From: an uncultured Planctomycetia bacterium
Lineage (GTDB): Bacteria; Planctomycetota; Phycisphaerae; FEN-1346; JAACEH01
Length of the DNA stretch: 64,000 nt
NCBI GenBank assembly: GCA_903929765.1
Contig: CAIYVX010000097.1
Span: forward strand, 16,556 to 80,555
Direction of reading: 5' to 3'
Part shown: positions 1 to 64,000 of the stretch, piece by piece
Position numbering within the stretch: position 1 is the stretch's first letter
Layout of the letters: every line of letters begins with the position of its first letter
The notes under the pieces: generated by a model
The model's input: the letters and a program-made list of their open reading frames with translations, nothing else
Database searches by the model: none
Told to the model about the DNA's origin: nothing
Program-made: the position numbers and the translations under genes

Positions 1-553
1 GAAACCTTGCTGCAGCACGATCTGTCGAAGCCGAAACTGCTGGCTTTGCCGTTGTTGCTTCTTCACCCCTCTTTCTTGGCGAGAGAGGGTCGGGTGAGGG
101 TGTCTTTGAATCTGTCCCCTGCCCCGCCGCAACTTCCATATTCTTCTCCCGGCACGCCTCCGCCAGCGCTCGCACCGCCTCCCGCAGCGGCAACTCCACC
201 TGCACCGCCGTCGCTCCGTCGCTATAGACTTGCGGCGGCGTCGCCCGAACCGCTCGACGAACCGCCCCGTACACCCGCGCCCGCGTGTCCGCGCCGCTCG
301 ACAGGAACTCACCCACGCGCTGCTCCGGCGTCACCTGGAGATCCTCCAGTGACCGGAAGAGCTGCGCATACGCCCGCGCCGACGCCTCCTGCACCGCCGG
401 ATCTATCCTGCTGCTGTTTTTCGTAGGGGCAGAACTTGTCTCTGCCCTGCGGTTGCTACTTGGAGCCGTTGCCGTTGGCGCACCAGTACCCGCCGTCGGG
501 GTCGTCATCGCCATCGCCCAACCCGCCGCGAGAACTATTAGCGCCGCTTTCAT
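1..553 (-). CDS. Secreted protein of unknown function, partial (runs off the left edge)
   Basis: Manual reverse translation, open to the window edge and absent from the ORF track: MKAALIVLAAGWAMAMTTPTAGTGAP...RIDPAVQEASARAYAQLFRSLEDLQVTPEQRVGEFLSSGADTRARVYGAVRRAV... Signal-peptide-like N-terminus; lies 22 bp downstream of a same-strand prepilin gene. Confidence 0.7.
   Translation of the reverse strand, partial: MKAALIVLAAGWAMAMTTPTAGTGAPTATAPSSNRRAETSSAPTKNSSRIDPAVQEASARAYAQLFRSLEDLQVTPEQRVGEFLSSGADTRARVYGAVRRAVRATPPQVYSDGATAVQVELPLREAVRALAEACREKNMEVAAGQGTDSKTPSPDPLSPRKRGEEATTAKPAVSASTDRAAARF
61..108. repeat. CCCTCTCCC/GGGAGAGGG-type palindromic repeat, divergent copy
   Basis: cttcacccctctttcttggcgagagagggtcgggtgagggtgtcttt, related to the copies at 1984, 6083, 10441 and 51762. 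Confidence 0.6.
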
Positions 554-575
554 TGTTCTCAAATTTCTGCCGCTC

Positions 576-1478
576 CTAGTTGTGCGAAAAGTTCATGATA
601 TCGTCCGACGTCCCGTCCGTTGCCCCGGCCGTGGTGGTCGGCGCCATCGTGGTCACTCCGGTCGACGAATTGTAGGTTGACTTCACATAGCCGAAAATCC
701 GGTCCGGCCCCGCGCTGATCAGAATATATGGCAACGTACACTGCAAGGTGATCCGCTGCCAACTCGGTCCGGCCACCAGGGTCGATCCCGTCGTCTGGTT
801 GAACGCATAATCCAGGTCGGCCGAGTCGAAGCCACCGGCCGGAACATTGCGGCCGTCGTTCTGGTTCATGCCGCGGCTCAGACGCAACGAATACTGGATC
901 GTTCCCTGAAAAAATCCCGCGCTACCGAAACCATCCTCGAAATAGTACATCGCACAGTCCGACGGAGAAGTACCAGACGGTATCGGATGGGGCGTATAAA
1001 TTATCTTGGTCAGCACTTCCTGCGCCGGCCAGTTGGCCGACACGCGCACAGCAGGCGTGCCGGGGCCTGAGTTCACGCTAGAGTCCGTCGCGCTCCAGCC
1101 GATCTGATTCGGCCCCATCAGAAAGTAAAACAGCAAGCCCCCGCCCAAAGGAGCTTGAGGATCGTTGGCATTGGCTGACATGGGCAAGTTGATGGTCAGG
1201 TAATGCAAGCCTCCAGAATTATCAGTCCACTGACTTGGGGTCAAAGTTGGATAGGACCAGGTTGTCGATGTTGACGCGTGGCTCGGCGGATAATCCCCGA
1301 ACGTCTGCTTGTATTGTTCGAGGCACTGTCCCAGCGTCCCGATTCGCGTCTCGGTGTCCTTGATCTTGAAGAGTATCGTTGCCGCGTTGATCGCCGGCAA
1401 CAGCATCCCGATCAGCACTCCGATGATCAGGATCACCAGCATGATCTCGATCAGCGTAAAACCGCTCTTGGCTTTCAT
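576..1478 (-). CDS. Prepilin/pseudopilin, GspG-like
   Basis: Start trimmed to MKAKSGFTLIEIMLVILIIGVLIGMLLPAIN (class III signal, GFTLIE). C-terminal SAGPDRIFGY...SDDIMNFSHN. Confidence 0.88.
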   Translation of the reverse strand: MKAKSGFTLIEIMLVILIIGVLIGMLLPAINAATILFKIKDTETRIGTLGQCLEQYKQTFGDYPPSHASTSTTWSYPTLTPSQWTDNSGGLHYLTINLPMSANANDPQAPLGGGLLFYFLMGPNQIGWSATDSSVNSGPGTPAVRVSANWPAQEVLTKIIYTPHPIPSGTSPSDCAMYYFEDGFGSAGFFQGTIQYSLRLSRGMNQNDGRNVPAGGFDSADLDYAFNQTTGSTLVAGPSWQRITLQCTLPYILISAGPDRIFGYVKSTYNSSTGVTTMAPTTTAGATDGTSDDIMNFSHN

Positions 1479-1541
1479 CTTCCTCGTCCTCCGCCCGGTT
1501 TCCTTTTGACGCCGAACCGTTCTCTCGTGATAATTATCCTC

Positions 1542-2690
1542 ATGAACGACGACCAGGTCAACTTTCCGCGACGCGTCACGCGCTCCGTTCGCGTCGGCCG
1601 GCTCACCCTCGGCTCCGGCTTTCCCGTCGCCGTCCAATCCATGACCACCACGCCCACCGCCGACGTCGACGCCACCGTCGCCCAGATCCGCCGACTCGCC
1701 GAAGCCGGGGCCGACCTCGTCCGCCTCGCCGTCCCCACCATGGCCGACGCCGAGGCCCTCGGTCGCATCCGCCGACAGGTCGACACCCCGCTCGTCGCCG
1801 ACATCCACTTCAACGCCCGCCTCGCTCTTGCCACGCTCGACCAGGGCGTCGACAAAATCCGCATCAACCCCGGCAACGTCCCCGCCGACGACGACCTCTT
1901 CCAGGTCATCGACGCCGCCAAAGCTCGCGGCGCCGCCATTCGCCTCGGCGTCAACTCCGGCTCCATCATGCCGCGTTCAAAAGACACCTCTCCCTCGGGA
2001 GAGGGTGGCCCGCAAGGGCCGGGCGAGGGGTTAACGCCGGAAACCATCCCCTCGCAACATTCGCCGCAACAAATCGCCGATCGCATGGTCAGCGAAGTTC
2101 TCCGTTACCTCGACCTCTTCCAGTCGCGCGGCTTCCGCGACCTCGTCCTTTCCCTCAAGGCCAGCGACGTTCCCACCACCATCGCCGCCTATCGCGCCGT
2201 CGCCGTCGCCTGCGACTGCCCCCTGCACCTCGGCATCACCGCCGCCGGACCGCGCGAGGAAGCCGTCCTCAAAAGCGCCCTGGGCATCGGCTCGCTCCTG
2301 GCCGAAGGTCTCGGCGACACCATCCGCGTCAGCATCACCGGCGATCCGCTCATCGAAGTCCAGACCGCCGTCCGCATGCTCGAAATACTCCACCTCCGCC
2401 CACTCGGCGGCGTCGAAGTCCTCTCCTGCCCCACCTGCGGACGCTGCCAGGTTGACCTCGCCCCGCTCGCCGAACGGCTCTACCTGGCCACCCGTTCCAT
2501 CCGTCGCCCCCTGCGCGTCGCCGTCATGGGCTGCGTCGTCAACGGACCCGGTGAAGCCCGCGAAGCCGACTTGGGGCTAGCCGCCGGAAAAGGCTTCGGA
2601 CTCCTTTTCCGTCACGGCCGGACCGGCGGCGAAAAAATCCCCGAAAACCAACTCTTCGACCGACTTATGGCCGAAATACAAAAACTCTAG
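1542..2690 (+). CDS. ispG: 4-hydroxy-3-methylbut-2-enyl diphosphate synthase (IspG/GcpE)
   Basis: MNDDQVNFPRRVTRSVRVGRLTLGSGFPVAVQSMTTTPTADVDATVAQI...LVADIHFNARLAL...KIRINPGN...; C-terminal CPTCGRCQVDL and VMGCVVNGPGEA Fe-S motifs. Confidence 0.95.
   Translation: MNDDQVNFPRRVTRSVRVGRLTLGSGFPVAVQSMTTTPTADVDATVAQIRRLAEAGADLVRLAVPTMADAEALGRIRRQVDTPLVADIHFNARLALATLDQGVDKIRINPGNVPADDDLFQVIDAAKARGAAIRLGVNSGSIMPRSKDTSPSGEGGPQGPGEGLTPETIPSQHSPQQIADRMVSEVLRYLDLFQSRGFRDLVLSLKASDVPTTIAAYRAVAVACDCPLHLGITAAGPREEAVLKSALGIGSLLAEGLGDTIRVSITGDPLIEVQTAVRMLEILHLRPLGGVEVLSCPTCGRCQVDLAPLAERLYLATRSIRRPLRVAVMGCVVNGPGEAREADLGLAAGKGFGLLFRHGRTGGEKIPENQLFDRLMAEIQKL
1984..2034. repeat. CCCTCTCCC/GGGAGAGGG-type palindromic repeat inside ispG
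   Basis: acacctctccctcgggagagggtggcccgcaagggccgggcgaggggtta. Confidence 0.8.
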
Positions 2691-3274
2691 TGCGTTATCT
2701 CCCGATCCGTCAATTGCAGAAACGCGCCCGTTACCCGGTTCAGCCGGTACTCCACCGTCTTCTCCGTTGATTCCGTCCCACTGATCGGTCCGATGTCCAG
2801 AACCAGATTCGCTGATTGGGTCTGTGGATGCACCGTCCCCGCCGAATTGAAAGCAATGCTGAAAGTCGGATAGGTCGCCGGAGGAGTCGGAGGATTCGCC
2901 AACATGGTCGACGACACCGCCTGGATCCCGTTGGGCAGGTCGATCGCATAGGAACCAGCCACCACCCCGAAGTTTCCACTCCCCGCTAAACTACCCGTTT
3001 GAATCTGCCCCAGGATCATCCGCGTGAACGGATGGACCGAGCCGTTACTTCCCGTGTACGGCGGCAGAAATCGCACCGACGTCTCCGTGTGGTACTGCAC
3101 CGCCATCTGCCGCGCCATCAGGATCATCGACTGCACCTGACTAGCCGCGTTATCCGTCTTCGACGCCCCCGACATCTGCGTCAACAGCGGCACCGCCGTC
3201 CCCGCCATCAGCACGATGATCGTGATCACCAGCATTAACTCGATCAGCGTAAAGCCGTCCGTCCGCTCTCGCAT
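2687..3274 (-). CDS. Prepilin-type protein (GspH/FimT-like)
   Basis: MRERTDGFTLIELMLVITIIVLMAGTAVPLLTQ; prepilin cleavage motif and hydrophobic helix. Confidence 0.82.
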   Translation of the reverse strand: MRERTDGFTLIELMLVITIIVLMAGTAVPLLTQMSGASKTDNAASQVQSMILMARQMAVQYHTETSVRFLPPYTGSNGSVHPFTRMILGQIQTGSLAGSGNFGVVAGSYAIDLPNGIQAVSSTMLANPPTPPATYPTFSIAFNSAGTVHPQTQSANLVLDIGPISGTESTEKTVEYRLNRVTGAFLQLTDREITH

Positions 3275-3290
3275 GGCCCTTCCCTCCGCA

Positions 3291-3893
3291 CTACTGTGAG
3301 TAGTTCCAGGTTCCGGTTGCCTGCAAATCCCGGAAGTTCGATATATTATCCGCATCCGGCCCGCTCGTCGGCAAAGGGGTCAAGGTCGTCCCATAGCCGG
3401 CAGAGGCCAGCCCGTCCGGCCCGCAGGAATAGAGGAACGGCATCCCACCATTGGCCTTCGCGCTATCTGACCCCAGGTCGAAAACCTTACCCCCGATCGG
3501 ATTCTTCCACGCATCTACAAAGTAATTCTGGCTCGTCGCCTGGTTCGTAGCCACCGCCCCCGCGGGCAGCGACGCCAAAGAACTCACCGTGCCGCTCTTA
3601 ATGCCGTTCTTCCCGCTTCCCGACAACGCCTGGCACAGCGCCGTCGAGACACTGATCGGATCGCTCCCCAATTGCGACTGTGGAGGATACTGCCCCCACT
3701 CGTCGTAATAGGTCACCAGCGCCGATTCTATCCCATCGATGATCTTCCGCGTCGACATCTTCTGTGATTCCAGGTTCGCGTTCGCCACGAACACCACCAG
3801 CGTCCCCAAAAGGAACAGGATGATCGACACCACCATGATCATCTCCAGCAGCGTAAAGCCCCGTGACGAAATCCTATGGTTCATTGCTTTCAT
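3291..3893 (-). CDS. Pseudopilin, GspG-like
   Basis: MKAMNHRISSRGFTLLEMIMVVSIILFLLGTLVVF...YYDEWGQYPPQ...; C-terminal SCGPDGLASAGYG...DADNISNFRDL. Confidence 0.85.
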   Translation of the reverse strand: MKAMNHRISSRGFTLLEMIMVVSIILFLLGTLVVFVANANLESQKMSTRKIIDGIESALVTYYDEWGQYPPQSQLGSDPISVSTALCQALSGSGKNGIKSGTVSSLASLPAGAVATNQATSQNYFVDAWKNPIGGKVFDLGSDSAKANGGMPFLYSCGPDGLASAGYGTTLTPLPTSGPDADNISNFRDLQATGTWNYSQ

Positions 3894-3995
3894 TCCCCGT
3901 CCCGCCGTTTATGCCCCCAGCACTGCCGGGGGATGCAGTTTCTTTTTCGGTCTCTTCTTTTTTTTGCCGTACCTGAAGACTGAGGACTTCTTTTC

Positions 3996-5018
3996 CTACC
4001 TGAAATTCGTAATGTCGTCGAAGTTTGCCGGGTTGAACGTCAGGTCCGGGAGATACCAGCCCTGCGAATAGTCATAGGCCCAGAACCCGAACAACTGGTC
4101 CGGCCCCGCCGACCAGATCACGTACGACGTCGGATTGTACAGCTTCTGGCCGTTCGTACCAATCGTGGTCCACTGGGCGTAGGTCTGGTTCGTCATCCCG
4201 GAATAGAACATGTAGTCAACTACTTCCCACCACACGTAGACTTTGGTCTCGAAGCTGTCGGGCGTGGTCGGCAGCCAAGCTCGAGTCATAACATCATGCA
4301 TCGGAGTCGCATTCGCCCCGTAGGAACCGCCGGAAACATCTACCCAGAATTCTTCGACCTCCCCGGGGTTGTAGCGGTCATGCGGCTGGATCGGCATGCT
4401 TAACTTCGGCCAAGTCGGAACCCCGTTCACATTCATTATCGCCGCAAAGTACACGATCGGCGTCCCGAACGCATCGACGAACGTCGGACGATAAAGATTA
4501 ATAGCATTCGTCCCTCCGCCGTAATTCCGATGCGACTTAAAAGCCTGTAAGCTACTGTTGCCCGCCTCCATCCAGGGACCGAAGTCCGCCGTCACCGAAC
4601 CATTCTGGTTACCAGGAGAGGCCTGTCTGCCGTCCCGGTTCACCCGCCAACCCATACCGGCCGGGCCCTGGAGGCAATAGGTCAGAATGCCCGGCGCCCC
4701 CATCCCACCCGACGGATCCCCCACCGGCTCCGCCGCCGTCCCGTACGGGCTGCCGCCCTGCCACCACCAGCCGTCCAGGTTCGTCGATGGCGGCTGCGGA
4801 AAGGTGGTCGGCGGATAGGCCCCGAACGCCGCCTTGTATTGCTGCACCCCCAGGTCCAGCATGTTCACCAGCCCCCGCGTCTGGTAAATCTTCACCTCCC
4901 GCACCACCCCGTTTATCGCCGGAATCAGCGTGAAGATCAGCAGGCTGATGATCAGCACCACCATCATCAGCTCCACCAGCGTAAAGCCCCGCCGAGTCTC
5001 TCTACTCTTCCTGTTCAT
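3996..5018 (-). CDS. Pseudopilin, GspG-like
   Basis: MNRKSRETRRGFTLVELMMVVLIISLLIFTLIPAING...AFGAYPPT...; C-terminal VIWSAGPDQLFGFW...FDDITNFR. Confidence 0.87.
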   Translation of the reverse strand: MNRKSRETRRGFTLVELMMVVLIISLLIFTLIPAINGVVREVKIYQTRGLVNMLDLGVQQYKAAFGAYPPTTFPQPPSTNLDGWWWQGGSPYGTAAEPVGDPSGGMGAPGILTYCLQGPAGMGWRVNRDGRQASPGNQNGSVTADFGPWMEAGNSSLQAFKSHRNYGGGTNAINLYRPTFVDAFGTPIVYFAAIMNVNGVPTWPKLSMPIQPHDRYNPGEVEEFWVDVSGGSYGANATPMHDVMTRAWLPTTPDSFETKVYVWWEVVDYMFYSGMTNQTYAQWTTIGTNGQKLYNPTSYVIWSAGPDQLFGFWAYDYSQGWYLPDLTFNPANFDDITNFR

Positions 5019-5114
5019 TTTTCCACTCCCGACCAGACTAAACCGTTGCTTTTGTTGTTATCAACTGCTCACCTGTTCTCCTGCTCTACTGTTCTCGGTC
5101 GCAACGGGACCGCC

Positions 5115-6053
5115 TCACGGCGTGAAGTTCATGATGTCGTCGCTGGCCCAACCCTTGCTCGGATCCGACGGCAGGCCGAACTCCCGGTCCACGCCCGCCG
5201 AAATCAGGATGTACGTCATCGCCCGCTGCGGATACCGCTGCGCCGCCGGCGTCGTCATGGTGATATCGCCTGCGCCCAGGTCGTTGGCGTTGGTTGACGA
5301 ATTTCTGGTCTTATCTATGTCCGTGATCTCATTCTCCCACTGTTGCTGCTTGGTAAAGGTGACCGACGAACCAGTGGTGGGATCCAATTTAGGCGGCGCA
5401 TTGCCCTGGCCCGGCCAGAACGGGGAATCGCTGGTATAAGAAGAGCCAGCATCGCAGTTATCTTCGTATCTGTAATAACTGTAGAGTCCCAGTGACCCGC
5501 CGATAGAGAGGGTCGATGTCGCCAGAAGTGTCGGAGGCGGGGTGGGCGCTCCATTTGTGTTTTGCGCCTGGCCCACCATCCACGACGCCCGGTAATACAA
5601 CATCGCCCGGTCGCCGCCCGGAATCCCGTCGTTGAAATACTGCGCCGTACCAAGATTAGGATTATTTGGCGTCGAGGTCCAATCCGCGCCGACGTTCATC
5701 GCCCCTTCCCAGTTAAACTCCACCGGAATGTTGTGGAGGGCGTTCGACCAGCCGTGACTTACTCCGTTGGAATCCGGCTTGCCTTTCAGATAATAGTACA
5801 GGCACTGCGCCCCATATTGCGGCGCGTTGTGATCCCACTTCTGGTTGCTCGGCGGATATACGCCAAACACGTTCTTGTACGCATCCAGCGCCGCCGACAG
5901 CGTATTCATCCGCTGCATCGCCACCACCACGCCCGTCGAGTTATTATGCACCGCCACCACCAGGATCGTCAGCAGCAGCAGAATGATCGAGATCACCAGC
6001 AGCAGTTCGATCAGCGTGAACCCGCCTCGTGAACCTTTCGCCCCTGCCCTCAT
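5115..6053 (-). CDS. Pseudopilin, GspG-like
   Basis: MRAGAKGSRGGFTLIELLLVISIILLLLTILVVAV...VFGVYPPS...; C-terminal YILISAGVDREFG...SDDIMNFTP. Confidence 0.87.
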   Translation of the reverse strand: MRAGAKGSRGGFTLIELLLVISIILLLLTILVVAVHNNSTGVVVAMQRMNTLSAALDAYKNVFGVYPPSNQKWDHNAPQYGAQCLYYYLKGKPDSNGVSHGWSNALHNIPVEFNWEGAMNVGADWTSTPNNPNLGTAQYFNDGIPGGDRAMLYYRASWMVGQAQNTNGAPTPPPTLLATSTLSIGGSLGLYSYYRYEDNCDAGSSYTSDSPFWPGQGNAPPKLDPTTGSSVTFTKQQQWENEITDIDKTRNSSTNANDLGAGDITMTTPAAQRYPQRAMTYILISAGVDREFGLPSDPSKGWASDDIMNFTP

Positions 6054-6082
6054 GGCCGATCCTCCTTTTCCTCTTGCCGCTT

Positions 6083-6222
6083 CACCCCTCTCCCCTGGGA
6101 GAGGGTGGCCCACCAGGGCCGGGTGAGGGGTTTTGCTCTTGACCTCATGGCGGCAAACAACGCCGCCATACCACCCACCGTTTTTCTTCTTTCTACTTTT
6201 TACTTTTACCTTTTTACCTTCT
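6083..6222. repeat. Composite three-part repeat between gspF-like and pseudopilin genes
   Basis: cacccctctcccctgggagagggtggcccaccagggccgggtgaggggtttt + catggcggcaaacaacgccgccataccaccc + T-rich tract tttctactttttacttttacctttttac. Confidence 0.8.
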
Positions 6223-6226
6223 TCGC

Positions 6227-7471
6227 TTACGACTTCACCGATTTAATCAGTTCCACCAGCGGCAGGAACAACGCCACCACGATTCCGCCCACGATCACGC
6301 CCAGCGTCACCACCATGATCGGCTCCAGCGCTGCCACCAGACCGCCCACCAGCACATCCACTTCCTCATCATAATTATCGGCGACCTTCGTCAGCATCTT
6401 GTCCAGATCGCCCGTCTCCTCGCCCACGTCGATCATATTCACCACGATCGCGTCGACCACCCCGCTCTGCTTCAGCGGCGCCGCAATGCTCTCGCCCTCG
6501 CGGATGCTGTCGTGCACCTTCGTCAAGGCCCGCGAAATCACCTCGTTGCCCACCGTGTCGCGGGTGATCTTCAACGCCTCCAGAATCGGCACGCCGGAGG
6601 CCACCAACGTCCCCAGCGTCCGCGTGAACCGCGAAACCGCGCTGCGGTTGACGATCCCGCTCACCAGCGGCAGGTGCAGCCAGAGCCAGTCCATCATGTA
6701 CCGCCCGCCCTCCGTCGCCTTCACCAGTCGCATCGCCAGGTACACCACAATCGGTATGCTCACAAACACGTACCAATACAGCAACGCAAAGTGGCTGATG
6801 TTGATCAGCATCCGCGTCGGCGCCGGCAACGTCGTATGGAAATCCTTGAAAATTTTCTCGAATTTCGGAATGATGAAGACCATGATCAGCGACACGATGC
6901 CCACCGCCACGCCGATCACCATCACCGGGTACACGAGCGCCCCCACCACGCGCCGCTTCAGGGCCAGCGACTTCTCCTTGAACTCCGCCAGACGCACCAG
7001 AATCTTGTCCAGCACGCCGCCCGCCTCGCCCGCCCGCACGATGTTCACATACAGCCGGTCGAACACTTTCCCGTGCTTCGCCATCGCCTCCGACAGCGTC
7101 GAGCCGGCCTCCACGTCCTCGATAATGTCCGACAGGGCGTTCTTCAGCACCCCGGGCTTCTGCTGTCCGTGCAGAATCCGCAGGCTCCGCAAAATCGGCA
7201 ACCCGGCGTCCTGCAGCGTGGAGAGTTGTCGCGTGAACAGCGTCAGGTTTTTCCCCGACACGCCGCCGAAGGCAATCGTCTTGCCCTTCTTCGGCGACTG
7301 GCCGGGCGACCGGCCTTTGCGCTGCTTCGTCGCCCCCTTTTCCCGGATGTCCGTCGGGAAAAAGTTCTTGGCCCGGATCTTCGCCACCGCCTCTTCCTGG
7401 CTCGCGGCCTCGATCTCCTCGCGAACTTCCTGGCCCTGTGCGTTCATCGCCTCATACTGGTACCGTGGCAT
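6227..7471 (-). CDS. Type II secretion/type IV pilus inner-membrane protein (GspF/PilC family)
   Basis: MPRYQYEAMNAQGQEVREEIEAASQEEAVAKIRAKNFFPTDI...LTLFTRQLSTLQDAGLPILRSLRIL...; duplicated GspF domain with C-terminal transmembrane segment. Confidence 0.93.
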   Translation of the reverse strand: MPRYQYEAMNAQGQEVREEIEAASQEEAVAKIRAKNFFPTDIREKGATKQRKGRSPGQSPKKGKTIAFGGVSGKNLTLFTRQLSTLQDAGLPILRSLRILHGQQKPGVLKNALSDIIEDVEAGSTLSEAMAKHGKVFDRLYVNIVRAGEAGGVLDKILVRLAEFKEKSLALKRRVVGALVYPVMVIGVAVGIVSLIMVFIIPKFEKIFKDFHTTLPAPTRMLINISHFALLYWYVFVSIPIVVYLAMRLVKATEGGRYMMDWLWLHLPLVSGIVNRSAVSRFTRTLGTLVASGVPILEALKITRDTVGNEVISRALTKVHDSIREGESIAAPLKQSGVVDAIVVNMIDVGEETGDLDKMLTKVADNYDEEVDVLVGGLVAALEPIMVVTLGVIVGGIVVALFLPLVELIKSVKS

Positions 7472-7474
7472 CGC

Positions 7475-9214
7475 TTACTCCTCCCAGATCGTTTCTTTCA
7501 CCACTTCCTCGATCGTCGTCACTCCGTCGTAAATCGACAACAGCCCGCTCTCACGCAAACTCCGCATCCCCCGCTGCCGCGCCGCCGACCGCAGCACGTT
7601 GCTCGAAGCATGATTGCGGATCAGATCGCGCAGTTCATCGTCCATCCGCATAATCTCGAAAATCGCCGTCCGGCCCCGATAACCCGTGTTGTTGCAATGT
7701 TCGCATCCACGGCCGTAATAGAACGTCCGGTTCTTCACCGTCTCCGGCGTCAGGTTCAACTCCATCAGCATGTCCTCGGTCGGTTTGAACTCCGACCGGC
7801 AATGCAGACAAATCCGCCGCACCAGACGCTGACCCACGATCGCCTCCACCGTCGAGGTCAGCAGGTACGGCTCCACGCCCATGTCCAGGAGCCGCGTCAC
7901 CGCCGTCGGGGCGTCGTTGGTGTGCAGCGTCGAAAACACCAAGTGCCCCGTCAGGCTCGCGTGAATCGCCGTCTCCACCGTCTCGAAGTCGCGCATCTCG
8001 CCCACCAGGATGATGTCCGGGTCCTGCCGCAGAATCGACCGCAGGCACGACGCGAACGTCAACCCGATGTCCTCGTTGATCTGCACCTGGACCAGGCCGT
8101 CGATGTCGTACTCCACCGGATCCTCGGTCGTGATCACCTTCACGTCCACTTTGTTCAACTCTCGCAGCGCCGAGTACAGCGTCGTCGTCTTCCCCGACCC
8201 CGTCGGCCCCGTCACCACCACGATCCCGTTCGGCAACTCCAGAATGTCCCGGAACTCTTTCAGTTCATCGTCCCTGAGGCCCACCTTCGCCAGGTCCAGC
8301 GAGATCTGCGTCCGATCCAGCACGCGCATGACCACGCTCTCCCCGAACATCGTCGGCAGCACCGACACGCGCAGGTCCACCGAATTACCCCCCACGTTCA
8401 ACTCGATGCGCCCGTCCTGCGGCAACCGCCGCTCCGCGATGTCCAGGTTCGACATGACCTTGATGCGGCTCGCCACCGCCAACGCGATGTGCCGAGGCGG
8501 GGGAACCATCTCATACAGCACCCCGTCGATCCGGTAGCGCATCTTGAACTCGTCTTCAAACGGCTCGAAATGAATGTCCGAGGCCTTGTCCCGAATCGCC
8601 TGCAAGAGTACCAGGTTCAGCAGCTTCTTCACCGGCTGCGAGTCGGCCATGGCACTGACGTCCGCCAGGTCCACGCCCTTGCTCCCCGAGGCGTCGTCCT
8701 CCGGCGAGAAAAACTGCGCCTGCAGGCTCTCCAGTTCGCCCATCACCTCTTCCATCGACGCCGCTTCATCTTTGTAATATTTGTCCAGCGCCCGCTGAAT
8801 CGCCGCCGGATCCGCCACCGCCCCTTCCAAATCCAAGCCCAGCAGGAAATGCAGATCGTCCAGCGTCCGAAAGTTCTCCGGATCGCCCATCGCCACCGTC
8901 AGCCGCCCGCCGCTCAGCGACACCGGAATGATCCGGTACGACCGCGCCGTCATCGGATCCACCTTCTCCAGCAGCTCCGGCGGAATCTCCAACTCGTCCA
9001 GATTAATCTGCTGCATCCCCGACTGCACCGCCAGCGCCAGCGAGATGTCGCGCTCCGTGCAATAACCCAACTCCACCAGCACCGCGCCCGTCGCCCCGCC
9101 TTTGCGATGCTTGATATCCAGCGCCTCGCGGACCTGCGCTTCCGTCACCGACCCCAACTCGACCAGGATCTGGCCGATCAGTTTCCGCGTCGCTTTATTC
9201 CCTGCTGTCACCAT
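7475..9214 (-). CDS. Type II/IV secretion ATPase, GspE/PilB family (copy 1)
   Basis: GPTGSGKTTTLYSAL (Walker A), ILVGEMRDFETVETAIHASLTGHLVFSTLHTNDA, CxxC zinc motifs, N-terminal MshEN-like domain. Start placed at MVTAGNKATRK. Confidence 0.93.
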   Translation of the reverse strand: MVTAGNKATRKLIGQILVELGSVTEAQVREALDIKHRKGGATGAVLVELGYCTERDISLALAVQSGMQQINLDELEIPPELLEKVDPMTARSYRIIPVSLSGGRLTVAMGDPENFRTLDDLHFLLGLDLEGAVADPAAIQRALDKYYKDEAASMEEVMGELESLQAQFFSPEDDASGSKGVDLADVSAMADSQPVKKLLNLVLLQAIRDKASDIHFEPFEDEFKMRYRIDGVLYEMVPPPRHIALAVASRIKVMSNLDIAERRLPQDGRIELNVGGNSVDLRVSVLPTMFGESVVMRVLDRTQISLDLAKVGLRDDELKEFRDILELPNGIVVVTGPTGSGKTTTLYSALRELNKVDVKVITTEDPVEYDIDGLVQVQINEDIGLTFASCLRSILRQDPDIILVGEMRDFETVETAIHASLTGHLVFSTLHTNDAPTAVTRLLDMGVEPYLLTSTVEAIVGQRLVRRICLHCRSEFKPTEDMLMELNLTPETVKNRTFYYGRGCEHCNNTGYRGRTAIFEIMRMDDELRDLIRNHASSNVLRSAARQRGMRSLRESGLLSIYDGVTTIEEVVKETIWEE

Positions 9215-9288
9215 ACGGCTTCTCCCGTGCTGTTGTTGCCGTTGCTTCTTCAATTTTTAATTTTACATTTTTAATTTTTAATTCGCCG

Positions 9289-10410
9289 TTACTCGTCCGC
9301 GTCCGTCAACGTCCCCTTCTCCTTCAGCTTCTTCACCTCGTCCGCGTCCAGTTTCTCTTCCAATTCGTTCGGCCGGTTCGCCTTCTCCATCATCGTCTCC
9401 ACGTCGATGATGCCACGGTGATACAGACCCAGCAGCGACTCGTCCAGCAACTGCATCCCCCACTTCCGCCCGGTCTGAATGATCGACTCGATCCGGAATG
9501 TCTCGTTCTTGCGGATCAGGTTCGCCGTCGCCGGCGTGCAATACAAAAATTCAAACGCCGCTACCCGCCCCGGCATGTCGCACCGCGGGCAGAGTTGCTG
9601 GCTCAGTACCGCCATCAATGTCGAAGCCAACTGCACCCGCACCATCTCCTGCTGGTCCGTCGGAAAACTATCCACCAACCGGCTGATCGTCCCCAGGGCG
9701 CTGGTCGTGTGCAGCGTCCCGAACACAAAGTGCCCCGTCTCCGCCGCCCGGATCGCCGCCTGCATCGTCTCCAGGTCGCGCAGTTCACCGACCATGATCA
9801 CATCCGGGTCCGCACGCAGCACGCGCCGCAAGGCCTCCCCGAAGCTCGGCACGTCCACGCCCACCTCGCGCTGGTTCACCATCGACTTCTTGTGCGGGTG
9901 GTAATATTCGATCGGATCTTCCACCGTCACGATGTGCCGGTCCAGCGTCTCGTTCACCTCGTTCACCATCGTCGCCAGCGTCGTCGTCTTTCCCGACCCC
10001 GTCGGACCCGTCACCAGGAAGATCCCGCGCGGCCGGTTCAGCAGCGTCCGCACGATCGGCGGCAGACCCAACTCCTCGAAACTCATCAGCTTCGACGGGA
10101 TCAGACGCAGCGTAATGCTCACGTTCCCGCGCTGCTTGAACACCGCCACGCGAAACCGTGCCTTGTCACCGTACCCGAACCCGAAGTCCGCCGACCCCTC
10201 CTCTTCCACTTCCTGGACGAACCGTTCCGGCGCGATGCTCTTCATCAGCGCAACCGTGTCCGCCGGCTCCAGCACCTTCGTATCCAGCGACCGCAGCCGC
10301 CCATGAAGCCGCAACGTCGGCGGCCGCCCCACGTGCAAATGCAAGTCCGAGGCGTTGTTTGTGATCACCGCCTGAAGCAGCTTGTCAATCTGTATCGCGC
10401 CCGTGGCCAT
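9289..10410 (-). CDS. pilT: Twitching motility ATPase PilT
   Basis: MATGAIQIDKLLQAVITNNASDLHLHVGRPPTLRLHG...GPTGSGKTTTLATMVN...VGELRDLETMQAAIRAAETGHFVFGTLHT. Confidence 0.92.
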   Translation of the reverse strand: MATGAIQIDKLLQAVITNNASDLHLHVGRPPTLRLHGRLRSLDTKVLEPADTVALMKSIAPERFVQEVEEEGSADFGFGYGDKARFRVAVFKQRGNVSITLRLIPSKLMSFEELGLPPIVRTLLNRPRGIFLVTGPTGSGKTTTLATMVNEVNETLDRHIVTVEDPIEYYHPHKKSMVNQREVGVDVPSFGEALRRVLRADPDVIMVGELRDLETMQAAIRAAETGHFVFGTLHTTSALGTISRLVDSFPTDQQEMVRVQLASTLMAVLSQQLCPRCDMPGRVAAFEFLYCTPATANLIRKNETFRIESIIQTGRKWGMQLLDESLLGLYHRGIIDVETMMEKANRPNELEEKLDADEVKKLKEKGTLTDADE

Positions 10411-10440
10411 AACCCTTGCTCCCAATGCCGTTGTCATTAT

Positions 10441-10490
10441 CACCTCTCCCCGGGAGAGGACGGCCCCTTTGGGCCGGTGAGTGGTTTTGG
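10441..10490. repeat. CCCTCTCCC/GGGAGAGGG-type palindromic repeat upstream of pilT
   Basis: cacctctccccgggagaggacggcccctttgggccggtgagtggttttgg. Confidence 0.75.
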
Positions 10491-10672
10491 CTAGCCCTCA
10501 CGCAACGGTGAAATCTTCCTCTTCCACCGTCATTCTAGTATTTTCGCCTCGAATTCGTCAAATTTCACCTTCGCCTTGCCGCACGGTAAGACATGGTGCC
10601 ATGACCGGTTGTGGCACGGCGAGAAGGCGAACCATCTGGCAAAACAAACGTAACGTCTTTATTGTAAGGCAC

Positions 10673-12406
10673 TTACGAACTCGATGGCAAGGCCATCGCC
10701 ACTTCACGCGCCGCCTGCGCCAGGACCGCCGACAGCGGAGTTATCCCCGCCATCGCCTTCGCCAGGCCGTCGTCCAGGAGCGTGTGCATCCCGAATCCTA
10801 TCGCCGCCTTACGCAATTCCTGCAACGGTCGCCTCTGGAACGCCATCTCCCGCAAATCGTTGTTCATCGCCATGATCTCGAAAATCCCCAGCCGACCGTA
10901 ATAACCCGTCCGCAGGCACTTGTCGCAACCCACCGGTTTCATGAAATTTGCCTTGGATATCTGATCTTCCGTCAGTCCCAGGCTTCTCAGAAGGTTCAAA
11001 TCGATGTCGTTGTCGGGCACTTTGCATTCGTTGCACAACACGCTCACCAGCCGCTGCGCCATCACCGCCTGAACCGACGATGAAACCAGGAACGGCTTCA
11101 CCCCCATGTCGATCAATCGCGTCAACGCCGACGGCGCATCGTTAGTGTGAAGCGTACTGAATACCAAGTGTCCCGTCAAAGCAGCCTGAATTGCAATCTC
11201 CGCCGTCTCCAAATCTCGTATTTCCCCGACCAGAATAATATTCGGCGCCTGACGCAACATCGCCCTCAAAATCGCCGCAAAGGTCAGCCCGATGCTTTCA
11301 TGAACCTGGCACTGGTTGATCCCCGACAGGTTGTACTCCACCGGGTTCTCCGCCGTGATGATCTTCTTGTCCGGTCGGTTCAGCTCATTAAGCGCCGAAT
11401 ACAGCGTCGTCGTCTTACCTGACCCCGTCGGGCCGGTCACCAGGAATATCCCGTTCGGCCGCTTGATTATCTTCTGGAAAATCTCAAAATCCGCCGTCGA
11501 GAACCCCAACGCCCCCAAACCTACCTTCACCGACTCCTTACGCAGAATACGCATCACCATGCTCTCGCCGTGGTACGCCGGCAGAGAACTCACCCGAAAA
11601 TCCAGATCCTTCCCCTCCAGTTTCATCCGGATCCGTCCGTCCTGCGGAATCCGTTTTTCTTCGATCGCCATGCCCGACATGATCTTGATGCGGCTGATGA
11701 TCGAGTTCTGCAACCGTTTCGGCGGCGAGTCGCGCTCGATGCAGTTCCCGTCCACACGGAACCGGATCCGAAGCGTGTCCGCCATCGGCTCCACATGAAT
11801 GTCGCTCGCCCGCATCTTCACCGCATCGTGAATCATCATCGTCACCAGGCGAATGATCGGAGCGTCGTCGCCGGAATCATCACGCGCCGCCGCTTCCTCG
11901 CCTGCCGCATCCTCGTACCCCTCCTTGAACTGGTTCATCATGCTGTCCATCTCGCTCTCGCTGACCGCCTCCACCTCGCCGGTGTAGCTCTTGATCACCG
12001 CCAGGACTTTCTCCCGCGGCGCCAACGCCGTCTCGATCTCCATGTTCAGCCGGAACCGCAACGCGTCAATCGTGTCCAAGGCCATCGGATCCGTTATCGC
12101 CACCTTCAGCTTGTTCTTCTCTTTCCCCAGCGGCAGAACCGTATATTCCCGAATGATGTTCTCGGGTATCAACTCGAACGTGTCATGGCCGATGCTCACC
12201 AGGTCCAGGTCCACATACTCCATGTTGAACTGCAGCGCCAGGGCCTTGACCACGTCCTCGCTCTTGCAGTACTTCATCTCCACCAGGCATTCGCCGATCT
12301 TATGGTTTGATTCCTGTTGCGACAAGAGCGCCGCCTCAATCTGCTCGTCCGTCACCAGACCCCATTCCTTCAGGATCTCGCCCAATCGTTTACGGCTTTT
12401 TGCCAT
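10673..12406 (-). CDS. Type II/IV secretion ATPase, GspE/PilB family (copy 2)
   Basis: MAKSRKRLGEILKEWGLVTDEQIEAAL...GPTGSGKTTTLYSALNEL...ILVGEIRDLETAEIAIQAALTGHLVFSTLHTNDA. Confidence 0.93.
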   Translation of the reverse strand: MAKSRKRLGEILKEWGLVTDEQIEAALLSQQESNHKIGECLVEMKYCKSEDVVKALALQFNMEYVDLDLVSIGHDTFELIPENIIREYTVLPLGKEKNKLKVAITDPMALDTIDALRFRLNMEIETALAPREKVLAVIKSYTGEVEAVSESEMDSMMNQFKEGYEDAAGEEAAARDDSGDDAPIIRLVTMMIHDAVKMRASDIHVEPMADTLRIRFRVDGNCIERDSPPKRLQNSIISRIKIMSGMAIEEKRIPQDGRIRMKLEGKDLDFRVSSLPAYHGESMVMRILRKESVKVGLGALGFSTADFEIFQKIIKRPNGIFLVTGPTGSGKTTTLYSALNELNRPDKKIITAENPVEYNLSGINQCQVHESIGLTFAAILRAMLRQAPNIILVGEIRDLETAEIAIQAALTGHLVFSTLHTNDAPSALTRLIDMGVKPFLVSSSVQAVMAQRLVSVLCNECKVPDNDIDLNLLRSLGLTEDQISKANFMKPVGCDKCLRTGYYGRLGIFEIMAMNNDLREMAFQRRPLQELRKAAIGFGMHTLLDDGLAKAMAGITPLSAVLAQAAREVAMALPSSS

Positions 12407-13114
12407 TTTCTTAATCCCCTGCCTAATGCCGCCCCGTCAAAAACGCCGGACGCACCCCTTCACAGGATGCCCCGGCTTGTCTCACACCTCATCTTCGCCT
12501 CACGCGCCGCTCCAGGACCATTTACACTCTTCCCGAAGTCCTTAAACCAATGCGCCGCCGACAAAGCATCTTATCCCCCGCCCCGGTCCTTCGTCAAGGA
12601 CAATAACTCCTTCCCAAATTTTCCTTCCTGTTTTCACTATATCCTTGACAATGCCTGATGAAGTTGGGGGAGCATTGCTCCGCGTACGGCTTTTCAGGTT
12701 GTTGTTTTTGGGTGGCGCGGTTCAAGTTACGTGACACGCTGGTGGTGTTGATGGTCGTGTAGGCGTTGGGATTCACGGGGAAGGTCAGCCAGGCAGCGCC
12801 GCCGACTTTTGGTCAGTTCACACACCGGTCTAGCGAACCTTACTGGTCCAGCAAGATCAGCAATACGACATCGTTGTCTTGACCAGGGCGATCTTCCGGT
12901 GCGAACCAGAACCAAAGGGTTCCCATGACACAATCTCACTAGTGGGGTCGATTTTTTATTGTAGCCCAACCCGTTGTGCCACATGCGGTTACGTCGCGGC
13001 GGCCGATTTTCTGACGGAATTATTTGCTTTCCTGTTTTTTTTGTGTCATAATGCCTTCGAGTGAGAGTATGCTTCAACGCCGGAGGGCGTCGGGCGAATT
13101 TTATTAGCGGTTTG

Positions 13115-13181
13115 CGGGGATTGCGGCTTGGCACACGCCACAGGTTGGCGGGTGTCAAGACTGCAGTCCCCGTTTTTTTTT
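13115..13181 (+). terminator. Long GC-rich hairpin followed by nine T (intrinsic-terminator-like or leader element)
   Basis: CGGGGATTGCGGCTTGGCACACGCCACAGGTTGGCGGGTGTCAAGACTGCAGTCCCCGTTTTTTTTT; stem of about 25 bp with mismatches. Confidence 0.65.
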
Positions 13182-13246
13182 GTCGTTGGCTCACTTTGTT
13201 CTGGGAGTCCGGAGACGTACATTTTAGCGGTCGCTCGATCCGTATT

Positions 13247-13335
13247 GCGGTGACTTCAGGGGTGAAGTTGCCGCAGGCAGACTGAAGAGACTTCCGGGGG
13301 ACGAATCTCGACTTGGTCGAGAAACGTCCCCTTTT
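13247..13335 (+). promoter_or_regulatory. Two consecutive hairpins in the leader of the PEP-CTERM gene
   Basis: GCGG-TG-ACTTCA-GGGG-TGAAGT-TG-CCGC (13247-13274) and GGGGACG-AA-TCTCGAC-TTG-GTCGAGA-AA-CGTCCCC-TTTT (13297-13335). Confidence 0.55.
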
Positions 13336-13505
13336 GCTTGACGGTTCGGCGGATGCTGGCCTGCGCGACTTGGTCGCCGGGTGGCCTCGCCGGACCGTGT
13401 TGCCGTAAAAGTACAGGCGGTGCCGTGGAGTACCGCCTGAGACGGCCTTGGGGTCGGCCCCCTGAGGTATTTGCCGGAAGCGTACCCAGCAGAAGGAGAA
13501 GTGAC

Positions 13506-14195
13506 ATGATGAAGTTCTTGGCGGTACTGGTGGTGTTGGCTGTGGTTTCGCCGGCCCTGGCTGACTATGTTCAGATGCAGATTGACCCGACGACCGTGAC
13601 CTGGAACGACGCGACTGGGGTCATGACGGTCGGTCTGACCTTCGTGAGCGCAAACGGCCGCACCGATGCGGTGACCGCCTTCGGCTCGGAGATGTACCTG
13701 ACCGGCGGTGGGGCCGCCTTCACGCCCCTCACGAGCTTGTATGGCACTTCGACCGCGACCATGGTCAACGATACGTACGCGAACGGCTATGCCTGGTCGT
13801 CTTTTGACCAGGCCGTGATCAGTGGAATAGACGCCCGTGCCCCTGGTAGCGGCGGGGCCATCTTCGACCAGAACGCCTCGCGGGCGCCAGGCACCGCCGT
13901 GGCCATCAACAGCGTGGCCGCCGGGACGGTGACGGCCTTGTATGAGTTCCATTACACGGGAAACGCCAGCAGCTTCGCCCCGATTTATGCCTGGGTGGTG
14001 AGCGACGACCAGGCTTCTGCTTATGATTCCAACAATCCGACTTCCTGGGCCTACATTAACACCAACACTGACGCGGGCGCCGTCCAGGTCATCGGTGAGG
14101 GCAACCAGATTTTTGTTCCGGAGCCGGCGAGCTTGGGCTTGCTGGCCCTGGGGCTGTCGGGACTCCTGCTGCGTCGGTTCAGGCGGGCGCACTAA
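13506..14195 (+). CDS. PEP-CTERM sorting-domain protein
   Basis: Signal peptide MMKFLAVLVVLAVVSPALA; C-terminal VPEPASLGLLALGLSGLLLRRFRRAH is a canonical PEP-CTERM tripartite signal. Confidence 0.9.
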   Translation: MMKFLAVLVVLAVVSPALADYVQMQIDPTTVTWNDATGVMTVGLTFVSANGRTDAVTAFGSEMYLTGGGAAFTPLTSLYGTSTATMVNDTYANGYAWSSFDQAVISGIDARAPGSGGAIFDQNASRAPGTAVAINSVAAGTVTALYEFHYTGNASSFAPIYAWVVSDDQASAYDSNNPTSWAYINTNTDAGAVQVIGEGNQIFVPEPASLGLLALGLSGLLLRRFRRAH

Positions 14196-14358
14196 TAAGT
14201 TGCGCCAACGGCGGGCGGGGCGGCCTGGGGCCGCGTGTTGCCGTCCGATCGGTTTTGTGGTCTTGTCTGTAACACAGTGTCGTGTTACATTTTGCGGGAT
14301 TGAAGTCAAAATTGGTGCCCGGCTTGAGGCCTGTCATCTTTTCTAAGGAGCGCTGGTC

Positions 14359-17300
14359 ATGAAGAGGAACGTAACGTTGATGGTGATGTTTGTCGCGCTG
14401 TTGGCGCTGGCTGTGCCGGCGATGGCCCAGCCGGTGGTCACGCTGACCATTTCGAGCGGGTTCAACATGAACGCCTGGTGCAGCCCGGCCATGTACAACA
14501 ACTGCCAGGCGCAAAACAAGAGCCTGCCAACCTTGTACGGTGGGGAGTGGACCGGCTACTCGCTTAACCTGGCGAGCGATGGCAAAAACCCAGCCAGTCT
14601 GTGCGCCGACACGTTGAGCTCCGACGGCTTCTCTTTTTCGTACAGCGGCACCTATTTGTCCGGCATCCAGGGCACGCCGCGGAACGGCGTCCTGAACTCG
14701 ACCGCCTATCCCGGCGGCGTTTACAACATCGCCTCGTTCCTGGGCAACGCCTCGATGCCCGCCGACTCGATCGACTCGATGAGTAATGCCGCGGTCTTCG
14801 GCAATAATCGCAACAATGGCGTCTGGACCGTCGCGCAGTTGACGTTGCCGGTGACGAACCAGGGCTACTACTCGGACATCAACTTCGTCCTGACGGTCGC
14901 CAACGCCGAAGGCCTCCAGATCTGGGCCAAATATTCCGACTCGACCTCAGGCCTTCTCTACAACTGGCCGGCGGTTCAGGGCGGCGCCGGTCCGGGCATT
15001 GAGTCGCCCACCGGCTCGCTCACGGGCTACAACAACATCTATCGTTGCAGCTTGGATCTTTATGACGGCCGCGTCCCGCCGGCTTTTAGGGCCGACAACT
15101 TCGGGCCCAACCTCTACGAATTCTCCGCGCCCCTGACGCTGAATTCCGCCAAGCTGCTCAAGAGCATCGTGCTGGTCAATACTCTCGCTGCGGTCTGGTA
15201 TAACAACTATGCTCCCGAACTGGCCTTCTTCGCGGCCTCGGCCACGACCTCTGCCGGCCTGGACACGGTGACCGTCCAGACGTCCGCCAGCGGCAACATC
15301 ACCGTCGCCACCTGTTCCAACGGCATACCATTCCTGGTCAACGGCTATCCCGTCAACACGACGGTGAGCATCACCGTTGTGCCCATCGGGGGATACACCT
15401 TCGCCAATTGGGTAGTGACCAACGCGACCATTGCTGACTCCAGCGCTTCCAATACCACGATGCTCATCACCGGCCCCGTCACCCTGTCGGCCAGCTACAC
15501 CCCCGCCACCACGACTTACACCGTGACGGTCGTTGCTCCGACCGGCGGCGCGGTGACCGTATCTCCCGTTTATGTGACGAATGTGTACAACCCCAACTCT
15601 ACGCCGCAGATCACGGCTACGCCCGCCACCGGCTACTACTTCGTCAATTGGACCAGCACGATGGGCGGCTCGGTCAACACGAGCACTGTTTCGCAGGCCA
15701 ACCTGCCGGCCATGACCGACAACGTGACCGTGACGGCCAGCTTCGGCCAGGAAGATACCGTGACCATTAACCAGACCACCGGTGGCACTGTGACGGTGGC
15801 CGGGATTACCGCCAGCCAGTATTTCCTCCCCAGTGCGCAGCCGACGATCACGGCCTCGGCCAACGCGGGTTACTCCTTCGGCAGTTGGAATGTAACCAAT
15901 GGGACGCCCAATGGCAGCGGCTCGCAGACCACGTTGCAACTAAATGGTGCCAGCGTGACCGTGGCGGCGGTTTTCGTTACCGCCAGCTACACGCCGGCCA
16001 CACAGGTCAACGGCGGCAGCGGGGGGATCACCTTGACCCCACCGTCGTCAACCTACTCTTACGGCCAGGTCGTGGGCCTTTCGGCTTCCACGGCCACCCC
16101 CGGCTTTGTCTTCAATCATTGGGTGGTCACCGGGGCCTCGCAGTTGTCCAACTCGACCGCCGCGACCACTTCGCTGACCGTCTACGGCAACTTCACCCTG
16201 ACCGCGGTCTTCTACAACACGGGCGCGACGCCCATCAATATTTCCAGCGGGTTCAACATGGGCGCCATGGTCGGCCCGAAAGATTACAATCTCTGCGTCG
16301 CGCAAAACCATAAGATGTCCTACCTGTTCGGCCTGGAGCCGCAAGGCTATGCGAATGCCCTGGGCAACGGTTGGGTCTTTGAATGCGACAGTTCGACCGC
16401 CGAAACCGGGTCGAGCTATAGCTACGGGGGCGCATATTACACCGGCCTGCAAGGCCTGCCGGAGAACGGCGTGCTGACGTCCAACGTGGATGGCCGGACC
16501 TACTGCATTGCCTCGGTCAGCGGCAACGCCCTGTTGTCCGGCGACTGGACGGAGGCGGCCGTTCCGACGGGCAGCAACAATGCCAAATTCAACGCGGCGG
16601 TCCTCGCCCAGCCCTGGGGCTACGACGCGACCTACCCCCAGACCACGACCGCGACCGTGAGCCAGGGCTACTACACGGACATCAACTTCGTCTTCGCGGC
16701 CGGGCTTGGCAATGGCGCCGCCTACATGCAGATCTGGGCCATCTACTCCGACACCAGCTCGACCAAGCTCTACGACTTCGGTGATCCCGGCAGCGGCTAC
16801 GCCGGCCCGAGCCTCACGGATTCAAGGACTGGGGTGGGTGACTTCAAAACCCTCTATACCACCACCGGTTGTTGGTCCGACTACTCGGGCACCATCGGCG
16901 GTGGCGTAGCCACTCCGCTGTCGCTCTTTGAGTTTGCCGCGCCGCGGACCCTCCTTTCCACCAAGCCCTTGGCGAAAATCAAGATCGTCGACACCTCGGG
17001 CAGCACCAAGCCGTATCATTACCGCGAACTGGCGGTCTTCGGCGCCACGGGTACGCCCGCGACAGGAACGTACACCGTGACGGTCAACCAGACCACGGGC
17101 GGCACGGTGGCGGTCTCGCCGAGCCAGGCCGGATATCCCAACAACGCCCTGGCGACGGTCACGGCCACGGCCAGCCCGAACTATGTCTTCACCGGTTGGA
17201 CGGTGACGGGTGGAACCATCAGCCCGAGCGCGTCGCAGGCCACCCTGACCGTCCAGGGCCCCGTGACCCTGTCGGCAAACTTCGCTGCAGCTTATACCGT

Positions 17301-20300
17301 AACGGTTAACCAGACCACCGGCGGCACGGTCTCGGTCTCGCCGAGCAATGCGGCCTATCTCTACAACGACACGGCGACGGTCACGGCCTCGGCCAACCCG
17401 GGCTACGGCTTCGTCAGTTGGAGTGCGACCAACGGAACGGTCAGTCCCAGCACGTCGCAGGCCACCCTGACCGTGCAACTGGGCAACGTGACTCTGTCGG
17501 CCAGCTTCGGTGCGGTCAACTACACGGCCACAGAGCAGGGCAACCTTGGCGGGACGGTGACCTTGAACCCCGCTTCGTCCACCTACTCTTACGGCCAGGT
17601 CGTGGGAATCACGGCGGCCAATGCCAACCCCAACTTTACCTTCTCTTATTGGACCGCTACCGGCGGGACGGTGTCGAACTCGGCGGCTGCGACCACTTCG
17701 CTGACCGTCTACAGCAACTTCAACCTGACCGCGGTCTTCTACAACACGGGGGCGACGCCGCTCAATATTTCCAGCGGCTTCAACATGAACGCCTGGTGCA
17801 GCCCGGCCATGTACAACAACTGCGTGGCGCATTCCGACAACCTGCCGGACCTGTACATCGGGGAGACGAACGGCTACTCGCTGGACCTGTCGAGCAATGG
17901 CCAAAACCCATCTAGTTTTTGTGCCGTCACTACGGCCTCCGACAGCGCCGGCAACAGCTCGTACAACTCGTACAACGGCGGCTATTTGACCGGCAAGCAG
18001 GGCACGCCGAGGAACGGCGTCCTGACCTCGACCGTCGATGGTCGCGTCTATAACATCGCCTCGATCCAGGGTAACGCCACGGTGCCCGCCGACTCGATCG
18101 ACATGAAGAACGCCGTGGTCGTCGGCTATGTTAGCGCCTTTGGCTACGGCGGCGCCTGGAACCTTACGCAGGTGACGCTGCCCGTGACGGCGGGCTACTA
18201 CTCGGACATCAACTTCGTCCTGACGGCCGGGAACTACACCAATTCCTGCCAGATCTGGGCCGTCTACTCCGACACCACCTCGACCAAGCTCTACGACTGG
18301 GGGGCAACCAACGGTCCGACCGTTCAGGCGTCCAATCCTACGTCCGCCACCTTCCCGGGCTTCAACCCCGTCTTCATTAGCAGCATGAATCTTTATGACG
18401 GCGCCAAGTATCCGTATTTCCGGGCCGACGGCATCGGACCCACCCTCTACGAATTCTCCACGCCACTGACGCTGGTTTCCACCAAGCCGCTCACGGGCAT
18501 CGTGGTCAAATGTAACAGCGCCAACGGCAGCCCCGAACTGGCCATCTTCGGCGCCACCGCCTCTCCTGCGACAGGAACCAACACCGTGACGGTGAACCAG
18601 ACGACCGGCGGCTCGGTGTCCGTCTCGCCGAGCAAGGCCGGATATCCCAACAACGCCCAGGCGACGGCCACGGTCACAACCAGTCCGAACTATATCTTCA
18701 CCGGCTGGACCGTGACCGGCGGAACGCTCTCCGGCAGCACGGGCACCGACACCCTGACCGTCAACGGCAACGTCACCCTGTCGGCCAACTTCGCCGCAGC
18801 TTATACCGTGACGGTTAACCAGACCACCGGCGGTTCAGTGTCCGTCTCGCCGAGCAATTCGGCCTATCTCTACAATGCCACGGCGACGGTCACGGCCACA
18901 GCCAGCGCGAACTATTATTTTGTCGGTTGGAGCGTGACCGGCGGGACGATTCCTGGAAGCACTGGTACGGACACCCTGACCGTGCAGGGCAACGTGACTC
19001 TGGCGGCCAACTTCGCCCTGAAAGACACCGTGACGGTCAACCCGACCACCGGCGGCACAGTGACGGTAACGCCATCCGGTCCGTTCGTTCCCAACGCCAC
19101 GGCGACGATCACGGCCTCGGCCAACCCTGGCTACGTCTTCGGCAGTTGGAGCGTGGCCGGTGGAAGCATCGCGCCGAATTCAAGCACGAACCCGGCTACG
19201 TTGACCGTGCAGGGCAACGTGACGCTGTCGGCTAACTTCACCGCCATCAACTACTCGTCCACGACCCTGGCCAGCGGCTACGGGACGGCCCAGTTGACCT
19301 CCGCCGGTCCGTACACTTACGGCCAGGTCGTGGGCCTCACCGCTGCGGCCAGCACCGGCTGGTCGTTCAACCACTGGATCGTCACCGGAGCTTCGCAGTT
19401 GACCAACCCGACCTCCGCGACGACTTCTCTGACTGTGTACAACAACTTCACCCTGACCGCGGTCTTCTCTTCCGCGGCCCAGCCGATTGACATCTCCAGT
19501 GGTTTCAACATGGCCGCCATGGTCGGCCCGAAAATGGCTCAGCTCACCATCACGGACGGCCAGAGGATCGGGGGGATATTCGGCGATGAATCGAAGGGCT
19601 TTGCGATCAACCTGGGCGGCGGTGCGGGCAATAGCCTTATCTGCGACAGTTCGTCCAACGAGGTCGGGTCGAGCTACGGCGGCACTTATTTCACCGGCGT
19701 GCAAGGCCTGCCCGAGAACGGCGTGTTGACGTCCAATGTGGATGGCCGGACCTACTGCATGGCCTCGGTCAGCGGCAACGCCCTGTTGCCCGGCGACTGG
19801 ACGGAGGCGGCTGTTCCGACGGGCAGCAACAATGTCAAATACAACGCGGCGGTCATCGCCCAGCCCTGGGGCTACGACGTGACCTATCCACAGTCCGCGA
19901 CCATGAACGTGACCCCCGGCAACTATGCGGACATCAACTTCGTCTTCACGACCGGGTTCGACAATGGCGCTAGATACATGCAGATCTGGGCCATCTACTC
20001 CGACACCAGTTCGACCAAGCTCTACGACTTCGGCGATCCAGCCACCGGCACCGCCGGCCCGGTCATCTCGGATTCGAGGACGGGGGTGGGTGACTTCACC
20101 ACCCTCTACTCGGCCCACGTCGCGTGGAACAACCCCACGGGCCCCATAGGACAAGCCAGGGGCGATGTTGCTCCGCTGACGCTCTACGAGTTTACCGTGC
20201 CGCGGCTCCTGGACTCCAGCAAGACCTTGACAGCCATCGAGATCCTCGACCCCACGGGCAACACCAAGGTCTATCATACTCGTGAACTGGCCATCTTTGC

Positions 20301-22569
20301 CGCCTCGGTCAGTCCGGCCGGGACCGTGGAGCCGGAGTACACGCTTACCGTCAACCAGACCACCGGCGGCACGGTGACGGTCTCCCCGAACACCGCGACG
20401 TATTCACTCGGCAGCACGCCGACGATTACGGCCCAAGCCAGCACGGGCTACGCCTTCATCCAGTGGATTGTGAACTACGGGTCGGTCTCCGGCAACACCG
20501 GGACAGACACTCTGACCGTCCTGGGCCCCGTAACCTTGTCGGCCAGCTTCGCCCCGACTTATGTCGTGACGGTCAACCAGACGACCGGCGGCACGGTGAC
20601 CGTGACGCCGAGCCAGGCGGCCTATCTCTACAATGCCACGCCGACGATTGCGGCTTCGGCCAACCCGGGTTATGCCTTCAGCAGTTGGAGTGTGACCGGA
20701 CCGAGCACGCTCAGCAACTCGGCGGCGGTTTCGACCTCGTTGACCGTGACCGGCAATGGCACGTTGTCGGCGGTCTTCACTCCGATTAGTTACAACGTGG
20801 CCGGCCAGGCCAGTCCGACGGCGGGCGGCACCGTGAGTCCGGTCAGCACCACCGGCACTATCGGACAGGCGATTGCCCTCGGCCAGACCAACAACCCGGG
20901 CTATGCCTTCACGGGCTGGACCGTGGTCGGAGCATCGCTGAACAGCGACAGCACGGCGGTGATCATCGGCACGGCCAATGTGACGGTGACGGCCCACTAC
21001 ACGGCGAACAGCTACACGGTGACGGTGACGCAGCCGACCGGCGGCACGATTGGCGTCAGCAGCCCGACGGCCAGCTACAACCAGGTGCTCACCCTCAGCC
21101 AGACCCCGGCGAATGGCTACACGTTCGAAGGCTACTCGGTCGCCAGCGGTGGCGGAACGATCTCCGGCGGCAACCAGTTGACGGTGACCAGCAATGTGAC
21201 CGTGACGGGCAGCTACCTGCAGAACACCTACACCGGCAACGAGACCGGCGGGACGATCAACTTGTCGAGCAACGGCCCGTACACCTACGGCCAGGTCGTC
21301 GGCGTCCAGGCCTCGGTCGCCGATGGCTTCACCCTCAACCACTGGTCCGTGACTGGACCGAGCACGTTGAGCAGTTCGACCGCGACGACGACGTCGCTGA
21401 CCGTTTACGGCAGCTTCACCCTGACGGCTGACTTCACCGCGATTGTTTCCAACCTGACCGGCTCGGCCAACCCGGTTGGCGCCGGCACCGTGACCCTGGC
21501 CGGCCAGCCCACCGCGACCGGCACCATCGGCCAGACGATTGCCCTCAGCGCGACGCCCGTCGGCAGCTATACCTTCTCCTACTGGACGGTCCTCGATGAT
21601 AGCGGCTATAACTGGGCCTCGGTGGCCCTGAGCAATTCGACCTTGGCGACGGCCAACCTGACCATCCCGGACATGGGTTCGGTGAGCGACATGAACCTGA
21701 CCGTCATCGCCAACTTCGTGATGAGCAAATTCACCATCACCGTCAACCCGACGACCGGCGGCCAGGTGACGGTGTCGCCGAGCACAGAGACGTACAACCT
21801 CAGCGACACGCCGACCATCACGGCGGCGCCCAATGCGGGCTACAAGTTCGCCGGTTGGAACGTCACGGGCGGAACGATCACCCCGGATCTGAACACCAAC
21901 CCGGCCACCCTGACGGTCAACGGCAACGTGACGCTGTCGGCCAACTTTACGGCCGAGACGTTCAACCTCGCGGCGGAAACCTCGAACACCTGGGTCTACC
22001 AGAACACGCCGGCGACGACCTTTGACCGCCATGCCTTGACGCTGACGCTCAACGCGACGGACACCTGGAACAACACCACCTACACGATGACGGTGACCCA
22101 GGACGGAGCGAACGGCGTGGTCACGCCGACGCTGACGCAGACCAACAGTTCGACGACGGTGTTGGTGTCGCCGACGGGGACGGCGCCGGTGGTCTGGACC
22201 GTTCCGGCGGCGAACACGACGACCGCTTACCTGGTGGGTGGCCGCGTGCTGAATGGGCTGGTTAAGAGCGCCGGGAACGTGGCCCTGACCGGCAGTTGCA
22301 CGGTGACGGTAACCGTGGTCGGCGACGTGTCCGGCCCGGCGAACCCGGCGACAGCGAGCGTGACGGTCTTTGTCCGCAAGTTAGGCGACGTGGACGGCAA
22401 CGGCAAGATCCAGATTGCCGATGAAAACTACATTACGCAGCGCATCGCCACGGGCCAGACGCCGGTCGGGATCGATCCTGCGGCTCTGGATGTGGACGGC
22501 AACGGCAAGATTCAGGTGGCCGACGAGAACGTTATTACCGGCATCATCGCCGGCCAGACGCTCCCGTAA
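14359..22569 (+). CDS. Giant secreted multi-module protein: four ~270-aa ISSGFNM modules, multiple InlB B-repeat-like units, C-terminal dockerin type I
   Basis: Signal peptide MKRNVTLMVMFVALLALAVPAMA; repeated YTVTVNQTTGGTVTVSPS...ATVTASANPGYxFxxWSVTGGT...TLTVQGNVTLSANF units; C-terminal GDVDGNGKIQIADENYITQRI...LDVDGNGKIQVADENVITGII. Confidence 0.9.
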   Translation: MKRNVTLMVMFVALLALAVPAMAQPVVTLTISSGFNMNAWCSPAMYNNCQAQNKSLPTLYGGEWTGYSLNLASDGKNPASLCADTLSSDGFSFSYSGTYLSGIQGTPRNGVLNSTAYPGGVYNIASFLGNASMPADSIDSMSNAAVFGNNRNNGVWTVAQLTLPVTNQGYYSDINFVLTVANAEGLQIWAKYSDSTSGLLYNWPAVQGGAGPGIESPTGSLTGYNNIYRCSLDLYDGRVPPAFRADNFGPNLYEFSAPLTLNSAKLLKSIVLVNTLAAVWYNNYAPELAFFAASATTSAGLDTVTVQTSASGNITVATCSNGIPFLVNGYPVNTTVSITVVPIGGYTFANWVVTNATIADSSASNTTMLITGPVTLSASYTPATTTYTVTVVAPTGGAVTVSPVYVTNVYNPNSTPQITATPATGYYFVNWTSTMGGSVNTSTVSQANLPAMTDNVTVTASFGQEDTVTINQTTGGTVTVAGITASQYFLPSAQPTITASANAGYSFGSWNVTNGTPNGSGSQTTLQLNGASVTVAAVFVTASYTPATQVNGGSGGITLTPPSSTYSYGQVVGLSASTATPGFVFNHWVVTGASQLSNSTAATTSLTVYGNFTLTAVFYNTGATPINISSGFNMGAMVGPKDYNLCVAQNHKMSYLFGLEPQGYANALGNGWVFECDSSTAETGSSYSYGGAYYTGLQGLPENGVLTSNVDGRTYCIASVSGNALLSGDWTEAAVPTGSNNAKFNAAVLAQPWGYDATYPQTTTATVSQGYYTDINFVFAAGLGNGAAYMQIWAIYSDTSSTKLYDFGDPGSGYAGPSLTDSRTGVGDFKTLYTTTGCWSDYSGTIGGGVATPLSLFEFAAPRTLLSTKPLAKIKIVDTSGSTKPYHYRELAVFGATGTPATGTYTVTVNQTTGGTVAVSPSQAGYPNNALATVTATASPNYVFTGWTVTGGTISPSASQATLTVQGPVTLSANFAAAYTVTVNQTTGGTVSVSPSNAAYLYNDTATVTASANPGYGFVSWSATNGTVSPSTSQATLTVQLGNVTLSASFGAVNYTATEQGNLGGTVTLNPASSTYSYGQVVGITAANANPNFTFSYWTATGGTVSNSAAATTSLTVYSNFNLTAVFYNTGATPLNISSGFNMNAWCSPAMYNNCVAHSDNLPDLYIGETNGYSLDLSSNGQNPSSFCAVTTASDSAGNSSYNSYNGGYLTGKQGTPRNGVLTSTVDGRVYNIASIQGNATVPADSIDMKNAVVVGYVSAFGYGGAWNLTQVTLPVTAGYYSDINFVLTAGNYTNSCQIWAVYSDTTSTKLYDWGATNGPTVQASNPTSATFPGFNPVFISSMNLYDGAKYPYFRADGIGPTLYEFSTPLTLVSTKPLTGIVVKCNSANGSPELAIFGATASPATGTNTVTVNQTTGGSVSVSPSKAGYPNNAQATATVTTSPNYIFTGWTVTGGTLSGSTGTDTLTVNGNVTLSANFAAAYTVTVNQTTGGSVSVSPSNSAYLYNATATVTATASANYYFVGWSVTGGTIPGSTGTDTLTVQGNVTLAANFALKDTVTVNPTTGGTVTVTPSGPFVPNATATITASANPGYVFGSWSVAGGSIAPNSSTNPATLTVQGNVTLSANFTAINYSSTTLASGYGTAQLTSAGPYTYGQVVGLTAAASTGWSFNHWIVTGASQLTNPTSATTSLTVYNNFTLTAVFSSAAQPIDISSGFNMAAMVGPKMAQLTITDGQRIGGIFGDESKGFAINLGGGAGNSLICDSSSNEVGSSYGGTYFTGVQGLPENGVLTSNVDGRTYCMASVSGNALLPGDWTEAAVPTGSNNVKYNAAVIAQPWGYDVTYPQSATMNVTPGNYADINFVFTTGFDNGARYMQIWAIYSDTSSTKLYDFGDPATGTAGPVISDSRTGVGDFTTLYSAHVAWNNPTGPIGQARGDVAPLTLYEFTVPRLLDSSKTLTAIEILDPTGNTKVYHTRELAIFAASVSPAGTVEPEYTLTVNQTTGGTVTVSPNTATYSLGSTPTITAQASTGYAFIQWIVNYGSVSGNTGTDTLTVLGPVTLSASFAPTYVVTVNQTTGGTVTVTPSQAAYLYNATPTIAASANPGYAFSSWSVTGPSTLSNSAAVSTSLTVTGNGTLSAVFTPISYNVAGQASPTAGGTVSPVSTTGTIGQAIALGQTNNPGYAFTGWTVVGASLNSDSTAVIIGTANVTVTAHYTANSYTVTVTQPTGGTIGVSSPTASYNQVLTLSQTPANGYTFEGYSVASGGGTISGGNQLTVTSNVTVTGSYLQNTYTGNETGGTINLSSNGPYTYGQVVGVQASVADGFTLNHWSVTGPSTLSSSTATTTSLTVYGSFTLTADFTAIVSNLTGSANPVGAGTVTLAGQPTATGTIGQTIALSATPVGSYTFSYWTVLDDSGYNWASVALSNSTLATANLTIPDMGSVSDMNLTVIANFVMSKFTITVNPTTGGQVTVSPSTETYNLSDTPTITAAPNAGYKFAGWNVTGGTITPDLNTNPATLTVNGNVTLSANFTAETFNLAAETSNTWVYQNTPATTFDRHALTLTLNATDTWNNTTYTMTVTQDGANGVVTPTLTQTNSSTTVLVSPTGTAPVVWTVPAANTTTAYLVGGRVLNGLVKSAGNVALTGSCTVTVTVVGDVSGPANPATASVTVFVRKLGDVDGNGKIQIADENYITQRIATGQTPVGIDPAALDVDGNGKIQVADENVITGIIAGQTLP

Positions 22570-22624
22570 GCGTGCGGTTAGGCGGTTTCTGCTCGCCGCG
22601 TGTATTGTGTTCTGAAATCTGTTT

Positions 22625-22663
22625 GGGACCCTGTTCCTTCGCTTCAGGAAGGAACAGGGTCCC
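22625..22663. terminator. Perfect 16-bp stem hairpin
   Basis: GGGACCCTGTTCCTTC-gcttcag-GAAGGAACAGGGTCCC, 56 nt after the stop codon of the giant gene. Confidence 0.65.
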
Positions 22664-22875
22664 TGTGTTTCTGGATCAGGAACAGCCGGTCCGGCATAAA
22701 AAAACCGGGCCAGCGCCGCTAACTATAGTTCCGACGAACACCTGATCAAGGCCATTCAGACCCCCGTGGCCGATTTCTGCGGCGGCTTTCGGCACAGGTC
22801 GATGTTATCGTCCTTACCGTTGGTGAACCACGCCGCGGCGATGGACAGACAATAGCGCCAATCTGGGACATTGAG

Positions 22876-24246
22876 TCAGGGCAGCAGGTAACTACCGACA
22901 GACAGCGGTTCGGCCAGTTGGCCAGCCCCATCCTCGGGCGTTTCCGCCGGCAGTGGGCGGTCGCGTAGTTGGCCAGACCACAACTCGAACTCGTGCCGCC
23001 CGTGGCCTTCCTCGGCCGAGTAGAGAACGACATAGCTCATGACCTTCCAGGAGGCGAAGTGTCGCCCGCCGCAGGCGGTGTCCGCCGCCTGCCAGACGGT
23101 TCGCCAGGTGCCGGCGTTCAGATAAATGCGATCATAGCCCTCCGGCTCAGCCGGTCCCAGCGGGACGCTCTCGACCTCGTGCGTGTGGCCGTAAACGACG
23201 AAACGCGGCGCCCGGCCGTCCGGCAGCCGTTCGGCCAGGGCAAACGGAGCATACTCCGACTCGGTCCGGTTCCGCAGAATGGCCCAACTTCGCAACATCC
23301 GCTCGCCCAGCCGTACCAGCGAGTCGACCATCGTCACCCGTTGCCGCGGGAGGCGATTCAGGAGCAGCCGCAGATAACGCCGCTCGAACCAGGTGAGCTG
23401 GCGGTCCGCGAAACGGCGGAACTCCGGGTTGGCCAGGAAGTCGCCGATGCAGCGGGCCAGAGCCCGGCTGGCCGCGCGTGCCACTTCCGTGTCCCCGCGG
23501 CCCAGCCGGCTCACTGTTTCGCTGACCCAGGAGGAGATAAGCGGATAGGGTCGCACATTGTCGATCTCTTTCAGTCGCGTGACCACCTCCGGCGCCGCCA
23601 GGTGATCTCCCAACTCCCGGCCCACTTCGAAGGGCAGTCGATGGAGCAATTCAAGCACCACGCTGTCGCCCAGGCTCGAGGCGTCGCGGCCGGCGGTGGC
23701 GTCGAAGTTCAGATTATCGTGAATGTCGCCGTGGCGGGCGAGGCAATCGTAGCCTCCGGCCGGCGAGGTGAACTCTGTCGGGAACCGCTCGGAGACGTAA
23801 TGGCCGGCCAAACCGAGTTCGCGGGCCACGGCGGCGCGGGTGGAGGTGTACCGGTTGATCAGCCAATCGTGATTGCCCAGGAGATAGTCGAACGACACGC
23901 GACCGATCGGGACGGAACTGCGCGAGGAAACCCGGCGGCCTAGTTCTCGAAGGTGGGCGAGCGATTCGCGATTGCGGCGGAAGATGGCACCCAGAATGGC
24001 CAGAGTCAGCCGCTCCTGCGCCGGGCCGGTTTCGCTCCAGGGCCTGATACCGCCGGGATGGTCGAGCCAGAAACTGGAGCGGATGACGTCAAGCCCGTCG
24101 CCCAGAAGCACCAAGCGGACTTCCGAGGCCCGGCGTTTGCGGGCCAGGTCGGCCACCTGGTCGGCAAAGAGGTCGAAGGCCTCCTGGTTGATGGTTTCCC
24201 CGGAGGAGCCGTCGGTCAGATGAGTGTCGCTGAACAGGATTAACAT
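22876..24246 (-). CDS. Calcineurin-like metallophosphoesterase
   Basis: LILFSDTHL...LVLLGDGLD...LLGNHDWLI...ARHGDIHD...VVYGHTHEVE motifs. Confidence 0.85.
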   Translation of the reverse strand: MLILFSDTHLTDGSSGETINQEAFDLFADQVADLARKRRASEVRLVLLGDGLDVIRSSFWLDHPGGIRPWSETGPAQERLTLAILGAIFRRNRESLAHLRELGRRVSSRSSVPIGRVSFDYLLGNHDWLINRYTSTRAAVARELGLAGHYVSERFPTEFTSPAGGYDCLARHGDIHDNLNFDATAGRDASSLGDSVVLELLHRLPFEVGRELGDHLAAPEVVTRLKEIDNVRPYPLISSWVSETVSRLGRGDTEVARAASRALARCIGDFLANPEFRRFADRQLTWFERRYLRLLLNRLPRQRVTMVDSLVRLGERMLRSWAILRNRTESEYAPFALAERLPDGRAPRFVVYGHTHEVESVPLGPAEPEGYDRIYLNAGTWRTVWQAADTACGGRHFASWKVMSYVVLYSAEEGHGRHEFELWSGQLRDRPLPAETPEDGAGQLAEPLSVGSYLLP

Positions 24247-24379
24247 TTACTATAATTATCGTCTATGAATGTTAGTCTTCGACTGGAGTGAAAGTTAATT
24301 TACGGTTAATCTGTGCGGATAAACACAAGGTCTTGTGGCTCACCCTCGGAATTCTTATCCTGGCGCCGTGCCCCCTGAA

Positions 24380-24410
24380 CATGGCGGCAAACAACGCCGC
24401 CAGGCCACCC
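24380..24410. repeat. Isolated second-part element of the composite repeat, after pstB
   Basis: catggcggcaaacaacgccgccaggccaccc; near-identical to 6146-6178 and 51828-51857. Confidence 0.75.
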
Positions 24411-24420
24411 GCAATGACTC

Positions 24421-25287
24421 TTACCCGAAGCGTCCCGTGATGTAGGCCTCGGTCTTTTCCTGGCGCGGCTTGGTGAAAATCTCCTTGGTCGGCCCGAACT
24501 CGATCAGTTCGCCCTCGTAGAAGAAGGCGGTCAGTTCCGAAACCCGGGCCGCCTGCTGCATGTTATGTGTGACGATAATAATTGTATATTGTCCGCTCAA
24601 CTCGTCGATCAATTCCTCGACCCGGGCCGTCGAGCGCGGGTCCAGGGCCGAGGCCGGCTCGTCCATCAGTAGCACCTCGGGGTCGACCGCCAAAGCCCGG
24701 GCGATGCAGAGCCGCTGCTGCTGGCCGCCCGAAAGCCGCAGGGCGTTATCGTGCTGGCGGTCCTTGACCTCGTCCCACAGGCCGGCCCGGGACAGGCTTT
24801 GTTCGACGATTTCGGACAAGTGCGTCCTGCTGGAAATACCGTGAATGCGCGGCCCGTAGGCCACGTTGTCGAAGATCGACTTCGGAAACGGGTTGGGCTT
24901 CTGGAAGACCATGCCGACCTTGCGCCGCAAGGCGACCACGTCCAACTGCGGCACATAGAGATCCTGGCCGTCCAGGGCCAGCCGCCCCTGGACCGTGCAG
25001 CCGGGAATCAGGTCGTTCATGCGGTTGATGGCCCGCAGAAAGGTGCTTTTGCCGCAACCGCTGGGACCGATGATGGCCGTCACGCGACCCGGTGGAATGT
25101 TCATGGTCACGCTCTTAACGGCGGGTCGCCCGCCATAAAGAACGTGGAACCCTTCGGCGGCAACGTGCGATACTTCGCCGGCCACCGCAGGCGTCTGAGG
25201 CGTCTCTGGTGATCGACTGGTTGGGCGAGTCGTTGGCACGGACGTAGTCATTTTTTTTGGCCTTTCGGCGACAGCGGAACTTGCCAT
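24421..25287 (-). CDS. pstB: Phosphate ABC transporter ATP-binding protein PstB
   Basis: [25 protein letters not shown]...[27 protein letters not shown]...[33 protein letters not shown]. Confidence 0.97.
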
Positions 25288-25299
25288 TTACGGATCCTT

Positions 25300-26643
25300 T
25301 CAGCCACTCAACCGGCGCGTGATCCTGGCCCGTAGCAACACCGCCGTCAGGTTCAGGGCCAGCACCAGCACCACCAGCGTCAGCACCATGCCGTACTGCA
25401 CGTGGCGAATCTGGTCCACAGCCTCGTGCTCGGTGCTGACGTTATAGATATTCCAGGACAGGGCCTGGGTCGGCGACGTGAAGACTTCCCACGGCTTAAC
25501 GCCGAGCCCGACGCTCACGGCTGCGGTGAAGATGATCGGGGCCGTCTCGCCGGCCGCACGACCCATGCTGATGATTATGCCAGTAAGAATGCCCGGCAGC
25601 GCCGCCGGGAGAATCACCGTCAGGATCGTCCGCCACTGCCCCGCCCCCAGGCTCAGGGCCGCCTCCTTGTAGGCCAGCGGCACGGCCCGCAACGCTTCCT
25701 CCGAGGCCCGGATGATGGTCGGCAGTATCAGCAGGCCCAGCGTCAGGGAGCCGGCCAGGACGCTCTTGGAGGGCGAAACGTGAATCGTGTTGATAAAAAA
25801 CGCCAACCCGAACAGCCCGAAGACGATGCTCGGCACACCGGCCAGCGTGCTGATGCAGGTGCGTAACAACGAGATGAACCGCCCCTGCCCCGCGTACTCG
25901 ACCAGGTAGATCGCCGTAATTACACCCATCGGCACCGCAAACAGGATCGCTCCGAGGGTCAGGTAAATCGTCCCCAGCACCGCCGGCCCGATGCCGCCGA
26001 AAAAGTTGGCGTCCTGCGGATTGTCGATCAGGAACTGCGGATAAAACGTCCATTGCGGCCGCAACAACTCCGCCAGGTGCATCTCCACATAGCCGAACAT
26101 CGGCTCCAGCGACGTGCCCTTGTACCGCGCCGCCCGCGGCCCCTCGACCTTCAAGGAAAAACCGTGGCTGTCCAGCCCCCGGTCCTCCTGGACGTGTACG
26201 ATGCTGTCGGCCTGGACCAAGGCCCGGTCCCATCGTGTCGCCCCATATTCGTCACGTTCCAGGCGCGACAGCGCCTCGCCGGGTGGTGGGCCGATCAGCC
26301 GGTAGACCTCCCGCTTCAACTTTGGAAACTCCGCCCCAAACCGTGCGTCGAGATCGTCATCGTTCTTCAGTTGGTGTTCGAACTTGTGCAGCAGGTCGTA
26401 GACCGGTTGCCGCACCTGCCGTAAGGTTTCTTTCTCTGTCGTCAACACCTCGCGGTCGCCGCGGTCGAAGCGGTCCGACTGGTATTTGCGAAATTCCGCT
26501 GTCCCGCGAAAGACGAAAGCGCCCGTGCCGTTGGCAAAAATCGGGGCCAGCAGCACCACCAGCGCCGCCGTCATGACCACGATGGCCAGGATACCGATCC
26601 CCGTAGCCGAGCGGTCGATGATTTTCCGCGTTCTCAGATGCAC
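25300..26643 (-). CDS. pstA: Phosphate ABC transporter permease PstA
   Basis: GGIGPAVLGTIYLTLGAILFAVPMGVITAIYLVEYA...AGVPSIVFGLFGLAFF...GRAAGETAPIIFTA; pst gene order. Confidence 0.93.
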   Translation of the reverse strand: MHLRTRKIIDRSATGIGILAIVVMTAALVVLLAPIFANGTGAFVFRGTAEFRKYQSDRFDRGDREVLTTEKETLRQVRQPVYDLLHKFEHQLKNDDDLDARFGAEFPKLKREVYRLIGPPPGEALSRLERDEYGATRWDRALVQADSIVHVQEDRGLDSHGFSLKVEGPRAARYKGTSLEPMFGYVEMHLAELLRPQWTFYPQFLIDNPQDANFFGGIGPAVLGTIYLTLGAILFAVPMGVITAIYLVEYAGQGRFISLLRTCISTLAGVPSIVFGLFGLAFFINTIHVSPSKSVLAGSLTLGLLILPTIIRASEEALRAVPLAYKEAALSLGAGQWRTILTVILPAALPGILTGIIISMGRAAGETAPIIFTAAVSVGLGVKPWEVFTSPTQALSWNIYNVSTEHEAVDQIRHVQYGMVLTLVVLVLALNLTAVLLRARITRRLSG

Positions 26644-26658
26644 GCTGCCACCTTTACG

Positions 26659-27912
26659 TTAGCCGCCGATCCAACTCCACACTCGCCGCATAAAACCTTG
26701 CGGCCGAGACGCCGCGTCCCCGCCGCCCGTCCCGCGCACCGCGGAAATCTTGGCCACCGTGCGCCGCACGACCCATTCACTGGCCAGGTTCGCCAGAAAC
26801 GAAACGACCAACAGGCACAGGGCCATGGCAAAAAGCACATGGTACCGCGACGACCCGGTCGTCTGGTCTGCCTCGCCCATGTCCGAGACGATGGTTGCCG
26901 TCATGGTCCGCACCGGCGACAGGAAGTTATACCACGGCTGCGGAATCTGCGCCGCGTTGCCCGAGGCCATCAACACGACCATTGTCTCGCCGATGGCTCG
27001 CATGATGCCGAGAATGACCGCGGCCATGATGCCGCTGGAGGCCGCGGGGATAATCACGCTGAGGATGGTCTCGGCCCGCGTGGCGCCCAGGGCGTAGCTG
27101 CCCTCGCGCAACTCCCGGCCCGCCGCCGTCAGGGCATCCTCTGAGACACTGACAATCGTCGGCAAGGCCATCACGCCCAGGATAATCGAGGCGTTCAGAG
27201 CATTAGTGCCGCTGGAAATGTGGATGGCCGCCAGCGCTGCCGACAGTTTCCACAACCCCGCCAGTGCCGCTAGGGTGAGCAGAATCATCACTGCCGCCCG
27301 GGCCGGATTGCGAAACCGCTCGCGCAATCGACCGCAGGACACATCGGCAACAACCAGGATAGCCAGCGCCGCCAGCGGCCCGAACAGGAGCCAGGTCGCG
27401 ACCGACAGCGCTTGCCCGCCCTTATCCTGTAGGAGCGGGGCAAAGACCACCAGGGCAAAAAAACCGTAAACCACCGAAGGAATCGCCGCCAGAATTTCCA
27501 CAGTCGGCTTCACCCATTGCCGCACCGAAAACGGCAACACGTCGCTCAGGCAGACTGCGGCCGCGACCCCCAGCGGCACCGCCACCACAATCGCCCCTAC
27601 GGTCACCATGCCCGTGCCATAGAAAATCGCCAGAGCTCCGAATTCCGGGGCCGCGGCGTTCGACGGATACCAATGCGTACTGGTAAAGAATTCTCGCAAG
27701 CCGTTGTCGTGGAAGAACGGAATCGCGTCGCGAATGATAAAGTAGAAAATGAAGAGAACCGCCAGGGCCGAACTCGAGGCGATGGCCAGCAGGATCAGCC
27801 GTCCCAGCAGGGCGACCGCGTGGCGCAGACGATCCGCCCGCTGGCCCAGGACCAGCGAACCGCCCTGTCTCCGTATGCTGATCTTGCCGCTCGTTTGTCC
27901 GAACGCCGTCAT
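26659..27912 (-). CDS. pstC: Phosphate ABC transporter permease PstC
   Basis: Start trimmed to MTAFGQTSGK; AIPSVVYGFFALVVFAPLL...GIMRAIGETMVVLMASGN; pst gene order. Confidence 0.93.
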   Translation of the reverse strand: MTAFGQTSGKISIRRQGGSLVLGQRADRLRHAVALLGRLILLAIASSSALAVLFIFYFIIRDAIPFFHDNGLREFFTSTHWYPSNAAAPEFGALAIFYGTGMVTVGAIVVAVPLGVAAAVCLSDVLPFSVRQWVKPTVEILAAIPSVVYGFFALVVFAPLLQDKGGQALSVATWLLFGPLAALAILVVADVSCGRLRERFRNPARAAVMILLTLAALAGLWKLSAALAAIHISSGTNALNASIILGVMALPTIVSVSEDALTAAGRELREGSYALGATRAETILSVIIPAASSGIMAAVILGIMRAIGETMVVLMASGNAAQIPQPWYNFLSPVRTMTATIVSDMGEADQTTGSSRYHVLFAMALCLLVVSFLANLASEWVVRRTVAKISAVRGTGGGDAASRPQGFMRRVWSWIGG

Positions 27913-28021
27913 ACTTTCCTCGCGGTGAAACCAACGGGGCCGGGCGGCCCCGATTCTCCGCACCTCAAGTGCGCCGCCCAGCCCCGCTCTAATTCCGTCT
28001 TGCCACTCGACACGGCAGGCT

Positions 28022-28897
28022 TCATTCGTAGTTGGTCACCGGAACGAAACCGACCGAGTCGATGATGTCCTGCCCCTTCTTGGTCAGATACAGCGTCACG
28101 AACTCATGCAGCGGAGAACCGAGTTTGGGGTAGCCATTGGTGAACATGAACAACGGACGAGCCACCGGGTACTTGCCCGTGGCGATGGTCCGCTTCGTCG
28201 GCATCACGCCGTTGATTTCCAGGGCCTTCACTCCGTCGGTCGTAAAAGCCAAGCCGACGTAGCCGACGGCTGCCGGTGTGTTCTGCACGCGCGCCCGAAT
28301 CGCCCCGTTCGAGGTGACGTATTCGACGCCAGAGGCGATCTTCTCTTCCTTGAGCACCTTTTCTGCAAACGTTTCGTAGGTTCCGCTGTTGGTGTCGCGG
28401 CTGATGATCACGATGTCGGCGTCCGGGCCGCCGATCTCGCTCCACTTCTTAATCTTACCCGTGTAAATACCCTTGACCTGGTCCGTGGTCAAAGCCTTGA
28501 TCGGGTTGGACGGATGAACGATCAGGCACACCCCGTCCATGGCGATGACTGTCGCGACCGGCATGACGCCCTTCTCCACGGCGGCCTTAAATTCCGTCTC
28601 CTTCATGAACCGCGACATGTTGCCGATGTCGCAGGTGCCGTTAATCAGGCTCTTGGCCCCATTCCCGGAACCCGACTCGCCGACCGTGACGTTCACGCCC
28701 GTCTGCTTCATAAAGTAATCCGCGAAAGCTTTGGCAATCGGCCCGACCGTGGTCGAACCGTCGCAGACGATCTTGCCCGCCGGGGCCTTCGTCTCCTCCG
28801 CCACAGACACGCTGCTCACTACCAGCGCCGCCGCCACAGTCGCCACCAACGCTAACGTCCAACCCAGAAAACGGTTGCTGCGTTTGCTCGTACTCAT
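28022..28897 (-). CDS. pstS: Phosphate-binding protein PstS
   Basis: GKIVCDGSTTVGPIAKAFADYFMKQTGVNVTVGESGSGNGAKSLINGTCDIGNMSRFMKETE...ISRDTNSGTYETF. Confidence 0.95.
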   Translation of the reverse strand: MSTSKRSNRFLGWTLALVATVAAALVVSSVSVAEETKAPAGKIVCDGSTTVGPIAKAFADYFMKQTGVNVTVGESGSGNGAKSLINGTCDIGNMSRFMKETEFKAAVEKGVMPVATVIAMDGVCLIVHPSNPIKALTTDQVKGIYTGKIKKWSEIGGPDADIVIISRDTNSGTYETFAEKVLKEEKIASGVEYVTSNGAIRARVQNTPAAVGYVGLAFTTDGVKALEINGVMPTKRTIATGKYPVARPLFMFTNGYPKLGSPLHEFVTLYLTKKGQDIIDSVGFVPVTNYE

Positions 28898-28943
28898 ACT
28901 CGCACTCCTTTCAATTAGATTCTACCTGACCTTTACACACTGT

Positions 28944-28961
28944 TCCGTTAAGCTTCCGTTA
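28944..28961 (-). promoter_or_regulatory. Candidate Pho box upstream of pstS
   Basis: Direct repeat TCCGTTA-AGCT-TCCGTTA (minus strand TAACGGA-N4-TAACGGA), 11-bp period. Confidence 0.6.
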
Positions 28962-29072
28962 GAATTCCATGAGCAAAACGCCTGGCGAATCATGGCCAAA
29001 CCAGCCAGGACGGCCCGCAGTATGACCGGCCGGTATTAAGGCTTGGTTAGCTCATCGCAAAATAGTGGTAAA

Positions 29073-30896
29073 TTATTCCTGATTTGAAACCGACGAAGCC
29101 GTTGCGGCTGAGGGCAGATGCAAGGTGAAGATGCTCCCCTGCCCCGGCGTACTTTCCACGGTCACCGTCCCGCCGTGAACCTGGGCGATGTGCTTGACGA
29201 TGGCCAGTCCCAGCCCGGTGCCGCCCAGAGTCCGGCTGCGCCCTTTGTCGACCCGATAGAACCGTTCGAAAATCCGCGACAAGTGCTCCGCCGGGATACC
29301 CCAACCCTGATCCCGCACGCCGATCACCGCTTGGTCGCCTTGCTGCTCGGCCGCCACGTCCACGCGCCGCCCGGCGTCGCTGTACTTGATCGCGTTGTCG
29401 AGCAGATTGCTCACCGCCTGTTCCAAAAGTTGCGGGTTGGCCCGCAGAAAGAAATCTTCAGGACAGGCCAGCGTGACCTCGATGCCGCGCTCGGCGGCCA
29501 GGGTCTGACAATCGGCCAGGGCGCCGCGCAGGACGTCCGCCAGCCGCACGCGAGCCGTTTCGATCCGGACGTTTTCGGCATCCTGCTCGATCCGCGACAG
29601 GCTCAACAGATCGTCAATGATCCCGCTCAAGCGGTCGGCTTGGCGGGCAATGATTTCCAGGAACTGCCGCGTCTTGACCGGATCCTCGACCGCCCCCTCG
29701 CGCAAGGTTTCGACAAAGCCCTGAATCGAAGTAATCGGCGTTCTTAATTCGTGGGACACATTGGCCACAAAGTCGCGTCGCATGTTTTCCAGTCGCCGCA
29801 ACCGCGTCACGTCCAGCAGCACGACCAGCACGCCGATCTCCCGGTCGCGGGCGTCGCGAATCACCCGCCCGTGAAGCTGCACCCGCCTCTCGCTGCCCGC
29901 TTCGTCCCGCAGGCCGATCTCCTTCTCGGCCGGCTCTCGGGCTTTCTGGAGTCCCGACAGGAATTGCTGCAACTCCACGTTCCGCACCACCTCCAGCAGG
30001 CTCCGGCCGCGGGCCTCGGCCGCCTCGAGGCCGATCATCTCCGCCGCCGCCGGGTTGATAATGATGATCCGCTCCCGGCCGTCAACCGCCAGGACGCCCT
30101 CGGTCATGCTGGCCAGCACGCCCTCAAGTTCCCGCTGCTGCCGCGTGATGGTCCCGATCCGTTCGTCCAACTGATCCGCCATGCTGTTCAGTGCTTCCGC
30201 TAATTCCCGGGTTTCGGTCGAGCCGGTGGCGGGCAGTTTGTGCGCGAAATCACCCTGGGCAAACCGCTGCGCCCCGACCTTCATTTCCTCCAGCGGCCGG
30301 CTGATGCGCCGCGAAACCACGAGCGCCACGGCCAGAGCCAGCACGGCGATCAACAGCGCCGTTTCCAACACGCGCCAGCGCACCGCCGCCGAAGTTTCCT
30401 CGATGGCCGTCAACGGCATGGCCGCACGCACAATCGCCGTCACCTGTCCGCCTGATTCAGTAACCGGAATGGCCACATACAACATCCTGGTCTGCTTCGT
30501 TTCGCTGTAGCGTTCCGCCCGGCCGGTCGGCTGCCCCGCCAACACATCCCGAATCTCCGGGCGGTTGCCGTGATCCTCCATCTGCTTCGGATCGGCGTCG
30601 GTGTCGCCGACCACAGCCACGCCGCCGCGATTGTCCGGTCGCAACAGGGTCAATCGCACCCCGCCCGCCGACCCCAACATCTTGCAAGCCGCGTCCACAT
30701 CGGCCGCGCTGTGCCCCAGCGCCGCCATAAGTTGTGGCGCCGCCAGGCGGGCCTTTTCGCCCAACTCGCGCTCGGTCGCCCGCAGATGGAAACTTTCTAG
30801 TTCGCTCAGAATCGAGAATCCGACCGCCACCGTGCAAGCCAGGATTATCGCCAGATAGGAGAGATTGAGCTTCCAGAGCAACCGCAGACCGAACAT
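29073..30896 (-). CDS. phoR: Phosphate regulon sensor histidine kinase PhoR-like (HAMP, PAS, HisKA, HATPase)
   Basis: RRDFVANVSHELRTPITSIQGFVETLREGAVEDP...DNAIKYSDAG...GGTGLGLAIVKHIAQVHGG; adjacent to phoB and pst. Confidence 0.88.
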   Translation of the reverse strand: MFGLRLLWKLNLSYLAIILACTVAVGFSILSELESFHLRATERELGEKARLAAPQLMAALGHSAADVDAACKMLGSAGGVRLTLLRPDNRGGVAVVGDTDADPKQMEDHGNRPEIRDVLAGQPTGRAERYSETKQTRMLYVAIPVTESGGQVTAIVRAAMPLTAIEETSAAVRWRVLETALLIAVLALAVALVVSRRISRPLEEMKVGAQRFAQGDFAHKLPATGSTETRELAEALNSMADQLDERIGTITRQQRELEGVLASMTEGVLAVDGRERIIIINPAAAEMIGLEAAEARGRSLLEVVRNVELQQFLSGLQKAREPAEKEIGLRDEAGSERRVQLHGRVIRDARDREIGVLVVLLDVTRLRRLENMRRDFVANVSHELRTPITSIQGFVETLREGAVEDPVKTRQFLEIIARQADRLSGIIDDLLSLSRIEQDAENVRIETARVRLADVLRGALADCQTLAAERGIEVTLACPEDFFLRANPQLLEQAVSNLLDNAIKYSDAGRRVDVAAEQQGDQAVIGVRDQGWGIPAEHLSRIFERFYRVDKGRSRTLGGTGLGLAIVKHIAQVHGGTVTVESTPGQGSIFTLHLPSAATASSVSNQE

Positions 30897-30907
30897 GGGG
30901 ACGGGCC

Positions 30908-31606
30908 TCAGAGATCCTTGAATCGGTAACCTACGCCTCGGACAGTCTCAATGTATTTGCCGCACGCCCCCAGTTTGCGCCGCAAGGAAACAATGTGCAC
31001 GTCCACCGAGCGATCCGTCACCGCCGTATCCTCGCCCTGCGCCCCGTCGACAATCTGGTAGCGGGTGAAGACCCAGCCCGGACGCCGCGCCAGGAAGTGC
31101 AGCACCTGAAACTCGGTGTGCGTCAACTCCACCGCTTTGCCCTTGACCAGCACCTCGTGCCGTCCGGGATTGATGTTCAGGTCGCCCACCGCCAGCGACG
31201 CGCCCGCCTCCGCTCCGGTCTCCGCCGCCACCGCCCGACGCCGCAGCACGGCCTTGACGCGGGCCAGCAGCACCCGCGGGCTGAACGGTTTGGTCACATA
31301 ATCGTCCGCCCCGAGCTCGAGGCCCGTCACGATGTCAGCTTCTTCGCCCCGGGCCGTCAGCATCAGCACCGGCACGCCCGCCGTCCGCTCGTCCTTCTTC
31401 AGGATGCGACAGACCTCCAGCCCGTCCATGCCCGGCAGCATCAGATCCAGAATCACCAGGTGCGGCGCATCGGCCCGCACCGCCTCCAGCGCCGCTTCGC
31501 CGCTGGCGGCGCGCGACACGGCATAGCCGTGACGCGACAGATTGTAGTCCAGCAATTCCAGAATGTCTTCTTCGTCGTCTACGACCAGAATCGTTTCCTT
31601 CGCCAC
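30908..31606 (-). CDS. phoB: Phosphate regulon response regulator PhoB-like (OmpR family)
   Basis: ILVVDDEEDILELLDYNLSRHGY...LILDLMLPGMDGLEVCR...GADDYVTKPFSPRVLLARVKAVLRR...RSVDVHIVSLRRKLG...IETVRGVGYRFK. Confidence 0.9.
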   Translation of the reverse strand: MAKETILVVDDEEDILELLDYNLSRHGYAVSRAASGEAALEAVRADAPHLVILDLMLPGMDGLEVCRILKKDERTAGVPVLMLTARGEEADIVTGLELGADDYVTKPFSPRVLLARVKAVLRRRAVAAETGAEAGASLAVGDLNINPGRHEVLVKGKAVELTHTEFQVLHFLARRPGWVFTRYQIVDGAQGEDTAVTDRSVDVHIVSLRRKLGACGKYIETVRGVGYRFKDL

Positions 31607-31689
31607 AGGCCGACCTCCCGAACGGTTGCACCGCCAGTTTCACACCGGATCACTCAGCCTCGCGCAACTTCCCCCACTATCCCTTCGCC

Positions 31690-31707
31690 TCGTTAGTGCG
31701 CCGTTAA
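31690..31707 (-). promoter_or_regulatory. Candidate Pho box upstream of phoB
   Basis: TCGTTAG-TGCG-CCGTTAA (minus strand TTAACGG-CGCA-CTAACGA), 11-bp period. Confidence 0.5.
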
Positions 31708-31743
31708 GGAAGTGTGAATACCCGGTTCGCCGTCCGCATATAA

Positions 31744-32331
31744 CTAATACCAGAGACTCACAATCAGATGGGCTTCGGTCGTTTTGCCCTGGATTTCTCC
31801 GATCGTGTTCGACACGAACTTGACCTCGTACCCCGTCTCGTCCAGCCAGGCGTTGATCTGCTCGTCCATGACGATCAAAGCCGCCCGCGTCAGCTTGGTA
31901 TCGAACGTCCGCACCCGGGTCGCCCCCGTCCCGGTCTTGATCGGCTCGCGATTGTATTTGATCTCGTGCCGCGCCCCCGACCCCATCGTGTTCGAGGCCA
32001 CGATTCCCACCGACTCGGTTTCCTCGTTGCCGGCTTCCAGACCGATCGGCGACTCCACGGCGGCCTTGGGTTCCCCGGCATGCGTCGTAATCTTCGCCGG
32101 CGCCGGTTCGTCTGGCGGCAGCGCCAGCGGCGCCTCTTCATTCCGTTTCACCGGTCGCTGGGCCGGCGCCGCCGTGGGCCCGGCCGGGCTAGTCACCGGC
32201 GCAGCGGAACGCCCCGCGCTGGCACAGGGCGAACACAGGAGCTGCCCACCGACCAGTTTTGCCTTGCCCCCAATGATATCTTGCCCCGACAGGGCCGTCC
32301 CACACTTCGCACAGACCTTTCCGTCCGCCAT
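31744..32331 (-). CDS. Hypothetical protein with N-terminal zinc-ribbon-like CxxC pair
   Basis: MADGKVCAKCGTALSGQDIIGGKAKLVGGQLLCSPCASAG...; no confident family for the C-terminal domain. Confidence 0.65.
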   Translation of the reverse strand: MADGKVCAKCGTALSGQDIIGGKAKLVGGQLLCSPCASAGRSAAPVTSPAGPTAAPAQRPVKRNEEAPLALPPDEPAPAKITTHAGEPKAAVESPIGLEAGNEETESVGIVASNTMGSGARHEIKYNREPIKTGTGATRVRTFDTKLTRAALIVMDEQINAWLDETGYEVKFVSNTIGEIQGKTTEAHLIVSLWY

Positions 32332-32513
32332 TTTTCACTTCCTCCCACTCACTGTTCCACAATCGCCGAATCCGGACTGCCACAATCTACCCCGCGCCGG
32401 ACGGAACTGCAACAGCTTTTCGTGTTCCGACCCAGCGCTGGCCTCCGCGTCCGGTCACTGGTACAATCAGTTTTGTGTTTGTGCCGTTCGACCCGTTTTG
32501 AGGAGAAGGAAAC

Positions 32514-34241
32514 TTGTCACGCTGCCTCGTCGGTATTGCCACCCTGGTCATCATCCTCCTGGCCGGCTGCGCCACGCCCTCGGCCACCCATCCCGGCGAA
32601 CCTGCACCCTATACCCTCATCCTCAATCTCCACAAGGACGTCTCGATTCCTGACCGGCCCGTCGTCGTCTTTTTCTGCGACGGACTGAGCAAACAAATAT
32701 TCGACGCCATGCTTGCCGCCGGCGAACTGCCCAACATCAAGCGCTTCCTGGTCGAGCGTGGCGTCAGCGTCGACCGGGCCGTCGTGCCCCAGCCCACCGT
32801 CACCTATCCCAACACCGCCGCTTACCTGACCGGCCTCTATCCCGGCCACACCGGCGTTACCGGCAACGTCTGGTTCGACCCGCGCTCCCTCATTTTCCGC
32901 GACTACAAATATCCCGAAACCCTGGAGATGGTCGATGACGACATAAAAGCGCCCACACTGTTTGAGATGCTCGACCACGAATCCAGCACCGTCGTCCTCT
33001 GCCAGACCAACCGCGGAGCCACACATTTCTACGAAAACTACTTCATCGGCGGATGCGAATTTGCCCTCCAGATGTTCCACGACCTTAACATTTCCGTCTC
33101 CGCCCGCCTCAAGAACACGGCCGCCGCGGCCAACCAGGACCGCCGCTGGCCCGATCTGGTCTGGCTCTACTATCCCGCCACCGACCTTGTCGGCCACGCC
33201 TACGGCCTTAACTCGCCCCGCTACCACCAGGCCATCATCGACTTCGACCTCGAGGTCGGCAACGTCTGCCTCGCCCTGGACAGGGAAGGTTTCCTCGACC
33301 GCACCCTCCTCGTCCTGATCACCGACCACGGTTTCGTCAACACCCCGCGCCACGCCGACATCACCGCCATGCTGAAAGCCAACGGCCTCAAGGTCTACGA
33401 CAAACGGCCCGACGACAACTCGGAGTATTACCAGCAGCGCTACGCCAAGTTCAACCCCTACGACGTGGTCGCCGTCGTCGACGCCGACCGCTTCGCCAAG
33501 CTCTGCTTTCATGTTCCCGGCCGGCCGTGGACCCACCGGCCCGACATCAATGAAATCCGTACTCTCTTCGACGACCGGGCCAGAGCCCACTCCGGCATTT
33601 TAACCTTTGTGCCGCGCGACCCCATCGCTGAACTGCTCCACGTCGACGGCGTCCAGTTCATTGTACACAGTGACCGCGGTGCGCCCGAGACCCGCGTCGA
33701 GGTATTCGCCGCCGACGGCCGCGCCGTCATCACGCGGCATATCGACGCCGAAGGCCACAAATCCTACGCCTACCAGGTCACCGAGGGCTGCGATCCCTTC
33801 AGCTACGGCCAGCGCCAGGCCTCCGCCACGCTGTGCGGCGGCTCGTTCCACTCCGCCGACGAGTGGCTCGCCGCCACCATCGACGGCAAGTATCCCGACC
33901 TGCCCGTCCAGTTCACCGAGTTGTTCGACTCCGAGCGGGCCGGCGACCTTTGCCTCTTCGCCAAGCCCGGCTGGGACTTCCTCAACACTAATCTCGGCGG
34001 CCACGGCGGTATCACCAGCGACGAAACCGTCGTGCCCTTCATTTTCGCCGGAGCGGGACTGCCCGGAGGCGCCACAATCCCCTATGCCCGCACCGTGGCC
34101 CTCGCCCCGACCGTCTTCCAGTTCATCCGCGGCCAGCGCGATCCGGTCCTCTTCTCCCGCTTCGACGCCGACAGTCTCCTTGACATTCTTCGCGCCGCAC
34201 GCCAGAATAGCCCGTCTAATGCGACACCGGCGATAAAATAG
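32514..34241 (+). CDS. Alkaline phosphatase-superfamily phosphodiesterase/nucleotide pyrophosphatase, lipoprotein
   Basis: Lipobox LLAGCATP; VVVFFCDGLSKQIFDAMLAAGELPNIKRFLVERG...TVTYPNTAAYLTGLYPGHTGVTGN...LVLITDHGFV...GGHGGITSDETVVPFIFAG. TTG start. Confidence 0.8.
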   Translation: MSRCLVGIATLVIILLAGCATPSATHPGEPAPYTLILNLHKDVSIPDRPVVVFFCDGLSKQIFDAMLAAGELPNIKRFLVERGVSVDRAVVPQPTVTYPNTAAYLTGLYPGHTGVTGNVWFDPRSLIFRDYKYPETLEMVDDDIKAPTLFEMLDHESSTVVLCQTNRGATHFYENYFIGGCEFALQMFHDLNISVSARLKNTAAAANQDRRWPDLVWLYYPATDLVGHAYGLNSPRYHQAIIDFDLEVGNVCLALDREGFLDRTLLVLITDHGFVNTPRHADITAMLKANGLKVYDKRPDDNSEYYQQRYAKFNPYDVVAVVDADRFAKLCFHVPGRPWTHRPDINEIRTLFDDRARAHSGILTFVPRDPIAELLHVDGVQFIVHSDRGAPETRVEVFAADGRAVITRHIDAEGHKSYAYQVTEGCDPFSYGQRQASATLCGGSFHSADEWLAATIDGKYPDLPVQFTELFDSERAGDLCLFAKPGWDFLNTNLGGHGGITSDETVVPFIFAGAGLPGGATIPYARTVALAPTVFQFIRGQRDPVLFSRFDADSLLDILRAARQNSPSNATPAIK

Positions 34242-34262
34242 TGAAACGTTGCCGTTGCTGTC

Positions 34263-34368
34263 AGCCCTGAAAGGGCGTCAGTATTTAGCCGGGGGCGTAA
34301 GCCCCCGGTATGGAATCTCACGAGAATCATCTTTTTTTCTTTTTCTTAGCCCCGGAGGGGCGACAGAA
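34263..34368. repeat. Multi-hairpin intergenic repeat (three GC palindromes)
   Basis: GCCCTGAAAGGGC (34264-34276), CCGGGGGCGTAAGCCCCCGG (34289-34308), GCCCCGGAGGGGC (34349-34361). Confidence 0.65.
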
Positions 34369-34406
34369 TTTTTGAAAACTGCCGCTGCCGCCGAAAGGAG
34401 TTGCCC

Positions 34407-36230
34407 TTGTCCACCGAAACCACCATGCGCACTCACACTTGCGGCGAGCTTCGCGCCGCCGATGTCGGCAAACAGGTCGCTCTGTGCGGCTGGGTCGCCA
34501 ATCGCCGCGATCACGGCAACCTGATTTTCATCGACCTCCGCGACCGCTACGGCCTGACGCAGTGCGTGTTCGATCCGGCCCTGGCCGCCGAGGCGCACAA
34601 TCTGGCCGAGCGCGTGCGCGGCGAATGGTCGCTGCAGGTTCAGGGTCGCGTCCGGCTCCGGCCCGAAGGCCTGGCGAACCCAAAAATGCCGACCGGCGAA
34701 ATCGAAGTCGAAGTCACCGGCCTGGCCGTCCTCAACGAATCCGCCGTCCCACCCTTCGAGATCGACGCCGACAAAGAAGTCAGTGAAGACCTGCGTCTGA
34801 AGTACCGCTATCTCGACCTGCGCCGCCCGCAGATGCTCAACGCCCTGGTCATGCGCTCCAGGCTGATCAAGGCCATGCGCGACTTTTACGACCGCGAAGG
34901 TTTCATCGACGTGGAAACGCCCTTCCTGACCAAAAGTACGCCCGAAGGCGCTCGCGACTACATCGTTCCCTCGCGCGTCAACCCCGGCCTCTTCTTCGCC
35001 CTGCCGCAATCGCCGCAACTTTTCAAGCAGATCCTCATGGTCGCCGGCTTCGACCGCTATTATCAGGTCGCCCGCTGCATGCGCGACGAAGACCTCCGCG
35101 CCGACCGCCAGCCCGAGTTCACCCAACTCGACGTGGAAATGTCTTACGTCGCCCAGGACGACGTGATCGCCACCACCGAACGCATGTTGGCCCACGTCTT
35201 TAAGACCGTTCTAGGCCGCGACTTACCCCTGCCCTTGCCGCGCATGACCTACGATGAGGCCATGGACAAATATGGCCACGACGCACCAGACATCCGTTTC
35301 GGGCTGCATCTGGTCAACGCCACTGATATTGCCGGCGAGACTGATTTCCGCGTCTTCAAGCTGGCCATCGAAGCCGGCGGCCAAGTGCGCGGCCTCTGTG
35401 TCAAGGGCGGGGCCTCGTTCAGCCGCAAGGAGATCGACGACCTGACGCCCTTCGTCGCCACGTTCGGGGCCAAGGGCGTGGCATGGGTCAAAGTCGAAGA
35501 GGCCGCTCTCACCGGCGCTGCCGCCAAGTTTTTCCCCGATGCCCTGGGCCAGCGCCTCCGCGAACGCTTCCAGGCTGCGCCCGGCGACCTCATTCTCATG
35601 GTCGCCGACCAGCCGGCCATTGTCTTCAAAAGCCTCGGCCAACTGCGTCTCATGCTCGGCCAGAAGCTCGGCCTGATTCCCGCCGGCGTCTTCGCCTTCA
35701 CCTGGGTTGTCGATTTCCCGAGCTTCGACTGGGATCCAGAGGAGCGCCGCTACGTCGCCATGCACCACCCCTTCACCGCGCCGCAAGACCAGTTCCTCGA
35801 AGCCCTGCCTGCCGGCCCGCTCACGGCGACTACGCCCGACCCGGCCATTCTCGGGATCAAGGCCAAAGCTTACGACGTGGTCCTGAACGGCACCGAACTT
35901 GGCGGCGGCTCGATCCGTATCCACCGTCCAGATGTCCAGAGCCGCGTTTTCAATCTCTTGGGCATCGCCGAGGAATCGGCCCGCGTGAAATTCGGATTCC
36001 TGCTCGACGCTCTGAAATTCGGCGCTCCGCCCCACGGCGGCATCGCCCTGGGCCTCGACCGTTGCGTCATGCTCCTGCTGGGCCTGCCCAGCATTCGTGA
36101 CACCATCGCCTTCCCGAAGACGCAGCGGGCCATCTGCCTGATGACCAACGCCCCCGGCCCGGTCGACGAACGCCAGCTTCGCGAGCTGCACATCCGCCTG
36201 GCCCCAGAGATTCAGGGTGAGAAAAAATAG
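34407..36230 (+). CDS. aspS: Aspartate-tRNA ligase
   Basis: [30 protein letters not shown]...[82 protein letters not shown]. Start codon ambiguous (34401, 34407 or 34425). Confidence 0.95.
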
Positions 36231-36304
36231 CTGTTGGAATTTTAATTGAGTGCCGTTGGTCTCTCGCTATAATCGGCCTCAGACCTCTCGGAGAATCGCC
36301 GCAC

Positions 36305-37081
36305 ATGAAGCTCTCAATAGCCTCGACTTATATCGCTCTCGTCCTGACGCTGACCGTCGCCCTGTGCGGCTGCGGGAAACCCCAGCCCGCCCTCGACAAC
36401 CCCATGCCTCTGGCCGCCACCGACGACAATGCCGTCCGGGCCAACATCAAGGACGTCCTCCAGACCATGTTCTTCGAGGTCGAGCAACCGCCGCGCACCC
36501 CGGAACGCATCGACACCTACCCGCTCGTCTCGGCCTACTTTCTCGAATTCTGGCGGCCTGACGTCCGCACCGCCGCCGATCGCCACGAAGCCGCCATTCA
36601 CACCGTGCGCCGCACCGTGACCGTCTTTCTGCACCCGGTGGCCCAACCGCCGCAGCCGCCGCCCATGCCCGAACCCGGTTCGGACTCCGCCGACAATGTT
36701 CCCTCCGGTGCGGCCGCGCCGCCGCCCAGTGCCGCGGTTGACCCGCAAAACGTCCCCTCTGGCGCTGCTGCCGCGCCGCCTCAAACCACCACCCTGGTCG
36801 GCCCCATCACCGTCCTCTCGCCCCCGCCTCGGCCGCCGCAACCAGCCAGCGACTGGTCCAAGGGCCTCTCTATCGAGGTCGTGGTCAAGAAGGAACGCGT
36901 CGACACCGACACGCCATTCACCGCCTCCGACATCAGCGAGTTCTACTCCATCTTCCGCGCTCAAACCAACGCCCTCGACGTTTACGACGAAAGGTGGAGC
37001 GGGAGGATCCGCTGGATCGACTACGGCCGCGATCACGCCCTCGAACAATATATTCTGCACAAAATCCGGGCACGCTTCTGA
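36305..37081 (+). CDS. Hypothetical lipoprotein
   Basis: MKLSIASTYIALVLTLTVALCGCGKPQP lipobox-like; proline-rich linker containing two NVPSGAAA repeats. Confidence 0.65.
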   Translation: MKLSIASTYIALVLTLTVALCGCGKPQPALDNPMPLAATDDNAVRANIKDVLQTMFFEVEQPPRTPERIDTYPLVSAYFLEFWRPDVRTAADRHEAAIHTVRRTVTVFLHPVAQPPQPPPMPEPGSDSADNVPSGAAAPPPSAAVDPQNVPSGAAAAPPQTTTLVGPITVLSPPPRPPQPASDWSKGLSIEVVVKKERVDTDTPFTASDISEFYSIFRAQTNALDVYDERWSGRIRWIDYGRDHALEQYILHKIRARF

Positions 37082-37093
37082 TGGGGCGGGCCG

Positions 37094-37813
37094 CTACTTC
37101 GGCGAAGAATTGTATAGCCGATGGGTCTGTTCCGGCGTGAGTTGTCCACTCAACATCTCCATCTGCTCCGGGCGCAGCACCCGGGACAGCAGAGCCTTGT
37201 ATTGCTCATCCAGCTTGTCCAGCAACACCGCTTCCTGCCGGTAGATTTCATTGTACTGCCCGGACATCTGCCGGGCCTGGTCGTCGTGTCCCTGCGCTAC
37301 CAGCATCTTGCTCGTTGATTCAAGCTGGTCGATTTGCGCCCAGAGCGGCTGGAGGTCCGCAGCGACTTTCGGCCGCATCTCGGCCGTGATCGTCTGCACT
37401 TTTTCCTGTTGCGCCGCGGTCAGCCGCAGGGCCGGGTCCGTCGTCAGCGCGAGTTGCCTCACCACATTAGCACTCGGCAGACGATATTTCAATTCCTCCA
37501 TGGCCGCCCGCAGTCGCGCCGAAGCCTGCTCCCGCCGCTCATCGGCCGTAAGCGTGCCGCTGAAACTGGTCGCGCTGCTCGGAAGGGTTGCCGTTAACCT
37601 CTCTCCCGCTTGCCCCGCGCGAGGTCGAGGGGTGGGAACGGGTGGCCCTTCAGGTCCGGGTACGGGGTTATTGTTCAAGCCCTGCCCCGGCGACAGTTCC
37701 GCCACTCCCGAGACGGACGGTCGGACCGCCCACTGCCGGTAGACCGCAACCGTGACGCCCAGCAGGACCAGCGCCACGACCACCGCTACAGCGCCAAGCA
37801 GATAACGAGGCAT
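37094..37813 (-). CDS. Hypothetical membrane-anchored periplasmic protein
   Basis: MPRYLLGAVAVVVALVLLGVTVAVYRQWAV signal anchor; helical C-terminal region. Confidence 0.55.
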   Translation of the reverse strand: MPRYLLGAVAVVVALVLLGVTVAVYRQWAVRPSVSGVAELSPGQGLNNNPVPGPEGPPVPTPRPRAGQAGERLTATLPSSATSFSGTLTADERREQASARLRAAMEELKYRLPSANVVRQLALTTDPALRLTAAQQEKVQTITAEMRPKVAADLQPLWAQIDQLESTSKMLVAQGHDDQARQMSGQYNEIYRQEAVLLDKLDEQYKALLSRVLRPEQMEMLSGQLTPEQTHRLYNSSPK

Positions 37814-37997
37814 CGTCGCTCCCTCGAATAATCAAGCGGACTTCAACAGCCGTATTATACGACGCGGCGACCGAAGAATCTGCCCCAAAACCGAAAGCGT
37901 TTCGCCCACAAGTCCAAGGTTGAGTCGCGGTCCGCTTGCCCTCGTGGCAGGCATCGACTATAATCCCAGCCTTCCTGAAACCGGCGAAAGGGTAGTC

Positions 37998-39932
37998 ATG
38001 GGCAAAACGCTCACTCGCAAAATCATCGAAAAGCACCTCGTCGAGGGCGACTGGCAGCCAGGCGGCGAAATCGCCATCCGCATCGACCAGACCCTGACCC
38101 AGGACGCCACCGGCACCATGGCCCTGCTCGAATTCGAGGCCTTCGGCTGCCCCCGCGTCCGCACCGAAATTTCGGTCAGCTACGTCGATCACAACATGGT
38201 CCAGCTATCCTTCGAGAACGCCGACGACCACGCCTACCTGCAATCCACCGCCGCCCGCTACGGCCTGGTCTTCAGCCGCCCCGGCAACGGCATCTGCCAC
38301 CAGATCCACCTCGAACGCTTCGCCGTCCCCGGCCGCACGCTCCTCGGGGCCGATTCCCACACGCCGACCTGTGGCGGTCTGGCCATGATCGCCATCGGCG
38401 CCGGCGGCCTGGATGTCGCGGCAGCCATGGCCGGCCAACCCTTCCATCTCACCTGCCCGCAGGTCGTCGGCCTCCGCCTCGCCGGTCGACTCCCGGATTA
38501 CGTCGCGGCCAAGGACGTGATACTCGAAGTGCTGCGCCGCCTGACCACCAAGGGCAACGTCGGTTGGGTCGCCGAATATTTCGGCCCCGGCGTCGCCGCC
38601 CTCACCGTCCCCGAACGGGCCACCATCACCAACATGGGCGCCGAACTCGGCGTGACGTGCAGCCTCTTCCCCTCCGACGAGCAGACCCACCGCTTCCTCG
38701 CCGCGCAAAAGCGGGCCGACCTTTATCTTCCCCTCGCCGCCGACGAGACGGCAGCCTACGACCGCATGATCGAAATCGACCTCGCCAAACTCGAACCTCT
38801 GGCCGCCTGCCCCAGTTCGCCCGACAACATCAAACCGATCCGCGAACTCGCCGGCCTCGCCGTGCAGCAAGTCTGCATCGGCAGTTGCACCGCCTCGTCC
38901 TACAAGGACCTGATGACCGCCGCAGCGATGGTGCGCGGAAAGAAAATCTCCCCGCAGACCACCCTGGTCGTCGCCCCCGGCTCGCGGCAAGTTCTCCAGA
39001 ACATCATCCGCGACGGCGGGCTGGCCGACCTGGTCGCCGCCGGCGCCCGGCTCGACGAGTGCGCCTGCGGCTTCTGCATCGGCTGCGCCCAGGCCCCCGC
39101 CACCGGCACCGTTTCTGTCCGCACCTCCAACCGCAATTTCCCCGGCCGCTCCGGCACCCAGGGTGACCAGGTTTACCTGGTCAGTCCTGAAACCGCCGCC
39201 GCTACGGCCCTTGCCGGTATGATAACCGACCCGCGCACCCTCGGCCAAGCCCCGCGCATCGAACTGCCCGCCGAACTCATCATCGACGACTCGATGCTCC
39301 TCGCCCCGCCGGCCGACAGCGTAAAGACGGAGATTTTCCGCGGCCCAAACATCGGCGAACCGCCGCGCTTCGACCCGCTCTCCGACGATCTTGTCGGCGA
39401 AGTGGCCCTCAAGGTCGGTGACAAAATCACCACCGACCACATCTGTCCCGCCGGCAGCCTGCTGCGGCTTCGGTCCAACATCCCGGAATATGCAAAGCAT
39501 GTCTTCACCAATGTCGATCCCGCGTTCGCCGGCCGCGCCGCCGCCCTGCGCGGCCGAAAACTCGCCGCTTTCATCATCGCCGGCGCGAGCTACGGCCAGG
39601 GTTCCAGCCGCGAGCACGCCGCCATCTGCCCGCGCTACCTCGGCATCAGGGCCATCATCGCCAAAAGTTTCGAGCGCATCCACACCGCCAACCTGATCAA
39701 CTTCGGCATTCTGCCGCTCGTCTTCGCCAATCCCGCCGACTACGATCTCGTCGCCCCCGGCGCCGCCCTCCGCCTCGCGGGCGTCAAACAAGCCATCGCC
39801 GCCGGCGCCGATACCCTGGCCATCACCGCCACTGCCGCCGGAAAAGAATTCACTTTCCAAGTCCGCCTGACTCTGACCGACCGCCAGCGCCTCATAGTCA
39901 TCGCCGGCGGACTTTTGAACCTGGAGCGATAG
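37998..39932 (+). CDS. Aconitate hydratase
   Basis: MGKTLTRKIIEKHLVEGDW...LLGADSHTPTCGGLAMIAIGAGGLDVAAAMAG...IGSCTASSYKDL...CGFCIGCAQAPATG...VGDKITTDHICPAG...GASYGQGSSREHAA. Confidence 0.92.
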   Translation: MGKTLTRKIIEKHLVEGDWQPGGEIAIRIDQTLTQDATGTMALLEFEAFGCPRVRTEISVSYVDHNMVQLSFENADDHAYLQSTAARYGLVFSRPGNGICHQIHLERFAVPGRTLLGADSHTPTCGGLAMIAIGAGGLDVAAAMAGQPFHLTCPQVVGLRLAGRLPDYVAAKDVILEVLRRLTTKGNVGWVAEYFGPGVAALTVPERATITNMGAELGVTCSLFPSDEQTHRFLAAQKRADLYLPLAADETAAYDRMIEIDLAKLEPLAACPSSPDNIKPIRELAGLAVQQVCIGSCTASSYKDLMTAAAMVRGKKISPQTTLVVAPGSRQVLQNIIRDGGLADLVAAGARLDECACGFCIGCAQAPATGTVSVRTSNRNFPGRSGTQGDQVYLVSPETAAATALAGMITDPRTLGQAPRIELPAELIIDDSMLLAPPADSVKTEIFRGPNIGEPPRFDPLSDDLVGEVALKVGDKITTDHICPAGSLLRLRSNIPEYAKHVFTNVDPAFAGRAAALRGRKLAAFIIAGASYGQGSSREHAAICPRYLGIRAIIAKSFERIHTANLINFGILPLVFANPADYDLVAPGAALRLAGVKQAIAAGADTLAITATAAGKEFTFQVRLTLTDRQRLIVIAGGLLNLER

Positions 39933-40002
39933 TGTAGGGTGGCTGTTTGCAGGCACGCTGCAAAATCGCGCACAAACATGTTGCTTAATAAAGGAAATTC
40001 AC

Positions 40003-40839
40003 ATGAAGCCCAACGTCAGCGCCGCCGACGGTCCTAGCGCCATCACGCCCTCGCTCTGGTGGGTCGGCCGTTCGGCCTGGGGCGGCCTGCCGCCGTTGAC
40101 CCCCAGCTTCGACGGTAATATTTTCCTCCTAAAGGGCGACCGCTACGACGTGCTCATCGACGCCGGCGGCGGACCTTCGATCAAGGATCTCCAGCACAAC
40201 ATCCGCCTGGCCGGCAGCACACCCGAGCGCATCCGCGAAATCTGGATCACCCACTGCCATTGCGACCATTTTCTCGGCGCCGGCCCCTGGGCCGCCAAAT
40301 ACCCGCGAACCATCTGCTGCCTCTCGAAGGTCGGCCTCACGCTGCTACGGCGCAAGGATTATCGTCTGACTGGTCTTTATCTTGGCCCCGGCGCCCTGAA
40401 ACTACCCAAAAAGCTCCAGCCGCTGGAGGACGGTTCCGTGCTGCGCTGTCCGCCGTTTGAATTGCGGGTCGAGGCGACGCCCGGCCATGTGCCCGATGGC
40501 CTCTGTTTCCGCGGCCAGGTTGACGGGCTGGAATTGCTCGTGACCGGCGACACCGTGATCGGCGACCAACACATTCCGGGCACGGGCCTTCAGAAAGGCA
40601 TGATCGGCTGGATTTGCGGTTCCTGGATGTCCAACATGCGCTCCTATCGCCAGAGCCTGGCCCGGCTCGCCGCGACCAGGCCCGACCTCCTCCTGCCGGG
40701 CCACGGTCTGCCGCAGGCCGGCCCCGCCGCAAGAAGCTCCCTGAAAAACGCCCTGCGCCGCGTCGAACGCCTGATGGCCTTCCCCGACTTCCTCAACCTC
40801 GGACCCTATTACTCCTTTTCCGCCTTCGCGCCGAAATGA
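40003..40839 (+). CDS. MBL-fold metallo-hydrolase
   Basis: NIFLLKGDRYDVLIDAGGG...IWITHCHCDHFLGAGPWA...VEATPGHVPDGLCFR...LLVTGDTVIG. Confidence 0.8.
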   Translation: MKPNVSAADGPSAITPSLWWVGRSAWGGLPPLTPSFDGNIFLLKGDRYDVLIDAGGGPSIKDLQHNIRLAGSTPERIREIWITHCHCDHFLGAGPWAAKYPRTICCLSKVGLTLLRRKDYRLTGLYLGPGALKLPKKLQPLEDGSVLRCPPFELRVEATPGHVPDGLCFRGQVDGLELLVTGDTVIGDQHIPGTGLQKGMIGWICGSWMSNMRSYRQSLARLAATRPDLLLPGHGLPQAGPAARSSLKNALRRVERLMAFPDFLNLGPYYSFSAFAPK

Positions 40840-40933
40840 GCATTGGCCGGCCACCGGTCTGGCAACCACCGCCTGTCGGGTTGGTCGAGCGGCTTCGGTC
40901 GTAGCGCGGGCAGAAATCCTGCTGGTATCTATC

Positions 40934-41080
40934 TCACTGCGTCGCCAACTTGCGGGCTTCCGCCTCGGTGGCCAGGGTCATGTCCTGGCCGCAGCAAACC
41001 AGCGTGCCGCTGCCTTCGTGCAGCACCTCGACGACGATGCCGCAAATCTCGCAGAAATAGAATTCCTTGTCATTGGTCAT
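40934..41080 (-). CDS. Desulforedoxin-like small iron protein (48 aa), not in the supplied ORF track
   Basis: Manual translation: MTNDKEFYFCEICGIVVEVLHEGSGTLVCCGQDMTLATEAEARKLATQ*; CxxC...CC pattern of desulforedoxin/desulfoferrodoxin N-terminal domains. Confidence 0.8.
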   Translation of the reverse strand: MTNDKEFYFCEICGIVVEVLHEGSGTLVCCGQDMTLATEAEARKLATQ

Positions 41081-41176
41081 GGCCGGCCCCTAAAAAGTTT
41101 TCCCTATTGACGACGCTCATTTCTACCGGCGTCGCTCCAAAAAAGCAAGATGCAACCTGTGCGGGCCAGGTGGCGA

Positions 41177-42403
41177 CTATCTCGGCTGCCGGAAAACGTC
41201 GAGGGCCGCAGGGAACGGTCCGAGGGCTCGCTCGAAGAGGCCCAGGGAATAGGCGATGGCCATGCCGTAATTCGTGATCGGCACGCCCGCGCGGCGGCAG
41301 CGCAGGATTCGCGAGAGCATCTCGCGGCGATTCCACATGCAGGCCCCGCAGTGGATCACCAGGTCGAAGCCGGCCGGCGGGTCGGGAAAATCGTGGCCCT
41401 GGACGGTGGTGAAATCGAGCTTGCCGCCGACGTAGTTGGTGAGCCAGCGCGGAATCTTGACGCGGCCGATGTCCTCGCCAATAGGGTGGTGCGAACAGGC
41501 CTCGGCGATAAGAACTTTCGCACCGGGCCGCAGACGGTCGATGGCCATGGCCCCGCGGACAAACTCATTCAGGTCGCCGCGCAGACGCGAAAAAAGAATC
41601 GAAAACGAAGTCATGGGCACGTCCGGCGGTGTGTCAGCGGCCACCTTGAGAAAACCCTGAGAATCGGTAACGACGAGAACGGGCGGACGCTTGAGCCGGT
41701 CGAGGGCGTCGCGGAGTTCGCGTTCCTTGACCACCAGGCAATAGGCGTCATTGTCGAGCACGTCGCGGATGCTCTGGACCTGCGGCAAAATCAGCCGGCC
41801 GCGCGGGGCTTCCAGGTCGATAGGCACGACGAAGACGGCCATTTCGCCGGCGGGGACCAGGTCGCCGAGGATGGTCGGGGCGGACATGAATTCCTCGGGA
41901 GCGGCGGCGATTAGGGCTTCGCGCAGGTCGAGCAGACCCTCGCCGCGGCTGGCGATGGTACGAACAACCGGAACTTTTCGCTCGGCGAGCTTGGCAAGGA
42001 CGGCGGCTGGCGGATCGGCCAGATCGACCTTGTTCAGGACGGCGACGGCGGGGATTTTGCGCTGTGCGAGTTCGTCGAGAATGGCCGTCTCAAATTCGCC
42101 CCAGGCCCCGGCCTCGGCCACGAGAATGCCCACGTCGGTCCGGTCGAAGACCTGCCGGGTGCGGTCGACGCGGAGTTGGCCCAGCGCCCCCACGTCGTCG
42201 AGGCCGGCGGTGTCGATGAACAGGACCGGGCCGAGCGGCAGAAGTTCCATCGGCTTTTCAACCGGGTCGGTCGTGGTGCCGGCCACGTCGGAAACGATGG
42301 AGACCGTCTGTCGCGTCAGGGCGTTAAGCAACGACGACTTGCCGACGTTGCGGCGGCCGAAGAGGCCGATGTGCAGGCGAAAGCCTTTGGGAGTTCCTCT
42401 CAC
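41177..42403 (-). CDS. hydF: [FeFe]-hydrogenase maturation GTPase HydF
   Basis: IGLFGRRNVGKSSLLNALTRQTVSIVSDVAGTTTDPVEKPMELLPLGPVLFIDTAGLDD...IHCGACMWNRREMLSRI. Confidence 0.93.
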   Translation of the reverse strand: MRGTPKGFRLHIGLFGRRNVGKSSLLNALTRQTVSIVSDVAGTTTDPVEKPMELLPLGPVLFIDTAGLDDVGALGQLRVDRTRQVFDRTDVGILVAEAGAWGEFETAILDELAQRKIPAVAVLNKVDLADPPAAVLAKLAERKVPVVRTIASRGEGLLDLREALIAAAPEEFMSAPTILGDLVPAGEMAVFVVPIDLEAPRGRLILPQVQSIRDVLDNDAYCLVVKERELRDALDRLKRPPVLVVTDSQGFLKVAADTPPDVPMTSFSILFSRLRGDLNEFVRGAMAIDRLRPGAKVLIAEACSHHPIGEDIGRVKIPRWLTNYVGGKLDFTTVQGHDFPDPPAGFDLVIHCGACMWNRREMLSRILRCRRAGVPITNYGMAIAYSLGLFERALGPFPAALDVFRQPR

Positions 42404-43818
42404 TTGTGATGTTTTCCTTCATCCGCGGGCCTCCCGAGGCGCGTCACGCGCTCGGGCGAAATCAGGGCGTCAAACTCGGCGGCGCTCATCAGGCGGCGCT
42501 CGATAACGATCTGGCGAACGGTTTGGTTCCGGGTCGTGGCCGCCTCGGCGACTTCCTGGGCCTGGGCGTAGCCGATCTCATCGACCAAGGCGGTTAGAAC
42601 GGCGGTGGTGCCCTCGACATGAGCGCGGCACCGGGCTTCGTCGGCTTCGATACCGGCAACGCAAAATCGCCGCAACATTGAGCAGGCGTTGGTCAGGAGG
42701 TCGAGGCTGTCCAGCAGCGAATCGGCCACCAGCGGCAGAAAGGGATTGAGTTCGAGGCTGCCCATGGCGCAGGCCTGAGCGATGGCCTGATCGTTGGCAC
42801 AGACAACCAGGGCCGCCTGGGTCGCGGCCTCGGGAATCACGGGGTTGACCTTGCCGGGCATGATCGAGGAGCCGGCCTGGCGCGGGGGCAGGCGGATTTC
42901 GCCCAAGCCCGCCTCGGGGCCGGAGGAGAGGAGCCGCAGGTCGCCGGAGATTTTGATGAGGTTGACGGCGCAGGCCTTGAGGATGCCGCTGACTTCGACG
43001 AACACGTCGGCGTTCTGGGTGGCCTCGACCAGGTTTTCGGCTCGGGCCAGGCCGAGGCCGGTGATATCACGGAGTTGCTCGACTGCGCGAAAAATGTATT
43101 GTCGCGGGGCACCGAGGCCGGTGCCGATGGCCGTGCCGCCGAGGTTGACCACGCGCAGACGTTCCTCGCATTTGTAAATCCGCCAGCGGTCGCGGGCGAA
43201 GGCCTCGGCGTAGGCGGACATCTCGCGGCCGAGCGTCGTCAGGACGGCATCCTGCATCTGAGTGCGGCCAACCTTGACGACGTGGGCGAAGGACTTCTCC
43301 TGCCGCTGAAATTCCTCCAGCAGGGCGACGACCTCGCGCTCGAGGCCGCGCAGCAAGCCGATGGCAGCGACGCGCAGGGCCGTGGGATAGGTGTCGTTGG
43401 TGGACTGGTGGAGGTTGAGATCGTCGAGGGGATCGAGGGTGGCATAGTCGCCGAGCGGGCGGCCGAGAAGTTGGAGGGCGCGGTTGGCGAGAACCTCGTT
43501 GACGTTCATGTTGGTGGAAGTGCCGGCGCCGCCCTGGAGGGCATCAACCACGACGTGACGGTCGAGCGACCCGGCCATCATTTCCGTGCCGGCCCGCTCG
43601 ATAGCGGCGAAGGTCGGTTCGTCCCAGCGACCGAGTTCGTGGTTGGTGCGGGAGGCGGCCAGTTTGACGGCGCCAAAGGCGTGGATGAGAGCGGGGTTCA
43701 CCGGGCGGCGGGCGAGCGGAAAATTCTCAATGGCCCGTTCGGTATAGATACCCCAGAGCGCGTCGGCGGGGACGTCGCGCTCGCCCAGAAGATCTTTTTC
43801 CCTGCGGAAGTTGGTCAC
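42400..43818 (-). CDS. aspA: Aspartate ammonia-lyase
   Basis: REKDLLGERDVPADALWGIYTERAIENFPL...GGAGTSTNMNVNEVLANRA...HQSTNDTYPTALRVA...GSSIMPGKVNPVIPE. Confidence 0.9.
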   Translation of the reverse strand: MTNFRREKDLLGERDVPADALWGIYTERAIENFPLARRPVNPALIHAFGAVKLAASRTNHELGRWDEPTFAAIERAGTEMMAGSLDRHVVVDALQGGAGTSTNMNVNEVLANRALQLLGRPLGDYATLDPLDDLNLHQSTNDTYPTALRVAAIGLLRGLEREVVALLEEFQRQEKSFAHVVKVGRTQMQDAVLTTLGREMSAYAEAFARDRWRIYKCEERLRVVNLGGTAIGTGLGAPRQYIFRAVEQLRDITGLGLARAENLVEATQNADVFVEVSGILKACAVNLIKISGDLRLLSSGPEAGLGEIRLPPRQAGSSIMPGKVNPVIPEAATQAALVVCANDQAIAQACAMGSLELNPFLPLVADSLLDSLDLLTNACSMLRRFCVAGIEADEARCRAHVEGTTAVLTALVDEIGYAQAQEVAEAATTRNQTVRQIVIERRLMSAAEFDALISPERVTRLGRPADEGKHHK

Positions 43819-43831
43819 GGTCGGTCACTCG

Positions 43832-45259
43832 TTAGAAGTACAGATCGCGTTCGCCGCCGTCGCGAATGCGGCGCAGGCGGTCGACGATCTCGGCCTTGCC
43901 CGGCCCTTCGTCGATCTTGGCCAGTTCGTCGGCGATGATTTTTTCTCCGGCGGCGCGTGTTTCCGGCGAGGCGTAATCGGTCAGGTACTCCTCGAGCGTG
44001 GTCAGGGCGTTGGGCGTGCAGAACCGCTTGATAAAGCCGGGAATGGCGAACTCCATGAAATGTTCGCCGGTGCGGCCGAGACGGTAGCAGGCGGTGCAGA
44101 AACTCGGCACATAGCCGTCGGCCATGAGTTCGCGCATGACCACGTCGAGCGGGCGAATGTCGCCGAGGGCGAATTGCTCGCGGTCGAGATTTTGCTTCTT
44201 GCCGCCGTCGGTGTAACCCCCGATTTCGCAGCGGCTGCCGGCGTCGATCTGCGAGACGCCGAACTCCATAGCTTCGCGGCGCACGTGCGGCGGTTCGCGG
44301 GCGGTCAGAATCAGCCCGGTATAGGGAACGGAGAGCCGCAGGACGGCGATCAGACGTTTGAAGGCTTCGTCATCGACTTGGGCGTAGTTGTGGTCAAGGG
44401 TCACGCCGCTGGCCGGGCGGATTCGCGGGAAGCTGATGGTGTGCGGCCCGACGCCGTATGTGCGGCGCAGGTGTACGGCGTGCGAAACGAGGCCGAGAAC
44501 CTCGAACCGCCAGTCGTGCAGGCCGAACAAGGCGCCGATGCCGACGTCGTCGCAGCCGGCTTCCATGGCCCGGCCCTGGCCGTCGAGGCGGTAAAGATAG
44601 TTGCCCTTGCGGGTGTTGCGGGGATGGAGTTGGGCATAGGTGGCGTGGTGGTAGGTTTCCTGAAAAATCTGATAGGTGCCGATGCCGGCGGCCTTGATGG
44701 TGCGGTAGCCCTCGTAATCCATGGGGGCGGCGTTGATGTTGACGCGGCGGATGTCGCCGCGGCCGACCTTGGTTTCGTAGGTCACGCGGACGCAATGGGC
44801 GATGAAGTCGGCGTCGTAGAGCGGATGTTCGCCAAAGACGAGAATGGTGCGGCGATGGCCGACCTGTTCGAGGGCTTCGACCTGGCGGCGCAGCTCGTCG
44901 TCGTCGAGGGTGCGGCGCACCGCATCGGCGTTGGAGCGTTTGAAACCACAGTAGAGGCAATCGTTCAGGCACTCGTTGCCGACGTAGATCGGGGCGAAGA
45001 GAACGATGCGGTTGCCGTAAACATCGCGCTTGAGCTGGCGGGCCGCCGCGAAAATCTCTTCGATCATGCCGGGATCTGTGGCGGATAGGAGCGCGGCCGT
45101 CTCTTCGACTTCGAGCGGCTCCTTAGACAAACTCTTGGCGATGATCTCGCGGACGCGTGCAAAGTCCGCTGGTGCGGCCGAGGTGAGCGCGGTGAGCCGC
45201 GCGTCGTCGATGAAATCGACCGCCTTGGGACTCAACGTCATGGCAGGTAAGGCACACAT
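43832..45259 (-). CDS. hydG: [FeFe]-hydrogenase maturation radical SAM protein HydG
   Basis: IVLFAPIYVGNECLNDCLYCGFKRSNADAVRRTLDDDEL...SFCTACYRLGRTGEHFMEFAIPGFIKRFCTPNALTTLEEYLTDYAS. Confidence 0.94.
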   Translation of the reverse strand: MCALPAMTLSPKAVDFIDDARLTALTSAAPADFARVREIIAKSLSKEPLEVEETAALLSATDPGMIEEIFAAARQLKRDVYGNRIVLFAPIYVGNECLNDCLYCGFKRSNADAVRRTLDDDELRRQVEALEQVGHRRTILVFGEHPLYDADFIAHCVRVTYETKVGRGDIRRVNINAAPMDYEGYRTIKAAGIGTYQIFQETYHHATYAQLHPRNTRKGNYLYRLDGQGRAMEAGCDDVGIGALFGLHDWRFEVLGLVSHAVHLRRTYGVGPHTISFPRIRPASGVTLDHNYAQVDDEAFKRLIAVLRLSVPYTGLILTAREPPHVRREAMEFGVSQIDAGSRCEIGGYTDGGKKQNLDREQFALGDIRPLDVVMRELMADGYVPSFCTACYRLGRTGEHFMEFAIPGFIKRFCTPNALTTLEEYLTDYASPETRAAGEKIIADELAKIDEGPGKAEIVDRLRRIRDGGERDLYF

Positions 45260-45311
45260 CTTAAGTCACTCCTACAGATTAAATTGTCGGGTCTGTTGAC
45301 CCGACCGACAA

Positions 45312-46388
45312 TCATTTTACGCCGGCGGCCGAACGGCGCCGCGAGTCTCCGCGCCCGGAGCCGACCGTGCGGCCAATGCTGAGAATCCGGCCGCGCAAGC
45401 AGCGGTGGCAATCGTCGGCCGTCTCGCGGATGCAAGCCTTGGCCGGGTAAATCTCGTAGAGCGCCCGGTACTCCACCGGCGTCAGGTTCGGCATCACCAC
45501 GTTGGCCCCGCGCGAAAGCCCGAGTTCGCGGCCCGCGGCCAGATTCAAGGTGGCCAGGGCCGTAGTACTGGGAATGTTCGCACCGGGACAGACGAGCCGG
45601 GCCAGAGCCACGACTTTGTAGGTCATCGCCTCGGTGTTGGGCACTTGGTCCGCCCCGCCAGACGCCGGCGGATCGCGTCCGAGCGGCGTCTCGGAATGAG
45701 CGATATACGGCCCGACACCAATCATATCCAAGTCGAGTTCGCGGAACAACTCGATGTCGCGGGCCAGGTCGTCGAAAGTCTGGCCGGGAATGCCGATCAT
45801 CACGCCGCTGCCAATTTCATAGCCGAGTTCGCGGAGGCGGCGGAGGATTTTTACCCGGGTGTGCCACGGCGGGTCTTGTCCCGCCGTGTCATCTGTCGGC
45901 CGGCGCGGCGGATGAATCCGGCGATAAAGCTCCGCGTTGGAAGTCTCGAACCGCAAGAGATAGCGATCCGCCCCCCCTACCCTCCAGAGGGCCAGTTCCT
46001 CGTCCGCGCGTTCGCCAAGGCTGAGCGTCACCGCCAGCGGCGTCTCGGCTTTGATGTGACGCACCACGTCGGCCACCCACGGGCCGGTGAGGCGATAGTC
46101 TTCACCGGCCTGGAGGACGACCGTGCCGTAACCAAACTCGACCGCCCGACGGGCACAGGCGAGGATTTTGCTGGCGGTCATGCGGTACCGTTGCAGATCG
46201 CGTCGCCCGGCCCGCAGTCCACAATACCCGCATTGCCGTACGCAGTGGTTGGAAATTTCGATCAGGCCGCGCAGGTGGACTTCGTCACCAACGTGTTCAC
46301 GGCGCACGGTGTCGGCCTGACGCCAGAGTTCTTCCAATCGGCGCTCGTCGGTTTCCCGCAGCCAGGCCAGAATCAGCTCATGCGTCAT
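45312..46388 (-). CDS. hydE: [FeFe]-hydrogenase maturation radical SAM protein HydE
   Basis: VHLRGLIEISNHCVRQCGYCGLRAGRRDLQRYRMTASKIL...VVLQAGEDY...FETSNAELYRRIHP; adjacent to hydG/hydF. Confidence 0.92.
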   Translation of the reverse strand: MTHELILAWLRETDERRLEELWRQADTVRREHVGDEVHLRGLIEISNHCVRQCGYCGLRAGRRDLQRYRMTASKILACARRAVEFGYGTVVLQAGEDYRLTGPWVADVVRHIKAETPLAVTLSLGERADEELALWRVGGADRYLLRFETSNAELYRRIHPPRRPTDDTAGQDPPWHTRVKILRRLRELGYEIGSGVMIGIPGQTFDDLARDIELFRELDLDMIGVGPYIAHSETPLGRDPPASGGADQVPNTEAMTYKVVALARLVCPGANIPSTTALATLNLAAGRELGLSRGANVVMPNLTPVEYRALYEIYPAKACIRETADDCHRCLRGRILSIGRTVGSGRGDSRRRSAAGVK

Positions 46389-47547
46389 GGCCGGGCGCCT
46401 CCGGGACGGCCGGTTCCGCGGGCGGCGGCGTGCGGCTCAAGGTCACGGTAAAGGTGCTGCCGACGTCGGGTTGGCTGGCGACGGTGGCATCGCCGCCGTA
46501 GAGCTGGGCCAACTTCTTGACGATGGCCAGGCCGAGGCCGCTGCCGAGGATGTTGCGGGTCTTGTCGTTCTTGATGCGGACGAAATCGCCGAACAGCCGC
46601 CCGCACTCTTCCTCGGTCAGGCCGATGCCGGTGTCGACCACGCGGATCGTGACCTGGTCGGGAGCGTCTTCGAGCGTCACGTCCACGCGGCCGCCGTCGC
46701 GATTGTACTTCACGGCGTTGGAGACGAGGTTGTTCATGATGATTTCCAGTTCACTGCGGTCGGCCGTCAGGCGCAGCGCCGGCGGGGCGTGCAACTCGAC
46801 CACGAGGCCGCGCGGCTGGGCTTCGGGCAGTGCGGTTTCGATGGCCGCCTGGGCGGCTTCACGCAGGTCGCAGTCGACCAGGTCGCGGCGGCGCTGGCCG
46901 GACTCAATTCGCGTCAGATCGAGGAGGTCGAGGATAAGTTTGCGCATGTGTTGCGAGCGGATAAGCGACCGTTCGATCATGTGCTGGTAGGCGGCCGGAT
47001 CGTCGCCGGCGGAATGGTCCTTGAGGATGTGGAGGTAGCCTTCGATGGCGCCGAGCGGGGCCTTGAGTTCGTGGGCCACGACGGAGATGAACTGGAAGCG
47101 GAGTTGGCGTTTCTCGCGGGCCAGTTGGCGGGCCTGGCGGGCCAGAATCAGGCTGCCGGCAGCCTTGCGGACCGTGTTGCGAAGTTCGTCGGGAGTGAAC
47201 GGCTTGGCCAGAAAATCGTAGGCCCCGCGCTTGATGGCCGTGACCGCAGCCTCCAGCGAAGCGTAAGCCGTAATCATCACGGTCAACATGCCGCGCTCGG
47301 GCGTGACGAGGCGTTCCAGAACCTCGAGGCCGCTCAGGCCGGGCAGCTTGTGATCCAGCAGAAGAATGTCGGGCGGGTCGGCGGCGAGGCGTTCGATGGC
47401 CTGCTCGCCGGTGGCGGCGGTTTCGACCGTGAAGCCGATGTCGCCATTGACATCGGGCAGGCGAAACTTGAAGTTGGCCAGGCTCCGGGACACACCGGTC
47501 AACATTCCGGGTTCGTCATCGACGACCAGCACTCTGAGCGTTTCCAC
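46378..47547 (-). CDS. Response regulator receiver-histidine kinase fusion
   Basis: GTG start METLRVLVVDDEPGMLTG...LLLDHKLPGLSGLEVLERL...FLAKPFTPDEL then FQFISVVAHELKAPLGAIEGYLHILKDH...NNLVSNAVKYNRDGGRVDV...GSGLGLAIVKKLAQLYGG. Confidence 0.85.
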   Translation of the reverse strand: METLRVLVVDDEPGMLTGVSRSLANFKFRLPDVNGDIGFTVETAATGEQAIERLAADPPDILLLDHKLPGLSGLEVLERLVTPERGMLTVMITAYASLEAAVTAIKRGAYDFLAKPFTPDELRNTVRKAAGSLILARQARQLAREKRQLRFQFISVVAHELKAPLGAIEGYLHILKDHSAGDDPAAYQHMIERSLIRSQHMRKLILDLLDLTRIESGQRRRDLVDCDLREAAQAAIETALPEAQPRGLVVELHAPPALRLTADRSELEIIMNNLVSNAVKYNRDGGRVDVTLEDAPDQVTIRVVDTGIGLTEEECGRLFGDFVRIKNDKTRNILGSGLGLAIVKKLAQLYGGDATVASQPDVGSTFTVTLSRTPPPAEPAVPEAPGHDA

Positions 47548-47566
47548 GATTGCTCCTCGCGTTCGG

Positions 47567-49567
47567 CTAAACCGACGGCGCTTTTCGCGGCAAGGTGATG
47601 GTGAAGGTTGTGCCGGTCGGGCCGGCGGCCGGGTCGGCGTTGGACTGCAAGGTGATGTCTCCATGATGCATCTTAATGATACCATAAGTCACAGCCAGAC
47701 CCAGGCCGGTGCCCTGGCCGATCTGTTTGGTGGTGAAAAACGGCTCGAAGATCTTTTCGCGGTTTTCCTTGGGGATGCCAATGCCGGTGTCGGACACGGC
47801 CAGGCGGACGCGGGCGGCGTCGCCGTCGAGCGAAACCGTCAGCGTCCCCCCGTCAGGCATGGCCGCCTGAGCGTTGGAGACCAGGTTCGTCAGCACCTGA
47901 ACCAACTGATCACGGTCGACCTCGGCCGTCGGATCTTCCAGACGGCACTCGACGCGGGCGACGATATTAGCGGGTAGATGCAGGGCTTTCATGGTCCGCT
48001 CGACGAGTTGCCGCAGGTCGGTCGGTTCGAGTACCACTTTGTTCTGGCGGGCGAAGTGCAGCAAGCCGGCCACGATCTTCTTGCAGCGGTCGGCCTGATC
48101 GACGATGGTCGAGAGATCTTCGCGCAACCGGGGTTCGTTGCCGTGTTCTTCCAGCATGAGGTGTGAGTGCATGAGTACGACGCCCAGAGGATTGTTCACC
48201 TCGTGGGCGATACCGGCGGCCAGTTGCCCCATGCTGGCCAGCTTCTCCGAATGGATCAGGGCGGCCTGGGCGCTGGCCAGTTGGTCGTTGGTGACAGCCA
48301 GGTTCTTAACGGTTTTCTTCAACTCCTCGATGGTGTAGGGCAGGCACATCTCGTTTTCGGCCAGACCTTTGAAAATCGCCACGGCGTGCTCGCGGCAGGT
48401 TTCGTAGCCACAGGCGCCGCAATTAAGTTCGTCCTGGGGCGTGAACTTGCCCATGCGGGTCAGAATGGCGGAAATGTTGATGTCGTCGAGCGGCGTCGGC
48501 ATCCGCTGATCGTTGGGGATAAAGCGGCGGTGCAGATCGAGGTCGGCGCAGCGGTCCATGTTGCGCTGCCACTCGGCGCGGTCGATGGCGGCCATCCTTT
48601 GGCGGACGTACTGGCTGACGCGGGAACGGCGACGGAACAGGGCGGCCTCGGCATTCATCCCGGCCCCCATGATGCAGCCGTTGCAACAGAGGGCTTCGAG
48701 CAGCCGGACGTCGAGTTCCCCAGAGGCGAATCCTTCGAGGGCTTCGATGAACCGCCCGCGCCCTTCGGCGGCAACCACCTCGCCGGCAATCAGATCCTCT
48801 TTAATCGCGGCGGCCTGGAGCATGCCGCGGCTGATGGCGAAAAGGCCCCCCAACCCGCCGTGCGGCAGATCGAAGTCGCTTGGCGTCACGCTCTCGGGCG
48901 TGATCCCACGGGTCAGGAGCATTTCACGCAACTCCGTAAAGGTCAGGACGGCATTCACCTGACCGGCCACCGGCGGGCTGGCCGCCTCGCCCTTTTTGGC
49001 GATGCACGGGCCGACGAACACGACGCGAACATCGTCGCCGTGCAGGCGATGAATGGCCCGCGCCGCCGCGAGCATCGGCGAAACGAGCGGAGCCAGCGCC
49101 GTGACCAGGTCGGGCTGGTAGCGTTCAACGTAGCTGACCAGGGCGGGACAGGTGGTGGCAATGTAGCGTTTGTCGGTGGTCTCGACCAGGAGTTTCTGGT
49201 ACGCGCGGGCGACCAGATCGGCGCCGAAAGAAACTTCGATGACAAGCTTGAAGCCCAGCGACCGCAACATGCCGACGACACGGTGATAATCAAGGTCCGA
49301 GAATTCGGCCGGAAAGCTCGGAGCCAGTACGACCGCGACGCGATGCGGCGAGGAGAGCAGTTGCTCCACGTCGGCGATGCCGCTTTCGACACGCTTGGCC
49401 GATTGGCTGCACACGCGGATGCAGTTGCCGCAACCGATGCACCGCTCGGGGATGACCTCGGCCTGGCCGGTAGCGACGCGAATGGCCTTGGCCGGACATT
49501 CCCGGACACAGGTGTAGCAAACCCGGCATCGCTCCTGAATCGTTTGAACGAGAGACCGTGGTTGCAT
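47567..49567 (-). CDS. [FeFe]-hydrogenase-like sensory histidine kinase (2x[4Fe-4S] ferredoxin, H-cluster-like domain, CGxCGY Fe-S domain, HisKA-HATPase)
   Basis: [133 protein letters not shown]. Confidence 0.9.
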
Positions 49568-49592
49568 AGGACACCTCGCAACGGCCCAGTAT

Positions 49593-50015
49593 TTAGTGCG
49601 CGTGATCCGGCACCACTTCGGCTGGTTCGTTCAGGAGCCGCGCCACCGTGGAGCGAATCTCCTCAGGCCGGGCCGGCTTGTCCAGCATCGCGTCGGCCAT
49701 GAGCCAACTCTGGGCTTCGGCGCTGGCCGGCTTCAGGTCTAGGCCGGTAGCGCTGGTGACCGCCGTCAGCAAGATCACCGGCAGGCCGGGATAAAGTTTC
49801 TTCAACGTGTGGCACAGGACGATTCCGCTGTCCATGTGTTCCATCATCAGGTCCAGGATGGCCAGGTCCGGATGCACGCTGAGCAACAACTCCTCGGCTT
49901 CTTCGCGGCTGGTGGCTGTGCGCACGCCGTAGCCGGCCGACTTCAGGACAAGTCCGAGCTGTTCCAGGGCGTCCTCGTCGTCGTCGACCAGAACAACGAT
50001 CTTCTCTTTGCTCAT
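49593..50015 (-). CDS. Stand-alone response regulator receiver protein
   Basis: KIVVLVDDDEDALEQLGLVLKSAGYGVRTA...LAILDLMMEHMDSGIVLC...VILLTAV...LDKPARPEEI. Confidence 0.85.
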   Translation of the reverse strand: MSKEKIVVLVDDDEDALEQLGLVLKSAGYGVRTATSREEAEELLLSVHPDLAILDLMMEHMDSGIVLCHTLKKLYPGLPVILLTAVTSATGLDLKPASAEAQSWLMADAMLDKPARPEEIRSTVARLLNEPAEVVPDHAH

Positions 50016-51736
50016 ATCACTGTCTCCCGTTTGGCATAATGCGTGTGCAGCAACTTGTGGCTCTTCTCGCCCAGCGGCCGGCCGAGGAAATCGTCATAGA
50101 GCCGTTTGACCTCCGTGTTTTTGTGCGAGACGCGGACGGCCTCGCTACGGTCGATCTTGTAGAGAGCCTGCATGCGAGCCTTGGCAGCCTCCGGGTCAGC
50201 CCCCAGGGGCTGACCGCCGCCGTTGATGCAACCGCCGGGGCAGGTCATCACTTCGATAAAGTGTAGATCTTTGCGTCCCGCCTTAAGCTGTTCAAGCAGT
50301 TGCCGGGCGTTGCCCAGGCCGCTGACGACCGCAGCGCCGACTTCCAGGTCGCCGATTTTGGCCCGCAGTTCCTTGATCCCCTTGGCGCCGCGCAGGGGAC
50401 GAATCTCGAGGTTCTCCAGTTCCTTGCCGGTCAACAGGAAGTGGGCCGTGCGAACCGCCGCCTCCATAACACCGCCGGAGGCGCCGAAGATTTTCCCGGC
50501 GGTGGTCCGTTCGCCGAACGGCGTGTCAGCCGTCTCGCTTTCGAGGGCCATCAGGTCGAGGCCGAACCGGCGGATCAGTTCCCCCAGTTCGCGCGTGGTC
50601 AGGACGTAGTCGACGTCCGGCACATGGTTGGGGGCCATTTCGGGACGCTCGGCCTCGAACTTCTTGGCCGTACAGGGCATAATCGAAACGCTGATGACGT
50701 TGGCCGGATCGAGCTTCTGGTTCGGCGCCCAGAAACCCTTGATGATCGCCCCCATCATCTGCTGCGGACTCTTGCACGACGAGAGGTTCGGCATGAAGTC
50801 GGGGTAGAAGGTCTCCACGAACTTGATCCACCCGGGCGAACAACTGGTCATCATCGGCAGCACCCCGCCCGTGGCCACGCGGTGGGCCAACTCGGAGGCC
50901 TCTTCCATGATCGTCAGGTCGGCGGTGAAGGAAGTGTCGAAGACGCGGGCGAAACCCATGCGCCGGAAGGCGGCAACCATCTTGCCGTCGACGTCGAGGC
51001 CGGCCTTGATCCCAAATTCTTCGGCCAGTTGGACCGACACGCTCGGCGCATGCTGCACGACCACGGTTTTGCTCGGATCGGCGAGCGCGGCGACCACCGC
51101 TTCGACGTTGGAGTGTTCGGTCAGAGCGCCGGTAGGACAGACCAGGATGCACTGGCCGCAGTTGACGCAACTCGAAACGTTCAGGCCGCGGTCAAAGGCC
51201 GTGGCCACGGTGGTCTTTGACCCGCGGCCGATGAAATCGATGGCCGCCACGCCCTGAATTTCCTCGCAGACCCGCACGCACCGGCCGCAGAGTACACACT
51301 TGTCCGGGTCGCGCGTGATCGACGGGCTGGAGATGTCGAGCGGTCGATCATTCCTGGCCCCGCGATAGGTTCGTTGCCGCACGCCCAGGTCGCGGGCCAG
51401 CGTCTGGAGGTCGCACTTGCCACTGCGGGCGCAGTACAGACAATCGTCCGGGTGGTTCGAGAGGAGCAACTCGACGATCGTCTTGCGGGCCTCCAGGACG
51501 CGCGGCGTGCGGGTCTTGACCTTCATCCCCGCCGAAGCAGGGAACGAACAACTCGGCACCAGGCCCGGCGCCCCCTCTACCTCCACCACGCACAGCCGGC
51601 AAGCGCCCGTGGGCGACAGGCCTTCCATGTGGCAGAGCGTCGGCACGTTGACTCCCTCGCGCCGCAGGGCGCCGAGGATCGTCTCGCCGTCCCTGGCCTC
51701 GATCGTCTTGCCATCAGCTTCAAACTGTATCATCAT
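50012..51736 (-). CDS. hydA: [FeFe]-hydrogenase catalytic subunit HydA (NAD(P)-linked/bifurcating type)
   Basis: N-terminal 2Fe-2S (CHMEGLSPTGACRLC), [4Fe-4S] motifs, TSCSPGWIKFVE...SSCKSPQQMMG, MPCTAKKFEAERPE, EVMTCPGGCINGGGQP. Confidence 0.93.
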   Translation of the reverse strand: MMIQFEADGKTIEARDGETILGALRREGVNVPTLCHMEGLSPTGACRLCVVEVEGAPGLVPSCSFPASAGMKVKTRTPRVLEARKTIVELLLSNHPDDCLYCARSGKCDLQTLARDLGVRQRTYRGARNDRPLDISSPSITRDPDKCVLCGRCVRVCEEIQGVAAIDFIGRGSKTTVATAFDRGLNVSSCVNCGQCILVCPTGALTEHSNVEAVVAALADPSKTVVVQHAPSVSVQLAEEFGIKAGLDVDGKMVAAFRRMGFARVFDTSFTADLTIMEEASELAHRVATGGVLPMMTSCSPGWIKFVETFYPDFMPNLSSCKSPQQMMGAIIKGFWAPNQKLDPANVISVSIMPCTAKKFEAERPEMAPNHVPDVDYVLTTRELGELIRRFGLDLMALESETADTPFGERTTAGKIFGASGGVMEAAVRTAHFLLTGKELENLEIRPLRGAKGIKELRAKIGDLEVGAAVVSGLGNARQLLEQLKAGRKDLHFIEVMTCPGGCINGGGQPLGADPEAAKARMQALYKIDRSEAVRVSHKNTEVKRLYDDFLGRPLGEKSHKLLHTHYAKRETVI

Positions 51737-51761
51737 TCCACTCCTTTTGATGTTTCTTCTT

Positions 51762-51907
51762 CACCCCTCTCCCTTGGGAGAGGGTGGCCCTTTTTAGGGC
51801 TGGGTGAGGGGTTTCGCTCTCGACCTCATGGCGGCAAACCACGCCGCCAGGCCACCCACCGTCGCTCCTACTTTCTACTTTTTACTATTACCTTTTAACT
51901 TTTTACT
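51762..51907. repeat. Composite three-part repeat between hydB::gltD and hydA
   Basis: cacccctctcccttgggagagggtggccctttttagggctgggtgaggggttt + catggcggcaaaccacgccgccaggccaccc + T-rich tract ctttctactttttactattaccttttaactttttac. Confidence 0.8.
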
Positions 51908-51912
51908 TGCTG

Positions 51913-54900
51913 TTAATCCGGCTGCGTAAACTCCAGGTCGCACCTCATGCACCGGCAGGCTTCCGTCCTGGCCGCCTGCTCCGAGAGGCACAATTCGACT
52001 TCGTCAAAACTCTTCGACCGTTTGGCCACGGCCAGGTGCGGCACTGCGGCCCGGTCAACAGGCTTCGCGTCCTCGTCGTCCAGGGCGACCGGCGGGACAA
52101 AAACCTCCGGTAACGTCGTCTTCGGTACCACCCGCATAAGCTTACCCTGAATGAAACGGTCGATCATCACGGCCGCATTTTTACCCGCCGCAATGGCCCC
52201 GATAACTGTGCCCGGCCCGGTCACTACGTCGCCACCGGCAAAGACGCCCGGACGGTCGGTCATCCAAGACTCGGTGTTGATGGCCGGCGTGTTCCACTTG
52301 GTGCGGCCGATGCCATCAAGGCCAGCCGTCTCCGGCTCCTCGCTGATGGCCACGACTAGCGTGTCGAGTTCCACGTCAAATTCCGTGCCCGGAACCGGGA
52401 CCGGCTTCTGCCGGCCGGAAGCGTCGCGCTCGCTCAGCTTGTTGCGAATGAACTTCATTCCGCTCAGTTTGCCGTCCTTATCGTGAACCGCGACCGGGGC
52501 CACCAATTCCTCGATCTTGATTCCTTCGGCCAGCGCCGCCTCGATTTCCTCGGCGTAAGCCGGCATCTCCTCGCACGTCCGCCGATAGAAGACCGTCACG
52601 CTCTTCGCGCCCTTCTGGCGGAAGGCCACGCGAGCCGCGTCCATGGCTGAGTTGCCCCCGCCGATGATCCCGACGCGACCGGCGCCCAACTCCTGCCCAT
52701 GCAGATTGTGAGCCTTCAGGAACCGGATGCCGGGAATCACGCCTTGAACATCCTCGCCCGGCAGGCCGAGGCCTTTGCTCTGGTGCGAACCGAGGGCCAG
52801 ATAGACCGCCTTGTAGCCGTCCTTGAGCAACCCGTCGATGGTCACGTCCGGCCCGAGCGTCGTGTTGTAGCGCACCTCGATGTTCTGGTTCAGCAGCAGG
52901 GAGATTTCCTGGTCGAGTTTTTCGCGCGGCAGACGGTAAGCCGGAATGGCCGCCGTAAGCAGACCGCCGGCGCGGGCCTCTCGCTCAAAGACGGTCACGC
53001 GATAACCGAGTTGCGAAAGGGCATTAGCCGCCGTCAGGCCCGACGGGCCGGCCCCGATCACGGCGACTCGCGCCGCGTTGGCCTGAGCCGGTTCCACCTG
53101 GGGCGCCAGTGCCGCCGCATCGACCGTTTCGACCACAAATCGTTTGAGCATTCGCACGCCGACCGGTTGTCCGCCGCTAGCCCCGGCGCGGCAAGTCTGT
53201 TCGCATGGATGGTGGCAGACGCGGGCACAGGCCGACGGGAACGGATGAGCCGCGCGGATCACACGGTAGGCGTCGTTGTACTCGCCCCGGGCGATGTGGG
53301 CCACATAGCGCCAGGCCTCGGTTCCCGCCGGGCAACTGTTCTGGCACGGTGCGCCGACCAGTTCCTTGCAGGTTCCCGCCGGGCACTGGCGATCAAACAC
53401 GTGGGCCTCATACTCGCTGCGGAACCATTTCAGCGTGCTCAGCACCGGGTTCGGCGCGGTCTGGCCCAGGCCGCAGAGGCTTGTGGCTTTGATCATCTCG
53501 CCCAGCTTCTGAAGTTCCATGATGCCTCGGAGACGTAGGAGAGCGTCGAGCGGCTCTTCCTTGTTCCGCGGCCGGCAGATGGCCTGGAGTATTTCGAGCA
53601 TGCGCCGCGTGCCCTCGCGGCAGGGAATGCACTTGCCGCAGCTCTCCGATTGGATGAACTCCATGAAAAACTTGGCAAAATCGACCATGCACTGCGACTC
53701 GTCCACGACCACTAGACCGCCGGAGCCCATGATTGTGCCGAACTTCTTGAGAGCTTCGTAGTCGGTCGGGATGTCAAGCTCGGCCTCCGGGACGCAGCCG
53801 CCGGACGGGCCGCCGATCTGGACGGCCTTGCATTTGCGCCCGCCGAGAATGCCCCCGCCGATTTCGTGAACCACCCGGCGAAGTGTCGTGCCCATGGGCA
53901 CTTCCGCCAGGCCGGTCCGCCGGACCATGCCGGACAGGGCGAAGACCTTGGTGCCCTTGCTGCCGGCTGTGCCGAGAGCGGCAAACCAATCGGCGCCGCG
54001 GTCGAGAATGAGCGGCAAGTTGGCCAGAGTTTCGACGTTGTTAATGACCGTCGGCAGGCCGAACAGCCCTTTGACCGCCGGGTACGGCGGTCGCGGCCGA
54101 GGCATGCCGCGCTTGCCTTCGATGGAATGGATCAGGGCGGTCTCTTCGCCACAGACGAAGGCGCCGGCCCCCATCTTGATGACGATCTTCACGTCGTTGC
54201 CGCTGTCGAGGATGTTCTCTCCCAGGAGTCCGTAAGCCTGGGCCTGGGCCATGGCCTCGGTCAGGCGGCGGACGGCCACAGGATATTCGGCTCGGATATA
54301 AATGTACGCCTTGGTGGCCCCGATGGCATAGGCGGCGATCAGGATGCCTTCGAGCAGCCGGTGCGGATCGCTTTCCCCGACGGCGCGGTCCATGAAGGCC
54401 CCCGGATCGCCCTCGTCGGCGTTGCAGATCAGATATTTCTGCTGACCGTCGGCGGCACGGGCGAACTTCCATTTCTTGCCGGTGGGGAATCCACCGCCGC
54501 CACGACCTCGCAGGCCGCTCTGTTCCACCAACGTGCAAACCTCGTCGGGCGTCATGGTGCGGAAAACTTTGGCAATCGCCGAGTAGCCGCCCCAGGCAAT
54601 GTATTCGTCGATGCTGCCGGGATCGATGATGCCACTCGTGGCCAGGACGATGCGCCGCTGGTGCATCAGGAACGGATGGTCATCGAGGTTGGGCACGTCG
54701 GTCCAGGGCTTCAGGCCGATGCTGCGGAACTGGCCGAGAGCCAGCGCGGCGGGCGGACGACCGGCAAAAACGGCGTCGAGCAGCGCGGCCACGTTATCGG
54801 CAGTGACGTTGCCGAAGCTGACCCGCGTGCGGCCGGGAAGCTGCACGTCGACGATCGGTTCCTCGGAACAGAGACCGATGCAGCCGACTTCGATCAACTC

Positions 54901-55176
54901 GGCGTCCTTCTTTTGGTGAGCCACATAGTCCCGAATGGCTTCCAACGTCTTGCCGGCCCCGGCCCCCAGGCCGCAGGTGCCCGTGCCGACGAAAATGACC
55001 GGTCGGGCAACGTCGTCGCGGCGGAGTTGCCCCAGGAGGCTATCGACTTTGTCCTGTCCGGCGGCTCGGGCGGTTCCGAAAAGCCCGGCCTTCACACCGT
55101 CCAGCAGCGTGGCCTCGACCGGACGCGGGCCTTCCCAGCACCGGCCGAGGGTGGCATTTGATTCAGTTTTGTGCAT
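51913..55176 (-). CDS. HydB/NuoF-like NAD(P)H-binding flavoprotein fused to a GltD-like NADPH oxidoreductase
   Basis: GLRGRGGGGFPTGKKWKFAR...YLICNADEGDPGAFMDRAV...ESCGKCIPCREGTRRMLEIL then CPAGTEAWRYVAHIARGEYNDAYRVI...CARVCHHPCEQTCRAG...VAVIGAGPSGLTAANALSQLGYRVTVFERE...GVFAGGDVVTGPGTVIGAIAAGKNAA, one continuous 1087-aa ORF. Confidence 0.92.
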   Translation of the reverse strand: MHKTESNATLGRCWEGPRPVEATLLDGVKAGLFGTARAAGQDKVDSLLGQLRRDDVARPVIFVGTGTCGLGAGAGKTLEAIRDYVAHQKKDAELIEVGCIGLCSEEPIVDVQLPGRTRVSFGNVTADNVAALLDAVFAGRPPAALALGQFRSIGLKPWTDVPNLDDHPFLMHQRRIVLATSGIIDPGSIDEYIAWGGYSAIAKVFRTMTPDEVCTLVEQSGLRGRGGGGFPTGKKWKFARAADGQQKYLICNADEGDPGAFMDRAVGESDPHRLLEGILIAAYAIGATKAYIYIRAEYPVAVRRLTEAMAQAQAYGLLGENILDSGNDVKIVIKMGAGAFVCGEETALIHSIEGKRGMPRPRPPYPAVKGLFGLPTVINNVETLANLPLILDRGADWFAALGTAGSKGTKVFALSGMVRRTGLAEVPMGTTLRRVVHEIGGGILGGRKCKAVQIGGPSGGCVPEAELDIPTDYEALKKFGTIMGSGGLVVVDESQCMVDFAKFFMEFIQSESCGKCIPCREGTRRMLEILQAICRPRNKEEPLDALLRLRGIMELQKLGEMIKATSLCGLGQTAPNPVLSTLKWFRSEYEAHVFDRQCPAGTCKELVGAPCQNSCPAGTEAWRYVAHIARGEYNDAYRVIRAAHPFPSACARVCHHPCEQTCRAGASGGQPVGVRMLKRFVVETVDAAALAPQVEPAQANAARVAVIGAGPSGLTAANALSQLGYRVTVFEREARAGGLLTAAIPAYRLPREKLDQEISLLLNQNIEVRYNTTLGPDVTIDGLLKDGYKAVYLALGSHQSKGLGLPGEDVQGVIPGIRFLKAHNLHGQELGAGRVGIIGGGNSAMDAARVAFRQKGAKSVTVFYRRTCEEMPAYAEEIEAALAEGIKIEELVAPVAVHDKDGKLSGMKFIRNKLSERDASGRQKPVPVPGTEFDVELDTLVVAISEEPETAGLDGIGRTKWNTPAINTESWMTDRPGVFAGGDVVTGPGTVIGAIAAGKNAAVMIDRFIQGKLMRVVPKTTLPEVFVPPVALDDEDAKPVDRAAVPHLAVAKRSKSFDEVELCLSEQAARTEACRCMRCDLEFTQPD

Positions 55177-55645
55177 GTTCCAACTCCTTCTGACGACAGT
55201 CTTCGACGATCTTGGCGAACTTCCGCGACGACACGGCCGCGTGGAATTCGCCGTTCAGGTTCACCACCGGTCCCAGGCCGCAGGCGCCCATGCAGGCGAC
55301 GATCTCCAGGCTGAACAGCTTGTCGCGCGAGGTCTCGCCGGGTTTGAGCTTGAGCAACTTGACTGCTGAATCCAGCAGCTTCTGCGAGCCTTTGACGTGA
55401 CAGGCCGTGCCGCGGCAGAGCATGACGTGATACTTGCCTTTGGGCGTGAAGCGAAACTGGTTGTAGAAGGTGGCCACGCCGAAAATCTTGCTGGCCGGCA
55501 GATTCAAATGGCGGCCGATCCGCGTCACCGCCTCGCGCGACAGGTAGCCCTGGGCCTCCTGGACTTCCTGGAGGATGGGAATCAGGGCATCGCGTTTGGC
55601 GCCCGCATGCTTCTTGAGGATTGCTTCCAGATCCATCGTGCTCAC
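55163..55645 (-). CDS. NuoE-like thioredoxin-fold [2Fe-2S] subunit (HydC)
   Basis: ILQEVQEAQGYLSREAVTRIGRHLNLPASKIFGVATFYNQFRFTPKGKYHVMLCRGTACHVKGSQKLLD...CMGACGLGPVVNLNGEFH. Confidence 0.93.
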   Translation of the reverse strand: MSTMDLEAILKKHAGAKRDALIPILQEVQEAQGYLSREAVTRIGRHLNLPASKIFGVATFYNQFRFTPKGKYHVMLCRGTACHVKGSQKLLDSAVKLLKLKPGETSRDKLFSLEIVACMGACGLGPVVNLNGEFHAAVSSRKFAKIVEDCRQKELEHAQN

Positions 55646-56331
55646 TGCTGATCTCCTTTGGCTGTTTCCAAAACTCTGCTGTTCTCCTGCTCTACTATCT
55701 CGGCCGCCTGCAGCCGCGCCCCCTGACGGGCAAAATACGCCACTTTTTCCAAAGACATTGTCATATCAATGTCTTCGACGTAAACTCCGGCCGGAACTTT
55801 GAGCGGCGCCGGGGCAAAATTCAGAATGCCCCTGAATCCGGCCCGGACCATGTTCTCGGCGACATTTTGCGCTGCGGCGGCCGGGACGGCCAGAATGCCC
55901 AGGCGGATGTCGTTCTCTCGGGCTACGGTTTCAAGTTCTTCCACCGAATAGCAGCGACAGCCGTGAATGACCCGGCCGATCTTGTTCTCATCCACGTCAA
56001 AGGCGGCGACGATCGAAAGGTTCGGTCGACGACCGGTGAAATAGGACAAAATGGCCCGGCCCAGATTTCCGATTCCGAACAGAGCGGCGGCCTGACCCGT
56101 CTGGTCATCTAAAAAATTACCGATTGATTTCGTCAATTCCGACACGTCATAACCGTGAGTTGAAGAGCCCATGTACCCAACCGCCATCAAATCACGACGG
56201 ACCTGCGCTGGAGTGGCTCCGGCCATGGCTGCTAACTGGTGAGAATAGACGTTCCTAGTGCCCTGACCGGCCAGGCCGTTGAGCAATCGACGATAGAGGC
56301 TGAGCCTTCCCACCGTTCTATGTGATACCAC
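55642..56331 (-). CDS. rex: Redox-sensing transcriptional repressor Rex
   Basis: RTVGRLSLYRRLLNGLAGQGTRNVYSHQLAAMAGATPAQVRRDLMAVGYMGSSTHGYDVSELTKSIGNFL...AALFGIGNLGRAILSYFT. Confidence 0.93.
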   Translation of the reverse strand: MVSHRTVGRLSLYRRLLNGLAGQGTRNVYSHQLAAMAGATPAQVRRDLMAVGYMGSSTHGYDVSELTKSIGNFLDDQTGQAAALFGIGNLGRAILSYFTGRRPNLSIVAAFDVDENKIGRVIHGCRCYSVEELETVARENDIRLGILAVPAAAAQNVAENMVRAGFRGILNFAPAPLKVPAGVYVEDIDMTMSLEKVAYFARQGARLQAAEIVEQENSRVLETAKGDQQ

Positions 56332-56397
56332 GGCCCACCTCCTTTCTACTTACCAAACGAAAACAAACATAGTCCCACATAGTGAATCAGATCACGG

Positions 56398-56415
56398 CGT
56401 GAATAAATTCACAAG
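56398..56415 (-). promoter_or_regulatory. Rex operator (ROP) upstream of rex-hyd operon
   Basis: GCGTGAA-TAAA-TTCACAA (minus strand TTGTGAA-TTTA-TTCACGC); matches TTGTGAA-N4-TTCACAA except at two terminal bases. Confidence 0.75.
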
Positions 56416-56940
56416 GAATTCTATCCGGCGGTACTCCTATGTCAAGTAAAATAATGTGATGTCTGAACCGGCCTCGGCCCGTTCGACGGGAAGAACAATA
56501 CCTGGAGGAATCAACCATTGAGAAAACGCCACCAACCCCGGAGATTGCGGAGGCGGTGGCGTCTTTGAATTTACTGGCGGAGAGGGAGGGAGACGGGCTG
56601 CGTATTTTTGTAACTTGTTGTCCTGCTGGGAGTTGCGTCGTAAGTCTTTGGCCGGCAAGAAGTTGCGTTTTCATCCCAGATCACTCATTGTCATCCACGA
56701 TCACGCAGGATAATCGAATTTTACCCCTCAGTTTACACAAAGTTTTCACAACAGCAGGCGAAGAAAAACCGTCTTGTAGTCAACGGTGCATCCGGATTAC
56801 CCCAGAATTGCATAGTGGAAGTCAATCCAGAGAATGTGCTATAGCCGAAGGGGGGCGCGGCAGTCAAGCAGATCTCAGCCACCGATTTCTACGTTACCTC
56901 ACAGGCTTCACCGAGGCAACTTTTGTTCTGCCAAACGTCG

Positions 56941-57810
56941 TTACCCCTCAACGCTCAAGCTGGTAAGACGGTCGCGAATCAACCCCTGAAACGTTTCCTT
57001 CCGCTCAGTTGCCAGATGGGACTCGCCTATCTTCTGCGTCATCCAAGAATCACGATCCGCATAGGCGTCGATGCGATCTTCGACCAGTCCGGCAGGCACG
57101 CCAAGCGTGGACGCAAAGGCGAGAAAGTCTCGGCGGGCGATGTTGTTCTTCCGGCCGTTCAAGGCCAGAGCCAATTCTTCGTTCTCTTCGGGAATGACGA
57201 TCCGACTCGACACCATGTCGTAGGCTGGCGAAAGGGACACCGTGTCCTTCTGCGTCAGCAACGAGAAGTTTTTGAGGTGCGCGTCACCGTTGCCGATTAC
57301 AAAGCAGTACAACACACGCTCGAAAAGGTACTGGGCGTCAAGATCTGGAAACGTGCAGTGCTGCCGCAGGGCCTTGCCAATCTGCTCATAACTGCCATCG
57401 TACTTCGGCTTGCCGAGAATCTGGGCCATGTCTTCACAGGAAACCTTCTGGCCGGCGCCGGTGCGGTCAAAGCGCCGCACGACATAGGCCCAGGATCCGT
57501 CAGCCAGTGGCAGCAGGATATTCGGAGCCGTGCGAATGCCGCACTCGGCGGCCATCTGCATGCACAGGTACTCGTTTTCGGGCAACTGTGGGAACGTGGC
57601 GGTCTGCGGCTTGAGGATGAAGCGTCCGCCCACTGGAGCGGCCACGAGTTCGTCGCCCTCCAGGCGGACCGATAGCTTGGGCTGCACACCGGAGATCGAC
57701 AGTTTGCCGGCGGACTGTTGGGCGACGAGAGTGACTTCCGACAGGTTCAACCGAATCTTCGGTTCAACAGGTTTGCCGAAAACTGCTCGCAACTCGGTGG
57801 CCGTATACAT
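56941..57810 (-). CDS. HipA/HipT-like serine/threonine kinase toxin (core kinase only)
   Basis: KLSISGVQPKLSVRLEG (SIS-containing Gly-rich loop), YVVRRFDRTG, CFVIGNGDAHLKNFSLL, LSPAYDMVSSR. Confidence 0.88.
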   Translation of the reverse strand: MYTATELRAVFGKPVEPKIRLNLSEVTLVAQQSAGKLSISGVQPKLSVRLEGDELVAAPVGGRFILKPQTATFPQLPENEYLCMQMAAECGIRTAPNILLPLADGSWAYVVRRFDRTGAGQKVSCEDMAQILGKPKYDGSYEQIGKALRQHCTFPDLDAQYLFERVLYCFVIGNGDAHLKNFSLLTQKDTVSLSPAYDMVSSRIVIPEENEELALALNGRKNNIARRDFLAFASTLGVPAGLVEDRIDAYADRDSWMTQKIGESHLATERKETFQGLIRDRLTSLSVEG

Positions 57811-57813
57811 AAT

Positions 57814-58131
57814 CTACTCCTGCGGCTCTATGGAGACCGCGCCGATACAATCCCGACAAGTCGCCAGCAGCATGCCGAACCGGTCGGTCGAGTCGACCTT
57901 CAAGACCTTGGACGCAATCTCCTGGTACCAGCCTTCAGGCAGCAGGCCCTCAAAGAAAGCCGGTAGACTTTCACTTTCATAAGGCTCTGCTCGTAATGGC
58001 AAACTCAGCGAGATGGCGGTGCCGTAAGCCAGATAGCTTGGATCGTATTGGAAGACGTAGCCACGGTCGACCTCCCAGAGCCGGCCCGCCAGACGCTTCT
58101 TGAAGAAGACGTTAGCCTTCCGTCCGCTCAT
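57814..58131 (-). CDS. HipS-like protein (stand-alone HipA N-subdomain)
   Basis: MSGRKANVFFKKRLAGRLWEVDRGYVFQYDPSYLAYGTAISLSLPLRAEPYESESLPAFFEGLLPEGWYQEIASKVL; matches the N-subdomain of HipA as a separate 105-aa gene. Confidence 0.83.
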   Translation of the reverse strand: MSGRKANVFFKKRLAGRLWEVDRGYVFQYDPSYLAYGTAISLSLPLRAEPYESESLPAFFEGLLPEGWYQEIASKVLKVDSTDRFGMLLATCRDCIGAVSIEPQE

Positions 58132-58318
58132 GCTTGACGACTCCCACCTCTCGGGAAAACAGCCGGAGCACCTGGTTCACCTTGTCCAGTCGAACAGTTT
58201 CCTTCCCGCGCTCCAGCTCACGGATGAACCGCAGGCCAACACCGGCCCGTTCCGCAAGCTCCGTTTGGGAAAGCCTGGCTCGCTTTCGTAGTTCCTTAAC
58301 CTGATCTGCGAGACGCAT
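58112..58318 (-). CDS. hipB: HipB-like XRE-family antitoxin/repressor
   Basis: MRLADQVKELRKRARLSQTELAERAGVGLRFIRELERGKETVRLDKVNQVLRLFSREVGV; overlaps the downstream HipS-like gene. Confidence 0.87.
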   Translation of the reverse strand: MRLADQVKELRKRARLSQTELAERAGVGLRFIRELERGKETVRLDKVNQVLRLFSREVGVVKHERTEG

Positions 58319-58386
58319 GGCTGCTTCTCCAGTTACGCGACAAGAGCTTCTATCGGATGTTTCACCAGATTCTGACAGTCATTCTA

Positions 58387-58473
58387 TACCCTGTCGGGTA
58401 CATTGCAATCCTAATATACCACGATCTGGCCGCAATTTTAACTATAATGGTTCTTAGTATACCCCGGAGGGTA
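58387..58473 (-). promoter_or_regulatory. Paired HipB-type operators
   Basis: TACCC-TGTC-GGGTA (58387-58400) and TACCC-CGGA-GGGTA (58460-58473), 73 bp apart, upstream of hipB. Confidence 0.65.
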
Positions 58474-58526
58474 CTTATCTGGCGATGGTCTGTATCGCTC
58501 GCTGTCAAATCCACGTCCAGAGGCCA

Positions 58527-59723
58527 TTATTGTACCCGATCTCTGTCGCCAAACTCCTCGAAGTCGAGCGTATACTTTGAAGGTCTGCCGGCGATCTGCT
58601 TCAAGAGATCCACAAACATCCACTTGCGAGCATGCTTCACCCGCAGAGTTTCCAGTTGCCGCGAGAAGTCCACTTCGGTTCCTTGGTGGATGGACAAATC
58701 GCGGAGATCGATGACCCGTTCTATAGCCTGTGCATAGTTCTTGCGCTGTTTCGTCGCGGCCAGTTGGTCGATTTTGTTCCACAAGGATTCTTCTCGGCCG
58801 ACCAGCCCATCCAGATATCTCTTCCTTTCGGCGAAGGCCTCGCGTTTTTGGCGCGCTGCGGCCTCTGCCGCCTTTCCAACCGCGATTTGCTGCTGCTCTT
58901 CCGCGGCCCGGAGCAACTCGCCCACGGTCCGGCGTTTCGGGCCCTCGGTAACGGTCGCTTCGGTGATTGGGCGGCGCTCTCGATCAAGGCGAGATAGTAG
59001 TTCCCTGGCCAGGCCGGGACTCTCGCCCGCCATTAGGCGCACCAGCATTTTGTCCTTCTCGCCTACCGCCAACCCGGCGACCCAACTCTCCAGCACACGG
59101 CGCTCCGGCAGACGATCATCGACATTCGGACTGGCCCGGCAGGCCGCCGCAAGCAAATGCTCATCGACCCGCAAGAATTCCGCGAAGGCGCTTTGCGACG
59201 CCGACAACCGCCCCAAGTTCGGCGGCACGGGCGGTTCAAGATCGTCCTCATTCAATTCGCCGCTCTGGACAGCCAGAAGCCAGCCCAGATACAAAGCCCG
59301 CAAGTCGCCACGGGCCACCTCATCTCGCACCGGCAACATGGCCGCCAAATGCCCGTCGCCTTCAACCCAATCCTCTCCCTCTTCGTTGTCCGACACGAAT
59401 GTGACCACCATTCTGTCCTTGGCTTTTCGCGCCGAAACGGTTTCGCCGGGGCAATAGAGCCGGGCGGTTGCCGGCGACAGCACGGCGGACGGCCAGCGCA
59501 GCTTCAGGACATGCGTGCCCCAGTTGGCCAGATAAAGAAAAGCGTCAAAATACTTCGCCATCCAGGCATCTTCGTCGCCCTTGAAGCTGCCCCACTCATA
59601 GTGGTTGATGAAACTCGTGGCCGTGATGATGGCCCGCGTTGAGTAGGACCGCAGTTCCTGCATTTCCGCAGTGGTCAGCGGCCGGTCGATGGCTTGGAAT
59701 TCGTAGTACTGGTATTCGCTCAT
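58527..59723 (-). CDS. Uncharacterised protein (398 aa)
   Basis: MSEYQYYEFQAIDRPLTTAEMQELRSYSTRAIITATSFINHYEWGSFKGDEDAWMAKYFDAFLYLANWGTHVLKLRWPSAVL...; intact ORF, function not recognised. Confidence 0.75.
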   Translation of the reverse strand: MSEYQYYEFQAIDRPLTTAEMQELRSYSTRAIITATSFINHYEWGSFKGDEDAWMAKYFDAFLYLANWGTHVLKLRWPSAVLSPATARLYCPGETVSARKAKDRMVVTFVSDNEEGEDWVEGDGHLAAMLPVRDEVARGDLRALYLGWLLAVQSGELNEDDLEPPVPPNLGRLSASQSAFAEFLRVDEHLLAAACRASPNVDDRLPERRVLESWVAGLAVGEKDKMLVRLMAGESPGLARELLSRLDRERRPITEATVTEGPKRRTVGELLRAAEEQQQIAVGKAAEAAARQKREAFAERKRYLDGLVGREESLWNKIDQLAATKQRKNYAQAIERVIDLRDLSIHQGTEVDFSRQLETLRVKHARKWMFVDLLKQIAGRPSKYTLDFEEFGDRDRVQ

Positions 59724-59819
59724 GGCTCAGTCGGCTCCTTGCTTGCTTTTTCTGCCTTCGACGGCAACCCATTCAACATTCATCCACGCAGATCATCACA
59801 AAAACTGTGCGATAATTCC

Positions 59820-62633
59820 CTACCGCTGTCTTTGTCGGTGGACCATCACCCGTAGGATAGCGCCGAGAACGTCGTCCAGGTGTTTGCCGACATCCTCGGC
59901 CAGGAACCGCAGGACGAAATAGCCATTCTCCTGTAACATCGCGTCCTTTCGACGGTCGCGGCGGTAGGCTTCAGGATCGGCCAGGTGCTGCCCGCCGTCG
60001 AGTTCGATGGCGAGTCGAGCCTCGGCGCAAAGAAGGTCCACTTCCATCTGGCCCCAGCCGTCAAACGCAATCGGCAACTCAACGTTGAGGCGGAACTTGC
60101 CGACGGTTTCCGGCAGTGTTTCCAATCGACGATACACGAATGCCTCGGTCGCACTGCGCGCCCGGTCGGCACCCTCGGCGTCAGGAGGCATCGACCTGGC
60201 AGCGTGAACGAACAGATTCCCCAGTGTCGAATCCACGCCGTCGCGGACCAATCGTCGGACACTGCCGGCATAGTCCTTCTTCCACGCGGGATCGATGGGG
60301 AGCGGCACGTCCACGGGCCAGCCGGGCACGGCGCTGGCCGGTAGCAGAATTGTGTACCCGATGGCCTCGTATCCGCGACAGCGTCGGTCAAACATCCGCG
60401 CCAACATCGGCACGTTGAGGTCGGCATAATCGTACACGCGGACCTCTCGCTTGCGGTCATGCAGCCGATGCAATCGGCCGGCGTACTGGGCGATGGTCCC
60501 GCGCCACGACACCGGCAGAGTCAGGAACAATGTGTCAAGCCGCGCATCGTCAAAGCCTTCTCCAATGTACCGCCCGGTGGCCAGCAGCACGCGTTCTTCA
60601 TTTTCGGGAACGGCTGCCAGCCGAGCAAGGACGGTCTTCAGTTCCTTTCTGCCCATGCCGCCGCGAAGAACGATGAGGTGACGGATTTCGGGAGAAAGGA
60701 ATTCAGCCAGGCGGTCAAGATGCTCCGTCCGTTCCGTCAGGACCACGGGGGAGCGACCTTCGCGGACCGCCTGCACCACGTCCTCGCAGATAAGCCGGTT
60801 GCGAGATTCGTCGGCGATCAACTCGTCGTACAGTGCATGAAACTGGGCCCGGACATCAGGATCGGCTGGCGCCAACGGAAGGAACCCCGTGGGACGGACA
60901 TATACCGAGTGCGTAAATGGCCTGGCCTCCGCCTGGGCTTTGGCATCGGCACGGTAGCGCACGGGCCCGCATTGCATGAAAATGATCGGATGATGACCGT
61001 CCTTTCGGGCCACGGTGGCCGAGAGGCCCGTGACGAACTTCGCCTTGGCCCGTCGCGCCACCTGCTCAAAACTGTGGGCGGACAGATGGTGGCACTCATC
61101 GACGACCAGATGGCCGTACTCACCGACCCGGTCGTCCACGATGCCCTTTTGTACCAGGCTCTGAATGACCGCCACGTCGATCACGCCCGTCGGCTTTTTG
61201 CGTCCGCCGCCGATTTGGCCGATGGCCTTCGCCGGCAGTCCGAGGAATGCGGACAATCGTTCCACCCATTGTTCCAGCAACTGTCGTCGGTGAACCAGAA
61301 CCAGCGTGTTGACGCCGCGCTGGGCGATGAGCCACGCCGCCACAACCGTTTTCCCGAATGCAGTCGTGGCAGCCAGAACGCCCGTGTCGTGGTCCAGCAG
61401 GGCCTCCGCTGCCGCCTTCTGCTCGGATCGCAACTCGCCGTGGAACGAAACATCAAGGCGTTGACCGGCGCAGCGTTCGTCGCTGATGATCGGCTTGATC
61501 TTCAGATCGGATAGAAGGTCTTGCACGTCTTCCAGACAGCCGCGCGGCAGGCCGATGTACTGCGGATAGTTTTCGGCGCAGGCAATAACACGCGGCTTGT
61601 CATAGGTCGGCAGACGCATCGCCTGGGCTTTGTAGAATTCCGGGTTCTGAAATGCCGCCAGCCGGATGAGGCGATTACGCAGCCCGGGAGCCAACGATTC
61701 CTTGGCGATGTAGATCTGGTTTCCCAGAACCAGATCCATGCTCTCTGGCAGCGGGCCGGCAATCGACGGCTCTTTCCGATGGCGCGAGGGCGGCGCGATC
61801 CACGGCGCTTCGTCGTCCTCGTCGATCAGAGCCAGACGCACGCCAACAACCCGGCCGCGGCCCTCGGCGTCACGCACCATCGTCTCAGCCTCGGAGCGGC
61901 TGATCTTTCGGACGGTCGCCAGGAAGGCCCACTGGTCGGCGTGGGGTGCGAACTGTTCATTGAGAAAAACGCTGTTACCCTGCTCTCGAGGTTGTTTCTG
62001 GAGCGGGAGGGCAATCAGGTTTCCGAAGCCGCCTTTGGGCAAGGTATCCTGATTGGGGAAGAAGCGGTCGTAGGAATCCAGTCCGATGTCCGGACGGCGA
62101 TCCATGGTCTCGGTCAGGACATAGGCGCCGAGTTTCCTAGCCAGCGTCGCCGGAACTGCCTGCTCGAAAAAAAGCCAGACGTGACCGCCGTTGCCGGAAC
62201 GGGATCGCTCCAGCGCGGCCGGGAGGTTCAACTGGTGGCACGTTTCCAGGAACGCAGCTACATCATCGTGCCAGCTTTCCTTGTCGAAGTCGGCCGCCAG
62301 GAAGAAGCACGTCTCGTCCAAGAGCATCGGATAAATGCCCATGACAAAGTCGCGCCCGGCGTCGTCTTGTCCGGAAAGATGCCAGCGAACCACATCATCG
62401 GTAACGGGGAGAAACCGGCGGTTGGCACACTCAGCACACCGAACGGCGCGTTTGTCGCACAAGCCGCGAGTCCATTCGTTGGTGCAGGCCGGCTGGTAGC
62501 CGGACTTGCCGGTTTTGCGGCTCTCGAAGCGGCGGGGATAGACGTCGTTGCGTCCGCGAAATAGCGAGCGAAACAGGGCAATCTTCGCCTCTGGCGGCGA
62601 CTGATTGTTGACGGAGCCGTCTTTCTGATCCAT
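59820..62633 (-). CDS. Primase-polymerase (AEP)/SF2 helicase/DUF559-like nuclease fusion (TOTE-type conflict-system protein)
   Basis: AEP: CFFLAADFDKE (DxD), ERSRSGNGGHVWLFFE; helicase: TTAFGKTVVAAWLI, HLVVDECHHLS, TGLSATV; C-terminal ATEAFVYRRLE...QMEVDLLCAEARLAIELDGGQHLADPEAYRRDRRKDAMLQENGYFVLRFLAEDV. Start placed at MDQKDGSVNNQS. Confidence 0.8.
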   Translation of the reverse strand: MDQKDGSVNNQSPPEAKIALFRSLFRGRNDVYPRRFESRKTGKSGYQPACTNEWTRGLCDKRAVRCAECANRRFLPVTDDVVRWHLSGQDDAGRDFVMGIYPMLLDETCFFLAADFDKESWHDDVAAFLETCHQLNLPAALERSRSGNGGHVWLFFEQAVPATLARKLGAYVLTETMDRRPDIGLDSYDRFFPNQDTLPKGGFGNLIALPLQKQPREQGNSVFLNEQFAPHADQWAFLATVRKISRSEAETMVRDAEGRGRVVGVRLALIDEDDEAPWIAPPSRHRKEPSIAGPLPESMDLVLGNQIYIAKESLAPGLRNRLIRLAAFQNPEFYKAQAMRLPTYDKPRVIACAENYPQYIGLPRGCLEDVQDLLSDLKIKPIISDERCAGQRLDVSFHGELRSEQKAAAEALLDHDTGVLAATTAFGKTVVAAWLIAQRGVNTLVLVHRRQLLEQWVERLSAFLGLPAKAIGQIGGGRKKPTGVIDVAVIQSLVQKGIVDDRVGEYGHLVVDECHHLSAHSFEQVARRAKAKFVTGLSATVARKDGHHPIIFMQCGPVRYRADAKAQAEARPFTHSVYVRPTGFLPLAPADPDVRAQFHALYDELIADESRNRLICEDVVQAVREGRSPVVLTERTEHLDRLAEFLSPEIRHLIVLRGGMGRKELKTVLARLAAVPENEERVLLATGRYIGEGFDDARLDTLFLTLPVSWRGTIAQYAGRLHRLHDRKREVRVYDYADLNVPMLARMFDRRCRGYEAIGYTILLPASAVPGWPVDVPLPIDPAWKKDYAGSVRRLVRDGVDSTLGNLFVHAARSMPPDAEGADRARSATEAFVYRRLETLPETVGKFRLNVELPIAFDGWGQMEVDLLCAEARLAIELDGGQHLADPEAYRRDRRKDAMLQENGYFVLRFLAEDVGKHLDDVLGAILRVMVHRQRQR

Positions 62634-62931
62634 CGCAGCATTATGCCGCAAGGCGGCCGAGTTCGCAACGATGGCCTTGCTTCGACTACCGTTCCATCGG
62701 CAGTGACGACCTATCTTTCCAGTTGCGGTCTCTCTCAAACTCTCTCGATCTCTGGTCAAGATGCGGTCGGCGGTCAGCCATCCATTTTCTGTTCGCGCCA
62801 ACGGTTCGGCAGTCTCGTATCTTGAACCTACAATAAGAATTTACCCCAAGCCACCCCAAAAAATCCCACTTGATCTTTCTGACACCTCGTGTTAGGGTAT
62901 AGTTAGGTTTTGTGGGTTATCGGAGGTTGCC

Positions 62932-63906
62932 ATGGCGCAATTTGCATTAACCGATGACGTTTCCACCTTGCGACAAACAGCCAATCGCTCACTACTTGCG
63001 GACGCTCTCCAGGATGGACGACTGGTGCAAGAGGTGGTGGTCGACCCATCCGGCTACTTCAAGGTAGAGCACGTCGAATGGGGCAAGTACTGGTCGAATT
63101 CCCTGGTCGGCATGTCAGATCAGGTCTGGTCGGACCTGAATTCGCTGCGAACCGTGTGGCAGGCTTACTGCGACTCGGGCTATGATTTGGCATTGGCCTC
63201 CCCCTATTGTTACCGCTACTTCGAGCTCCTGCGGCTAGCTTTGGTTGGCAACCTTGGCCGGAGTTTTCTGGAGGCATTGGCAGGTTTTGAGGTCTTTCCC
63301 ATCCGTCGGTTTTATTCGTCGGGCGTGGAGGCCGCGGGAGTCATCACCGTTCGCCATCCTGCGTATCTGTTGGCGAAACTTCGCAAGCCAGCCGCTCCTG
63401 ACGATCCAAAGTATCTGCCGATGGTTTATCTCCCGCTTACGGGATCTGCACCTGCGTCTGGCGGTCTTTATTACCACTACCGACAACTGAAGTTTGACAG
63501 CCGGCACAACGCATCTGTCTTAGTCTATCCTGCGGCTGAACTTGGAAGGCGACTGGATTCCTTTGGCTGCATTGACGTGTTTTCCTCGATACTACGGTCC
63601 AAACCCGATCCACGCGGCCGTCAGCGAGCGGCCGCGATTGCCGACTGCGCGGTAGGCCCATTTCTGAAGCGGCGAGGCGCCACTGCCGGAAAGGTCTGGG
63701 GTGACGAGATAAGCATCGCCGACCTTGGTGGCGGGACCGGCATTCTTCTCAGCCACCTCTGCAAGCGGTTGCTCACTCGCTTCCCCGATGCGCTGGGTGG
63801 CCGGGCATTTGCGTGGTCGATTATCGATTTGAGTACACGGGATCCGGCTAGGCACACAACTGGTCAACTGCTTCGATGGGGGTGTAAAATCCTTTCTGTA
63901 AATTGA
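62932..63906 (+). CDS. SAM-dependent methyltransferase-like protein, possibly truncated at 3' end
   Basis: RBS-like ggagg before ATG; motif I EISIADLGGGTGILLSHLCKRL near the C-terminus, ORF ends about 45 residues later. Confidence 0.6.
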   Translation: MAQFALTDDVSTLRQTANRSLLADALQDGRLVQEVVVDPSGYFKVEHVEWGKYWSNSLVGMSDQVWSDLNSLRTVWQAYCDSGYDLALASPYCYRYFELLRLALVGNLGRSFLEALAGFEVFPIRRFYSSGVEAAGVITVRHPAYLLAKLRKPAAPDDPKYLPMVYLPLTGSAPASGGLYYHYRQLKFDSRHNASVLVYPAAELGRRLDSFGCIDVFSSILRSKPDPRGRQRAAAIADCAVGPFLKRRGATAGKVWGDEISIADLGGGTGILLSHLCKRLLTRFPDALGGRAFAWSIIDLSTRDPARHTTGQLLRWGCKILSVN

Positions 63907-63969
63907 TCTTCCTGGGGCGGCGGAGCGGAGGCGAGCGTAGCGAGCCGCAGCGAAGCCGCCCCAGGAAGA
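63907..63969. repeat. 15-bp perfect inverted repeat with GC-rich GCGAGCGTAGCGAGC core
   Basis: TCTTCCTGGGGCGGC ... GCCGCCCCAGGAAGA flanking ggagcggaggcgagcgtagcgagccgcagcgaa. Confidence 0.75.
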
Positions 63970-64000
63970 CCGGAAGTCTCTTGAAACGGTGGGCCAAAGA

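Follow-up and report, generated by a model that had tools for sequence, protein, structure and literature searches.

Palindromic repeats that lie in frame within proteins are already known. The Rickettsia palindromic elements (RPEs), known from Rickettsia and Wolbachia, are repeats of 100-150 bp that lie in pre-existing genes without breaking the frame and encode solvent-exposed segments, and their hosts include essential genes, among them those for tRNA synthetases (PMC3767692). Intragenic REPs of the GTAG/CGTC superfamilies occur in several phyla, for example in Opitutus terrae and Thauera; these REPs are mostly intergenic, and a minority are found in frame as 20-30 residues, many of them in DNA repair genes (PMC3733652). 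In the REP/RAYT (TnpA-REP) systems, high-copy palindromes are thought to be mobilised by HUH transposases (PMC8266576). The colonisation of proteins in frame by mobile repeats, which is best known from Rickettsia, has been proposed as a source of new protein segments.

The window analysed here, a stretch of 64,000 nucleotides from the genome of an uncultured Planctomycetia bacterium, contains the ispG gene, and comparison with relatives makes it highly probable that a palindromic repeat has been inserted in frame in this gene and is read through. Like RPEs, the ispG-type repeat is an in-frame palindrome found in pre-existing, essential genes, and in this behaviour the resemblance to RPEs claimed in the initial annotation holds. 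The resemblance probably does not extend to the sequence: unlike the RPEs of 100-150 bp, the element is ~60 nt long and comes from a distant phylum, and its sequence is taken to be a different one. Like the GTAG/CGTC REPs, it is a short palindrome with an in-frame minority of copies and it hits repair genes (here addA and addB-like genes), but the consensus of its main form carries no GTAG/CGTC tag at the foot of the palindrome, and its sequence differs. Of the 109 copies, 21 have GTAG close to one end, which we tentatively attribute to GGGTAGGG, an internal sequence of the short form. Because the main form is without tags, the repeat was set outside the GTAG/CGTC REPs and, being placed outside the RPE group as well, was filed as a new family. 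It is dispersed and high-copy, with in-frame copies inside genes that are missing from orthologues; these are features of in-frame protein-coding palindromic repeats. A literature search with the repeat sequence returned no relevant match.

The repeat copy in ispG

The ispG reading frame has zero internal stops, and its product scored 400.9 bits against NF001540 (cut-off 345) and 408 bits against Pfam GcpE, both over the full length. A genome search gave this one full-length IspG match and no second copy, and IspH is also encoded in the genome. The cluster-binding motifs SCPTCGR and MGCVVNGPGEA are retained. The stop-free frame and the full-length match agree with the in-frame read-through proposed in the initial annotation. 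The repeat copy lies in the sole stop-free sense frame of the repeat, and its predicted fold is an outer stem enclosing two hairpins (Table 1).

Repeat copies were located with nhmmer. Its profile was made from 57 seeds, exact copies (the ispG copy among them) taken from 1.11 Mb of the genome, and the best match of this profile in reversed sequence had E=1.8. The profile replaced a looser regular-expression search for the repeat, which had matched almost as often in shuffled and reversed controls. The profile matched the copies reported earlier at 6083, 10441 and 51762 together with the one in ispG, and also matched 58-102, which is the second intragenic copy in the window.

Table 1. Positions of ispG, its insert and the repeat copies in the window.
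Feature	Position	Strand	Evidence or remark
ispG (gcpE), 382 aa	1542..2690	+	NCBIfam and Pfam full-length matches; sole genome copy; intact except for the insert
Palindromic repeat copy in ispG, main subfamily, sense, read as KDTSPSGEGGPQGPGEGLTP	1981..2038	+	nhmmer E=1.2e-14 (copy among the profile seeds)
60-nt (20-codon) segment missing from the nearest relative, G001	~1983..2042 (ends approximate, flanks diverged)	+	Protein and DNA comparison
First hairpin of the ispG copy, CCTCTCCC / GGGAGAGG	1987..2004	+	From sequence; DNA fold -14 kcal/mol, z = -2.2
Second hairpin of the ispG copy, GGCCC / GGGCC; arm variable among copies	2007..2020	+	Sequence and fold
Intergenic repeat copy	6079..6135	+	nhmmer E=3.4e-16
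Diverged intergenic repeat copy	10436..10493	+	nhmmer E=3e-6
Intergenic repeat copy	51756..51815	+	nhmmer E=4.5e-15
Short-subfamily copy, antisense in a called gene (minus strand, off the window's left end, to ~394)	58..102	+	nhmmer E=7e-4; gene call

The nearest relative, genome G001 of the same family, carries the repeat family and has an empty site in IspG. Its IspG reads GVNSGSVMPRDRDDARQHAPQEIA at the loop, while the present IspG reads GVNSGSIMPRSKDTSPSGEGGPQGPGEGLTPETIPSQHSPQQIA, a net gain here of 60 nt or 20 residues. The empty site supports the earlier view that the segment was acquired, but the 35-40 extra residues first estimated were too many: the loop is 20 residues longer than in the closest relative, and 24 residues longer than in the solved IspGs 3noy and 4mwa. 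Because loop length is naturally variable in the class, with several repeat-free relatives exceeding the nearest ones, some of the added residues may be native. No close relative that lacks the repeat family was found to share the loop residues, and nothing pointed to a frameshift or misassembly, since both halves of ispG are collinear and in frame with the IspG family profiles and with G001. The IspGs of several genomes of the same class are 71-76% identical to those of named Planctomycetota, which makes a placement of the genome in this phylum probable.

The IspG loop of genome G004, which belongs to another family of the same order, contains a different palindromic repeat, AAAGCCCCACCTTGAGCGNAGCGAAAGGTGGGGA (L002:1080-1106). 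The repeat's core was found five times in G004 and not at all in the present genome (G000) or G001, and the insert is missing from IspG in four other genomes of G004's family. Since the core is absent from G000 and G001, the same IspG loop has, on this sequence comparison, been entered by two unrelated palindromes in two families, and the second invasion is independent.

An AlphaFold model of the present IspG (39 sequences) had a mean pLDDT of 90.1 and agreed with the solved IspG structures. The only stretches of at least three residues with pLDDT below 50 were residues 146-150 and 152-165, which are the insert. Because of these low values, the inserted ~20 residues probably form a disordered loop. 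The model predicts that the IspG fold is kept despite the insert, a prediction about fold and not about activity.

The repeat family and its copies inside genes

A strict pattern of the repeat, whose consensus is roughly ttcaCCCCTCtCCCttGGGAGAGGGTGGCCCttcAGGGCCGGGTGAGGGGTTgAGGCC, found 274 copies on both strands of the 3.83 Mb genome (a repeat-rich draft in 116 contigs) and 0 in the backwards control. There were 21 strict copies in G001 and 0 to 66 in the other genomes sampled from the class. Copies are ~45-65 nt in size, the net insert in ispG being 60 nt, and fall into two subfamilies, a main one, whose second hairpin is GC-rich and variable, and a short one that has no second hairpin. A different hairpin repeat, CATGGCGGCAAAC.ACGCCGCC, lies at window positions 6146-6190, 24380-24424 and 51827-51871, and two of its three copies follow a copy of the ispG-type repeat.

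Copies inside genes were counted in a sample of 1.11 Mb, in which a self-trained hexamer model called 925 genes (87% coding) and nhmmer matches at E<1e-3 gave 109 copies. In this sample, some stretches of which were picked for containing in-frame matches, 72 copies were intergenic, 36 lay within called genes (one of them in a doubtful 70-residue ORF) and 1 lay across a gene end; on contigs not picked in this way, 9 of 36 copies were intragenic, the ispG copy included. The counts indicate that the copies are depleted in coding DNA, yet the intragenic ones keep the frame. All 36 intragenic copies are in stop-free frames, and the main-form sense copies among them use the single open sense frame only. 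A frame-preserving core length was found in 29 of 30 scorable genic copies vs 23 of 49 intergenic ones (p=2e-6), and the stop-making TCA was missing in 7 of 7 antisense main-form genic copies (p=3e-4). Both statistics are partly circular, since an insert that broke a gene would keep that gene from being called as a single one. These frame tests show what survives.

A Pfam domain spans the insert in a molybdopterin oxidoreductase, a P-type ATPase, a TauE exporter, cytochrome b, ValS and an AddB-like nuclease, and further hosts are an asparagine synthase, AddA, an M16 peptidase and a MiaB-like enzyme. Several repeat copies each are present in the AddA-like and AddB-like genes; in one neighbouring addB-like/addA-like pair (G000 C86, L050:166-5549) the two genes together hold seven in-frame copies. 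AddA of G001 is without most of the repeat-bearing regions, and the G001 sites are empty for valS and addA as for ispG (three loci compared). It appears from these comparisons that mobile DNA contributes pieces of host proteins, with ispG among dozens of genes. Some inserts are longer composites of ~60 residues common to several genes. Composite in-frame inserts of this length, MAAAVCRHESQTPDE...HPSPLGEGGP, were seen in several long open frames (L201, L202, L203, L204).

A transposase segment within valS

The sole complete valyl-tRNA synthetase gene of the genome, valS (G000 C82:71181-75023, + strand; L087:11181-15023), encodes a protein whose alignment to its relatives breaks into three blocks (residues 5-225, 491-666 and 709-1281); in G001 the three blocks are contiguous. 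The first gap (~226-490, ~265 residues) matched a REP-associated tyrosine transposase (RAYT) with E=3e-19 and a score of 69 bits, which is less than the curated threshold of 80, and contains the HUH motif MPNHIHAVL. This RAYT is flanked on both sides by another palindrome family, CACGGGCAAGATGCCCGTG and variants, and the second gap holds an ispG-type repeat (residues 669-689). The valS frame, with the RAYT cassette included, has no stop, and the ~265-residue segment is judged to sit in a hairpin loop of the ValS editing domain. No report of such an arrangement was found in the mostly open-access literature searched.

There are eight Y1_Tnp loci in the genome. In the flanks examined, the ispG-type repeat was seen only at the valS locus, at a distance of ~540 nt and not flanking, and none of the loci examined had a RAYT directly flanked by the ispG-type repeat. 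Like the REP/RAYT systems, with their mostly intergenic palindromes of 20-50 nt, the repeat is a high-copy palindrome, mostly intergenic in the sample (72/109), in a genome that encodes RAYT-type proteins; unlike them, it was not seen to flank a RAYT in the loci examined, and the RAYT in valS is flanked by the other palindrome family. We suggest only tentatively, as a possible reading that we do not favour, that selfish palindromes, and even the complete REP-RAYT-REP cassette in valS, use essential genes as safe harbours in this lineage. If this is true, a frameshift or nonsense mutation that destroyed the transposase in valS would also kill the host, and lying in frame within valS would give a selfish transposase gene a new route to persistence.

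Origin and persistence of the insert

We propose that, in this lineage, a REP-like palindromic element of ~60 nt entered ispG where the gene encodes a surface loop. The insert may have persisted because it is divisible by three in length and can be read without a stop in one sense frame. The ribosome would read the element as ~20 Pro/Gly/Ser/Glu-rich, probably disordered residues, around which IspG would retain its fold and catalytic motifs. Sequence comparison established the identity of the repeat, the open frame, the empty site in G001, the intact IspG and dozens of other in-frame genic copies, and we infer that the inserted segment is actually translated and that the insert is neutral. The element would be selfish and non-autonomous, most likely copied by an HUH transposase (RAYT/IS200-like) that uses single-stranded DNA hairpins as its substrate, with frame-breaking insertions removed by purifying selection. 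This mode of copying is suggested by the likeness to REP/RAYT systems (PMC8266576) and by the RAYT-type genes in the genome, and we regard mobilisation of the ispG-type repeat by a RAYT as an even call.

It is very unlikely that the element is left untranslated, either because the ribosome hops the hairpin or because the segment is cut from the RNA or the protein. The fold has a strong hairpin, and hairpin-linked bypassing is known elsewhere, but an untranslated insert would need neither a stop-free frame nor a length that is a multiple of three, and the genic copies show both. Furthermore, 0 of 6 copies between close same-strand genes split one gene; when the sequences were read by eye, the genes on the two sides appeared distinct. 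That the insert is an assembly artefact or a sequencing error is extremely improbable even in such a repeat-rich draft, since the collinearity of the two ispG halves with the IspG profiles and G001, in frame, argues against it and the same pattern recurs across dozens of independent genes. The variable loop length of the relatives would fit a native low-complexity expansion that resembles the repeat by chance, but the chance of this is practically nil: the hairpin arms and flanks match the repeat family at E=1.2e-14, against 1.8 for the best reversed match, and this DNA match refutes it.

Adoption of the insert for a function, for example as a regulatory mRNA hairpin or as an interaction loop of IspG, is also unlikely. 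The entry of two unrelated palindromes into one IspG loop in two families would be consistent with such a function, but a naturally variable loop explains the coincidence of site, the inserted residues are modelled as disordered, and the ispG-type repeat is also present in many unrelated proteins. The simplest account is that the insert is neutrally tolerated in a loop that is variable and probably disordered. With dozens of hosts, empty sites in G001 and a second invasion of the IspG loop, the family makes it possible to ask which protein loops accept insertions and at what rate colonisation proceeds.

Elsewhere in the window, a large internally repeated region at ~14400-22000, with spacings of 222 nt and ~1500 nt, perhaps encodes a giant repeat protein. 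Around ispG, at window positions 576-7471 (minus strand), there is a run of genes with a GFTLIE-type pseudopilin N-terminus, followed by one for a secretion-type membrane protein.
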